46,536 nt of DNA from assembly GCA_019429365.1 (NCBI GenBank), contig JAHYJD010000016.1, positions 1-46,536 of the forward strand. The letters run 5' to 3'. Positions 1-46,536 of the stretch are shown here, in pieces. The notes under the pieces were generated by a model. That model had not been told where the DNA came from and made no database searches. It saw only the letters and a list, made by a program, of their open reading frames with translations. Position 1 is the first letter of the stretch; each line of letters opens with the position of its first letter. This DNA comes from Bacteroidales bacterium (lineage in GTDB: Bacteria; Bacteroidota; Bacteroidia; Bacteroidales; UBA7960). The translations under genes were made by a program, and so were the position numbers.

Positions 1-1
1 C

Positions 2-376
2 CATCTTCAGGAGCTTTATCAAAATGAGGGAGTCAAGTTCAAAAAACACTTTTCCAATCTGAAAGAGGAAATGGTGCTGATCCGCCTGCAAAAGTTCTTT
101 TACCTTGAGCCGGTTGGCGAAGGCATGTACCTGGACCAGGCACAACCCAAGGTGGCGTATTTTGAAATTCCAGATTATCTTGCCTGGGACGATTTCAAAG
201 GCATTACCACCAAGGCAAAATACGAAACTGACCTGTTGTTTTTCGATGCTGCCACCGCCTATTTTTACCAAAACAAAAAAATTGTGAACCTGGTAAGGAT
301 TTACAAGGAGGATATCAGCATCACAAAACTTCGTCCGATAAAGGAGAGGTTTCTTAAATTGATTGACGAAAAATAA
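2..376 (+). CDS. Hypothetical protein, C-terminal part (cut by window start)
   Basis: The frame is open from base 2 to a TAA at 374-376. The first internal ATG (71) is in mid-frame, and the codons before it read as ordinary protein, so this is the 3' end of a longer gene. About 124 residues are visible. They are charged and aromatic, with no signal peptide, membrane segment or motif that I recognise. The gene converges on apbE with a 10-bp gap. I do not recognise the family and assign no function. Confidence 0.6.
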   Translation, partial: HLQELYQNEGVKFKKHFSNLKEEMVLIRLQKFFYLEPVGEGMYLDQAQPKVAYFEIPDYLAWDDFKGITTKAKYETDLLFFDAATAYFYQNKKIVNLVRIYKEDISITKLRPIKERFLKLIDEK

Positions 377-386
377 TTTATTTTTC

Positions 387-1400
387 TCAAAGGTCTTCCC
401 GCCTTAAAAGCTTCAAGCCTGATGTGGCATAGGTGCCAAATTCTTCGGGACCGGTGGAGAAGATGAAAAAGGCCTCCATGTCTTCCCTTTGCTCCACAAA
501 AGCCTTAGCCTTTTCGAAGCCCATTACCATAAATGCAGTGGCATAGGCATCAGAGGTCATTCCGTCGCGGGCAAAAACCGACACGCTCAACAGATTATGA
601 GTTACAGGGTATCCCGAAAACGGGTCGATGGTATGCGAGAAGCGCTGCCCCCCCTCCTCATAGTAACGGCGGTAGTTGCCCGAGGTAGCTACAGCCATGT
701 CGAGCAGTTCAACGTAATAATCCCAGTCTTGTGGGTCATCAAAGTCGCGGGCAGGCTTTTCCAAGCCAATACGCCATTTAGATCCATCAGGCTTCAGGCC
801 ACGGGCCGTCAGATCGCCGCCAATTTCCACCAGGTAGGTGGTAATGCCCCTGGCCGCCAGAAAATCACCAATCACATCGGCGGCGTAGCCTTTGGCTATG
901 GCATTAAAATCGAATTGAATACGGGGATCTTCCTTCACAATGCGGTTATCCGCCAAACGGGTATGATTAAGGCCAATAAGCTGACTCAGGCTGTCAATTT
1001 TCTGCTGGCTCATATCCCTGCGTTGGGTAAAACCAAAACCCCAGGCATTCACCAGGGGCGACACCGTGGGATCGAAAGCACCACCAGAGGATTCAAAAAT
1101 CTCAACCGAGCGAAGGTATACTACCCGGAAGAAATCGTCAACCAAATCCGTTTCATTGTTGTTAATACGCGAAATGAGAGATTGCGGCACATAATACGAC
1201 AAAGATTCGTTAAAAACATTGAACAGGCTATCGATCTCATGCTGATAAACCTCCCCTTTCTCCGAAAAATAGGAGATGGAGTAATAAGTGCCGAACACCA
1301 CCCCCCTGATGTTGACAAGCTGGGCTTGTTTGGGTTGCATGTTGCAAGCAGCCAGGAAAATTAAAACTGCAAAAACGGGGACAAAACGACGGATACGCAT
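387..1400 (-). CDS. apbE: FAD:protein FMN transferase, ApbE lipoprotein
   Basis: ApbE moves FMN from FAD onto a threonine of target proteins outside the inner membrane; NqrB and NqrC are its classic targets. Visible family motifs are GGAFDPTVSPL, DFNAIAKGYAAD, VEIGGDL, AVATSGNYRRY, HTIDPFSGYP and SDAYATA, the last near the Mg/FAD site. A lipoprotein signal ends in the lipobox LAAC. I chose the ATG at 1400 (337 aa). A TTG at 1424 is in frame but would overlap the upstream gene and put eight residues before a normal signal peptide. The acidic surface-export signature is absent after the Cys, so it probably faces the periplasm. It lies just downstream of the CDF gene and one gene away from its probable substrates, the NQR operon. 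Confidence 0.93.
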   Translation of the reverse strand: MRIRRFVPVFAVLIFLAACNMQPKQAQLVNIRGVVFGTYYSISYFSEKGEVYQHEIDSLFNVFNESLSYYVPQSLISRINNNETDLVDDFFRVVYLRSVEIFESSGGAFDPTVSPLVNAWGFGFTQRRDMSQQKIDSLSQLIGLNHTRLADNRIVKEDPRIQFDFNAIAKGYAADVIGDFLAARGITTYLVEIGGDLTARGLKPDGSKWRIGLEKPARDFDDPQDWDYYVELLDMAVATSGNYRRYYEEGGQRFSHTIDPFSGYPVTHNLLSVSVFARDGMTSDAYATAFMVMGFEKAKAFVEQREDMEAFFIFSTGPEEFGTYATSGLKLLRREDL

Positions 1401-1407
1401 ATTAGTT

Positions 1408-2310
1408 TTAAGATTTTGTTTCAATGAGGGGTTCGGTATGAATGGAAATGTGCGTGTCCTGTCCGTATTTTTTTCTCAGACAGTTTTCAATTTCAACGGT
1501 AATATCATGGGCTTCTTCAATATTCAGGTCGCGCTGCACATTTATGTGAAGATCGATGGCGATATCATTTCCGATTTTCCTTGTTTTTAAGTCGTGGGGA
1601 TTATGCACCCCCTCTACCCCTCCTGCAATTTCCAGTATTTCCTTTTCCTGCGATTTTGGCAAGGAAGTTTCGATGAGCTCAGCCAGCGACTCAAAGGATA
1701 TGGAAATGGCCACCCGCAGGATGAAAAAACTTACCACAATGGCGGCCAGGGGGTCGAGAATAACCCAACGGGGGCCCAGAAAAATAGCTCCACCAATTCC
1801 GATCACAGTACCTATCGAAGAAAAAGCATCGCTGCGGTGGTGCCAGGCATTTGCTACCACTACTTTGCTGTTAATCCGCTTCCCAACAACAATGGTATAA
1901 CGGTAAAGAATCTCTTTTATGATAATGGAAATTATTGCCGCATATAAGGCAACCATTCCGGGGCTTTGTATGGGTTCAATCCGGTAATGAACAAAAATAT
2001 TACGTCCGGCAGTGTAAAGTATACCCAGCCCTACAATAACCAGCACAATGCCTACAAAAGCAGTGGCAAGGGTTTCAACTTTTCCGTGACCATATTTGTG
2101 ATTGCCATCCTTAGGCTTCGAAGAAACCTTCAGGCTACCAACCACCACAAGATCTGTAACGAAATCGCTAACAGAGTGCGCAGCATCGGCTATCATTGCA
2201 GCGGAATTCCCGAGAATACCTGCAATGAGTTTGAAGACCGTAAGAACCAGGTTTGAAAAGAAGCCGATCCAGGTTACTTTGTTTGCTTCCTTCTGGCGTT
2301 GTTTAATCAT
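1408..2310 (-). CDS. Cation diffusion facilitator (CDF) metal efflux protein
   Basis: A 300-residue CDF exporter with about six membrane helices followed by a cytoplasmic ferredoxin-like domain from about residue 205. The metal-site quartet is readable: H45 and D49 in helix 2, and H157 and D161 in helix 5 (within WHHRSD). A His/Asp quartet is typical of Zn2+ (also Cd/Co) CDFs rather than the all-Asp set of Fe/Mn members, so zinc export is the likeliest job. It begins 25 bp beyond the NQR terminator, so it is probably a separate transcript. ApbE follows after 7 bp. Confidence 0.88.
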   Translation of the reverse strand: MIKQRQKEANKVTWIGFFSNLVLTVFKLIAGILGNSAAMIADAAHSVSDFVTDLVVVGSLKVSSKPKDGNHKYGHGKVETLATAFVGIVLVIVGLGILYTAGRNIFVHYRIEPIQSPGMVALYAAIISIIIKEILYRYTIVVGKRINSKVVVANAWHHRSDAFSSIGTVIGIGGAIFLGPRWVILDPLAAIVVSFFILRVAISISFESLAELIETSLPKSQEKEILEIAGGVEGVHNPHDLKTRKIGNDIAIDLHINVQRDLNIEEAHDITVEIENCLRKKYGQDTHISIHTEPLIETKS

Positions 2311-2335
2311 TTTTTCATTTGAAAAGTAAGCGAAA

Positions 2336-2357
2336 AAAGCCCCGAAACCGGGGCTTT
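2336..2357 (-). terminator. Rho-independent terminator of the NQR operon
   Basis: A perfect 9-bp stem (AAAGCCCCG/CGGGGCTTT) with an AAAC loop lies 3 bp past the nqrF stop. On the minus strand it is followed by a run of T residues, so it ends transcription coming from nqrF. Confidence 0.8.
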
Positions 2358-2360
2358 AGG

Positions 2361-3620
2361 CTAACTGCCAAAATCGTCTAGGTCAATATTCTCATCTGGC
2401 ACACCCAGGTTATCGAGCATTTTGAGCACCGATTCATTCATTATTGGCGGGCCGCAAAGGTAATATTCAACTTCTTCAGGTTCCGGATGTTTGCTAAGGT
2501 AGTTATCAAGCACTACCTGGTGGATGAAACCTTTGTAACCATCCCAGTTATCATCGGGAAGCGGTTCGGAAAGCGCAATATTAAAATTGAAGTTTGGAAA
2601 TTCCTTTTCAATTTTCCTGAAATGCTCTTCATAGAATACTTCCCGTTTCGAACGAGCACCATACCAATAAGAAACTTTCCGACCTGTTTTCATGGTATGG
2701 AACAGATGGAAAATGTGCGAGCGAAGGGGTGCCATACCTGCTCCACCACCAATATAAACCATTTCGCGGTCGGTATTCTTAATATGGAATTCACCGTAAG
2801 GACCCGATATAATAACCTTGTCGCCGGGCTTGCGCGAAAAGATATACGATGAGCAAATGCCCGGATTCACATTCATAAAAGCATTCTTCTTTGGGTCCCA
2901 TGGTGGGGTGGCAATACGAATATTAAGCATAACGATGTTTCCTTCGGCCGGGTGGTTGGCCATGGAGTAGGCTCGGAAGATTGGCTCGGGATTTTTCATT
3001 TTCAGATCCCACATCTTGAACTTATCCCAGTCACCGCGAAACTGTTCTTCAACCTCAATATCCTTAAAGTCAACCTCAACCTCAGGCACATCAATCTGAA
3101 TATATCCTCCTGACTTGAAGTCCATGCTTTCGCCTTCGGGCAATCGGACCACAAATTCTTTTATAAAGGTGGCCACATTGTGGTTCGAAACAACTTCGCA
3201 CTCCCATTTTTTTATGCCGAAAATTTCTTTTGGCACCCGGATGTCGAGGTCGGCTTTGACTTTTACCTGGCAGCTCAGGCGCCATTTTTCCTGAATCTCT
3301 TTGCGGGAAAAATATCCTACTTCTGTGGGCAGAATATCGCCAGCCCCGTCGAGTACCTGGCATTTACACATGGCACAGGTTCCGCCGCCGCCGCAGGCGC
3401 TGGGAAGGTAAATGCCCTCCTGCGAAAGGGTAGTGAGCAGGGTGCTGCCAGAGCTTACGGTTAGCTCCTTTTCTTCGTTGATGGTGATCTTAACAGGCCC
3501 GCTGGGCACCAGTTTGGCACGTGCATACAGCAGCACCCCTACCAGCAGTAGAATGATCACCAGGAAAAAAATTACGCTCAGCGTAATGACCCAGAGATTA
3601 CCAACTTCTAACAATATCAT
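2361..3620 (-). CDS. nqrF: Na+-NQR subunit F (NADH dehydrogenase, 2Fe-2S, FAD)
   Basis: This is the electron entry subunit: it oxidises NADH and passes electrons through FAD and a 2Fe-2S cluster to the membrane subunits. An N-terminal membrane helix (about 9-33) anchors it. The plant-type ferredoxin domain has the cluster ligands C76, C82, C85 and C117 in the usual spacing. The FAD-binding RAYSMAN motif is at 216-222, the nucleotide-binding [10 protein letters not shown] at 291-300, and the C-terminal YLCGPP motif near 387-392. The length of 419 residues is slightly above the usual 407 or so. It is the last gene of the operon, 28 bp after nqrE and just before a terminator. Confidence 0.97.
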
Positions 3621-3648
3621 GACGTTATGAATTTTCTGAGTTACTTAA

Positions 3649-4266
3649 TTAAAGTTCAATTCCCATAAAGCTCATGAAAGCTATGCCCATAAGCCCGGTA
3701 ATGATAAAAGTAATGCCAAGGCCGCGCAAAGGAGCGGGCACATTGGAATATTGAATTTTTTCGCGAATGGCAGCAATGCCCACAATGGCCAGGAACCAAC
3801 CCACTCCGCTGCCCAGGCCAAAAACGGTGGCTTCACCCAGGTTGGCATAGTTGCGCTCTTGCATAAATAGCGAGCCGCCAAGAATGGCACAATTTACGGC
3901 AATGAGTGGGAGAAAAATACCCAATGAGGAATAAAGTGTCGGACTGAACTTCTCTATGATCATTTCTACCAACTGCACCATGGCAGCAATAATGGCAATA
4001 AACATGATAAAGGTGAGGAAACTAAGATCTACACTGGCAAACTGCGGTCCCAGCCAGGTAAGGGCACCCTTGCCCAGCACGAAATTCTGCAGCAGGTAGT
4101 TAATTGGAACGGTGATGCCCAGCACAAAAATTACCGCGAAGCCAAGACCCACGCTGGTCTTAACTGTACGCGAAACGGCCAGGTATGAACACATGCCCAA
4201 GAAGTAGGCAAATACCATGTTGTCAACAAAAATTGACCTGACAAATATGCTTACGTATTCTTCCAT
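3649..4266 (-). CDS. nqrE: Na+-NQR subunit E
   Basis: A 205-residue integral membrane subunit with about six helices. It is half of the inverted NqrD/NqrE pair that holds an Fe site inside the membrane. The conserved cysteines are C26 (GMCSYLA) and C126 (VNCAILGG), matching the family's two ligand positions. The C-terminal segment runs through [19 protein letters not shown]. The gene sits in the standard A-B-C-D-E-F order, 34 bp after nqrD. Confidence 0.96.
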
Positions 4267-4300
4267 TTTTCTGAATGTTTTGTGTTTACAAATCGCCGTT

Positions 4301-4963
4301 TTAGCTTACATCAACCAGGTCTGGATTGCGGTGGCGCTGCACCCAGATAATGATACCCACTGTGATAAGGGCCATGGGCGGCAGGATCATGAAGCCGTTG
4401 TTGACATAACCCAGGTCGTAAAAAAAGTTTGGAACCACCTGGTATCCGAACAGGGTGCCCGATCCAAGCAACTCGCGGAAAAAAGCTACTGTGAGCAGCA
4501 CTGCGCCATAGCCAGCGGCATTGCCCACGCCATCGAGAAACGAAGGCCATGGCTTGTTGGAAAGCGCGAAAGCCTCGAGGCGGCCCATAATAATACAGTT
4601 GGTAATGATAAGGCCCACGAAAACGGAGAGCTGGCGGCTAATGTCGTAAACAAAGGCTTTCAGCACCTGGTCGACCAGGATTACCATGGAGGCAATTACC
4701 GTAAGCTGAACAATAATGCGGATACGCGGAGGTATGGTGTTGCGCAGCAGGGAAATGGCCACGTTCGACACCCCCATCACCACTGCTACCGACAGGGCCA
4801 TTACCAGCGAGGGCTTTAGCTGAACCGTAACAGCCAGCACCGAACAAATACCCAATACTTGCACGGTAATGGGATTGTCCTTGCCCATGGGGTTTGAGAG
4901 GAGTTTGCGGTTCTTTGCGGAGAACAACTCTTCTTTCTTGGGTTTATTGGTGTTTTCGCTCAT
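4301..4963 (-). CDS. nqrD: Na+-NQR subunit D
   Basis: A 220-residue integral membrane subunit, homologous to NqrE in inverted topology. The Fe-site cysteines C40 (LGICSVLA) and C123 (TNCIIMGR) are present, and the family segment containing LVDQVLKAF is readable. The start follows the nqrC stop after 2 bp, so translation is probably coupled. Confidence 0.96.
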
Positions 4964-4965
4964 AA

Positions 4966-5652
4966 TTATTTCAGGGTTTTAAAGTAGGGAACATAGACTT
5001 CGAGCCCATCGCGCAGCATGTTCGACACACCGTTGGAGGTAATGGTACCACCACTTATTGCGTCAACGCCATGGGGATCGCCGGCGGGCGCACCGCCTTT
5101 AATCACCCTGACAGGAGTGAAGTTACCGGCTTCATCAAAAATGCGTTTGTCCTTGAACTGATCTTCAAAGAAACTTTCGGAGATTTCGGCCCCCAGGCCA
5201 GGCGTTTCGCTCGCATGGTCGAAATTGGCACCAACAATAGTGACAAGGTCAGAATCGAGGCTTAGGTAGCCCCATATGGCACCCCAAAGCCCGTTACCGC
5301 GCAAAGGCACAATGTAATAGGTGTTGCCATCAACCTCCGAAACAAACAGGGGAAGCACTCTTTCTTCGGGGGCCTTGCGATTCTCCTCCTGCAGGTCCAC
5401 TTCAAAAGCATCGCCCTGAATTTCTTCACCCCTGGTATTTATCACCTTGGTTTCGACGATATACTGGCTGAACTTTTGCTCGGCCTCTCCCCTGCTGGCA
5501 GTAACATTGATTGATGCCAGGATATTCTGCATCTTTTCAATGCGCATGTTCCTTTCTTGCAGCGGCCTTAGAAACATGGCCGCAGAAGAGAGCACCAGGG
5601 CCACGATAATGACCATTACGGAGGCGTAAATAAAAATATACCTGTTACTCAT
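4966..5652 (-). CDS. nqrC: Na+-NQR subunit C (covalent FMN)
   Basis: A periplasmic flavoprotein subunit anchored by one N-terminal helix (about residues 5-27). The C-terminal SGGTITSNGV matches the flavinylation motif S-G-x-T, with T203 as the predicted FMN-linked residue, to be modified by ApbE. An FMN-binding domain precedes it (GLWGAIWGYLSL segment). At 228 residues it is slightly shorter than the 250-260 of many homologues. It is fourth from the end of the operon, between nqrB and nqrD. Confidence 0.96.
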   Translation of the reverse strand: MSNRYIFIYASVMVIIVALVLSSAAMFLRPLQERNMRIEKMQNILASINVTASRGEAEQKFSQYIVETKVINTRGEEIQGDAFEVDLQEENRKAPEERVLPLFVSEVDGNTYYIVPLRGNGLWGAIWGYLSLDSDLVTIVGANFDHASETPGLGAEISESFFEDQFKDKRIFDEAGNFTPVRVIKGGAPAGDPHGVDAISGGTITSNGVSNMLRDGLEVYVPYFKTLK

Positions 5653-5677
5653 TTTTTCAGTTTTTTCAGTTTTAAGC

Positions 5678-6850
5678 TTAAACTTTTACGGGGGCTCTTT
5701 TCAGCCTTTTCAACCTCCGTTTAATGTTGGCTTCCACCACGTAGTGGTCGATAAGCGGGGCGAAAACATTCATGAGCAGAATGGCCAGCATCATACCTTC
5801 GGGATAGGCGGGGTTAACCACCCTGATCAGCACGGTAACCACGCCAATAAGGGCGCCGTATATGTATTTGCCCGTGGGTGTTTGAGAGGCCGTTACCGGG
5901 TCAGTGGCCATAAAAACGGCTCCAAATGCAAAACCACCAATTACCAGATGGTAGTAGGCTGGTGTGGCCATAAATTCATTAACCGCAAAAATATTTAGGA
6001 TGCCACCCATGAAAAGACCCCCGAGCACCACCGAAGCCATAATGCGAAAACTGCCCACCCCGGTAGCTATTAAGATTACAGCTCCAATTAGAATGGCCAA
6101 TGTGGAGGTTTCGCCCACCGATCCGGGAATTGTTCCCAGAAACATTTCAATAATCGAAGGCAGTTGCTCTGTCTCATAGGCTGCAAGCATGGCCAGAGGC
6201 GTAGCTCCAGAGAAACCATCGACCAGTTGCTGCCCTTCGCGCAGGCTGGTCTCAATCCAAACCTCGCCCGAGAGGTAGGCAGGATAGGCAAAAAACAAGA
6301 AAGCACGCGCCAGCAAGGCCGGGTTCAGGATATTCATACCGGTGCCGCCAAAAACTTCCTTGCCAATAATAACGGCAAAAATGGTGGCCAGGGCTACCAT
6401 CCAAAGCGGAGTGGTAACCGGTATGATAAGCGGAATGAGCATACCTGAAACCAGGAAGCCTTCGTTTACTTCATGATTTCTTATTTCGGCAAAAACAAAT
6501 TCCACTGCCAAACCAACCACATAGCTGACTACAACCAGGGGCAGCACCTTAATCAAACCAAACAGAAACTGGTCGAAGAAGGTCACTTCCAGTCCAATAG
6601 CGCGGTAATGCTGCAATCCAACATTCCACATACCAAATAGCAGCGCCGGCACCAGGGCAATGACCACATGAAACATGGTTCGTTTCATGTCGATGGCATC
6701 GCGAATGTGGCTCCCCTTTCTGGTAACATCGCCCTTCACATAAAGAAAAGTCTGAAAAGCTTCAAAACTCCGGTGGAATTTCTGAAACTTACCCCCTTTC
6801 TCAAAGTTAGGCTGAATCTTCTTTTCAACAAATTCAATTAAAGCTTTCAA
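5678..6850 (-). CDS. nqrB: Na+-NQR subunit B (covalent FMN, Na+ channel)
   Basis: A 390-residue membrane subunit that binds FMN covalently, riboflavin and quinone, and forms the Na+ path. The flavinylation motif is DGFSGAT at 211-217, giving T217 as the FMN-linked residue. An N-terminal cytoplasmic segment of about 55 residues precedes the membrane helices, as in the family. The only start that gives a family-like N-terminus (MKALIEFVEKK) is a TTG at 6850; no in-frame ATG lies upstream and the next one is at residue 55. The start codon is therefore unusual but well supported. It lies 38 bp after nqrA. Confidence 0.95.
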   Translation of the reverse strand: MKALIEFVEKKIQPNFEKGGKFQKFHRSFEAFQTFLYVKGDVTRKGSHIRDAIDMKRTMFHVVIALVPALLFGMWNVGLQHYRAIGLEVTFFDQFLFGLIKVLPLVVVSYVVGLAVEFVFAEIRNHEVNEGFLVSGMLIPLIIPVTTPLWMVALATIFAVIIGKEVFGGTGMNILNPALLARAFLFFAYPAYLSGEVWIETSLREGQQLVDGFSGATPLAMLAAYETEQLPSIIEMFLGTIPGSVGETSTLAILIGAVILIATGVGSFRIMASVVLGGLFMGGILNIFAVNEFMATPAYYHLVIGGFAFGAVFMATDPVTASQTPTGKYIYGALIGVVTVLIRVVNPAYPEGMMLAILLMNVFAPLIDHYVVEANIKRRLKRLKRAPVKV

Positions 6851-6888
6851 GGTATATCGCTTTTGGGTTTCTAATCAAATTTTAAGCC

Positions 6889-8250
6889 TCAGGCAAACTC
6901 CTTGCGAATGACATCAAGGCCATCGCGGATAACGCTCTGCATTTCGATCTTAGAGGGGCAAACATATTCGCAAAGGGCAAAATCTTCGGGTGCCACTTCG
7001 TAAATGCCCAGTTGTTCCATTTTGTCTATGTCGTTAATCATAATGGCCTTGAGCAGTTGCATGGGCAACACATCCATTGGCAATACCTTTTCATACAGGC
7101 CTGTCATGACAAAGGGGCGCTCCCCGCTGCGCACATTGGTATCATGTCGATATTTCTTCCAGGGCATAAGAAAGGATGGCCATGTGCGCGACATGCTGAA
7201 CCGGTTTGGATTGGGAATCAGCCAGCCCATGAATTCCTGCGCATTACCTTCGGGAATGACAGTAACCTGGTTGTCGTAAAAACCAAGGTAACCTTTTTCT
7301 TCCACTTTTGTTCCGGTAAGGGCATCGCCACTGATCAGGCGGCACTTCACACCATTGTCGCGCCGAAGGTTGTTGCCGGCAAAGGAGAGAATCTGTGCGC
7401 CAATTTTAATTTTATAATAGAGGGGGTTCAGCACTTCAGAACCTGTAAGGGCCACAATTTTGGTGGGGTCAAAAAAACCTTTTTCGAAAAGCCTCCCAAT
7501 AATAACAATGTCCTGTATATCGAGATACCAAACCACCTCACCCTTATTGAGGGGTGCAATATGATGAATCTGAATTCCAATATTCCCTGCCGGGTGCGGA
7601 CCTTCGAAATAATGCAACTTAACCCCTTTTGCCTGCAGAAAAGCATTCGACCTGGTATTTCTGGCATCAACACTTAGGTGCAAATCGCCATCGGTTAGTT
7701 TGGCAATGATGTCCAGCCCGGTCTGAAACAAGGTTTCTTGTCCGTTAACCAGAAAATCAAAATCAGGGGCCAGCGGAGCCGAACTGAAAGCTGAAACAAA
7801 AATGGCCTTGGGCTTATCGGCGGGATTGGCCATAACAGCGTATGGACGCTGGCGAAAAAAGGGCCATGCACCGCTTTGGAGCAGCCGTTCAATTATTTCT
7901 TCGCGGCTAAGACCGGCCACACCTGCAGCACCAAAATCAACGAAATCTTCCTTGCCATCGGGCTTAATAAGCACCTCCATTATACGGCGCTTCTCACCCC
8001 TTACCACCTCCTGAAAAGTACCGCTTACCGGTGAGGTAAAAAGAACCTTTTCGTTATACTTGTCATAAAACAAGGGAGTACCTGCCTTCACCGGATCACC
8101 CTCCTTTAAAAGAATTTTTGGCGTAAGCCCATGAAAATCGGGTGGTTTGATTGCATAAACATCCGCTGATGGAGCCGTATGAAGAATTCTTTCTGCACTT
8201 CCCAGCAAAGGAATGTTCAGCCCTTTTCTGATCTTGATCGTTTTTGGCAT
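6889..8250 (-). CDS. nqrA: Na+-NQR subunit A
   Basis: A 453-residue peripheral subunit on the cytoplasmic side and first gene of the operon. Recognisable segments are the N-terminal KIRKGLNIPLLG, the barrel-sandwich region (PALLL-like PKILLKEGDPVKAGTPLF) and the C-terminal CEYVCPSKIEMQSVIRDGL with its CxxxC pair. The length is normal for the family. It is divergent from the T9SS Plug gene across a 150-bp region that holds promoters for both. Confidence 0.96.
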   Translation of the reverse strand: MPKTIKIRKGLNIPLLGSAERILHTAPSADVYAIKPPDFHGLTPKILLKEGDPVKAGTPLFYDKYNEKVLFTSPVSGTFQEVVRGEKRRIMEVLIKPDGKEDFVDFGAAGVAGLSREEIIERLLQSGAWPFFRQRPYAVMANPADKPKAIFVSAFSSAPLAPDFDFLVNGQETLFQTGLDIIAKLTDGDLHLSVDARNTRSNAFLQAKGVKLHYFEGPHPAGNIGIQIHHIAPLNKGEVVWYLDIQDIVIIGRLFEKGFFDPTKIVALTGSEVLNPLYYKIKIGAQILSFAGNNLRRDNGVKCRLISGDALTGTKVEEKGYLGFYDNQVTVIPEGNAQEFMGWLIPNPNRFSMSRTWPSFLMPWKKYRHDTNVRSGERPFVMTGLYEKVLPMDVLPMQLLKAIMINDIDKMEQLGIYEVAPEDFALCEYVCPSKIEMQSVIRDGLDVIRKEFA

Positions 8251-8285
8251 CTTTGGACTTATATTTGTTGTTAAGACTCAGAGGG

Positions 8286-8316
8286 CAAAATTATTCATAT
8301 TTTCAATTATTTGAAA
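8286..8316 (-). promoter_or_regulatory. Putative promoter of the nqr operon
   Basis: On the minus strand the -7 box TAATTTTG (8286-8293) matches the Bacteroidota TAnnTTTG consensus exactly. A TTTC lies 19 bp upstream (8313-8316) in place of TTTG. The predicted start is about 30 bp before the nqrA ATG. Confidence 0.5.
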
Positions 8317-8320
8317 CGTT

Positions 8321-8352
8321 TTTGCCCTTTTATTGGTTTTTAATTAGCTTTG
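8321..8352 (+). promoter_or_regulatory. Promoter of the T9SS Plug gene
   Basis: TTTG (8321-8324), a 20-bp spacer and TAGCTTTG (8345-8352) give an exact match to the Bacteroidota primary-sigma promoter. The predicted leader is about 43 nt. Confidence 0.65.
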
Positions 8353-8400
8353 TTTTAAGGAATGCTTTTCTAACTTAAGCAGGTATCTAAAATCTTTCAT

Positions 8401-9804
8401 ATGTTCGCTTCAAATTTTCCCCTAAACGCCCAAAATAATCAGGTAAGCAAATACCTGATTGCATCGCTATTGGTGCTTTTTTTGTCAGGGCAAGCCTTCG
8501 TTTATCCGGCCGGCATGTATGCAAAACCCCTTGTTGCGATTGATTTGGAGGGGACAGAAGTTCCCGAAACAAAAAACCAGAATAAAGGTATTAAAGATTT
8601 TTTTCTTTACGGCGATTATATTTATTCAAATAATATTCAAACAATTTTATTTTATAAAAAAGGCTGGGACCTGGCTCCGCCTCATATTCGTTTCAACTCC
8701 GACGAAAAGCTGATGTTGCGTTTCGACGATCTGGATGCCGATTATAAAAACTATTATTACACCATTATTCACTGCGACGCCTACTGGAACCCCACCCCCT
8801 TGCAGGAATTTGAATACATCGACGGCTTTTATGAAGATTTGATTCGCGATTACTCCCGGTCGATAAACACAGTGGTTCCTTACACTCAGTATTATATTGA
8901 ACTGCCCTCCTACAATTTGCGGCCCCGCCTCTCAGGAAACTATATTTTAAAGGTATATCTTAACGGCAACCCTGATGATGTGGTTTTTACCCGGCGTTTT
9001 ATGATTTTTGAGCAGCAGTTGAGCATTGAGGGCAGCGCCCGGCAAGCCAACCTGGTGATGTATCGCGACACCCATCAGCAACTCGACTTTTCCATTAACA
9101 CCCTCAACTATTATATTTCAAATCCCAACCAGGACATGAAGCTGGTCATAACCCAAAACGGTCGTTGGGATAATGCCATTGTTGGCATACAGCCCCGTAT
9201 GATTCAGGGCAGTCGCCTGGTTTACGATCATGAGCTTGAATTGCTTTTTGAAGGGGGCAATGAGTTCAGGCGTTTCGACACACGAAGTCTTCGATTTTTG
9301 TCAGAACGTCTGGCCGATATTTCGGCTTCTGCGCGGCACTGGGAGGTATTTCTGCTTCCCGACCCGCTGAGGGCAACCCGCCACTACACCAGCGACAAAG
9401 ACATTAACGGCCGCTTTAACATTAAGACTGAGGATGCCCGGGACGACATGCTCGAGAGCGACTACGCCTGGGTTTACTTTACCTTGCCCATGGCTGCTCC
9501 GGTTGACAATGCCACCGTGCATATTATGGGCGGGCTGACGGATTGGGTGCTGACCCGCGAAAACGAAATGATTTATAATTACCGATTGCGCCGCTACGAA
9601 ACAAGCCTGATGCTGAAGCAGGGCTATTATAACTATCAGTATGCAGTGCGCGAAAACGGCGCTATTTTGGCCAGGGTGGCCGACATTGAGGGGAGCTACT
9701 CCGAAACGGAAAACGAATATTCAATATTTGTTTATCACCGTCAGCCCGGCACCCTTTACGACCGGCTGATTGCCATCAGGCATTTCAATTCATCGGCAAG
9801 ATAA
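8401..9804 (+). CDS. Type IX secretion Plug domain protein (DUF5103)
   Basis: A 467-residue protein resembling the former DUF5103 family, now known as the Plug that closes the SprA translocon of the type IX secretion system when no PorV-cargo complex is bound. A hydrophobic stretch at about 18-37 is probably the signal peptide, which makes the N-terminus somewhat long. Family-like segments are the N-terminal half (RFDDLDADYKNYYYTIIHCD and following residues), a central beta-rich part, and the C-terminal TLPMAAP...VHIMGGLTDW region, which looks like a carbohydrate-binding-type beta sandwich. It stands alone as a transcription unit and converges on thiS with a 1-bp gap. Confidence 0.8.
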   Translation: MFASNFPLNAQNNQVSKYLIASLLVLFLSGQAFVYPAGMYAKPLVAIDLEGTEVPETKNQNKGIKDFFLYGDYIYSNNIQTILFYKKGWDLAPPHIRFNSDEKLMLRFDDLDADYKNYYYTIIHCDAYWNPTPLQEFEYIDGFYEDLIRDYSRSINTVVPYTQYYIELPSYNLRPRLSGNYILKVYLNGNPDDVVFTRRFMIFEQQLSIEGSARQANLVMYRDTHQQLDFSINTLNYYISNPNQDMKLVITQNGRWDNAIVGIQPRMIQGSRLVYDHELELLFEGGNEFRRFDTRSLRFLSERLADISASARHWEVFLLPDPLRATRHYTSDKDINGRFNIKTEDARDDMLESDYAWVYFTLPMAAPVDNATVHIMGGLTDWVLTRENEMIYNYRLRRYETSLMLKQGYYNYQYAVRENGAILARVADIEGSYSETENEYSIFVYHRQPGTLYDRLIAIRHFNSSAR

Positions 9805-9805
9805 A

Positions 9806-10012
9806 TCACCCGCCGCTTATCAGGTGCATTACCACCACCTTGTCGCCTTCTTTAATCACTACCTCATCATATTGGGCTGTTTTAACGGGTTGACCGTTGA
9901 TGCGCACGGCCAGAAATTTAAAGGTAAAGTTTTTAACCTTCAGCAATTCATTAACGGTTAATTCGGAATAACCTGTTAACTCCTCCGGACGATTATTCAG
10001 TGTAATCTTCAT
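9806..10012 (-). CDS. thiS: ThiS-like sulfur carrier protein
   Basis: A 68-residue beta-grasp protein ending in the Gly-Gly tail that becomes a thiocarboxylate in ThiS/MoaD proteins. The N-terminal MKITLNN, the central VRINGQPV and GDKVVVMHLISGG match ThiS rather than MoaD. ThiS donates sulfur for the thiazole ring of thiamine. No other thi gene is in the window, so it is detached from a thiamine operon. It follows the membrane-anchored protein gene by 8 bp and is probably co-transcribed with it. Confidence 0.75.
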   Translation of the reverse strand: MKITLNNRPEELTGYSELTVNELLKVKNFTFKFLAVRINGQPVKTAQYDEVVIKEGDKVVVMHLISGG

Positions 10013-10020
10013 AATCTGGT

Positions 10021-10536
10021 TTAAAAATTCTGCCTGGCTTCTTCCTTCAGAAAGTCGATGGCTTTCCTGGTCGCCATTTTCTCCATACTCATTTCGAGCA
10101 ATTTGTTGCTCAGGTCGATAGAGGTGGCCTCTTCGCCAAGTTGGGCAGCAGAAGTGTTGATCTGCCTGATCATTTCTTCGCGGGCGGTTTTTACCAGGTC
10201 CCAGGCTTTGGATGAAACATACAGTTGCTGCGAAAGGTTATGCGTGTATTCGTCGCGTATATTTTGCACCAGCACTTTTTGAAACGCCGCCGATGTCATA
10301 CCCTGCTGGTGTACCCGCATTACCAGATTAGCCGGCGAGATGCGCTCAAGCAAAAGAATGATCCTTTCGTAGGCCTGCAAACGGATAGGCATGGAAATAC
10401 GCACCTTCTCCAGTTTTACGTCGAGCTCACGCTTCTTGCTTTCCTGATGAAAAAACTCCTTTAGCAGGAAATAAGCGGTAATAAACACCACCACAGCCGG
10501 AATGGTATACCTCAACACATTGACTAATTCTGTCAT
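10021..10536 (-). CDS. Membrane-anchored protein of unknown function
   Basis: 171 residues from the ATG at 10536 (MTELVNVLRYTIPAVVV). An upstream in-frame start would add 52 residues of poor quality in front of this natural N-terminus. A single membrane helix spans about 8-25; the rest is charged, helical and probably cytoplasmic (YERIILLLERISPANLV, then long Glu/Lys/Gln-rich helices). It resembles a small conserved Bacteroidota family of membrane-anchored helical proteins, but I cannot state a function. It is upstream of thiS by 8 bp. Confidence 0.7.
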   Translation of the reverse strand: MTELVNVLRYTIPAVVVFITAYFLLKEFFHQESKKRELDVKLEKVRISMPIRLQAYERIILLLERISPANLVMRVHQQGMTSAAFQKVLVQNIRDEYTHNLSQQLYVSSKAWDLVKTAREEMIRQINTSAAQLGEEATSIDLSNKLLEMSMEKMATRKAIDFLKEEARQNF

Positions 10537-10626
10537 TTTCTGATCGTTTTGGCCACAAAGATAATGGCTTTTTACATTGGGAGGTGAAAGATACGCTTTC
10601 GCAAAAACAGAAAATTGTTCCGCTAA

Positions 10627-10658
10627 TTTCGGGCTGAGTGGTTTATTTGCTAAATTTG
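10627..10658 (+). promoter_or_regulatory. Putative promoter of the aminotransferase operon
   Basis: TTTC (10627-10630), a 20-bp spacer and TAAATTTG (10651-10658). The -7 box is an exact consensus match and the -33 element has one mismatch. The leader would be about 67 nt. Confidence 0.45.
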
Positions 10659-10730
10659 CCGCTTTACCAGCATTTAAAACACCTGTAATCAAAACATTAA
10701 TCCATTTTCTTACCTTATTATTCGTTTGCT

Positions 10731-11924
10731 ATGATCGCTTTATCCCACCGCATTACGCAGCTCTCTGAGTCGGAAACCCTTGCCATGGCCCGCAAAAGCC
10801 GCGAACTGAAAGCCCAGGGCTTTGATGTTATAAACCTGAGCCTTGGCGAGCCCGACTTTTTTACGCCCACCTACATAAAAGAAGCCGCAAAAACCGCCAT
10901 CGACGAAAACTACTCTTTCTACACCCCTGTAAACGGTTACTTAGAGCTGCGTCAGGCCATCTGCAACAAACTCAAAAGGGATAATCAGCTGGAGTTTGCT
11001 CCCGATCAGATTGTGGTAACCACCGGTGCCAAGCAGGCCCTGATCAACGCCCTGCTGTGCCTGGTAAACCCCGGTGAGGAAGTGATCGTAGCAGCACCCT
11101 ACTGGGTAAGCTATCGCGACATGGTGAAACTTGCCGAGGGTGAGGCCGTGTATGTGAAGGCGGGCATAGAAAGCGATTTCAAGGTTACACCCGAACAGCT
11201 CGAAGCGGCCATTACGCCCAAAACCCGCATGTTTATGTTTTCGAGCCCCTGCAACCCCACCGGTTCGGTTTATACGCGGCAGGAGCTAAAAGCCCTGGCC
11301 GAAGTATTTGAAAGACACCCCCAAGTGTATATCCTTTCGGATGAAATTTATGAGCACATCAACTTTTCGGGTAAGCACGAAAGCATAGCCCAGTTCGAAT
11401 CGGTGCGCGAGCGGGTTATTATCATCAATGGCGTTTCAAAGGGATTTGCCATGACTGGCTGGCGTGTAGGCTACCTGGCCGCCCATATCGACATTGCCAA
11501 GGCATGCACCAAGCTTCAGGGGCAGTTCACTTCGGGTACCAATTCCATTGCCCAGCGGGCGACTATAGCCGCAATGGATGCCGACCCGGCCAACACTTAC
11601 CTGATGCTCGAAAAGTTTCGCGAGCGCCGCGACCTGGTGCTTGACCTGATGAAAGACATTCCCGGAATGATTACCAATATCCCCGAAGGTGCCTTTTATG
11701 TGTTCCCCAATGTGAAGGCCTATTTTGGAAAGACCGATGGAGAAACCGTGGTAAAAGATGCGCCCGACCTTTGCATGTACTTGCTCAACAAAGCACAGGT
11801 AGCACTGGTTCCCGGTGATGCATTTGGCGATCCGGAATGCATCAGGTTCTCTTATGCCACTTCGAACGATTTGCTAGTGGAAGCGGTTGCCCGCATAAAA
11901 AAAGCCTTGGCTGAACTGAAATAG
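10731..11924 (+). CDS. PLP-dependent class I aminotransferase (aspartate type)
   Basis: A 397-residue fold-type I aminotransferase, probably aspartate:2-oxoglutarate. Motifs seen are NLSLGEPDF (36-44), the PLP-ring segment around 123-127 (PYWVSY), SPCNPTG (172-178), SDEIYE (203-208) and the Schiff-base lysine K237 in GVSKGFAMTGWRVGY. The Ib-subgroup N-terminus (SHRITQLSESETLAMARKS) fits aspartate/prephenate aminotransferases. It heads a short operon with a heptose kinase and pdxH; PdxH makes the PLP cofactor this enzyme needs. Confidence 0.9.
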   Translation: MIALSHRITQLSESETLAMARKSRELKAQGFDVINLSLGEPDFFTPTYIKEAAKTAIDENYSFYTPVNGYLELRQAICNKLKRDNQLEFAPDQIVVTTGAKQALINALLCLVNPGEEVIVAAPYWVSYRDMVKLAEGEAVYVKAGIESDFKVTPEQLEAAITPKTRMFMFSSPCNPTGSVYTRQELKALAEVFERHPQVYILSDEIYEHINFSGKHESIAQFESVRERVIIINGVSKGFAMTGWRVGYLAAHIDIAKACTKLQGQFTSGTNSIAQRATIAAMDADPANTYLMLEKFRERRDLVLDLMKDIPGMITNIPEGAFYVFPNVKAYFGKTDGETVVKDAPDLCMYLLNKAQVALVPGDAFGDPECIRFSYATSNDLLVEAVARIKKALAELK

Positions 11925-11954
11925 CAGAAGCAGATTTTTTCTTAACTTGTCAGT

Positions 11955-12971
11955 ATGTTTGACAAAAAGTATATTGAAACCCTGTTTGATGATTTTGCCG
12001 GGCGCAAAGTACTGATTATTGGCGATGTAATGATCGACGCTTACCTTTGGGGAAAAGTCGACCGCATTTCGCCCGAAGCCCCAGTGCCGGTGGTTGCCCT
12101 CAAAAAGCGTGAAAGCCGCCTGGGAGGCGCCGCCAACGTGGCCCTTAACATTCAAAGCCTGGGCGCTACACCCTATTTGTGCTCAGTCATCGGGCAAGAT
12201 GAAAAAAGCAAGCAATTTCTCAGCCTTTTGCAGGAGCGCGGCATGCCCGCAGAAGGAATCATCAGCAGTCCGGACAGAATCACCACCGTAAAATTCAGAA
12301 TCATTGGCAACAACGCGCAATTGCTCAGGGTTGACGAAGAAAATGAACACGATCTGGATGCATCTGAAACCCTGGCATTGTTTGGCCGCATCAGCCAAAT
12401 GATAGAGAAAGGTCTTGCCGACGTGATCATTTTTGAAGATTACGACAAAGGTGTAATTACCCCTGACCTGATAAAGAAAGTGGTGGCCCACGCCCACGCA
12501 AAAGGCATTCCTGTGCTGGTAGACCCCAAAAAGAAGAATTTTTTGCACTACCACCAAGTGGATCTTTTTAAGCCCAACATGAAAGAGTTGCGCGAGGGTC
12601 TGAAGCTGGACGGGGAAACCCAGACCATTGAAGAGGTCTCGCAAGCAGTGGCTATGCTTCAGCAAAAGCTCGAAGCCGGCATGGTGCTCACCACCTTGTC
12701 GGATAAAGGCATTTATTTCCGCAAGCTCATGCCCGATGGTGAAGTCGAATCAGGTCATTTTGCGGCCCACCTTCGGCAGATCTCTGATGTGTCGGGTGCG
12801 GGCGACACCGTGATCAGCATTGCGGCGCTTTGTATGGCCGCAGGGGCCGAAGCTCCTTTTATTGCGCAGCTGGCCAACCTAGGCGGAGGACTGGTTTGCG
12901 AGCAGGTTGGAGTGGTTCCCATTAACAAAGAACTGCTCAGGCAGGAAGCATTGAAAATGCTTGGCAAATAA
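11955..12971 (+). CDS. rfaE1: D-glycero-beta-D-manno-heptose-7-phosphate kinase
   Basis: A 338-residue PfkB-family sugar kinase of the RfaE domain I (HldA/HldE-N) type. It phosphorylates heptose-7-phosphate at C1 on the way to ADP-heptose for the LPS inner core. Seen are IIGDVMIDAYLWGKVDRISPE near the N-terminus, GGAANVALNI (substrate/PfkB signature 1), the NxxE-type Mg region and DVSGAGDTVI with the catalytic Asp. The cytidylyltransferase domain of bifunctional HldE is missing, as is usual in Bacteroidota where a separate gene supplies it. It starts 30 bp after the aminotransferase. Confidence 0.88.
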   Translation: MFDKKYIETLFDDFAGRKVLIIGDVMIDAYLWGKVDRISPEAPVPVVALKKRESRLGGAANVALNIQSLGATPYLCSVIGQDEKSKQFLSLLQERGMPAEGIISSPDRITTVKFRIIGNNAQLLRVDEENEHDLDASETLALFGRISQMIEKGLADVIIFEDYDKGVITPDLIKKVVAHAHAKGIPVLVDPKKKNFLHYHQVDLFKPNMKELREGLKLDGETQTIEEVSQAVAMLQQKLEAGMVLTTLSDKGIYFRKLMPDGEVESGHFAAHLRQISDVSGAGDTVISIAALCMAAGAEAPFIAQLANLGGGLVCEQVGVVPINKELLRQEALKMLGK

Positions 12972-12982
12972 TTCATTTGATA

Positions 12983-13624
12983 ATGAAAAAGAACCTGGCA
13001 AATCTCCGGCAGGACTATGCGGCGGCCACTTTCGATGAGGAAGTGGCCCACCCCCATCCCTTCAGCCAGTTTAGCCTTTGGTTCGATCAGGCCATTGCAA
13101 GCAACCTTCTGGAGCCCAATGCCATGGTCCTTTCAACGGTTGACCAACAGGGGAAACCCCATGCCAGGGTGGTTTTGCTGAAAGCCTTGGATGAGTCAGG
13201 TTTTGTTTTTTACACCAATTACGATAGCCATAAAGGGCAGCAACTGCAGGCCAACCCTTACGCCAGCCTGGTGTTTTTGTGGCTCGATCTGCAACGGCAG
13301 GTGCGTGTGGAAGGATCCGTGGAGAAGGTTTCGCCGCAAGAATCGGATGACTACTTTTCGCTTCGGCCAAAATCGAGTCAGATCGGCGCCCACGTTTCCC
13401 CGCAGAGCCAGGTCATACCTGGTCGAAGTTTTCTGGAACAGCGCTACAAGGCCCTGGAAAAAGAATTTGCCCACACCGAGGTGCCCCGTCCGGAGAACTG
13501 GGGAGGTTACCGCCTCATCCCCGAAAGGATAGAGTTTTGGCAAGGCAGACAGAGCAGGCTGCACGATCGCCTTGTGTACGAAAAAAACAGCGAGGGCTGG
13601 ACCATTAAAAGACTGGCGCCTTAG
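12983..13624 (+). CDS. pdxH: Pyridoxamine 5'-phosphate oxidase
   Basis: A 213-residue FMN enzyme that oxidises pyridoxamine/pyridoxine phosphate to PLP. Family segments are ARVVLLKALDESGFVFYTNY (FMN binding), SHKGQQLQANP, RQVRVEGSVEKV, PKSSQIGAHVSPQS and the C-terminal RIEFWQGRQSRLHDR with WTIKRLAP at the end. I use the ATG at 12983; a TTG two codons upstream is in frame but unnecessary. It lies 11 bp after the kinase gene in the same operon. Confidence 0.94.
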   Translation: MKKNLANLRQDYAAATFDEEVAHPHPFSQFSLWFDQAIASNLLEPNAMVLSTVDQQGKPHARVVLLKALDESGFVFYTNYDSHKGQQLQANPYASLVFLWLDLQRQVRVEGSVEKVSPQESDDYFSLRPKSSQIGAHVSPQSQVIPGRSFLEQRYKALEKEFAHTEVPRPENWGGYRLIPERIEFWQGRQSRLHDRLVYEKNSEGWTIKRLAP

Positions 13625-13682
13625 TAACAATATATGCAAGCAATTGGCGTTTCATTCTTAACCATAATCTATAAATTCAGGC

Positions 13683-14477
13683 GTGAAATACAGGAATATC
13701 ATTGCAGCAGCACTACTTCTGGCCTTGTTCTCAGGAAGTACCGGGAGCCTGATGGCGCAAAGAAAAGCCTTTAACCAGGAAAACCTTAGCCATTACGACC
13801 AAAAGCCCTACCATTTTGGCTTTTCTCTGGGCTTCAACAAAATGAACTTTTCTCTCAAGCCGGTCGAATCGCTTTATGTTCTGAATGAAGAAACAAATTT
13901 TGAAGGCTCAACCTACGGGCCACTCTATACGGTGTTACCAAGGGCCGACTTCGGATTCCATATTGGCATTGTGTCCAACCTGAAAATTTCGCCCATGTTC
14001 GATCTGCGGTTTGTGCCCACCCTGGCTTTTGGCGACCGCTACATCGATTATGAATACCAGCGCCCGGCATCATCTGGCCTTAATGGAAATGGTCCAGCCA
14101 AGGTGTCGCAACAGTTTGAAGCCACATTTATCGACTTGCCCCTGCACATAAAATACAAGTCGGTCCGAATTAACAATACCCGTGCTTATGTGCTCGGAGG
14201 GTTCAAATTCAGCACCGACCTATCGTCGAACCAATTCAAAGATGAGGGTGAGGATGGAGGAACAATTTACGCTAGAAGTGCAAAAAATGATTTTCACTAC
14301 GAACTAGGCTTCGGGCTCGATCACTATTTTTATTACTTCAAATTTTCCACCGAGATAAAGGCATCCTTTGGCATGCGCAATCTGGTTTATCCAGGAGAGG
14401 CCTTGCCCCGGATTTTCACCAATTCTATCGACCGACTTAATTCAAAAGTTATAATGGTTTCCTTCCTTTTTGAATAA
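13683..14477 (+). CDS. porT: PorT-like outer-membrane beta-barrel protein (T9SS)
   Basis: 264 residues with a signal peptide (cleavage near LMAQ) and an eight-strand-like outer-membrane barrel. The N-terminal part after cleavage (HYDQKPYHFGFSLGFNKMNF) is the hallmark of PorT/SprT, required for type IX secretion. The barrel closes with VIMVSFLFE, ending in an aromatic residue. The start is a GTG at 13683; no in-frame ATG lies before the signal peptide. In many Bacteroidota porT follows ubiE, but not here. Confidence 0.75.
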   Translation: MKYRNIIAAALLLALFSGSTGSLMAQRKAFNQENLSHYDQKPYHFGFSLGFNKMNFSLKPVESLYVLNEETNFEGSTYGPLYTVLPRADFGFHIGIVSNLKISPMFDLRFVPTLAFGDRYIDYEYQRPASSGLNGNGPAKVSQQFEATFIDLPLHIKYKSVRINNTRAYVLGGFKFSTDLSSNQFKDEGEDGGTIYARSAKNDFHYELGFGLDHYFYYFKFSTEIKASFGMRNLVYPGEALPRIFTNSIDRLNSKVIMVSFLFE

Positions 14478-14510
14478 CCAGGGGTATTTCTTCGAGATAA
14501 TTTCCCTTTA

Positions 14511-14542
14511 TTTATGGATTGCTGCATATTTTCTTAATTTTG
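14511..14542 (+). promoter_or_regulatory. Putative promoter
   Basis: TTTA (14511-14514), 20 bp and TAATTTTG (14535-14542), an exact TAnnTTTG box, lie 35 bp before the next start codon. Confidence 0.45.
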
Positions 14543-14576
14543 GGGATATTCAGTTTCTTTCAAAACATCCTTATTT

Positions 14577-15275
14577 ATGGAAACCAAAAACGACCACATT
14601 TATAAAAAACTGGTAGGCAAGGGCTTGCTAAAGAAGCAGGTTTACAAAAACACCCTGGAAGTCTTTCAGGAGTTTAAAATGGTGGCTGACTTGGTACGTT
14701 TTGAAGCCGACCGCCGGCTTAGCGGGGATGGGCATCCACTCAGGGTTGAGTTTCGCGATAAGGGAGCCTTTGAAGGCGAGCTAAGGTTTGCAGGTGACAC
14801 CCTGATCTTTAATATGCACACCAATGTATTTGAATTTTCGCGGGTGCACGAGGTAATGAAAACACCCTACATAAAAGAAGACCCGGAGCGCTCCTACTGC
14901 GGGGTAATCAACATTTTCAACTTCCTTACCGACTCGTTTCGCTACAACCGCATGAATGACTTCGGTTACCTTGTGGCCAGGGTTTTTATTAACAAAGAGA
15001 AATTCTTCCTGGTGGAAGGCAAGCACCAGAACAATTTCTACTATAACCAGTTTATGACCGAGCCCATAACCCAGGCCAACATGCGGCAAATCATTGAATC
15101 GGCCATGAGCTACAGCATAGACTTCGACTTGCTGGTGCCACCCTACGACATGGTGAAGGAAACTACCGTTTCGGATGTTATTGAAAATTCGTTTAACCTG
15201 AAAACCCGGACGGGCAAGCGCATGGGGTTTAAATTCCAGGCCGACCACGACCAGCACAAAGCTGAAGATTCTTAA
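14577..15275 (+). CDS. Conserved hypothetical protein
   Basis: 232 residues, no signal peptide and no membrane segment, so probably cytoplasmic. The N-terminal third is helical and basic (KKLVGKGLLKKQVYKN). The middle is a beta-rich domain (EFRDKGAFEGELRFAGDTLIFNMHTN) followed by many aromatic residues. The C-terminus ends in a His/Asp-rich tail. I do not recognise the family. Its stop codon overlaps the stop of the convergent RNA methyltransferase gene in a shared TTAA. Confidence 0.75.
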   Translation: METKNDHIYKKLVGKGLLKKQVYKNTLEVFQEFKMVADLVRFEADRRLSGDGHPLRVEFRDKGAFEGELRFAGDTLIFNMHTNVFEFSRVHEVMKTPYIKEDPERSYCGVINIFNFLTDSFRYNRMNDFGYLVARVFINKEKFFLVEGKHQNNFYYNQFMTEPITQANMRQIIESAMSYSIDFDLLVPPYDMVKETTVSDVIENSFNLKTRTGKRMGFKFQADHDQHKAEDS

Positions 15276-15799
15276 GTTAGTTTTGAAAAGAAGTCCCAGA
15301 TTACAATTCCAGCCGTTACCGATACATTGAGCGAGTGTTTGGTGCCGAACTGCGGTATTTCGATGCAGCCATGACACAGGGCAAGGGCTTCATCACCCAC
15401 GCCTTTCACCTCATTGCCAAACACCAGGGCATAGGGCTGCCCCTTCTCTGGGATAAAATTTTTCAGACTCACGCTTCCCTGGGCCTGCTCCAGGGCAAGC
15501 ACCCTGTAACCCCTCTCTTTTAACACGGATATGGCCTGGGTGGTTCCTCCAAAATATTGCCATTGCACCGACTCAGTGGCCCCCAGGGCAGTTTTTTGAA
15601 TTTCGCGGTGGGGAGGCGTGGCTGTAATGCCACAAAGCATGATAGACTCCACAAGAAAGGCATCGGCTGTGCGAAAAAGTGAGCCAATGTTCATCATGCT
15701 GCGTACATTGTCGAGCACCAGCACCAAAGGAAATTTTTCGGCACGCTGAAACTCCTCTGCCGTTTTCCGGCCAAGCTCATCCATCGATAGTTTTCGCAT
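15272..15799 (-). CDS. SpoU/TrmH-family RNA methyltransferase
   Basis: A 175-residue SPOUT methyltransferase that would 2'-O-methylate a tRNA or rRNA using S-adenosylmethionine. All three motifs are present: motif 1 LDNVRSMMNIGSLFRTADAF (catalytic Arg/Asn), motif 2 ALVFGNEVKGVG and motif 3 IPQFGTKHSLNVSVTAGI. The short length without an extra RNA-binding domain resembles TrmL/TrmH-like minimal enzymes; the substrate cannot be decided from sequence. It is 5 bp downstream of the sirtuin gene, suggesting co-transcription. Confidence 0.88.
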   Translation of the reverse strand: MRKLSMDELGRKTAEEFQRAEKFPLVLVLDNVRSMMNIGSLFRTADAFLVESIMLCGITATPPHREIQKTALGATESVQWQYFGGTTQAISVLKERGYRVLALEQAQGSVSLKNFIPEKGQPYALVFGNEVKGVGDEALALCHGCIEIPQFGTKHSLNVSVTAGIVIWDFFSKLT

Positions 15800-15804
15800 A
15801 GGCT

Positions 15805-16509
15805 TTATTGGTTTTTGTCAGCCAGCTTGAGCAGTATTTCTTTCAGCCGCTCCATTCCCACCGAGGCCTTCTCTTTAATAAAGGTAAGGTTCGGAATATG
15901 TGATACTGCCAAATGCCCCGGATCAATGAGATAAATTGGCGTTCCCCTTTTCACATACCCCACCAGGCTAGCAGCGGGATACACGTTGAGCGAAGTGCCC
16001 ACAATCAGAAAAATATCGGCAGTTTTGGTCAGTTCGGCCGCAGCAGGTATCATGGGAACCTCTTCGCCAAACCACACGATATGCGGCCGCAATTGTGAGC
16101 CCAGCTCGCAGGTGTCGCCTTTTTTGAGTTCCCATCCATTCAACTTATACACCAGGTCGGGGTCGGCAGTGCTTCGAACCTTTTTCAGTTCGCCATGCAG
16201 ATGCATTACTTTGGTAGATCCTGCGCGTTCATGCAAATCGTCGACATTTTGTGTGATGATATGCACGTCGAAATATTTTTCCAGTTCGGCCAGGGCAAAA
16301 TGGGCTGCATTGGGCTGGACCTCCATCAATTGCTTGCGCCGCTGATTGTAAAACTCCAGCACCAGGTCCATGTTTCGGTTCCAGGCTTGGGGCGTGGCCA
16401 CTTCCATAATGTCGTATTCTTCCCACAGGCCGCCGCTGTCGCGGAATGTCTTTATACCACTTTCAGCACTGACTCCGGCGCCGGATAATACCACCAAACG
16501 TTTCTTCAT
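15805..16509 (-). CDS. cobB: NAD-dependent protein deacylase (SIR2/CobB-like)
   Basis: A 234-residue sirtuin. Visible are GAGVSAESGIKTFRD (NAD binding), TQNVDDLHERAG, catalytic H105 in HLHGEL and LRPHIVWFGEEVP. Y54 and R57 in FYNQRR match the Tyr-xx-Arg pair that marks desuccinylase/demalonylase sirtuins such as E. coli CobB. The four zinc-binding cysteines are absent: between the catalytic His and the RPHIVWFGE block only one Cys (C134) is found. I chose the ATG at 16509; an upstream in-frame start would add 22 residues before the normal Rossmann start. Confidence 0.88.
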   Translation of the reverse strand: MKKRLVVLSGAGVSAESGIKTFRDSGGLWEEYDIMEVATPQAWNRNMDLVLEFYNQRRKQLMEVQPNAAHFALAELEKYFDVHIITQNVDDLHERAGSTKVMHLHGELKKVRSTADPDLVYKLNGWELKKGDTCELGSQLRPHIVWFGEEVPMIPAAAELTKTADIFLIVGTSLNVYPAASLVGYVKRGTPIYLIDPGHLAVSHIPNLTFIKEKASVGMERLKEILLKLADKNQ

Positions 16510-16613
16510 AGCGGGTTTTTGTATGGGGATAAAATTAGAAAAACCACCGGGCAATGCAAAAAAATCCCGGGGCAATTATTGATTACCGGGACAAGATCAT
16601 ATTATTGAAAGCC

Positions 16614-17084
16614 TCATTCGCTGCGGTAAATGCCAAGCCCATAGCGGCAGGGCTCACTGGAACAATTGGCCATAATCACTTTTACACGGTAAATGGTTCG
16701 CTCGGCAGGGGTAACCGAAACCAAGGGATAATCATCCGTTTCCACATCGCTGCTAAGCATCACATTATCGGTGGTATGCAACTCCAGGTCGAGGTCAAAA
16801 CAGTCGTGATCGCAAACCCCCAAAATATGGTAGGTGTAACCAGCGGGAAGCTCAATATTTACCCACTCCGTGCCTTCATTGTCGAGGCGACCTGTAACAA
16901 ATTCGTGCGACTGGCTGGTCAGTTCAAGCCGTTCTTCGTAAATCCTGAGCTGGTTTAGCACTTGTATTGTCCAGTCATCGTAAGGCTGTAGCGCCTTCTG
17001 CGAATAAACGCCAACTGCAGCGAGAAGGATACACAGCGAAAAGGCCATTTTTAATAAAACGGCAGAAATTTTAACACTCTTCAT
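16614..17084 (-). CDS. Secreted protein of unknown function
   Basis: 156 residues from the ATG at 17084. A signal peptide (hydrophobic about 7-26, cleavage after VYSQ) leads to a mature part of about 130 residues with four cysteines (VCDHDCFDLDL and ANCSSEPCRYG), probably forming disulfides. The pattern of an N-terminal amphipathic helix followed by a beta sandwich with YTYHILGVCDHDC resembles pre-peptidase C-terminal-like beta domains, but this is weak. It is monocistronic, 101 bp downstream of the response-regulator gene on the same strand. Confidence 0.7.
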   Translation of the reverse strand: MKSVKISAVLLKMAFSLCILLAAVGVYSQKALQPYDDWTIQVLNQLRIYEERLELTSQSHEFVTGRLDNEGTEWVNIELPAGYTYHILGVCDHDCFDLDLELHTTDNVMLSSDVETDDYPLVSVTPAERTIYRVKVIMANCSSEPCRYGLGIYRSE

Positions 17085-17185
17085 TGCATGAATTATTAAG
17101 GATAAGTCAATTAGGGAAACGGAACTATTGAAATTCAAGGTTCTTCCGGAATTTTAAAAAGTATTACAAACCTAAAAGCATGGGC

Positions 17186-17701
17186 TTAGAAAAACCTGAG
17201 TAAAAAAATGCCGGCAGCGGCTATTCCAAGCAAAAGAATAAGAAAGAGGATAAGCCTGCGGCTGCGCCTGAGCATACGGTTTTCTTCCTGAATCTGCTTT
17301 TCGAATACTATACGTCGCAACAGATTTTTAACCCTTTCCATGGCGCTCTCTGTTTTCACCACATAATCATAGGCTCCCATGGCCATGGTTTCGCGGGCAA
17401 TCTTCAGGTTGTCCATTGCCGTTAGAAAAATTACCTTCGAGCGAGGCAATTTGTTACGGATCTCTTCCATAACCTCCTTCCCATTGAACTTTCCCTCCCC
17501 AAGCCAGTAATCAAGCAAAATCACTTCAGGCTCAAGGTGCAGTTGTTCCAGGCATTCTTCCCCATTGGGAAAGAGCCGCACGTTCACGAAATTCCTGGCC
17601 TCCAGCATATGCAAAATGCTTCTGGAGTACATCAGGTCATCTTCCACAACGAAAATACAGGTGTGATCAGGCTTGGGCATAATAATCTGATTTATACTCA
17701 T
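17186..17701 (-). CDS. Response-regulator receiver with C-terminal membrane anchor
   Basis: 171 residues from the ATG at 17701. Residues 13-130 are a CheY-like receiver: acidic pocket E20-D22, phosphoacceptor D64 in LLDYWLGEG, T94 in FLTAMD and K116 in YVVKTE. There is no DNA-binding or enzymatic output domain. Instead a basic coiled segment (about 131-149) leads into one hydrophobic helix (150-171) that ends the protein, so it should be tail-anchored with the receiver in the cytoplasm. No histidine kinase is nearby. Confidence 0.85.
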   Translation of the reverse strand: MSINQIIMPKPDHTCIFVVEDDLMYSRSILHMLEARNFVNVRLFPNGEECLEQLHLEPEVILLDYWLGEGKFNGKEVMEEIRNKLPRSKVIFLTAMDNLKIARETMAMGAYDYVVKTESAMERVKNLLRRIVFEKQIQEENRMLRRSRRLILFLILLLGIAAAGIFLLRFF

Positions 17702-18220
17702 CAAAACGTAATCGAATTTACAATATTTTTGGCAATGATAGATTTACTTGCATTGCCAACTTTAATCAAGGCGATGGTTTTTCTGGCCACCACACCCCGT
17801 TTGTGGCTCCATATCTTCGCTTGCTTGGGTCTGAGGCATACAACCTTTCCTACGGCTCCATTGGCTTTATTCATTCTACCATGCTTAAAGATCCATCTCC
17901 TACCCGCTCATTTACGGAGGTCAGTGTCAGAAATTATCCTGTTTATTATTTGCGTGAGAAAATTTATTAGCGGAGGAATTCAGGAGTTGCTGACTCAAAA
18001 TCGGCAATTTTGTTTGGTTTTTATCGGCCAAGCAGGCATTTTTATTTGGATTATTCATGGTATTTTTCGATCAGCCTGTTCATTTCTTTCAGGAAATAAT
18101 TGTTAATAACCCCTGAATTTCTGAAAAAAAAACTGTAAAAGCCCAACGGCAGAGGGCACTTCAATGTTTTAAACAATTGTTAATAACAACGGTTGAAAAC
18201 TACTGCATTAAAAGGGCATT
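17702..18220 (+). other. Stretch without a convincing gene; ORF-like remnants
   Basis: No frame here has both a plausible start and a recognisable family. A plus-strand frame from about 17704 to 17968 reads like ordinary protein (contains FSGHHTPFVAPYLRL and LSYGSIGFIHSTMLKDP) but has no usable start and is short. On the opposite strand a basic open frame of about 67 codons ends in a TGA that overlaps the response-regulator ATG (TGATG). Either could be a gene remnant. A 13-bp direct repeat, AATTGTTAATAAC, occurs at 18098 and 18175. Confidence 0.4.
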
Positions 18221-18225
18221 AAAAA

Positions 18226-18258
18226 TTTGGATGACAGCAGAATAGGGTTGTATATTTG
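18226..18258 (+). promoter_or_regulatory. Promoter of the structured RNA
   Basis: TTTG (18226-18229), 21 bp and TATATTTG (18251-18258) match the Bacteroidota -33/-7 consensus exactly in sequence and spacing. Transcription should start near 18263. Confidence 0.65.
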
Positions 18259-18262
18259 TTGA

Positions 18263-18880
18263 ACCAGGCGAGCGATAAAAGGCCGCTCCAAAAAACAGGG
18301 AGAAGGATGGCGTTCTTAGCTGAGCGTCGCACCGGATCGAACCAACCGCGAGGTTGGCCAGTTTGAGGAGCCGAAGTCCAAACCCTGACACCATGCCGCG
18401 AGGCATGACTCGAAAGGTTAGGTTAGTCACTCAAAGATCGCCCAGCGTTCTTTAAATGATTGAGTCGAAGGCAGCAAATCAGCCCTATGCTTCGGCAAAG
18501 GACGAGATGCTGAAATAACGGAGGCCTTAGGGTCAAACGTATTTGCCTTAGAGAAAGGACATTGTTAATGACTTCAACAGCTGGCAGCCAGACCGAAAGG
18601 AAAGGACAAAAGCAGGAGAAGTACATGACAAGGAGCCCCTAAAAGGTCCTTAAAAAACGACACTTCGTCCGGGAAGAAGTTCCTTCGGGTACTTCCAGCG
18701 GAAAGTTTGACGGCCATACCTTAGCTGGTATCGCCCGAAAACCAGGGGCCGTAATTGAGAAAGTCTTCGGACTGGACATTACGCGCCGGCCACAATAACA
18801 GTAACCTGGCACAGTCGAAAGCGCAAGCCTTCGAAAGTGAAAGGGAACGATTCTGCAAAGATTCGTTCCCTTTTTGTTTT
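18263..18880 (+). ncRNA. Candidate large structured non-coding RNA, about 620 nt
   Basis: The region lies between an exact consensus promoter and a strong intrinsic terminator and has no protein-coding frame of quality on either strand. It is purine-rich and dense in stable local hairpins with classic tetraloops: CCAACC-GCGA-GGTTGG (18342-18357), CATGCC-GCGA-GGCATG (18392-18407), GAAGT..TTCG..ACTTC (18676-18695), AGTC-TTCG-GACT (18761-18773) and GGC.ATACC..GGTAT.GCC (18712-18734). GAGCG/CGCTC closes the 5' end (18270-18288). Longer-range pairs also fit, for example CAGGG 18296 with CCCTG 18383, and CGTAAT with ATTACG (18749-18783). It lacks the conserved cores of RNase P RNA, tmRNA, SRP RNA and group II introns that I looked for. 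I do not recognise the family. Confidence 0.65.
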
Positions 18881-18882
18881 TT
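18843..18882 (+). terminator. Intrinsic terminator of the structured RNA
   Basis: GGGAACGA (18843-18850) pairs with TCGTTCCC (18863-18870), followed by TTTTTGTTTTTT. The orientation shows that the RNA is made from the plus strand. Confidence 0.8.
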
Positions 18883-18935
18883 ACTAGCTCAAGAAAAGTC
18901 GTCAGGCATCAGCCCTTAATCAACTAATCTGCAAA

Positions 18936-19018
18936 TCCTCAAATCTGCTCATCCTCTCATTTTCCCATTTCCTCATCTTCTCATTTTCCTATTTTCCAAT
19001 CTTCCCAATTTCACCCCT
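18936..19018. repeat. Pyrimidine-rich degenerate short repeat
   Basis: Imperfect units of about 10-13 bp built on CTCATTTTCC / ATCTTCTCATTTTCC are repeated across the stretch. It reads as low-complexity sequence between the RNA and the rhodanese gene; the 3' end runs into that gene. Confidence 0.5.
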
Positions 19019-19424
19019 TCTCCCTTTTCTTCAACTGACAAGTACACGAGCCACTCAAGCGTTCTTTCACATCGACATCAACCGGCAAACCATCGCGCTC
19101 CCACTCTACCATGCCGCCAGCAAGGTTTGCAACGTGCCTGAAACCTTTCTCCAAAAGCAATTTACAAACTTCCTTGCTGTGAATGCCCACCGAATCGGCT
19201 ACCACATAATACAAATCAGGAATTAATTCATCCAGGTGTTTGTCAATATCGAATGAAGGAAGTAAAATATAATTTTCCACCCCAAAGTGCTTGAATGCTA
19301 CCAGTTCTTCGTGGCGCACATCGAGCAATACAGCACCATTCATGCAAAGCTGCAGTGCTTCGTGCGGACTTACGTTTTTTATGCCTCCGGAAGTAAAACC
19401 AAAATTTTTAAAAAGATCTGACAT
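19011..19424 (-). CDS. Rhodanese-like protein lacking the catalytic cysteine
   Basis: 137 residues from the ATG at 19424, a single rhodanese domain (LLDVRHEEL at the CH2A-like start, NLAGGMVEWERDGLPV at the end). The active-site loop, normally C-x-x-G-x-R/S, reads D-S-V-G-I-H-S here, so Asp replaces the sulfur-carrying Cys and sulfurtransferase activity is unlikely. A C-terminal CTC motif (SGSCTCQ) may bind a thiophilic metalloid. It is the last gene of the acr3 operon, 8 bp after acr3, which suggests a role in arsenic handling rather than general sulfur metabolism. Confidence 0.82.
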   Translation of the reverse strand: MSDLFKNFGFTSGGIKNVSPHEALQLCMNGAVLLDVRHEELVAFKHFGVENYILLPSFDIDKHLDELIPDLYYVVADSVGIHSKEVCKLLLEKGFRHVANLAGGMVEWERDGLPVDVDVKERLSGSCTCQLKKREKG

Positions 19425-19432
19425 CACATTTT

Positions 19433-20494
19433 TTAATATTTATTTCTATTGGCAAAGGCTACCAGTGATAACATTACCGGTACTTCAACCAGCACACCTA
19501 CCACGGTGACCAGGGCTGCCGGCGATTGCAAACCAAACAGGGCAATGGCCACGGCAACTGCCAGTTCAAAAAAGTTACTTGCACCGATCATGGCCGAGGG
19601 AGCACAAACAGCGTAGCTGAGTTTGAGTTTCTTGCCTCCATACCAGGCCAGGAAAAATATAAAATAAGTCTGGATAACCAGGGGCACGGCAGCCAGCAAA
19701 ATGATCAGGGGATTGGCCAAAATGTTTTGTCCCTGGAATGCGAAGAGCAGCACCAGGGTCACCAGGAGAGCCACAATGCTTACCGGCTTAAGTTTGGGCA
19801 GGAACACGGTTTTGAACCATTCCACCCCATGCGTGCGCAGTAAAAGGCGTTGGGTAATAACCCCTGCCACGAGCGGAACCACCACAAAAATAACCACACT
19901 GGCCACCAGCGTATCGTAAGGGATAATCACATCGGTTATTCCCAGCAACAATCCTACAATAGGAATAAAAGCCACCAGTATAATCAGGTCGTTGACCGAA
20001 ACCTGCACCAGGGTATAATTCGGGTCGCCATCAGAAAGGTAGGACCAGACAAACACCATGGCGGTGCAGGGAGCAGCGCCCAAAATAATGGCCCCGGCTA
20101 TGTATTCACCAGCCAGTTCGGGCGTGATCCAGGCCTGGTAGATTTTGGAGAAAAACAGCCAGGCAAAAAATGCCATAGTAAATGGCTTAATCAGCCAGTT
20201 GATGACCACTGTCCATATCACACCGCGGGGCTTTTTCCCGATTTTCCTGATGCTGGAAAAATCAACTTGAAGCATCATGGGGTAAATCATAAGCCAGATC
20301 AGAATGGCCACCGGAATATTTACCCGGGCAATTTCCAGGCGGCTGATCACATTTATTCCATCTCCGGCCAAATGCCCCAGCAAGATACCAACCAAAATGC
20401 CCAAACCAACCCAAATGGTCAGGTATTTCTCAAAGAACCCAATGGTTTTTTTGGGTTTATCCGGAATTACCACTTTTTTAAAAGAGTCGAGCAT
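19433..20494 (-). CDS. acr3: Arsenite efflux transporter, Acr3 family
   Basis: A 353-residue membrane protein with ten predicted helices, the usual size for Acr3. It exports arsenite, driven by the proton gradient. Diagnostic segments are [19 protein letters not shown] near the N-terminus, [11 protein letters not shown], and the helix-4 block [19 protein letters not shown] carrying the essential cysteine. [18 protein letters not shown] marks the helix-9 region. It is downstream of arsM by 18 bp in an arsR-C-M-acr3 operon. Confidence 0.95.
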
Positions 20495-20512
20495 TAAAAA
20501 AAGTTTTTAAGA

Positions 20513-21319
20513 TTAATGTTTTTTTGTTGCACTCAGGGTAATACTGAAGATTCCAAATTTTCCGAAAGCAGCATCCGTCAATTTATCATCATCCAGGTAT
20601 TGCCTCAAAATACTTTCTGGAATATCGATTTTCCTTTCTTTATGTACTGCAAGGTTCTTAAACCCTGCGTTTTTTGCCGCTGCCAGGTAATCTTCCATTT
20701 GCAGAGCGCCTGAAACACAACCGGCATACATTTCGGCATCAGCCCGCAGTTTTTCGGGCATTTCGCCTTTTACAACCACATCCGACACACAAAATTGGCC
20801 TTCTGACTTCAACACCCGGAAAATTTCTGAGAACGCTTTCCCTTTGTCGGGAACAAGATTCAGGACGCAGTTTGAAATCACCACATCAAACTGATTGTCA
20901 TCAAAAGGCATATGCTCAATATCTCCTTTGACAAACTGCACATTGGTAAACCCAAGTTTGCCTGCATTAGAAATGGCCTTTTCAACCATGGCATCTGTAA
21001 AATCAATACCAGTTACCTGCCCGGTTTCTCCAACCAATGCCCGGGCCACAAAACAGTCGTTGCCGGCACCGCTGCCCAGATCGAGCACATGATGTCCGGG
21101 TTGTATACCCGCAAATTCGGTAGGTATTCCGCATCCAAGACCCAGGTCGGCGTCTTTGTTATAGCCTTGTTGGCTTTCGTAATTTTCGCTGAAGTTGGTA
21201 TAATCCAACCCACAGCAATCGGAAACCGGGCCGCAACAACATCCTTGACTGGACTCAACCTGCAAAGCAATTTGCCCGTATTTTTCCTTAACAACTGATT
21301 TCAAATCTTTTTCGCTCAT
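20513..21319 (-). CDS. arsM: Arsenite S-adenosylmethionine methyltransferase
   Basis: A 268-residue ArsM that methylates As(III) to mono- and dimethylated products. The SAM site is DLGSGAGND (80-88), followed by GIDFTDAM. The three cysteines that bind As(III) are C63 (GLGCGIP), C151 (NCVLNLVPDK) and C201 (AGCVSGAL). An N-terminal cluster C27-C29 and C35-C36 is also typical of bacterial ArsM. The ATG overlaps the arsC stop by 4 bp (ATGA), so translation is coupled. Confidence 0.95.
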   Translation of the reverse strand: MSEKDLKSVVKEKYGQIALQVESSQGCCCGPVSDCCGLDYTNFSENYESQQGYNKDADLGLGCGIPTEFAGIQPGHHVLDLGSGAGNDCFVARALVGETGQVTGIDFTDAMVEKAISNAGKLGFTNVQFVKGDIEHMPFDDNQFDVVISNCVLNLVPDKGKAFSEIFRVLKSEGQFCVSDVVVKGEMPEKLRADAEMYAGCVSGALQMEDYLAAAKNAGFKNLAVHKERKIDIPESILRQYLDDDKLTDAAFGKFGIFSITLSATKKH

Positions 21320-21744
21320 AATTGTGAAAGGATTTCTTCTTGGTATAATTTGTAAAAACCTTCTTTGATTTCGTTACGTACTCTGACGAATTCACTCCAG
21401 ATATATTCTTCGGTTCCGGTAACGTGCGATGGATCGTCGAAACCAATATGGAGCCGATGTTTTACCTTACCCATAAATGCAGGGCAGTTTTCGTTGGCTC
21501 CCCCGCAAACGGTAATCACATAGTCCCACTCTTCACCCAGGTATTTATCTACTGAGTCAGAGGTATGGTGGCTAATATCAATGCCAATATCTTTCATGGC
21601 CGCTACGGCTTTTTCATTTAGCTTTCCTGAAGCTTCGGTTCCGGCCGAGCGAACCACTATTCTTTCATCAAAAGATTGCAGAAAGCCATGTGCCATCTGG
21701 CTACGGCAAGAGTTTCCGGTGCACAAGATCAATACTTTTATCAT
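21316..21744 (-). CDS. arsC: Arsenate reductase, thioredoxin-coupled
   Basis: A 142-residue arsenate reductase with the low-molecular-weight phosphatase fold. The P-loop is CTGNSCRSQ with C8 as nucleophile; C80 and C87 (VCGGANENCP) are the resolving pair of the intramolecular disulfide cascade seen in the Bacillus/Staphylococcus type. It turns As(V) into As(III) for ArsM and Acr3. It starts 18 bp after arsR and overlaps arsM by 4 bp. Confidence 0.95.
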   Translation of the reverse strand: MIKVLILCTGNSCRSQMAHGFLQSFDERIVVRSAGTEASGKLNEKAVAAMKDIGIDISHHTSDSVDKYLGEEWDYVITVCGGANENCPAFMGKVKHRLHIGFDDPSHVTGTEEYIWSEFVRVRNEIKEGFYKLYQEEILSQL

Positions 21745-21762
21745 AATTTTTTTTGTTTGAAT

Positions 21763-22104
21763 TTATTCGCACTGAAAGCCCGTGTCAATTTTTTCAAAAA
21801 ATTCGTTGAAGTTTTCCCTGAGCAGGTTCAATTTGTCCTGGTTAATGCAATAATTCTTTTTTACCCCATCAATGGTTCCCTTTATTAAACCCACATCTTT
21901 CAATTCTTTTAAGTGCTGGTTAACGGTTGTCCGGCTCAAAGGCAATTCATCTGCAATATCGCCGGTAATGCAGGTTTTGGTTTCCGCAAGGTATTCCAGG
22001 ATGGCAAGCCTGGCAGGGTGCGAAAGGGCCTTAAAAAGGGTTGCAGTCTTTTGCAAATCCCCGCTGAATAATGCACGTTTGTTGCTGATCATGATGGGTT
22101 GCAT
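21763..22104 (-). CDS. arsR: ArsR-family transcriptional repressor (first)
   Basis: A 113-residue winged-helix repressor. The recognition helix is in LSRTTVNQHLKELKDVGLI, after ALSHPARLAILEYL. Cysteines in ETKTCITGD, NYCINQD and the C-terminal FQCE are candidates for As(III) binding; the layout differs from the E. coli CVC motif. The ATG at 22104 lies inside the long inverted repeat of its own promoter, so it should repress its own operon (arsR-arsC-arsM-acr3-rhodanese). Confidence 0.92.
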   Translation of the reverse strand: MQPIMISNKRALFSGDLQKTATLFKALSHPARLAILEYLAETKTCITGDIADELPLSRTTVNQHLKELKDVGLIKGTIDGVKKNYCINQDKLNLLRENFNEFFEKIDTGFQCE

Positions 22105-22160
22105 AAAAAATATGACGCAAAATTACGTCATATTTTTTATGCAACGTAATTTTACGTCAA
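22098..22160 (-). promoter_or_regulatory. ars operon promoter with two ArsR operator sites
   Basis: A perfect 20-bp inverted repeat (22098-22117 and 22126-22145) flanks an 8-bp spacer. Read on the minus strand the spacer is TAATTTTG, an exact Bacteroidota -7 box. Around it the core is TGACG-TAATTTTG-CGTCA. A second similar box, GACG-TAAAATTA-CGT, is centred 29 bp upstream (22145-22158), over the expected -33 region. The predicted transcript starts only about 8 nt before the arsR ATG. Confidence 0.75.
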
Positions 22161-22240
22161 ATAAAATCGCAAAAAAACAAGAATCCAATAAGATTAGTCT
22201 TTATGTCAGGACTTCAGGAAAGAAATGATTTGTATTGTTT

Positions 22241-22561
22241 TTAACCTCCACAACAGCCTGCACTGCGTTTATAACCCAGCAGACGAAAGCCCCCATCAGT
22301 AAAATCGATGGTTACAGGACTGAGATCGGGCAATAAGTCATTAGCAACAAAAAAAGGAACGTCGGCAATGTCTATTTGCATTTCACCGGGCCGGATACTT
22401 TCGGCCAATTCCATTTGTATAGATGACCCGCAGCAACCGGCAGCATTAAAAATCCTTACACCCGCCGGGCGTTCCTCCATTGAGTCAATGATTTCTTTAA
22501 ACTTTTCAGCAGCAATATCCGAAACGCGGAAAGCATCGGTTGTATTTAAAGGTTGATCCAT
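22241..22561 (-). CDS. HesB/IscA-like protein with CC and C-terminal CCGG
   Basis: A 106-residue protein of the HesB-like fold: VSDIAAEKFKEII, then GVRIFNAAGCCGSSIQMEL and a C-terminal FTDGGFRLLGYKRSAGCCGG. Classic A-type Fe-S carriers have one Cys in the middle and CxC near the end. This one has adjacent pairs, C43-C44 and C103-C104. It may bind iron-sulfur, copper or a metalloid; the role is inferred only from fold and position in the arsenic island. The upstream lipoprotein gene ends 29 bp before it. Confidence 0.75.
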   Translation of the reverse strand: MDQPLNTTDAFRVSDIAAEKFKEIIDSMEERPAGVRIFNAAGCCGSSIQMELAESIRPGEMQIDIADVPFFVANDLLPDLSPVTIDFTDGGFRLLGYKRSAGCCGG

Positions 22562-22590
22562 TCTTGATTCTAATTTTCAAGGTTTTTAAT

Positions 22591-23127
22591 TTACCGGGGA
22601 AGCGGGCTTCCAACCGGAATATCGCAGCGATGCCAGGGTTGTCCGTGAGGCGGATTATTTACTGGGGGCGTTCCGGATGGGGGATTCGACTGACTGCCTT
22701 GCGAAGAATTCAACCGGTTGATATTTTCTACCGTAGGAATCATTGATTTATCAACTGTGGCTGTAGCTGGCGATGCAGCTGGCGCAGGCGTTGTAACTGG
22801 TGCAGAAGCAGCAACTGGGTTCGTGGTTGCTTGCGGCGCTGAGCCAGCAGGTGGCAATGGACTACCCACAGGAATATCGCAGCGGTGATAGGGTTGCCCG
22901 TGAGGAGGATTCAGCATGACCTGAGCTTCAACTTGTTCAGCAACGGGTTGATCCGGTTCCTGCGAAAGGGCAGAGTAGGTTTCCTCATTGGCAGGAAGTT
23001 CCTGTGTTTGATCTTGTTCAGGGATCATCAAATTGGACGATTGATCTGACTCATTTTTTACAGGCCCACTGCAGGACAATACCATGAAAAAGGCCAGCAC
23101 CGAAATAATAAAATTAATGTTTTTCAT
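22591..23127 (-). CDS. Lipoprotein with two PHGQPxHRCDIPVGSPL motifs
   Basis: 178 residues. The lipoprotein signal ends in VLSC (C19). The mature chain is low-complexity: an acidic Gln/Glu stretch, then a Pro/Ala/Thr-rich linker. Two near-identical 20-residue motifs are spaced 85 residues apart (73-92 and 158-177); each offers two His and one Cys and differs only at Tyr/Trp and its flank. I recall similar PHGQP-HRCDI motifs in other Bacteroidota proteins, with no known function. Metal or metalloid binding in the periplasm is plausible. It precedes the HesB-like gene on the same strand. Confidence 0.75.
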   Translation of the reverse strand: MKNINFIISVLAFFMVLSCSGPVKNESDQSSNLMIPEQDQTQELPANEETYSALSQEPDQPVAEQVEAQVMLNPPHGQPYHRCDIPVGSPLPPAGSAPQATTNPVAASAPVTTPAPAASPATATVDKSMIPTVENINRLNSSQGSQSNPPSGTPPVNNPPHGQPWHRCDIPVGSPLPR

Positions 23128-23389
23128 TAAAATTCTTTTTAATTACAAAAAATTGAATGTTCAATAAATAAATATACAAATATTTTTCAACCTATTCCAG
23201 GGTTATTTTACTTTTCCGGTTTTTTGCGACGCCCATCATTGCTATTTCGGGTCAAAGCATATGGCATAACATTGCTTAAAAAGTACTTTTTGTCGAATAA
23301 ATCCACTGGCCATGGGCTCTAAAAAACAAAGCCGACTGGCCGGTGGAAAATTTCCAGGATGCTTGAAAAGTTATTCCTGAACCTACAAA

Positions 23390-23785
23390 TCACTGCTTGG
23401 CAACTACATTGCCGGTAATTCTTAAAACCACATTGGCATTTTCGGCGTTGGAAGCCACACGAATAACTTTGTTGATAGGCCCTACACGCCTGGTGTCATA
23501 TTTAACTTTTATGACGCCGGTTTTCCCGGGAGCAATGGGTTCTTTTGACCATTCAGGCAGGGTGCATCCGCAGGATGCCCGGACCGCGGTTAGCACCAGT
23601 GGTTCGTCTCCAGTGTTGGTAAAGATGAATTCGCAGTTTCCATCGCCGCCTTGCTCAATGGTTCCGTAATCATGAACCATCTTGTCAAAAACAATGGAGT
23701 CGGTTTTGGCGACAGGGGTTTCCTGGGCATGCAGACCCATAGCAAAGAACCCAAGGATAGACAAAGTAAAAAATAATTTTTTCAT
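23390..23785 (-). CDS. DUF1573 secreted protein
   Basis: 131 residues with a signal peptide (cleavage after GLHAQ) and one DUF1573 Ig-like domain (HDYGTIEQGGDGNCEFIFTN, TAVRASCGCTLPEW, VKYDTRRVG). The SCGCT motif is diagnostic of the family, which is common in Bacteroidota and of unknown function. It stands alone, 262 bp before the lipoprotein gene; in that gap I see only AT-rich sequence with the short hairpin-like AAAGTACTTTTT. Confidence 0.85.
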   Translation of the reverse strand: MKKLFFTLSILGFFAMGLHAQETPVAKTDSIVFDKMVHDYGTIEQGGDGNCEFIFTNTGDEPLVLTAVRASCGCTLPEWSKEPIAPGKTGVIKVKYDTRRVGPINKVIRVASNAENANVVLRITGNVVAKQ

Positions 23786-23919
23786 GACAACTTTTTTAAC
23801 GGGTTATTAATAAATTTAAACGGGCAAACCAAAGGTTCTGACCAAAGATTTTTCAAAGTTAAAAATAAACAATCAGAATACATCCAATTATCTAATATTT
23901 TTTATTAATTATCAGATCG

Positions 23920-24162
23920 CTAACCCAGATTCATCAGCCAGTTGCCCAGGGTTGCTTTTGTGGGAAGTTTTCCCTGCAGCAGCACCTTGCCGTTTACCAC
24001 CAGTCCGGGGGTAAGCATTACGCCATAATTCCCGTATTCATTGATATCCGTGATTTTTTCCACCCGGGCTTCTAACCCAAGTTCTTCAACCACCTCCTTG
24101 CAGAGGTTTTCGAGGCGCACGCAATTGGAGCATCCCGGGCCAAGCACTTTTATTTCAATCAT
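23920..24162 (-). CDS. Thioredoxin-like protein, MTH895/TM0996 type (second)
   Basis: 80 residues from the ATG at 24162, a small glutaredoxin/thioredoxin-fold protein. The redox motif is GPGCSNC (C11 and C14), followed by ...LTPGLVVNGKVLLQGKLP with the cis-proline. Such proteins often accompany metal or arsenic permeases and reduce or deliver the substrate. It is the last gene of the second ars operon, 11 bp after the permease; a long upstream extension of this frame overlaps the permease and is not credible. Confidence 0.85.
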   Translation of the reverse strand: MIEIKVLGPGCSNCVRLENLCKEVVEELGLEARVEKITDINEYGNYGVMLTPGLVVNGKVLLQGKLPTKATLGNWLMNLG

Positions 24163-24173
24163 TACCAGTCGCT

Positions 24174-25493
24174 TTAGAGGTTTCCAAAAATGATTCCTGC
24201 AATGGTAGATAGCACCACTACAATGGAAATATAAACCAATGTCTTTTGTGTTCCGAGCACCCCGCGGATCACCAGCATATTGGGCAGGGAGAGCGAAGGT
24301 CCGGCAAGCAGCAGTGCAAGGGCAGGTCCTTTGCCCATACCAGAAGCAAGCAGACCCTGAAGGATGGGCACTTCGGTGAGGGTGGCAAAGTACATAAAGG
24401 CACCTATAATGGATGCAAAGAAGTTTGCCGCCAATGAATTTCCGCCCACCAGCCAGGCTACCCATTCGTTAGGAACCACTCCGGGGATAGAAACATCATC
24501 GTGAGTAGACCCCAGAAGGAAACCGGCAATGACCACCCCAATGGCCAGCAGGGGGACTATCTGTTTGGTAAAGCCCCAGCTCGACAAGATCCACTCCCGG
24601 TTTTCGCCGTGATCGGCCTTGTCCATCAAGCCGATTGAACTAACTGCAGCAATGGCCACAACCATTACCACCAGCGGATTGCCAATAACCAGCGCGCTCA
24701 GCGCAGTAATTACAGCGCCCAGCAGCACCTGCCAGCTTTTCATTTTCAAAATAAAGATCATGGAATAAACCAGCACCAGTCCAAAAATGCCGGTAATGTA
24801 CCATTTGTTGGCCCAGATAAAGTACCACACGCCGCTGGTTTCGCCCTCAGATGGCCTTCCCCAATTGGCAAAAACCAGGATAACCACCAAAGTGAAAAAG
24901 TGCAGGGCAGTTTGCCACAAGGGGCGGGTTTCGGGCACTTCAGGAAAGTTCATTTGCTCGGCCGCTCGGGCTTTTTCTTCCTTGCGGTAAATAAACGACA
25001 TGATCAGCCCGGTAACCACCGCAAAAACCACGGCGCCAATTACCCTCGCTACACCCATTTCAAAACCAAGGATGCGGGCAGTAAGAATAATGGCCAGAAT
25101 GTTGATGGCCGGCCCCGAATACAGAAAAGCAATGGCTGGCCCAAGGCCTGCACCTCGCTTGTGAATACTCGAAAACAAAGGCAGAATGGTGCATGAACAA
25201 ACCGCCAGGATGGTACCCGAAACGGAAGCCACTGTATAAGCCACCCATTTTTTTGCCCTGGCACCAAAATATTTGATTACCGATGCCTGGCTGACAAACA
25301 CTGAGATGACCCCTGCGATAAGGAAAGCCGGCAGCAGGCAAAGAATGACATGCTCGCGGGCATACCAGCGCGAAAGATCAAGCGTGGCATCAATGGCCGT
25401 GTTGAATACCTTGCTTTCGATGGGCATGAAAAATATGCCCAGGAAAACCACCACCATCCAGAAAAGGATCTTAAACTCTTTTTTTATTTCCAT
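24174..25493 (-). CDS. Permease of the DUF318/ArsP-like family
   Basis: 439 residues, about ten membrane helices in two halves. The signature CSCTILPLFSSIHKRGAGLGPA with SGPAINILAI in the first half, and TEVPILQGLLASGMGKGPAL with GPSLSLPNMLVI in the second, places it in the permease family that includes SO_0444-type metal exporters and the organoarsenical exporter ArsP. The substrate is not decided by sequence; its position after arsG and before a thioredoxin-like gene favours a metalloid or organoarsenical. The gap to arsG is 49 bp. Confidence 0.85.
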   Translation of the reverse strand: MEIKKEFKILFWMVVVFLGIFFMPIESKVFNTAIDATLDLSRWYAREHVILCLLPAFLIAGVISVFVSQASVIKYFGARAKKWVAYTVASVSGTILAVCSCTILPLFSSIHKRGAGLGPAIAFLYSGPAINILAIILTARILGFEMGVARVIGAVVFAVVTGLIMSFIYRKEEKARAAEQMNFPEVPETRPLWQTALHFFTLVVILVFANWGRPSEGETSGVWYFIWANKWYITGIFGLVLVYSMIFILKMKSWQVLLGAVITALSALVIGNPLVVMVVAIAAVSSIGLMDKADHGENREWILSSWGFTKQIVPLLAIGVVIAGFLLGSTHDDVSIPGVVPNEWVAWLVGGNSLAANFFASIIGAFMYFATLTEVPILQGLLASGMGKGPALALLLAGPSLSLPNMLVIRGVLGTQKTLVYISIVVVLSTIAGIIFGNL

Positions 25494-25542
25494 TGCTATG
25501 TTTCTTTATTTCGCAAAAGACCGAAATGAAACGGCAAAAAAA

Positions 25543-26256
25543 TTACAGATAAATGGTATAGCAATAATAAACGCCTACCACAAGAAATATTATGGCTACT
25601 ACTTTACGGAACCAAAACTCGAAGGTTTTGACTTTGTAATAAACCGAGGCCATTTTCGACACACTGAAAGCAAGGATCCAGGCAAAAATGATTACCGGAA
25701 GGCCGGTGGCAAAAGCGAAAATCACCGGAAGGAAGTACCCGGCACTGGATGAGACGGACAAGGGAATCAGGCCGCCAAAATACAGCACCCCACTGTAGGG
25801 GCAGAAAGCCAGTGCAAAAACGATTCCCAGCAGCACCGAGTTCCAGGCAGATCCTTTGCCTGCCTTATTTTCCATACGCGAAGTCAATCCACCGGTTAAG
25901 GAAAAATTTAACTTAATGACCCCCAGCAAAAAAATGCCAATCAATATTAACAGGGGCCCAATAATCATTTCACCGTATGTACTTACTGCCTTTTGTACCT
26001 TATAAATGCTGGCGCCCTGTTTTAAGATGGCTATAAGAATAATACCCAGCACCGTGTAGCTAATGACACGGCCCAGGGTATAAAGCAAGCCATTATAAAA
26101 AACCTTTTTGCGGTTCTGTAGGTCTTTGCTGATAAAACCCACCGCCGAAATATTGGTAGCCAGCGGGCAAGGGCTTACTGCAGTCATCAAACCCAGTAAA
26201 AAGGCTGAAATAATAGGAATTTCAGTATTGGAAGAAAGTTGTTGCAGAAACTCCAT
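25543..26256 (-). CDS. arsG: ArsG-like aromatic arsenical efflux permease
   Basis: A 237-residue DsbD/CcdA-type membrane protein with six helices. Two Cys-Pro motifs face each other in the repeats: SPCPLATNISA in helix 1 and FCPYSGVLYFGG in helix 4. Position directly after an ArsF-like lipoprotein matches the arsEFG operon described in Shewanella, which reduces nitroaromatic arsenicals such as roxarsone and exports the products. The alternative, a CcdA-like electron carrier for ArsF, remains possible. Confidence 0.82.
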   Translation of the reverse strand: MEFLQQLSSNTEIPIISAFLLGLMTAVSPCPLATNISAVGFISKDLQNRKKVFYNGLLYTLGRVISYTVLGIILIAILKQGASIYKVQKAVSTYGEMIIGPLLILIGIFLLGVIKLNFSLTGGLTSRMENKAGKGSAWNSVLLGIVFALAFCPYSGVLYFGGLIPLSVSSSAGYFLPVIFAFATGLPVIIFAWILAFSVSKMASVYYKVKTFEFWFRKVVAIIFLVVGVYYCYTIYL

Positions 26257-26267
26257 CTAAAAATCTG

Positions 26268-26684
26268 CTAAAGGCGGGCATTTACCTCTTGTACAATAAG
26301 GGCTTTAAGCGTTTCGGGCTGGGCCATGACCAGGTCGAAAGCCTCCTGAGAAATATCCAGGTGATTGTTGCTGGTAGCAATTACCAGGCTGCTGAACACG
26401 ATTTCGTACTTGTCGGCCAGGGCTTGGTTTTCCTTCTCTGAAACATCCACCTCCACAAACTGCACATCCGGATTCCCCCTGAAATTTTCGGCCACTGCCT
26501 GCTGGGTCACTTCCTGCAGCGTAACACAGGTAACACAGCGTTGCTTGCCATGAAAATAAAATACAGTAACTTTTGCATTGTCAAGTACTTCAAGACCAGT
26601 CGCCTCAAGGGTTTCACCCGCCTGACCTGTTCCGCATGCGGCCATTATCAAAGACAGCAAAGAAATTAACAAAATTTTCTTCAT
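26268..26684 (-). CDS. arsF: ArsF-like thioredoxin-fold lipoprotein
   Basis: 138 residues with a lipoprotein signal (lipobox MAAC, C17) and a thioredoxin-like domain: VTVFYFHGKQRCVTCVTL with the CxxC pair C50/C53, followed by VQFVEVDVSEKENQALADKYEI. It resembles the ArsF family linked to reduction of nitrophenyl arsenicals. Thiol electrons would come from ArsG or the ArsE-like protein. It starts 6 bp after arsR2 and is followed by arsG after 11 bp. Confidence 0.82.
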   Translation of the reverse strand: MKKILLISLLSLIMAACGTGQAGETLEATGLEVLDNAKVTVFYFHGKQRCVTCVTLQEVTQQAVAENFRGNPDVQFVEVDVSEKENQALADKYEIVFSSLVIATSNNHLDISQEAFDLVMAQPETLKALIVQEVNARL

Positions 26685-26690
26685 AAAAAA

Positions 26691-27017
26691 TTAAGATTGA
26701 ATGGTTTGGGATTCTTCTTGGTTCAGAAACTGCAGAAAAGCTGCCCGGGCTTTTTCCCAGTTATGATGATTAATACAGTACTTGATAAACGGAGGCTCAG
26801 TTTCGCCCTGTATAAGCCCGGCGTGTTTTAATTCTTTCAAATGTTGAGAAAGCGTGGAGCGGCCTATTGGAAGCTCTTCAACCAAGTCGCCGCTGTAACA
26901 GCAGGAATTCATGCCCGTAAGTTTTTTCATGATAAAAACCCGGGCAGGATGACTCAGCGCCTTGGCAATCAATGCCAGTTCAAGTACATCCTCATCGAAT
27001 TTCACTTTTTTAGCCAT
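26691..27017 (-). CDS. arsR: ArsR-family transcriptional repressor (second)
   Basis: 108 residues from the ATG at 27017; a TTG at 27032 is in frame but not needed. The winged helix is in GRSTLSQHLKELKHAGLI after ALSHPARVFIMKKL. Cys-Cys in MNSCCYSGD and Cys in IKYCINH mirror the cysteine positions of the first ArsR, so a similar As(III) sensor is likely. The start overlaps the stop of the ArsE-like gene (ATGGCTAA), which couples translation. Confidence 0.9.
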   Translation of the reverse strand: MAKKVKFDEDVLELALIAKALSHPARVFIMKKLTGMNSCCYSGDLVEELPIGRSTLSQHLKELKHAGLIQGETEPPFIKYCINHHNWEKARAAFLQFLNQEESQTIQS

Positions 27018-27261
27018 TGCCAAACTTTTCAATTTGTTTTTTAATCTCGTCCTTCGAAGGAATAGTTCCTTTTATCATAACCTGCTTGTTAATGACCAAA
27101 GCCGGGGTAGAAAGCACATTGTAGGTCATGATCTCCATAATGTCTTCCACTTTAGTTACGGTGGCGTCATAATTATTTTCAGCAACCACTTCATTGGTAA
27201 GCTTTTCCAGGGTTTTGCATTTTGGGCAGCCCGGGCCCAGAATTTTAATGTCGAGAGCCAT
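27010..27261 (-). CDS. Thioredoxin-like protein, ArsE-like (first gene of operon)
   Basis: 83 residues from the ATG at 27261. An ATG at 27273 (MNIFMALD) is also possible. GPGCPKCKTLEKL carries the CxxC pair and LSTPALVINKQVMIKG the cis-proline segment, as in MTH895-type small thioredoxins. First position in an operon with arsR2, arsF and arsG fits the small thioredoxin-like ArsE role. It is similar in length and motifs to the last gene of the same operon (23920-24162), a likely old duplication. Confidence 0.82.
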   Translation of the reverse strand: MALDIKILGPGCPKCKTLEKLTNEVVAENNYDATVTKVEDIMEIMTYNVLSTPALVINKQVMIKGTIPSKDEIKKQIEKFGNG

Positions 27262-27279
27262 AAAAATATTCATTTTAAT

Positions 27280-27317
27280 ATTTCGCAAAATGACGAAATG
27301 TTTTTCAATTATGCAAG
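27280..27317 (-). promoter_or_regulatory. Promoter/operator of the second ars operon
   Basis: The inverted repeat ATTTCG / CGAAAT (27280-27285, 27294-27299) encloses an 8-bp spacer. On the minus strand the spacer reads TCATTTTG, one base from the -7 consensus; CTTG lies 20 bp upstream (27314-27317). The geometry is the same as in the first ars promoter. Confidence 0.6.
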
Positions 27318-27343
27318 TTTTTTTGCGTTTTTATGATGAAAAA

Positions 27344-27375
27344 TTTCAAAACTTTTATTTTTCGCACTAGATTTG
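27344..27375 (+). promoter_or_regulatory. Putative promoter of the alpha/beta hydrolase gene
   Basis: TTTC (27344-27347), 20 bp and TAGATTTG (27368-27375) precede the start codon by 48 bp; divergent from the ars promoter. Confidence 0.5.
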
Positions 27376-27423
27376 ACTTTTGTTTGACAACCGCACCCAA
27401 AAACGTCCTTAGTCACAGCCCTT

Positions 27424-28323
27424 ATGAACAAACACATCTTTATCGACCGGCTCGCTGTATTTATCGCCTCCTTAATGACCGGCAAGCGCAAGTTTTTTTC
27501 AAAGAATCTGCAAGCCCATTCGTTTGAAGAGCATCTCCATTATATGGATTTGCGGGTGCCGGAGCTGCTACAGGAGGGTGAGTTTGAACTGAAGGTCAAG
27601 ACTTTCAGTGGTGAGCTCGACCCAGCAGTGAAAGTAGTTCAATGGCTGGGCTATGATTACCCAACCATTATTTACCATCATGGTAACAACGAGCGTCCGT
27701 TCGATTTCAGCCCGGATGCCAAAAACACCTTTTACCAGATTTTTATGCGCTGGCCCCGGCGTATCCCGGCCAACCTGATTCTGGTGCGGGCTCCTTATCA
27801 TAACGGGAAACTACGCCATTATCAGCAAAAAATGACCGAGTTGAACCATTTCATGAGCATGGTGGCCGTGTCGGTAAGAATTACGGAATGGATCATCAGG
27901 CAGTTCAGGCGGCGCAGCCAGGCAGCCATCCTGGTCACGGGCATCAGCCTTGGAGGGTGGGTAACCAATTTGCACCGGGCTTATTACAATTCGGGGCAGG
28001 CCTATATTCCCATTATGGCGGGAGCCAAGCTGGCCGAAGTTTTTGTGTCGTCGCGCTACCGCCGTCTGAGCGGCAAGAATGTCCTGAAGAACCCCGAAGG
28101 GGTTCGCGAAAAGCTGAATTTTTTCCAAAAGTTCAGGCAGGTGACCACCTCTAACCTCTACCCCATGCTGGCCCGCCACGATCAGTACATTGAATATTAC
28201 GTGCAAAAGCCAGCCTACAACGGTTTTCCGCTGCGCACCATCGACACCGGTCATATAACCGGTGCCATGCGGCCATACCTGAGTCGCGAGCATATTTTGG
28301 AGGTACTGCAGATGCATTCATAA
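27424..28323 (+). CDS. Alpha/beta hydrolase-fold protein
   Basis: 299 residues, no signal peptide. The nucleophile elbow is GISLGGW with S175; IIYHHGNNERP (82-92) forms the oxyanion-side strand; ARHDQYIEY and DTGHITG near the C-terminus supply a plausible Asp and His. The substrate is unknown. Four conserved-looking Arg/Trp-rich segments (FMRWPRRIPANLILVRAPYH) suggest an acidic substrate, but that is a guess. DUF418 follows after 21 bp on the same strand. Confidence 0.8.
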   Translation: MNKHIFIDRLAVFIASLMTGKRKFFSKNLQAHSFEEHLHYMDLRVPELLQEGEFELKVKTFSGELDPAVKVVQWLGYDYPTIIYHHGNNERPFDFSPDAKNTFYQIFMRWPRRIPANLILVRAPYHNGKLRHYQQKMTELNHFMSMVAVSVRITEWIIRQFRRRSQAAILVTGISLGGWVTNLHRAYYNSGQAYIPIMAGAKLAEVFVSSRYRRLSGKNVLKNPEGVREKLNFFQKFRQVTTSNLYPMLARHDQYIEYYVQKPAYNGFPLRTIDTGHITGAMRPYLSREHILEVLQMHS

Positions 28324-28344
28324 ACAACGAAAAACACCATTGCT

Positions 28345-29589
28345 ATGAAAACAGTCGGATTACCCGTCTCCGACAAGGAGCGGATCGTTTTGCTTGATGT
28401 ACTTCGCGGATTGGCCATCTTTGGGATACTGATGGTCAACATGCAGATTTTTTTCAGGCCGATGTTGCATATGCTCAGTGGCTATCAGGCCGACGAAACC
28501 ATTCTGAATCTGGCCTCGACCGCTTTTATTAAGTTCTTTTTCGAAGGGAAATTTTACGTGATGTTCTCCTTGCTTTTTGGTTACGGCTTTTTCCTTTTTA
28601 TGAACAAGCCCACCGAGGAAGGCCGCAGCATTTTGCCGGTTTATCTTCGCCGGGTTTTCTTTTTGCTGATCTTTGGCATTTTGCACGTGGTTTTGCTCTG
28701 GCCCGGCGACATTCTGGTTTTTTATGCCCTTTTCGGGTTTCTGCTGCCGCTGTTCCGAAAAGTGTCTGACCGGGGTTTGGTTAAATGGGCCATTTGGCTG
28801 GTGATTATTCCTACTGCACTGACGGCCCTGGCTGTGCTTGCCATTACCCTGGCAATGAATATACCCGAAGCATCCTCCCAGATTGAATCCAGCCTGGGCG
28901 AAGGCCAGCATGCCATGAAAGAAATGGTAGAAAAGGCAGCTGCAGCCTATTCAACGGGCACTTTTGCAGAAGTTACCCGCATCAGGCTTTTTGAATATAA
29001 AATGTTGCTTCCCGGCTTGCTGTTTTTTTACCCCGTGGTAATGGCCATGTTTCTTTTGGGCTACCTGGCAGCACGAAAAAATCTTATTGCAGGCTACCAG
29101 GAACATCTGCCCTTTTTCCGCAAATCGCTCCGCTGGGGAGCCTTCATTGGCATTCCTTTCAGCGCGCTTTTTGCCATTTCTTACTTTTATGCCAAGCCCC
29201 AGCAAATGGATGTCTTTCAGGCCCTCAGCACCCTGAGCATTGCAGTGGGCGGGTTCTTTCTGAGCCTGTTTTATATCTCTTCGGTAGTTTTGCTATTCAG
29301 CAAAGGTAAACTAAGCACTATAGCAAAATTGCTGTCACCAGTTGGCCGAATGGCACTCACCAACTACCTTATGCAATCCATTATTTGCACCACCCTGTTT
29401 TACTCTTATGGTTTCGGGCTTTTTGGTAAGATAAACACCTTTCAGGGCATACTGCTTGCCATCATTATTTTTGCCTTACAGATACCCCTGAGCCGCTGGT
29501 GGCTAAAGAGTTTCCATTACGGACCCTTCGAGTGGCTTTGGCGAAGCCTCACATACATGAAGGTTCAGCCATTCAGAAAGCCTGCATAG
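28345..29589 (+). CDS. DUF418 integral membrane protein (YeiB-like)
   Basis: 414 residues, about ten helices. The N-terminal RIVLLDVLRGLAIFGILMVNM, FFEGKFYVMFSLLFGYGF and C-terminal GRMALTNYLMQSIICT...WWLKSFHYGPFEWLWRSLTY are diagnostic of DUF418/YeiB proteins, related to acyltransferase-like heparan family membrane proteins. Function unknown. Probably co-transcribed with the preceding hydrolase. Confidence 0.9.
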   Translation: MKTVGLPVSDKERIVLLDVLRGLAIFGILMVNMQIFFRPMLHMLSGYQADETILNLASTAFIKFFFEGKFYVMFSLLFGYGFFLFMNKPTEEGRSILPVYLRRVFFLLIFGILHVVLLWPGDILVFYALFGFLLPLFRKVSDRGLVKWAIWLVIIPTALTALAVLAITLAMNIPEASSQIESSLGEGQHAMKEMVEKAAAAYSTGTFAEVTRIRLFEYKMLLPGLLFFYPVVMAMFLLGYLAARKNLIAGYQEHLPFFRKSLRWGAFIGIPFSALFAISYFYAKPQQMDVFQALSTLSIAVGGFFLSLFYISSVVLLFSKGKLSTIAKLLSPVGRMALTNYLMQSIICTTLFYSYGFGLFGKINTFQGILLAIIIFALQIPLSRWWLKSFHYGPFEWLWRSLTYMKVQPFRKPA

Positions 29590-29631
29590 CAGAGTGGGCA
29601 GAACTTTTAATATAGCCTGAAAAAGTGCCTC

Positions 29632-31149
29632 TTAGCCCGGGTAATACAAGCCTGCCCCCGGACCGAGTGGAAGACCGAAAATTACCCAAACGATAAGCAG
29701 CAGCGACCACAAAATGGTAAAGACTATGGTGTACGGCAGCATGGTAGATATCAGCGTACCAATACCTGCCTTTTTATCGTATTTCTCAAAGTAAACTATG
29801 ATAAGGGCAAAGAAGCTCATCATAGGCGAAATAATGTTGGTTACGCTGTCGCCAATGCGGAATACGGCTTGCGATAGTTCGGGAGAATAACCCAAAAGCA
29901 TAAACATGGGAATAAAGACAGGCCCCAGGATGGCCCATTTGGCCGAGGCGCTTCCCATAAACATATTAATGAAACCCGACAGCACAATAAACATGAGCAA
30001 CAGCGGAATCAGGCCCAGGTTCATTTCCTGCAAGCCGGCCGCCCCTTCTATGGCAATAATAAGCCCCAGGTTGCTCCATTTGAAATAGGCCACAAACTGG
30101 GCAGCAAAAAACACCAGCACCATAAAGGCCGCCAGTGTCTTGAAACTTTCCACCATGCCCTTTACCACGTCGGCATCCGACTTAAACTTGCCGGTTATGA
30201 AGCCATACACTACACCCATTGAACCTGCAAAGAAAAACAGGAAGGCGATAAACCCCTTTAGAATAGGCGATCGCAGCAGGGAGTTTTCTGGGCCGCGCAA
30301 GAATCCTTCTGATGGCACCAGGCCCAAAGCTAAAATGGCCAGCCATATACCAATCACTATCAGCACCCAGTTAAGCGCCTTTTTTTCTTTGGGAGCCAGG
30401 GGTTCGAGCACCTCGGGCTTCACATCGCCCTGGTAGTTGCCCAGGCGCGGTTCAATAAATCGCTCGGTAACCAAGGTTCCAGATATGGCAATAATAAAGG
30501 TGGAAGCTACCATGAAAAAATAGTTGGCCGTTGGCAGCACATAGTATTCCGGATCGAGAATACGGGCCGCTTCCGTTGAAAGACCGGCAAGCAGCGGATC
30601 GATGGTGCCTATAAACAGGTTGGCACTGAAACCACCCGAAACCCCGGCAAAGGCCGCTGCCATGCCTGCAATGGGGTGACGCCCCACCGAATGAAAAATA
30701 ATGGCGCCAAGCGGAATGATCAGCACATAGCCCAGGTCAGAGGCAATATTGGAAAGGATACCTGCAAAAACAATAACAAACGTAAGCAGGCGAGCAGGCG
30801 CTTTCAGCACCATAAGCCTGATGGCCGCGCTGATAAGTCCGCTGCTTTCGGCAATGCCAATACCCAGCAGGGCCACCATCACAATGCCCAGGGGTGCAAA
30901 GCCAGTGTAATTATCCACCATTTCCAGAATAATCTTGTGGATGCCTTCTTTCGAAAGCAGGTTTACCGTTTTCACCTCGGCACCGGTGGCAGGGTGTATG
31001 GCCGTCCAGTCGAGCCAGTGCCCCACCATGGATAAAATCAGTACCAGAATAGCCAGGATGGCAAACAGGCTGGCAGGGTGTGGCAGTGCATTGCCAGCCC
31101 GCTCCACAAAGCCAAGGAATCCTCCAAATCCGCTTTTTTTCTTAGTCAT
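29632..31149 (-). CDS. abgT: AbgT-family transporter
   Basis: 505 residues, 11-13 helices. AbgT proteins take up p-aminobenzoyl-glutamate, and some members export sulfonamides. Recognisable segments are NALPHPASLFAILAI near the N-terminus, GVSGGFSANLFIGTIDPLLAGLSTEAA, FINMFMGSASAKWAILGPVFIPMFM (re-entrant signature) and RIGDSVTNIISPMMSFF. The following S9 peptidase gene lies upstream by 32 bp on the same strand; together they could serve peptide or folate-fragment use. Confidence 0.92.
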   Translation of the reverse strand: MTKKKSGFGGFLGFVERAGNALPHPASLFAILAILVLILSMVGHWLDWTAIHPATGAEVKTVNLLSKEGIHKIILEMVDNYTGFAPLGIVMVALLGIGIAESSGLISAAIRLMVLKAPARLLTFVIVFAGILSNIASDLGYVLIIPLGAIIFHSVGRHPIAGMAAAFAGVSGGFSANLFIGTIDPLLAGLSTEAARILDPEYYVLPTANYFFMVASTFIIAISGTLVTERFIEPRLGNYQGDVKPEVLEPLAPKEKKALNWVLIVIGIWLAILALGLVPSEGFLRGPENSLLRSPILKGFIAFLFFFAGSMGVVYGFITGKFKSDADVVKGMVESFKTLAAFMVLVFFAAQFVAYFKWSNLGLIIAIEGAAGLQEMNLGLIPLLLMFIVLSGFINMFMGSASAKWAILGPVFIPMFMLLGYSPELSQAVFRIGDSVTNIISPMMSFFALIIVYFEKYDKKAGIGTLISTMLPYTIVFTILWSLLLIVWVIFGLPLGPGAGLYYPG

Positions 31150-31181
31150 CGGTCATTAACGATTTAATTATAGCATGAATT

Positions 31182-34007
31182 TTAATCCACCAGTTCGTAC
31201 CCGTGCGTACGCCCCTTTTCAAGGGCGGGTATGCCACCGCGCAGCCACACGGGGGCCGGGGCACCTTTCAGGAAATGATCGAAAAACTGGTACATGCGCA
31301 CGCTCAGATCCATGCGATTGGGCCACTTGGTAAGGTTGTGCGCCTCGTCGTTATACACCAGCATCCAAACAGGCTTAGAAAGGCGCCGCATGGCCATAAA
31401 GAGTTCAATGCCCTGATACCATGGCACTGCGCCATCGGCATCATTATGCATAATCAGCAAGGGGGTTTCAATTTTGTCGGCAAAGAAAACCGGCGAATTT
31501 TCGATATACCTCAGTGGCTTTTCCCAAAGAGTGCCACCAATGCGACTCTGGGTATATTCGTATTGAAACTGCCGGCTACGGCCGCTTTCCCAGCGAATGC
31601 CGCCATAGGCGCTCACCATATTGCTCACAGGGGCTCCGGCCATGGCCGCTTTAAACATATTGGTTTGGGTTACCAGATAGGCAATCTGGTAGCCGCCCCA
31701 GCTCTGCCCCTGCAGTCCCATATTTTCGCGATCGATAAAGGGGTAGCGCTCCACCATGGCTTTGGTGCCACTTACAATGGCATTGTAGGCACTCTGCCCC
31801 GGAAAGCCATCCTTATAGGTGATATCTGGGATAAAAATCAGGTACCCATTGCTGGTGCAGTATGCACGGTTAATGGTAGATCGGCTGGGTGCCGGCACGG
31901 TATACTGGTGCAAACCATCCGAAGAGCGCTCGTAGAAGTATATCAGCATGGGGTACTTCTGATTCGGGTCAAAGTCCTCGGGAAGGTAAAGCAATCCCTG
32001 CAGCCGCTGATTGTCGAAGTCGAGCCAGTCGACCAGCTGCACGCTGCCCCAGTAGTATTCTTTTTGTTGGGGGTTAGCGTCTGAAATTTTTACGGCTTCA
32101 GAGAAATCAGCAGCACCTGTCCACAAGTCGGAATATTCGTTAAAAGTGCTGCGCCGCCAAATGTATCGCTCGGCTTCAGCAGCCTTTTGCAATTGGCTGA
32201 AGAAGGCATCTTCCATAATGAGCCGCGTAAGATTGCCGTTCTGAAGGACAAAGTAACCATTTTGCTTGGAATTAATGTCGAAGCCGTCAAAGACCAGCCT
32301 TTCATTGAGGCGATAAAAGGGTTCTTTTCTGTTAAGATTTTGAATTCTGAACCTAATCTCATTTCCCCGGCCAAAGCCTTTGGTAAGGTTTTCAGGAGCC
32401 CTTCGGCCACTGGGGTCCACTTGCCAGATATCGAAACGATCGTTTAGCAAAACAAACTCATCGTTGGCAGTCCATCCACTAAAGCCATAGGGGCCGGCTT
32501 CTGCAGGCTGGTCCTGCTCTTCGTTGTGGAAAGCAACGGAAATACTGCCCGTAAGGCTGCTTATGCTGCCTTTCTGGACGTCGTAAACAAACCATTGCCG
32601 TTCAGACTGATCGAACCAGGTAATATATTTCCCTTGCGGGGAAAGATTGGCCCAGGAGGTGATTCTTTGCTTAATGAGTTGTCGGCTTCCGTCGGCCAGA
32701 TCAACCAGATACAAGTCGCGGGCGGTTCCGCCGGCCCAGTCCGATTCTATCTGGTAAGGCACAGTGGAAGAGCCAACAGCCTTTAGCACATTGTTGTCGG
32801 GATCAAGCGAAAGGTCGGGTATTTGCTCATCGGCAATCTGCACAAACTTTTGCTGGCGTATGTGATACACCCCGAGAAAGTTACGGTTTCGCTCGCGGCG
32901 CAGGGTGCTTTTCTGCTGGGTTTGCAACACTGGTTCATTCCAGTGCCAGACATCCAGTGAGTAACGCTCCTCGGGCAGCAGGGTATCTTTCGGTTGTTCT
33001 TTGGGTGTGGGAGCCGTGCCCAGGAAAAGCCGCTGTCCATTTTTCGAAAAATAAGGTTTGCGATGCTCGCTGGGACTAAAATCGGCAGGCATGCCGTCGG
33101 TTGAAGAAGTAACAATCTGATTTAGGCGGTTGCGGCGCTGCTCCCAGTGCCAGAGGTCATAAACCTTTACCTGGCCGGTGTCGGCGCTGTGAAGCCATGC
33201 CAGCTGGGTACCATCAAAATCCACATTAAGTTGCTTTATTTCGCCTTCGCGGCTGTCAATGACCAACTGATTTTGCGAACCGGGCTCAAACACCACCAAC
33301 TGCTTTATTTTTAAGGTGTCATCTTTTTTCACTTCAGCCACCCCGGCCACCAGGTTACCCATGGGTGAAATCAGGTAATCGCCGATATTTTCTATTGGAT
33401 GGCGAAAACCCGTCAGGGGATTATACACAAAGAGTTTTTTTGTCTTTGGGGTTTCTTCCCGGGCCAAAGTATCTGCGGGTGGATCCTGGTCTTCTGGTTC
33501 TGGCTCGCGGGCAGCAGGCCTGCGGTTATTTCCCCCACCGGTCTGGTCGATATGATATACCATCCAGTCGGACGCCTCTTCGGGCAATGAAAAAGTAACA
33601 GGGCCGGCAAATTTCTCTATGGTTCTGTTTGAGAAATGAAAAATCCCGAGGGAATCGTTGGGCATTTCCTCCCTTTTCTTTTTGTCGACCTTGGCCTGGC
33701 GTACCACTGCCTGCTGGGGCTTAATGTAAAAAGCTGCAAAGCCACTACCAGGCGAAAAAGATGAGCGGTTTCCGCGAGGAATGCGAATTTCTTCGCCACT
33801 GTCGAGGTGCCGGAAAATCAGCACCCCATCACCATCCTGGGGGTTTACTTCATAGGAAAGCCACTGGCCATCAGGCGAGAGTTGCTGTCCTGAAAGGATG
33901 TTCCAGATGGCATAATCGTCGTGTGTGAGGCTTTTTTTCTCCTGGGCAGGCGCCAGGGAAACAAAACAAAGGGAAAGGAGCAGGATAAGACTGACCCGGA
34001 TATTCAT
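31182..34007 (-). CDS. Secreted S9-family peptidase (prolyl-oligopeptidase type)
   Basis: 941 residues with a signal peptide (cleavage after APAQ). Residues about 30-680 form a beta-propeller-like region with many WD/LWHW segments; the C-terminal alpha/beta hydrolase carries S769 in GQSWGGY, D858 in NDADGAVPW and H890 in DEAHNLTK. The family cleaves oligopeptides, often after Pro or releasing dipeptides/acyl-amino acids; the exact specificity is not readable. It is longer than the usual 650-850, with an extra basic/acidic insertion (about 160-190, EPEPEDQDPPAD). Probably periplasmic; co-oriented with abgT. Confidence 0.9.
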   Translation of the reverse strand: MNIRVSLILLLSLCFVSLAPAQEKKSLTHDDYAIWNILSGQQLSPDGQWLSYEVNPQDGDGVLIFRHLDSGEEIRIPRGNRSSFSPGSGFAAFYIKPQQAVVRQAKVDKKKREEMPNDSLGIFHFSNRTIEKFAGPVTFSLPEEASDWMVYHIDQTGGGNNRRPAAREPEPEDQDPPADTLAREETPKTKKLFVYNPLTGFRHPIENIGDYLISPMGNLVAGVAEVKKDDTLKIKQLVVFEPGSQNQLVIDSREGEIKQLNVDFDGTQLAWLHSADTGQVKVYDLWHWEQRRNRLNQIVTSSTDGMPADFSPSEHRKPYFSKNGQRLFLGTAPTPKEQPKDTLLPEERYSLDVWHWNEPVLQTQQKSTLRRERNRNFLGVYHIRQQKFVQIADEQIPDLSLDPDNNVLKAVGSSTVPYQIESDWAGGTARDLYLVDLADGSRQLIKQRITSWANLSPQGKYITWFDQSERQWFVYDVQKGSISSLTGSISVAFHNEEQDQPAEAGPYGFSGWTANDEFVLLNDRFDIWQVDPSGRRAPENLTKGFGRGNEIRFRIQNLNRKEPFYRLNERLVFDGFDINSKQNGYFVLQNGNLTRLIMEDAFFSQLQKAAEAERYIWRRSTFNEYSDLWTGAADFSEAVKISDANPQQKEYYWGSVQLVDWLDFDNQRLQGLLYLPEDFDPNQKYPMLIYFYERSSDGLHQYTVPAPSRSTINRAYCTSNGYLIFIPDITYKDGFPGQSAYNAIVSGTKAMVERYPFIDRENMGLQGQSWGGYQIAYLVTQTNMFKAAMAGAPVSNMVSAYGGIRWESGRSRQFQYEYTQSRIGGTLWEKPLRYIENSPVFFADKIETPLLIMHNDADGAVPWYQGIELFMAMRRLSKPVWMLVYNDEAHNLTKWPNRMDLSVRMYQFFDHFLKGAPAPVWLRGGIPALEKGRTHGYELVD

Positions 34008-34095
34008 AGTTATTTTAGTTTAGGGTTAAAAATGAAGCCCCTAAATTAGAAAAAAAACATGAAACACGCGGGTAATTAAGCCTTACGGAGTGCCG

Positions 34096-34854
34096 TCAAT
34101 CGTCGAGTTGAAGTTCTTCTATTTCGGCATCCTCGTCAAGATCGTCGTCTTCGTCGCGATCGTAATCGTCCTTGTCGTCATCTTCTTCATCGTCTTCATC
34201 TTCGTCAGACGATTTAAAAATATCGGATTTTATTGAAACGGCTTTCTTTATATCCCTGAGGCCTTCCTCGCGCTGGTTAAACTCAATATAGGCTTCTGCG
34301 CGGGCAAGAATAGCATTCAGGTGCCTGGGATCAATTTTAATGGCTGCATTGAGAAATTCAATGGCCTTTTTGTACTCTTTCTTCAGCAATGCCACCAATC
34401 CTTTGCCGTACCACCCTTCGGGGCAGGCTTTGTCGATGTCAATGGCTTTTTCAAAAGCCATCAGGGCGCTGTCGTAGTCCTTCAGCATAAGGTACACGCC
34501 GCCAAGGTCTACCCAAGCCTCATGGTTATCCTGCGAAAGCTGAATTGCCTTTTCCAGGTCTTTCACGGCATCTTTATATTTTTCTTCCGATCCGCGCAGC
34601 AAGCCCCGGGTGTGATAGGCTTTATGGTTTTTGCTGTCAGCCTTTATCAGGGCATTCAGGTCTTTTATGGCACTTTCAAAATCTTCGGAGCGAAAGGCGG
34701 CACAAGCCCTGCCATACATGGCTTCTTTATCCTCTGCATCCTTTTCGAGCAACTCATTAAAAAGCTCGAGTGCGCCATCAAAATCACGCTTATTGAACTT
34801 CTGCCATGCCTTTTCGAGCAAGGCATGGTGGTCTTGTGGGGTGGTTTTTGTCAT
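34096..34854 (-). CDS. TPR-repeat protein with acidic tail
   Basis: 252 residues with about five tetratricopeptide repeats (residues 10-205; units such as AMYGRACAAFRSEDFESAIKD and AWVDLGGVYLMLKDYDSALMAF). The last ~45 residues are almost only Asp and Glu. No signal peptide, so cytoplasmic. TPRs bind partner proteins; the partner is unknown. The acidic tail could mimic nucleic acid or bind basic proteins. Confidence 0.85.
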   Translation of the reverse strand: MTKTTPQDHHALLEKAWQKFNKRDFDGALELFNELLEKDAEDKEAMYGRACAAFRSEDFESAIKDLNALIKADSKNHKAYHTRGLLRGSEEKYKDAVKDLEKAIQLSQDNHEAWVDLGGVYLMLKDYDSALMAFEKAIDIDKACPEGWYGKGLVALLKKEYKKAIEFLNAAIKIDPRHLNAILARAEAYIEFNQREEGLRDIKKAVSIKSDIFKSSDEDEDDEEDDDKDDYDRDEDDDLDEDAEIEELQLDD

Positions 34855-35186
34855 ATTTGCTGTTTACAAACTCCCCAAAAGGGGGATAAAACAATTTAGA
34901 CAGATAAAATACTTATTTCCGTTAAAGCCGTTTTGTAAAAAACTGGCTTTTGGTGGTTCAAATATAATCATCATTATGAAAACCAAAAAAAATATTAAAT
35001 AATTTGCCCTGGCATCAGCAGCCAATTTTTTAAAATACTAGCACCACTTGCAGGTTTTTGTTACTTTTGGTTGGGCAAGATTGCCTGAATACAGTGACGG
35101 TTGAAAGCCTGCAACAAGAGTTTACATTCTTTGAATGAAAGGCAACCGATGTTAAAAAAAATATTTACGGTTGAAAAAAATGCAAT
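34855..35186. other. Divergent intergenic region with asnB leader
   Basis: No gene seen. A -7 box TACTTTTG (35062-35069) would start a leader of about 115 nt for asnB, but no good -33 element precedes it. Within the leader ACGGTTGAAA occurs twice (35097 and 35167), and TTGCCT (35081) can pair with AGGCAA (35140). Near the TPR gene there is a small inverted repeat (CCCC..GGGG, 34873-34885). Confidence 0.4.
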
Positions 35187-37058
35187 ATGTGCGGAATTGG
35201 AGGTTTTTTTTCGGAGAAAAGCTGGGCCGGTAAGTCGGATCTGCAAGCAGTGATGGGATCGATGGTTCACCGCGGCCCCGATGCCAGCGGCATTTTCGAG
35301 GAAGGGCCTGTTAGCTTGGGGCACCGCCGCCTGAGCATCATCGACCTGTCGGAAGCAGCCAACCAGCCCATGCACTCGCACTGCGGTCGCTATGTTTTGG
35401 TTTACAATGGCGAGATTTACAACTTTCGAGATATCCTGGAGGACATCCGCAAGGAACTGCCCGATTTTGTTCCTAAAACTACTTCTGACACTGAAGTTGT
35501 TTTGCAAGCCTTTGCCCTTTGGGGAAAATCTTTTGCCTCGCGGCTCAACGGAATGTTTGCCATGGCTATTTACGACCGTCAGGCCCGCAAAATGTACCTT
35601 TTTCGCGACCGCATCGGCATTAAGCCCCTGTATTATTTTTACGACGGCAACCATTTTGCCTTTGCATCTGAGTTGAAAGGCCTCATGGCAGTTCCCGATA
35701 TTCGCAGCCAGCTCAGTCTCAACATGGAAGCTGTGGCTCTTTTTCTGCACCTGGGTTACATACCTGCACCCCACAGCATTTTTAACGAGATAAAAAAATT
35801 CCCGTCGGGCTCCATTGGTGTTATCGACAAAGAATGCCTTGTCGTTTCGCCCTGGTGGCAGCCTTCGCGAAAAATTAAACCATCGGTAATTTTCGATGCC
35901 GGTGAAGCGCTCGAAGAGTTCGAAAAACTGCTGGAAAGTTCCGTGCGCTACCGTTTGATCAGCGATGTACCATATGGCACCTTCCTGAGCGGAGGCATCG
36001 ACTCCAGCCTGATTACCGCCATGGCGCAGAAAGTGAACTCGGGGCCGCTCAACACTTTTACCATAGGCTTTCAGGATTCCAAATACAACGAGGCCGATCA
36101 TGCCCGAACCATAGCCACCCACCTGGGCACCAGCCATCATGAGTTTTATGTGAGCGAGCAGGAAGCCCTCGAGTGGCTGCCCGCTTTTTTCGATGCTTAC
36201 GACGAGCCTTTTGCCGACTCATCAGGCATACCCACGCTTCTGGTATCACACATGGCACGGAAGAATGTAACCATGACCCTTTCGGGCGATGGAGGCGATG
36301 AGCTTTTTATGGGCTACGGGGCCTACAAATGGGCCGAGCGACTGGGCGGAAAATATCCGCTGTTTTTGCGAAATGCCGCTGCCGGGCTCCTTGAAAAAGG
36401 CAGTCAGCGAAGCCAGCGTGCCGCTATGCTGTTCCGCTATCCCGACAAGGATCATATTAAAAGCCACATTTTCAGCCAGGAGCAATATTTTTTTTCTGGC
36501 AGCGAAGTGGAGGATTTGCTCAAAGACAAAGACTCGCTGCCTGCCATGAAGGAAATTTACCCTGATCTGCCACGTAACCTTCGACCGGCCGAGCTGCAGG
36601 CCCTCTTTGATCTGCATTACTACCTTCCCGACGATCTGCTCGTGAAGGTTGACCGGGCCAGCATGGCCAATAGCCTCGAGACACGTGTGCCCCTGCTCGA
36701 TTACCGGATTGTGGAGTTTGCCCTGAACCTCGATTACAAACTTAAGGTGAAGAACGGACAAACCAAATGGCTGATGCGCCAGCTGCTAAAAAAGTATGTG
36801 CCTCCGCAACTTTTCGAACGGCCCAAGTGGGGCTTTGCCATACCCATGCGCAAATGGCTGCAATCCGACCTGAAGTTCCTTATCGACGAGCATCTCTCCG
36901 ATTCGGCCATAGAGCAAACCGGTCTATTGAATCCCGACCGGGTAAAATGGCTGCTTAACCAGTTTCTTGAAAATAAAAAAGAGTTTTTGTATCAGCGCGT
37001 TTGGGCGCTGATTGTGCTGCAACGCTGGCTGGCCAAAAACAACTTAAGAAACACATAA
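35187..37058 (+). CDS. asnB: Asparagine synthase (glutamine-hydrolysing)
   Basis: 623 residues. The N-terminal class II glutaminase starts MCGIGGFF with the catalytic Cys2 and includes RGPDASG (29-35), HRRLSIIDL and YNGEIYN. The synthetase half has the ATP pyrophosphatase loop SGGIDSS (268-274), TLSGDGGDELFMGY and the C-terminal TRVPLLDYRIVEF. It makes Asn from Asp, or amidates a related substrate in glycan or peptide synthesis. The context gives no hint of a specialised role. Confidence 0.93.
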   Translation: MCGIGGFFSEKSWAGKSDLQAVMGSMVHRGPDASGIFEEGPVSLGHRRLSIIDLSEAANQPMHSHCGRYVLVYNGEIYNFRDILEDIRKELPDFVPKTTSDTEVVLQAFALWGKSFASRLNGMFAMAIYDRQARKMYLFRDRIGIKPLYYFYDGNHFAFASELKGLMAVPDIRSQLSLNMEAVALFLHLGYIPAPHSIFNEIKKFPSGSIGVIDKECLVVSPWWQPSRKIKPSVIFDAGEALEEFEKLLESSVRYRLISDVPYGTFLSGGIDSSLITAMAQKVNSGPLNTFTIGFQDSKYNEADHARTIATHLGTSHHEFYVSEQEALEWLPAFFDAYDEPFADSSGIPTLLVSHMARKNVTMTLSGDGGDELFMGYGAYKWAERLGGKYPLFLRNAAAGLLEKGSQRSQRAAMLFRYPDKDHIKSHIFSQEQYFFSGSEVEDLLKDKDSLPAMKEIYPDLPRNLRPAELQALFDLHYYLPDDLLVKVDRASMANSLETRVPLLDYRIVEFALNLDYKLKVKNGQTKWLMRQLLKKYVPPQLFERPKWGFAIPMRKWLQSDLKFLIDEHLSDSAIEQTGLLNPDRVKWLLNQFLENKKEFLYQRVWALIVLQRWLAKNNLRNT

Positions 37059-37087
37059 CATAATTTTAAACTTAATATAACAAAAGG

Positions 37088-37132
37088 TTAACTGCGTCTT
37101 AACATAGGCGTAAACATTGATCCATAGCTTTG
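37088..37132 (+). promoter_or_regulatory. Phased TTAACA repeats and -7 box before the TonB receptor
   Basis: TTAACT (37088), TTAACA (37099) and GTAAAC (37110) are 11 bp apart. The last ends 9 bp before TAGCTTTG (37125-37132), an exact -7 box. No normal -33 element is present, which is the layout of activator-dependent promoters of the PhoB/PhoP type. The predicted leader is about 20 nt. Confidence 0.55.
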
Positions 37133-37157
37133 TTGAACAAACTCTAATCAACAAAAC

Positions 37158-40016
37158 ATGCTAAGGATCAGGTTTTTAACATTTAGCTTAACCCTCATTT
37201 TTGCCCTTTCGGGAGTCAGTAACCGGCTTTTTGCCGATCCGGAGAACCTGGATCCCACCAGGGGTAGTATTGCCGGCACAGTGGTGGACCAGAAAACGGG
37301 CGAAACCATTATTGGTGCAAACGTAATAATTGAAGGCACTACCCAGGGTGCTGCTTCCGACCTCAATGGGTCCTACCGCATTGAAAACCTATCACCTGGT
37401 TTTTATAACATACTTGTCAGTTTTATTTCATACGAGCCCGTGATTGTGGAGCGAGTGCAGGTAGAGGGCGGCCGCACTACCCGTCTTAATATTAGCCTGG
37501 CCGAAACAGAAATGAGCATTGAAGGCGTGCAGGTTACCGCCCGCCGGGTAACCCACACCGAAATGTCGCTGATTACCTCCATTCGCTCGGCCAACCTGGT
37601 GGCAAGCGGCATATCGGCTCAGCAAATCAGCCGTTCGCAGGACAGCGATGCGGCAGCCGTGGTGAAGCGCATTCCGGGTGTAACCCTGGTCGACAACCGC
37701 TTTGTGATGATACGCGGCCTGAGCGAGCGCTACAATGCCAGCATGCTGCACGAAACCTACGCACCCAGTATGGAAACAGACGTGCGCTCCTTCTCATTCG
37801 ACATTATTCCCAGCAATCTGGTTGAACGCATAATGATTTATAAAAGTCCTTCGGCCGACCTTCCGGGCGATTTTGCTGGTGGCGTGATCAGGGTTTACAC
37901 CAAAAGCATTCCTGAGGAAAACGGCCTGAACATATCTTACTCAGGGGGCTACGACCCGGAGGCATCTTTTCAGGATTTTAAAACTCAGGAAAACGGAAAG
38001 CTGCATTGGCTGGGCTTCAATAACAGTCATCACTCCCTGCCAGGTGGTTTTCCAGAAAACCTTCGCGCCATTGCCAACAACCAGAGCGCAATTACCCAGG
38101 CAGGGCAGTCGCTCAACAACAACTGGGTGCCGGTTTCCCACAACAGTGGCATGAATCATAGCTTGCACATTTCGGGTGGCTACACCTTTAAGCTGGGAAG
38201 AGCCCGCATAGGAAATATTTCAGCGATATCATACAACAACAGCAAATCAATCGATAACGTTGACCGGGCCGACTTCAACTCTTACGACATGGAGTACCAG
38301 CGCAAATCGTTTATTTACCGGTTTAATGACGAAAAGAATGGCCAAAGTATCCGCACCAGCATTATGCACAACTGGTCGGCCGAGTTGAGCAAAGGCCATA
38401 CCATTGAGTTGAAGAACCAGTTTTACCAGCTCAGCAATTCTGAATACGTGTTGCGCACCGGGCCGCACTACGACTTTAACTACAACGCAAACAACCACAG
38501 CTTTCACCAAGTGTACCGGGGCATTTATTCCGGACAGCTTACCGGCTCGCACGAGTTCTTCAACGGCAAGACCAGCATGAACTGGACCGCAGGTTACGGC
38601 TATTCTTTTCGCGATGAGCCCGACTACCGCAGGTACCGCTCCGACCTCGACACCAACACCCGCGACCTGACGCTTTATGTTCCTTTTGGGGCAGCCGCCT
38701 CTTATTTTCTTGGCAGGTTTTATTCAGAAATGGAAGAGCACAACATTACCGCTGCCCTCAATTTTACCCACCGCATTTCGCTGAACCGCTTCCCTGGCTT
38801 TGTGCCAGAGGTTAGTGCCGGTATTTTTTATGAAGACAAAGACCGTTATTTTAATGCAAGGAACCTGGGCTATGTCAGGGCCAACACCATGCAGTTCGAC
38901 CAAAACCTGCTCGACCAAAGCATCGACTATTTGTTCCAGCCAGAAAACATAAACACAACCACCGGCATAAAAATTGACGAGCAGACAAACCCCTCCGACT
39001 CCTACACCGCATTTAATTTATTGAAAGCCGGGTACCTGATGTTTACCCTCCCCTTCAGCCAGAAAATAAAACTGGTGACAGGGGTGCGCGTGGAGGACAA
39101 CACCCAGAGCATGCACAGTTTTACCCTCACCAACCAGCCTATTGATGTGGTGTATCCGGTTACCAGCATACTGCCTTCAGCCAACCTTTCGTATAATTTC
39201 ACCAACCGCATGCTGGTTAGGGCCGCTTATGGAAAAACCCTGAACCGGCCCGAGTTTCGCGAACTTGCTCCATTTGGTTTCTACGATTTCAGCTTTAACC
39301 TGGTGAAGAAAGGAAATGAATTTCTTCAAACAGCCTATATTCATAATGCCGACCTGCGCTGGGAATTTTATCCAACAGCCGGCGAAACCATTTCGTTCGG
39401 TGTCTTTTATAAACATTTTGAAAACCCCATTGAATCCAAATTTATTGATGGTGGGGGCTCTGGTGGGATCAAAACATTCAGCTATGAGAATGCAGCCAGC
39501 GCTGTAAGTCAGGGTATTGAAACCGAGGTGCGCAAATCGCTCGAAGGTTTAACAGGCTTGCGTTTTTTTGATGACCTGAGCATACTGTTCAACGCTGCCC
39601 TGATAAAAAGCAATGTCTCCCTGGGCAAGGCAGGCGAAGGCCAACTGGTGAGCGACCGGCCCATGCAGGGGCAATCGCCTTTCATCGTCAATGCCGGAGT
39701 TTATTACAGGAATATGAAAAGCGACTTGCAGGTAAATCTGCTCTACAATATCGTGGGCCAGCGAATCTTCATTATCGGATACCACAGTTATCCTGATATT
39801 TACGAAATGCCACGCAACCACCTCGACTTATCTGTTTCAAAGAGCATAAGAAACAGGATGGAAATTAAATTTGGCATTCGCGACATCCTGAATGAAAATG
39901 TTGTCCTGATGCAAGATGCCAACCAGGATGGCGTATTCGACAGGGAAGCCGACCAGGTCATTCAGAAATTCCGTCCGGGCACCAGGTTTTCTTTTGGGGT
40001 TTCCTACAAATTGTAA
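37158..40016 (+). CDS. TonB-dependent outer-membrane receptor
   Basis: 952 residues: signal peptide (cleavage near RLFA), a carboxypeptidase-regulatory-like domain (about 34-120; GSIAGTVVDQKTGETIIGANV), the plug (about 130-265; VVKRIPGVTLVDNRFVMIRGLSERYN, then YKSPSADLPGDFAGGVIRVYTK), and a 22-strand barrel ending FSFGVSYKL. It imports a scarce substrate using TonB energy. It is not a classic SusC: the partner downstream is not SusD but a beta-helix lipoprotein with a matching promoter (40203-41981). The substrate is unknown; shared 11-bp repeats suggest induction in phosphate limitation. Confidence 0.92.
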   Translation: MLRIRFLTFSLTLIFALSGVSNRLFADPENLDPTRGSIAGTVVDQKTGETIIGANVIIEGTTQGAASDLNGSYRIENLSPGFYNILVSFISYEPVIVERVQVEGGRTTRLNISLAETEMSIEGVQVTARRVTHTEMSLITSIRSANLVASGISAQQISRSQDSDAAAVVKRIPGVTLVDNRFVMIRGLSERYNASMLHETYAPSMETDVRSFSFDIIPSNLVERIMIYKSPSADLPGDFAGGVIRVYTKSIPEENGLNISYSGGYDPEASFQDFKTQENGKLHWLGFNNSHHSLPGGFPENLRAIANNQSAITQAGQSLNNNWVPVSHNSGMNHSLHISGGYTFKLGRARIGNISAISYNNSKSIDNVDRADFNSYDMEYQRKSFIYRFNDEKNGQSIRTSIMHNWSAELSKGHTIELKNQFYQLSNSEYVLRTGPHYDFNYNANNHSFHQVYRGIYSGQLTGSHEFFNGKTSMNWTAGYGYSFRDEPDYRRYRSDLDTNTRDLTLYVPFGAAASYFLGRFYSEMEEHNITAALNFTHRISLNRFPGFVPEVSAGIFYEDKDRYFNARNLGYVRANTMQFDQNLLDQSIDYLFQPENINTTTGIKIDEQTNPSDSYTAFNLLKAGYLMFTLPFSQKIKLVTGVRVEDNTQSMHSFTLTNQPIDVVYPVTSILPSANLSYNFTNRMLVRAAYGKTLNRPEFRELAPFGFYDFSFNLVKKGNEFLQTAYIHNADLRWEFYPTAGETISFGVFYKHFENPIESKFIDGGGSGGIKTFSYENAASAVSQGIETEVRKSLEGLTGLRFFDDLSILFNAALIKSNVSLGKAGEGQLVSDRPMQGQSPFIVNAGVYYRNMKSDLQVNLLYNIVGQRIFIIGYHSYPDIYEMPRNHLDLSVSKSIRNRMEIKFGIRDILNENVVLMQDANQDGVFDREADQVIQKFRPGTRFSFGVSYKL

Positions 40017-40030
40017 CACTTCCCTCACCA

Positions 40031-40074
40031 CCTCAAAAAGTTTTGAGGGCTCCCTTACCGGGGGCCCTTTTTTG
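40031..40074 (+). terminator. Terminator after the TonB receptor gene
   Basis: AGGGC.CCC / GGG.GCCCT followed by a T run (40046-40074). A second perfect hairpin, CCTCAAAA-AG-TTTTGAGG (40031-40048), overlaps its first bases. Confidence 0.7.
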
Positions 40075-40107
40075 TTAAACATCCCTTAAAGTATTGATAA
40101 CGAAAAA

Positions 40108-40152
40108 GTCACCATGCCTTAATAATGACTTAACAAGCCGCTGATACCTTTG
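40108..40152 (+). promoter_or_regulatory. Phased TTAACA-like repeats and -7 box before the lipoprotein
   Basis: GTCACC (40108), TTAATA (40119) and TTAACA (40130) are 11 bp apart; the last ends 9 bp before TACCTTTG (40145-40152). Sequence, phase and distance copy the TonB receptor promoter. Confidence 0.55.
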
Positions 40153-40202
40153 CCTCATTAAATAACCCAAGACAGAAACCTTAAATTTAAACCATAACAA
40201 AA

Positions 40203-41981
40203 ATGCACAAACAAACAAAAAAACCGCTTTTAAAAGGGCTAAGAGCTTTTTCGCTTGCAGTCATAGTACTAAGCATGGGCTTGTTTTTCTCCTCCTGCCA
40301 AAAAGACGAAGAGTTAAAGCCAGTACCAGTTATTAGCCTGAGTTCTGCTTCAGCCATTAATGCAGCCGGCCAAACCGTAAGCACTACCATTTCGGTCAGC
40401 GCTCCGGAAGGCGCCAAATCCCTTACCGTTTTGAAAAATGGTGTTCCACAGCCGGCGGTAAGCTTTAATGGCGAAACGAGCCTTGATTACGTTTATGATT
40501 ACACCGTAGATGCCTTACCAACAGGAAGCGTCATCAACCTGTCCTTTTCAGTAATGGACAAAAAAGACCGTCCTTCCGACATAGAGATCTTTTCGATAAC
40601 GGTAGTGGCAAAACCCATTGTTGAAGTACCCGAAGGCAATCTTACCGGCACGATTAACTGGACTTCCGACAAGATATACCGCCTCAATGGTTTTGTAAGG
40701 GTTGCTGATGGCGTCAAGCTTTATATTGAACCCGGCACGCTAATTATTGGCGACCGCGAGTCGAAAGGCACGCTGATCGTACAAATGGGTGGTCAGATAT
40801 TTGCCGAAGGAACGGCCGACAACCCCATTGTCATGACTTCCGAGAACCCTCCGGGTTTCCGTGAGCCTGGCGACTGGGGCGGATTGGTTGTTTGCGGCCG
40901 CGCACCCAACAACATTACGGCTGCTACCGGTCAGCCGGTTGAACTGGAAGGCGGCTACGGCGCATTTCATGGTGGCGACAACCCCAACGATAACTCTGGT
41001 GTGATTCGCTATGTAAGGATTGAATACGCCGGCATCCCCATCAACCCAAACGAAGAAGTAAACACCCTTACCATGGGTAGTGTAGGTTCAGGCACTGTTA
41101 TAGAATACGTAATGGCTTCTTACGGGCTTGATGACGCATTTGAGTGGTTTGGAGGTACTGTTGATGGCAGGTATTTGATTGCCTACCGCGGCCTTGATGA
41201 TGATTTTGACGTGGACCTTGGCTATTCGGGCCGCGTGCAGTTTGGCCTTGGGATTCGTGGGGCAGCCCTTGCCGACCAGTCGGGATCGAATGGCTTTGAG
41301 GTAGACAACAACGGTTCGGGAAGTGCTTCTGAACCTTTCACTTCGGGCGTCTTTGCCAACATGAGCATTATTGGCCCCAAGAAAACCCGCGAAACGCCCA
41401 TTAGTCTGCAGTTTCAGCATGCCGCCCAGTTGCGACGCAATTCACGCATAAGCATTTACAACAGTTACATGACTGGATACCCCAGCGGATTATATATTGA
41501 TGACGACAAGGCAGGTTCAGGACAGGCTGCCCTGGATGGGCACCTTCAGATCCGCAACCTTTACCTGGCCGGTGTGGAGCACTGGGGCGGAAACGGCTAC
41601 GGCTCTGCCGGAACACTATTTACCGGCGAACCTTCCAACGGCGCCCAGCACCCCAATAACCCAAGGGGAGTGGCCCTGAAAAGCCATGCGAATTTCCCCG
41701 GAGGACAGGAAGCTTACGAAACCTGGTATAGCACTCCGGAGTTTAACAACCATTTAATCAGCAAGTGGGAAGACCTCGGCATCAACGAAAGCATCTTCGA
41801 TCTTGGTGTGCCCACCCTTACCCTGCCAGGCAGCAGTATGCTGCTCAATGCTGCACGCTGGGACAATACCCCAAAGGCCGACAGCTTCTTCCAGAACGTG
41901 CCCTTTGTGGGTGCTTTTGGCTCCACCGACTGGACCCAGGGTTGGGCCGAGTGGAACTGCCATATTGTAGCTTATTTTTAA
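40203..41981 (+). CDS. Putative surface lipoprotein, beta-helix type
   Basis: 592 residues. A lipoprotein signal ends in SSC; the next residues, QKDEE, match the Bacteroidota lipoprotein export signal (consensus QKDDE) that sends lipoproteins to the cell surface. An Ig-like domain (about 40-145) is followed by a right-handed beta-helix-like region (NGFVRVADGVKLYIEPGTLI, GGQIFAEGTADNPIVMTSE, WGGLVVCGRAP, then IRYVRIEYAGIP). I know no enzyme signature in it. With its own promoter copying that of the TonB receptor 187 bp upstream, it probably works with that receptor at the surface, capturing or processing the substrate. Confidence 0.8.
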   Translation: MHKQTKKPLLKGLRAFSLAVIVLSMGLFFSSCQKDEELKPVPVISLSSASAINAAGQTVSTTISVSAPEGAKSLTVLKNGVPQPAVSFNGETSLDYVYDYTVDALPTGSVINLSFSVMDKKDRPSDIEIFSITVVAKPIVEVPEGNLTGTINWTSDKIYRLNGFVRVADGVKLYIEPGTLIIGDRESKGTLIVQMGGQIFAEGTADNPIVMTSENPPGFREPGDWGGLVVCGRAPNNITAATGQPVELEGGYGAFHGGDNPNDNSGVIRYVRIEYAGIPINPNEEVNTLTMGSVGSGTVIEYVMASYGLDDAFEWFGGTVDGRYLIAYRGLDDDFDVDLGYSGRVQFGLGIRGAALADQSGSNGFEVDNNGSGSASEPFTSGVFANMSIIGPKKTRETPISLQFQHAAQLRRNSRISIYNSYMTGYPSGLYIDDDKAGSGQAALDGHLQIRNLYLAGVEHWGGNGYGSAGTLFTGEPSNGAQHPNNPRGVALKSHANFPGGQEAYETWYSTPEFNNHLISKWEDLGINESIFDLGVPTLTLPGSSMLLNAARWDNTPKADSFFQNVPFVGAFGSTDWTQGWAEWNCHIVAYF

Positions 41982-42001
41982 TATATACTCCCTTAATTTT
42001 G

Positions 42002-42029
42002 AAAAGTCGGGGCCAAAACCCCGGCTTTT
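42002..42029 (+). terminator. Terminator after the lipoprotein gene
   Basis: AAAAG.CGGGG-N6-CCCCG.CTTTT, 20 bp past the stop codon. Confidence 0.7.
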
Positions 42030-42062
42030 CCTTTGTTTACAGGAAAACCTATTATGCTCCAT

Positions 42063-42641
42063 ATGCAAAAAAACGCCACCATAATTTTTCTCTTAATCCT
42101 GACAGGGATAACTGCCTGCAACCCTTTTGCAAAAAAGCAAAGAGATTCGATGCAGCAATACAGAATTGAAAACTACTTCAGCACCGATCAAAAAGACACC
42201 CTCCTTGCGGACATGGTGACTTTCATTGGGGTAAAACCCAAAACAGCCACTACTCAAACCAGGTTTGAGTCTGAATTTCGCCCCTATTATGTAGCGTATT
42301 CCCGGCAGTTTCAAATCATTTATTTTTATGTAAATAATGAAGCCGATCATTATTATTATTTGATTCGGCCGGCCCGTTCGCTGGCAGGGACTACTCGCGG
42401 AGTTGGCGGAAGATTCAGGTTGGAGAATGAAAAAATCACTGACTTTGAAGAGGTTTTCAACACCCCGGTTTTTGACGAGGACAAACTCTTTGAAATTGGC
42501 GAAACCCTTTTCCTGGAAATGATAGAAACAGGCGACGTAAACAGATATCTTGGAAACAAGCTATTTATTGAATGGCCCGATGACCGGCTCAGATACCACA
42601 AAGGCTTGCACGAATGGCGGTATGACGTGGAACTGGAATAA
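42063..42641 (+). CDS. Small lipoprotein of unknown function
   Basis: 192 residues from the ATG at 42063; two further in-frame ATGs (42033, 42054) lie upstream and 42033 overlaps the preceding terminator. The signal ends in the lipobox ITAC. The mature part is rich in Tyr/Phe (YFYVNNEADHYYYLIRPARSL), with a probable beta-sheet core and a basic C-terminus. I do not recognise the family. The gene is closed by a bidirectional terminator. Confidence 0.75.
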   Translation: MQKNATIIFLLILTGITACNPFAKKQRDSMQQYRIENYFSTDQKDTLLADMVTFIGVKPKTATTQTRFESEFRPYYVAYSRQFQIIYFYVNNEADHYYYLIRPARSLAGTTRGVGGRFRLENEKITDFEEVFNTPVFDEDKLFEIGETLFLEMIETGDVNRYLGNKLFIEWPDDRLRYHKGLHEWRYDVELE

Positions 42642-42672
42642 AAAAAGCCCTGGAAAGTTCCGGGGCTTTTTC
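42641..42672. terminator. Bidirectional terminator
   Basis: AAAAAGCCC / GGGCTTTTT stem with an inner GGAA/TTCC pairing, A-rich on one side and T-rich on the other. It lies between convergent genes (stops at 42641 and 42704) and can end both transcripts. Confidence 0.75.
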
Positions 42673-42703
42673 ATGGAAAACAAAAAACCGGGGGATATTC
42701 AAC

Positions 42704-43753
42704 TTAGTCGGGACAAGGTAACATTTTTGGTTTCTTATTGGGCGGACCCTGGTTGAAATGGTAAATAAGCGATATTTCATGAGAGCCGCCGGTAGAGTTT
42801 ATTAGCCGTGAAATGGTCATATCGTAGCTGTAGCCAATACGGAAATCTTTGGTGCGCAGCCCAACCATTGCCACCAGGGCATCGTTATTGAAAAGGCCAT
42901 GCACATGGTTGTTGAAAATAGGGATACCCCTGTAGAGCAGACCAATTGAAATGGGATGTTTGCTCCAGTAGACGCCGGCATCGAGCTGATTAAATTTTCC
43001 CTGGTTGCGGTAGAGCGCAGCCAGCGAGATGCTTTCGCCCATGTCGCCCATCAGGCTTCCGCCATAATCGAAGCGGTATCCGCCAAACAGGGAGTATTTC
43101 ATGGGTACACGGCTTTTCTGCTCGTCGATCATGCTTTGGTTAGGCCTCATAAGGTGATCCACCGTTACACCGACCCAGGCATTCGAAGAATAAGCCATTA
43201 CGGAAGTTGCAGCATCGAAGTACCCTACCCTGTCCATGGCAAAATCATTGATCAGGGGATTAAAAGTGGATTGATTGTGGGTGCCGTTTAACTGCAGCTG
43301 ATCTCCAAAAGTGAGGCGGTAAAAGTCGATGGTACGTTCAGCATAGCTGAATGAAACACCCGGACGCATGGTCCAGCGGTGGTCGAGTTGAAAGTTGTAG
43401 GAATAAAGCAGGCTGGCCGAATTGTTGGCCAGGCGACCGGTACCTGCCTGATCGCGTCCAATCAGCAGGCCAACGCCACTGTTATAATTGTGGAAGTAAT
43501 GGTCGAAAGAGAAGGCGTATGTCACGAATGCCCCGGGAATCGAGGGCCATTGATTGCGGTAATTCATCACCACCCGGCTGCCGTCGGTGCCGCCTGCAAA
43601 GGAGGGGGCAATGTACAGGGGGGCCGCGTAAAACTGAGAGAATTGCGGGTCCTGTGCTTTCAACGGAACAACTCCCGGACCACTAACCATCAAGGCCAGG
43701 AGGATGATTCCCGGTATCAGGCTCAGGCGGTATGTTTTTCGTCTGTTTTCCAT
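42704..43753 (-). CDS. PorP/SprF-family T9SS outer-membrane protein
   Basis: 349 residues with a signal peptide (cleavage after LKAQ) and an outer-membrane barrel. The mature start DPQFSQFYAAPLYIAPSFAGGTDGSRVVMNYRNQWPSIPGAFVTY is the hallmark of PorP/SprF proteins (given here as DPQFSQFYAAPLYIAPS and following residues). They are needed for secretion or anchoring of a specific T9SS cargo encoded next to them. It lies 44 bp after the multi-PKD gene, the expected cargo. Confidence 0.9.
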   Translation of the reverse strand: MENRRKTYRLSLIPGIILLALMVSGPGVVPLKAQDPQFSQFYAAPLYIAPSFAGGTDGSRVVMNYRNQWPSIPGAFVTYAFSFDHYFHNYNSGVGLLIGRDQAGTGRLANNSASLLYSYNFQLDHRWTMRPGVSFSYAERTIDFYRLTFGDQLQLNGTHNQSTFNPLINDFAMDRVGYFDAATSVMAYSSNAWVGVTVDHLMRPNQSMIDEQKSRVPMKYSLFGGYRFDYGGSLMGDMGESISLAALYRNQGKFNQLDAGVYWSKHPISIGLLYRGIPIFNNHVHGLFNNDALVAMVGLRTKDFRIGYSYDMTISRLINSTGGSHEISLIYHFNQGPPNKKPKMLPCPD

Positions 43754-43797
43754 GAGTTTAAACTTAAAGCGTGTATTATTCCCGGTTTAAAATTTTG

Positions 43798-46536
43798 TTA
43801 TCGTATCAGGGTCACATCCCCTGCGTTCACTACCTTGCGGCCCGTTCCCGAGCAAGTGTACCACACTTTCCAAACGTACACATCCATTTTCGAGAGTTTG
43901 CCCCTGAAATAGCCATCCCAGCCAATTTCCAGGTCTTCGGTTCTGAACACCAGCTCTCCCCAACGATTGTAAACTTCCATGACATAGTCTTCAATGCCGG
44001 TATAAACAGGGTAAAAGACATGGTTGAGCGGATCGCCTGTAATGTAAGACCCGCCGCTGGGTCCGTTTTCATCGGGGGTGAATGCATCGGGGAAAAACAG
44101 CACACAGTCTTCTTCAGCACCCACGGCTCCTTCCTGTATCATGGTGTCGTAGCAAACAGGATCGGTGTCGTTACCCACCGTAAGCCTGATATCGTACACA
44201 CCCACCGCCTGGTAGTAGTGCAGGGGCTCAAATTCGTAAGAAAGGGTACCATCGCCAAGGTCCCACTCCCAGGTATGGGCAAAGCTGGAAAGGTTGGCCA
44301 GCTGAATGGGCTCATAAGGCAGGGTAACGTATTTGGGCATTACGCGGAAGTCGGCAATGGGTGGCTGATGCACTGTGATTTCGTGATAGGTCGAATCTAC
44401 TCCGCCTTCTCCGTAAACCAGCAGTTTTACTTCATAGATACCAGGATCGGTAAACACGTGTCTTGGATTTTTGTCATCGGAGGTGTTTCCATCATCAAAA
44501 TCCCACAGATACGAGAGGCCATACAGGCTGTTGTTGGTAAACTGCACATCGAATGGTGGGCAGCCCTTATCGGCCGACTGAAACTCGACTACCGGTTGTG
44601 GGGCGTGAATGATGACCTGGCGCGTAATATTATCGTCGCACCAGGAGTTCTCCACCTTTAGGTTCACATAATAATAGCGGGTGGCAAAATCGTTGTTGGT
44701 CCACTCGTAGGTATGTGAAAAGCTTTCAGGATCAGCATCGAAGGTGCGAATATTGCCATCGTCCATACTCCAGGTGTAATACCACTGACCTGGCAGGGAC
44801 TCGTTGGCAAAAACGACCGTGGTGTTGGGATAAGTTTGCTCATAGGGATTGGCCGAAAAATCTGCCACGGGCTGCGGATAAACGGTCACCAGCTTTAAGA
44901 TGCTATCCTGACAGCCATAAGGAGAAGTGGCCTGCAGCAACACTTCGTAATAAGTGGTTTCCTGATCGAAGGCATAGAACACATGGCCAGGGTTATTTCC
45001 AATAGACTGGGTATTATCGGCAAAATCCCAGGTAAACTGGTTGGCCCTGAGGGTTTGGTTCACAAAATCGAGGGTGAGCGGGGTGCAGCCCTCAAATTCG
45101 CCTGTGGCAGTGGTAAATTCAGCTTCCACCTCGGGGTAAACCCTTACCGTTTTGGAAAAGTCGCGATCGCAGCCCCACTGATTGGAAGCATTGAGATTAA
45201 CGGGAATCGTGGCCACCGAATCGGTCAGGTTTCTGAAAACCCAGTAAAAATGCTCTTCGCTGGTGCCAGAAGTTTCGTTGCCCAGGTTCCAGTTAAACAA
45301 GGTGCCGCCAATGGAGCTATTCTCAATATCTACAGCCAGCGGCGAACAACCCTGCAGGGTACTCAGGCTGAAATCGGATTTTGGCCTGGGATAAACGGTT
45401 ATGGTGCGAATAATCTCTGATTTGCATCCAAACTCGCTTTCGGCCGATAGTTTCACGGGGAAATTCTTCGGGTCGGTAAAGCTGTTGTTTATAAAAGTAT
45501 GCTGGGGCGCCTGTTCGTTGGTAAACACGCCGTCTTCAAAATCCCACACATAAAAGTCGCCGCCCTGGGTAAAGTTCACAAAATCGATGGTGAGCGGATG
45601 GCAACCCTGCAAGTCGCCGCTAAAATCGGCCAGGATAACGGGGTAGGCAGCCACTTGCCTGGTGTACTCATCGTCGCAGCCATACTGGTTTTCTACCAGC
45701 AGGTTTACGGTAAACCAACCTATGCCCTGCCCTGCAGGCTGCACATAAATGTTCGAAACGGAGCCTTCCTGGTTGGAGGTGTTGCCGTTGCCAAAGTCCC
45801 AGCTATAACGCTGAGCGCCCAGCGAGAGGTCTTCAAAATTCACTTCGAAGGGACTGCACTGCGGATCTTCGGGCGAACTGAACAAAGCCTTTGGACGCGG
45901 GAAGACCTCCACCATGACAGAAACAGAGTCGCGGCAGCCAAACACGTTGGTGGCCCGCATAAAGGTTGTAAAGAAAGCAGATTCAGTATGGCTGAAATTG
46001 TTAAACACATGCGAATGGGCACCTTCTTGCACTATGGAGGTGGTTCCGTCTCCGTAATCCCATTCATAGGGCAATGTAGCAGTAGCGCCGGTGGTGAGGT
46101 TGAAAATATTGGCTTCAAAGGGGTGGCACCCGGAAAGTTCTGGCAGGCTGATATCGGCTTGAACCATAGGGAACACCAAAACATTTAAATTCAAGGTATC
46201 GCGGCAGCCCCATTCATTTGCCACAATCAACTCAGGCTGGAAGCTTAAAAGATTTTCGGTGGTATTGAAGTATGTATGCAGCAGGTTACCCGGTTCAATA
46301 TTCTGCACATTGCCATCGCCCAGGGTCCAGAAGTTTGTGCTGTTTCCGATCGACTGATCAATAAGTGCCACCTCAAAGGGTGCGCAGCCCTGGTTTTCAG
46401 GAAGTTCAAATGCGGCCACCGGCTTGGGCAACACCGTTACCGGCATGCTCACAGTGTCGCGGCAATTGTGGGGCGAAACGGCGATAAGGTTCACTTCATA
46501 CACGGCAACATCCACCGGGCTGTCGTTAATGAAGGT
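43798..46536 (-). CDS. Multi-PKD secreted protein, CHU_C/type B T9SS tail (5' cut)
   Basis: The frame is open through the window end; about 912 residues of the C-terminal part are visible, and the true start lies outside. At least nine PKD-like repeats of about 85 residues (cores such as WDYGDGT, WDFGNGNTS, WDFEDGV) are followed by the gliding-motility-associated C-terminal domain: FFPDAFTPDENG, NHVFYPVY, EVYNRWGELVFRT, GWDG and DVYVWKVWY. This type B tail directs type IX export. Most repeats carry a Cys pair (GCxPxxx early, WGCRD late). It is probably an adhesin or sheath-like surface protein, paired with the downstream PorP/SprF gene. Confidence 0.88.
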   Translation of the reverse strand, partial: TFINDSPVDVAVYEVNLIAVSPHNCRDTVSMPVTVLPKPVAAFELPENQGCAPFEVALIDQSIGNSTNFWTLGDGNVQNIEPGNLLHTYFNTTENLLSFQPELIVANEWGCRDTLNLNVLVFPMVQADISLPELSGCHPFEANIFNLTTGATATLPYEWDYGDGTTSIVQEGAHSHVFNNFSHTESAFFTTFMRATNVFGCRDSVSVMVEVFPRPKALFSSPEDPQCSPFEVNFEDLSLGAQRYSWDFGNGNTSNQEGSVSNIYVQPAGQGIGWFTVNLLVENQYGCDDEYTRQVAAYPVILADFSGDLQGCHPLTIDFVNFTQGGDFYVWDFEDGVFTNEQAPQHTFINNSFTDPKNFPVKLSAESEFGCKSEIIRTITVYPRPKSDFSLSTLQGCSPLAVDIENSSIGGTLFNWNLGNETSGTSEEHFYWVFRNLTDSVATIPVNLNASNQWGCDRDFSKTVRVYPEVEAEFTTATGEFEGCTPLTLDFVNQTLRANQFTWDFADNTQSIGNNPGHVFYAFDQETTYYEVLLQATSPYGCQDSILKLVTVYPQPVADFSANPYEQTYPNTTVVFANESLPGQWYYTWSMDDGNIRTFDADPESFSHTYEWTNNDFATRYYYVNLKVENSWCDDNITRQVIIHAPQPVVEFQSADKGCPPFDVQFTNNSLYGLSYLWDFDDGNTSDDKNPRHVFTDPGIYEVKLLVYGEGGVDSTYHEITVHQPPIADFRVMPKYVTLPYEPIQLANLSSFAHTWEWDLGDGTLSYEFEPLHYYQAVGVYDIRLTVGNDTDPVCYDTMIQEGAVGAEEDCVLFFPDAFTPDENGPSGGSYITGDPLNHVFYPVYTGIEDYVMEVYNRWGELVFRTEDLEIGWDGYFRGKLSKMDVYVWKVWYTCSGTGRKVVNAGDVTLIR

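Follow-up and report, generated by a model that had tools for sequence, protein, structure and literature searches.

We analyzed a 46,536-nt stretch of DNA from a Bacteroidales bacterium (hereafter the window; contig JAHYJD010000016.1), in which a first-pass annotation had placed a free-standing structured RNA of about 620 nt at 18226-18882. The features of the locus, in window positions, are:

17186-17704, minus strand: neighboring gene for a response-regulator receiver protein (PF00072), not part of the RNA gene
18165-18188, plus strand: palindrome-like element (TGTTTTAAACAATTGTTAATAACA), an inverted repeat; the window site is 18167-18186, with 1 mismatch
18226-18258, plus strand: promoter, presumably of the Bacteroidota type (TTTG at 18226-18229, 21 nt, TATATTTG at 18251-18258), with similar boxes in homologues
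18260-18882, plus strand: structured RNA including its terminator, predicted from folding energy, homologue alignment and covariation; 5′ end approximate
18264-18268, plus strand: P1, 5′ strand (CCAGG), pairing with 18805-18809
18270-18280, plus strand: core internal loop, 5′ side (GAGCGATAAAA), conserved in the end-pair comparison
18281-18284, plus strand: P2, 5′ strand (GGCC), pairing with 18788-18791
18285-18787, plus strand: interior with about 20 further helices; length varies between lineages
18445 onwards, plus strand: recurring motif GCGTTCTTTAA..TTGAGTC, within the interior
18658 onwards, plus strand: CGACACTTCGTCC block, within the interior
18788-18791, plus strand: P2, 3′ strand (GGCC)
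18792-18803, plus strand: core internal loop, 3′ side (ACAATAACAGTA)
18805-18809, plus strand: P1, 3′ strand (CCTGG)
18810-18839, plus strand: conserved hairpin CAC..GTG after P1
18840-18882, plus strand: intrinsic terminator hairpin and T-rich tail
19011-19427, minus strand: neighboring gene for a rhodanese-domain protein (PF00581), not part of the RNA gene

The annotated span holds as the region of the gene, but its first position belongs to the promoter and the RNA itself probably begins near 18260. The exact promoter that had been reported is present, as is the strong terminator, whose 15-nt arms (93% complementary, 18840-18873) are followed by a T-rich run, and both promoter and terminator are conserved among the RNA homologues. 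GNRA- and UUCG-type hairpin caps, also reported previously, are visible by eye, and the minimum free energy of the window RNA is −209 kcal/mol compared with −183.0 ± 4.1 kcal/mol for 20 dinucleotide shuffles (z −6.3). The absence of a good reading frame was borne out as well, as the four ORFs of 54-76 aa that overlap the region are interrupted by stops or frameshifts in most homologues. The copy in genome G003, with 93% identity to the window, has no indels, and in the remaining 11 aligned rows the indels are mostly not multiples of 3. No protein-like substitution pattern was found among the homologues, and with frames broken in this way a hidden protein-coding gene was ruled out. A degenerate direct repeat with a spacing of 8 and seven overlapping copies lies just 3′ of the RNA, at 18927-19000.

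We then considered the fold in close homologues, using an alignment (A1) of 13 copies from the window's own family, the window and one partial copy included. The RNAalifold consensus contains 120 pairs, of which 62 show changes on both sides, compared with 31.0 ± 3.3 in shuffled alignments. Paired cells make up 94.3% of 1522, compared with 84.7% in shuffles, and none of 500 shuffles reached the observed value on any of five measures. When partners were slid by 1-3 columns, at most 27 pairs had both-side changes and at most 44.7% of cells paired, a control that is somewhat biased toward the consensus in that the structure was drawn from those 13 sequences themselves. Helix 16, with 78.4% of its cells paired, and helix 8, with 85.9%, are the least supported. 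The long-range pairing reported by the first-pass annotation is seen between 18264-18268 and 18805-18809, which is P1, and in a GAAGU/ACUUC helix whose five pairs form in every one of the 13 copies, four of them invariant and the fifth with a both-side change. The z-scores of the minimum free energies, computed for 13 members of the family, ranged from −6.6 to +0.2; the folding energy of some members is thus unremarkable, and by itself energy is a weak guide.

The two ends of the RNA form a core of two short helices, P1 and P2, around an internal loop. We compared this core in 82 rows, which reduce to 75 unique end pairs when identical pairs are counted once and in which related sequences still count separately. 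Over the six pairs of P1 and three pairs of P2, 663 of 675 cells hold standard pairs, whereas 5000 shuffles gave 604.2 on average (sd 4.3) and never more than 621; with partners slid, at most 333 of the 675 cells pair. Immediately outside the C of CARG the pair is C-G, U-A, U-G or G-C, an internal pair of P1 switches between G-C and A-U, and P2 switches between G-C, A-U and G-U and between C-G, U-A and U-G. Because the shuffles preserve column make-up, this covariation is not built in by the way the rows were chosen. In the internal loop (11 × 12 nt), 20 of 23 positions are the same in 70 or more of the 75 end pairs. This identity is partly built in, as are certain fixed pairs (the C-G of P1, for example), because 69 of the 82 rows were selected by an exact 3′ pattern together with an almost exact 5′ expression. 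Copies that only the models detected vary somewhat in the loop; many copies of a second family, which belongs to another order of the same class, carry AATAACTGTA. By eye, the first 45 nt of the RNA in many members (among L111-L183) could also form a local hairpin (GAGC..GCTC or CAAG..CTTG) in competition with P1, which hints at two alternative folds.

In contrast to the ends, the interior is not of fixed size. The window copy is indeed about 620 nt long, but this length does not carry over to the family, where the span between the 5′ and the 3′ block is anywhere from 126 to 638 nt, roughly a five-fold range, with compact members at 126-235 nt. Long members share sub-motifs, such as CGTTCTTT in 23 of 59 dereplicated interiors, where any 8-mer reached at most 6 in 20 mononucleotide shuffles. 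Thirteen copies from a group in which the RNA lies between eno and ubiD, a second subfamily, gave a consensus of 132 pairs in an alignment (A6) used without a shuffle control, with 47 both-side changes and 96.0% of cells paired; by eye, the order of blocks in this group is the same as in the window RNA. A set of 34 compact copies from the second family align with one another and have the same ends and a hairpin directly after P2, but their RNAalifold consensus spans only part of the interior.

We examined the distribution of the RNA at several depths. By blastn, homologues occur in 14 of 47 genomes and 3 of 8 genera of the window's own family. A separate blastn search of 59 genomes gave matches in 13, every one from that family; 24 of the 59 come from other families of the order, and none of these matched. 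In genera g2, g3, g4, g7 and g8 of the window's family neither blastn nor a model gave a match. This patchy presence indicates that part of the group does without the RNA. R1, a covariance model of the 3′ domain, matched 13 of 47 own-family genomes and, across the order, 25 of 344. On reading these loci we saw that the copies in other families share the two end blocks. A pattern for the 3′ block, searched in genome contigs with one genome per species (84,980 species), gave 74 matches on 73 stretches, 71 of which are titled Bacteroidota or one of its subgroups; the other two carry the titles Chlorobiota (L120) and Planctomycetota (L126). The 5′ block lies at most 1000 nt upstream in 69 of the 74 matches. 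Among the five matches lacking it, two are near a contig edge (L149, L161), one has a variant block (L176) and two have none (L126, L152).

A model of the 3′ end (R2), trained on 36 sequences that include the window and therefore matching those by construction, found the RNA in 77 of 344 genomes and 46 of 195 genera of the order (72 of 344 genomes at E ≤ 1e-6). It also matched 58 of 148 genomes of the second family, with up to four copies each (43 of 148 at E ≤ 1e-6); one genome (G830) has four separate copies, and in another (G819) two of the four matches overlap each other on opposite strands. Of 81 listed R2 matches in the second family we inspected 42, and 36 had the 5′ block within 900 nt with at most 1 mismatch. 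Across a sample of the phylum R2 matched 10 of 395 genomes, and beyond the window 3 of 9 loci show both end blocks, all of them strong matches from the second family; because only these strong loci carry both blocks, R2 matches near E 0.001 are probably false. Copies were found in two named cultured species, Sunxiuqinia elliptica (placed by the NCBI taxonomy in Bacteroidia, Prolixibacteraceae) and S. dokdonensis. Single genomes with tandem or nearby duplicate copies were seen at L085, L179, L281, L282 and L290. The RNA thus extends beyond what the window alone could reveal, to many families of the order and to one family that belongs to a different order within the class.

The genomic context of the RNA differs between groups. 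In a neighborhood survey of 85 entries, in which some genomes appear twice because two collections were used, a UbiD-family decarboxylase gene lies directly downstream of the RNA in up to 19 entries and enolase directly upstream in 16. The same group has rplQ nearby in 18 entries and, further upstream, rpoA in 15, rpsD in 13 and rpsK in 9, giving the order rpsK-rpsD-rpoA-rplQ-eno-RNA-ubiD, which marks the RNA as chromosomal, with gene names taken from two representatives (L139 and L157). A primase gene, identified as dnaG in L144, is convergent on the RNA in 9 entries, two of which are the L179 tandem pair; in one of the 9 the primase gene is 3.5 kb off. In the second family the largest neighbor cluster comprises 8 genomes, at varied distances. 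No universal neighbor gene was present among those examined, and neighbors and their strands differ between groups; because neighbors are group-specific, the RNA is a free-standing gene without a linked partner in the cases examined. No tRNA gene was found near the RNA at 60 loci scanned (60 of the 73 stretches with the 3′ pattern), and two of 20 second-family loci (L261, L262) have two adjacent tRNA genes each. Phage and plasmid records were equally unrevealing: blastn of the window RNA gave no match in 50,697 phage records and none in plasmid records, the 3′ pattern occurred in no viral contig, and the 5′ pattern occurred in four viral contigs, chance matches of which none has the 3′ block. 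Elsewhere in the window, the region 20513-22104 contains a methyltransferase gene (by Pfam) beside ORFs that resemble a phosphatase of the arsenate-reductase type and a regulator of the ArsR type, and it is possibly an arsenic gene cluster.

Upstream of the promoter, the palindrome recurs with the RNA. AACAATTGTT (at most 2 mismatches) precedes P1 in 58 of 69 loci at positions within a 3-nt range, mostly as the center of a longer palindrome (like GTTATTAACAATTGTTAATAAC) followed by TGTTNATA-like repeats at intervals of about 12 nt, and the distance from palindrome to RNA is nearly fixed in most copies at the level of the order (the window; L077-L110, L111-L183). When TTATNAACAATTGTTNATAA was searched with at most 1 mismatch in 14 genomes, 15 sites were found in 11 genomes: 11 sites belong to the RNA gene and the other 4 lie away from it. 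At this stringency G007 and G326, which both carry the RNA, had no such site beside it. One of the copies away from the RNA (L197; G326:C8:14639-14658) lies between what we take to be dnaB and ispE. The palindrome with its trailing TGTTNATA repeats presumably resembles DnaA boxes in some genomes. In the 700-nt stretches that precede dnaA, compared in 8 genomes, TTATCCACA was absent and TTATNNACA occurred at most twice per stretch, counts that speak neither for nor against control of the RNA gene by DnaA. A similar upstream element is present in only 4 of 42 second-family copies. The palindrome suggests that a dedicated DNA-binding protein may control the gene in the window's order.

We next asked whether the RNA belongs to a known family. 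Against the 4227 models of Rfam 15 the window gave no match at the gathering score, and under relaxed thresholds there was nothing on the RNA and one sR11-like match outside it, at 18901-18959. Relatives at 44 loci with model or pattern matches gave the same outcome under relaxed thresholds: none on the RNA at 15 order-level loci, with six sub-threshold matches outside it in one locus; none on the RNA at 20 second-family loci, with tRNAs and sub-threshold matches only outside it; and no matches at 9 further loci. The first-pass annotation had looked for the cores of RNase P RNA, tmRNA, SRP RNA, 6S-size RNAs and group II introns and had seen none. ARAGORN predicted no tRNA or tmRNA gene in the window. 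Among the papers listed by literature searches on large or structured noncoding RNAs in Bacteroidota and its subgroups, none describes this RNA, judged by title and start of abstract; the RNA may figure as an unnamed candidate in the supplementary motif lists of PMC12286853, PMC2864571, PMC11109978, PMC8632094 and PMC8040213. The suggestion of a large structured RNA, perhaps of a class new in Bacteroidota, is therefore supported by the lack of an Rfam match and by covarying homologues. We conclude from these comparisons that the locus carries a conserved, structured, free-standing RNA gene whose family is absent from Rfam 15.

As for what the RNA does, we think it somewhat probable that it is a noncoding RNA of an undescribed family acting in trans as a scaffold, with a partner at the conserved end loop. 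The sequences show a gene with its own promoter and its own terminator, ends that P1 and P2 bring together around the strongly conserved 11 × 12 nt loop, and an interior of many covarying helices whose length depends on the lineage. On this reading the RNA would be made in large amounts, the paired ends would present a putative binding site at which a protein or another RNA recognizes the loop, and the interior would serve as a rigid and replaceable body, as in other large ribonucleoprotein RNAs. Against this reading, no binding partner was found and no constant neighbor gene could supply one, presence is patchy, the folding energies of some members are not exceptional, and in the second family six of the 42 inspected matches have no 5′ block and most copies are without the upstream palindrome.

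Alternatively, the RNA could fold into an RNA-only multimer like ROOL, GOLLD or OLE, with the end loop or interior loops as contacts. It is like those RNAs, as passages of PMC12286853 describe them, in being large and ornately folded and in having a free-standing gene with no protein gene linked to it. However, members with 126-235 nt between the blocks would presumably need a very different assembly, and the searches turned up no connection to phages or tRNA islands such as ROOL and GOLLD have; we regard this reading as unlikely. We consider it less likely again that the RNA, present as several paralogues in a genome, regulates by pairing with mRNAs or soaks up a regulatory protein as a sponge. 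Up to four copies per genome and nearby pairs would fit such a role, but those unpaired positions found to be most conserved sit in one closed internal loop, and copies in the same genome appear alike in architecture by eye.

A strongly diverged housekeeping RNA, for example 6S RNA, seems very improbable. The 6S model RF00013 finds none in the 40 genomes tested, which would leave room for a replacement, but it is equally silent in a Bacteroides control and in genomes where the RNA was not found, so that its silence says nothing either way. The 6S models of Rfam, including 6S-Flavo (RF01685), gave no match on the RNA in the loci scanned, and the length range and multi-helix interior of the family do not fit 6S RNA. 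RNase P RNA, for its part, is encoded by a separate canonical class A gene in 12 of 12 genomes (on contig C217 in the window's own genome). A mobile element, intron or remnant, to which patchy presence and occasional tandem copies might point, is scarcely credible given the core-genome location shared by one group, the conserved promoter and terminator, the absence of any phage, plasmid or mobile-element link in the searches above and the lack of an Rfam intron family at the RNA.

Bacteria have few large structured RNAs, and several of those that are understood proved fundamental. Because this RNA is present in cultured S. elliptica and S. dokdonensis, its function is open to genetic test; mutations can be aimed precisely at the conserved end loop, and the compact members lend themselves to structural work. 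Among known systems, OLE RNA is likewise large, free-standing and of similar size, but no Rfam match was found here and the conserved sequences differ. 6S RNA, 6S-Flavo included, is also free-standing and present in one or few copies, but the size range of the present family is much larger. Y RNA (YrlA), which works with Ro60, has a terminal stem with a protein-binding interruption and is alike in general idea; Ro60/TROVE (PF05731), however, was found in none of 40 genomes here, while the control Deinobacterium chartae matched, and Y RNA was rejected as a candidate. ROOL and GOLLD are, like this RNA, large, ornate, free-standing, multi-helix RNAs of unknown function (passages of PMC12286853), but they are encoded in phages or prophages and often near tRNA islands; here the 60 loci scanned had no tRNA, no Rfam match was found at the RNA, phage and viral collections were negative apart from the chance 5′-pattern matches, and here both ends jointly form a conserved core while length differs about five-fold between lineages. 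From these sequence comparisons we consider it quite probable that the RNA represents an undescribed class spread across Bacteroidia, in which the ends build one conserved site, possibly for binding or catalysis, the middle varies and the gene is present in up to four copies, a counterpart in design to large ribonucleoprotein RNAs with a fixed core and an expandable body.
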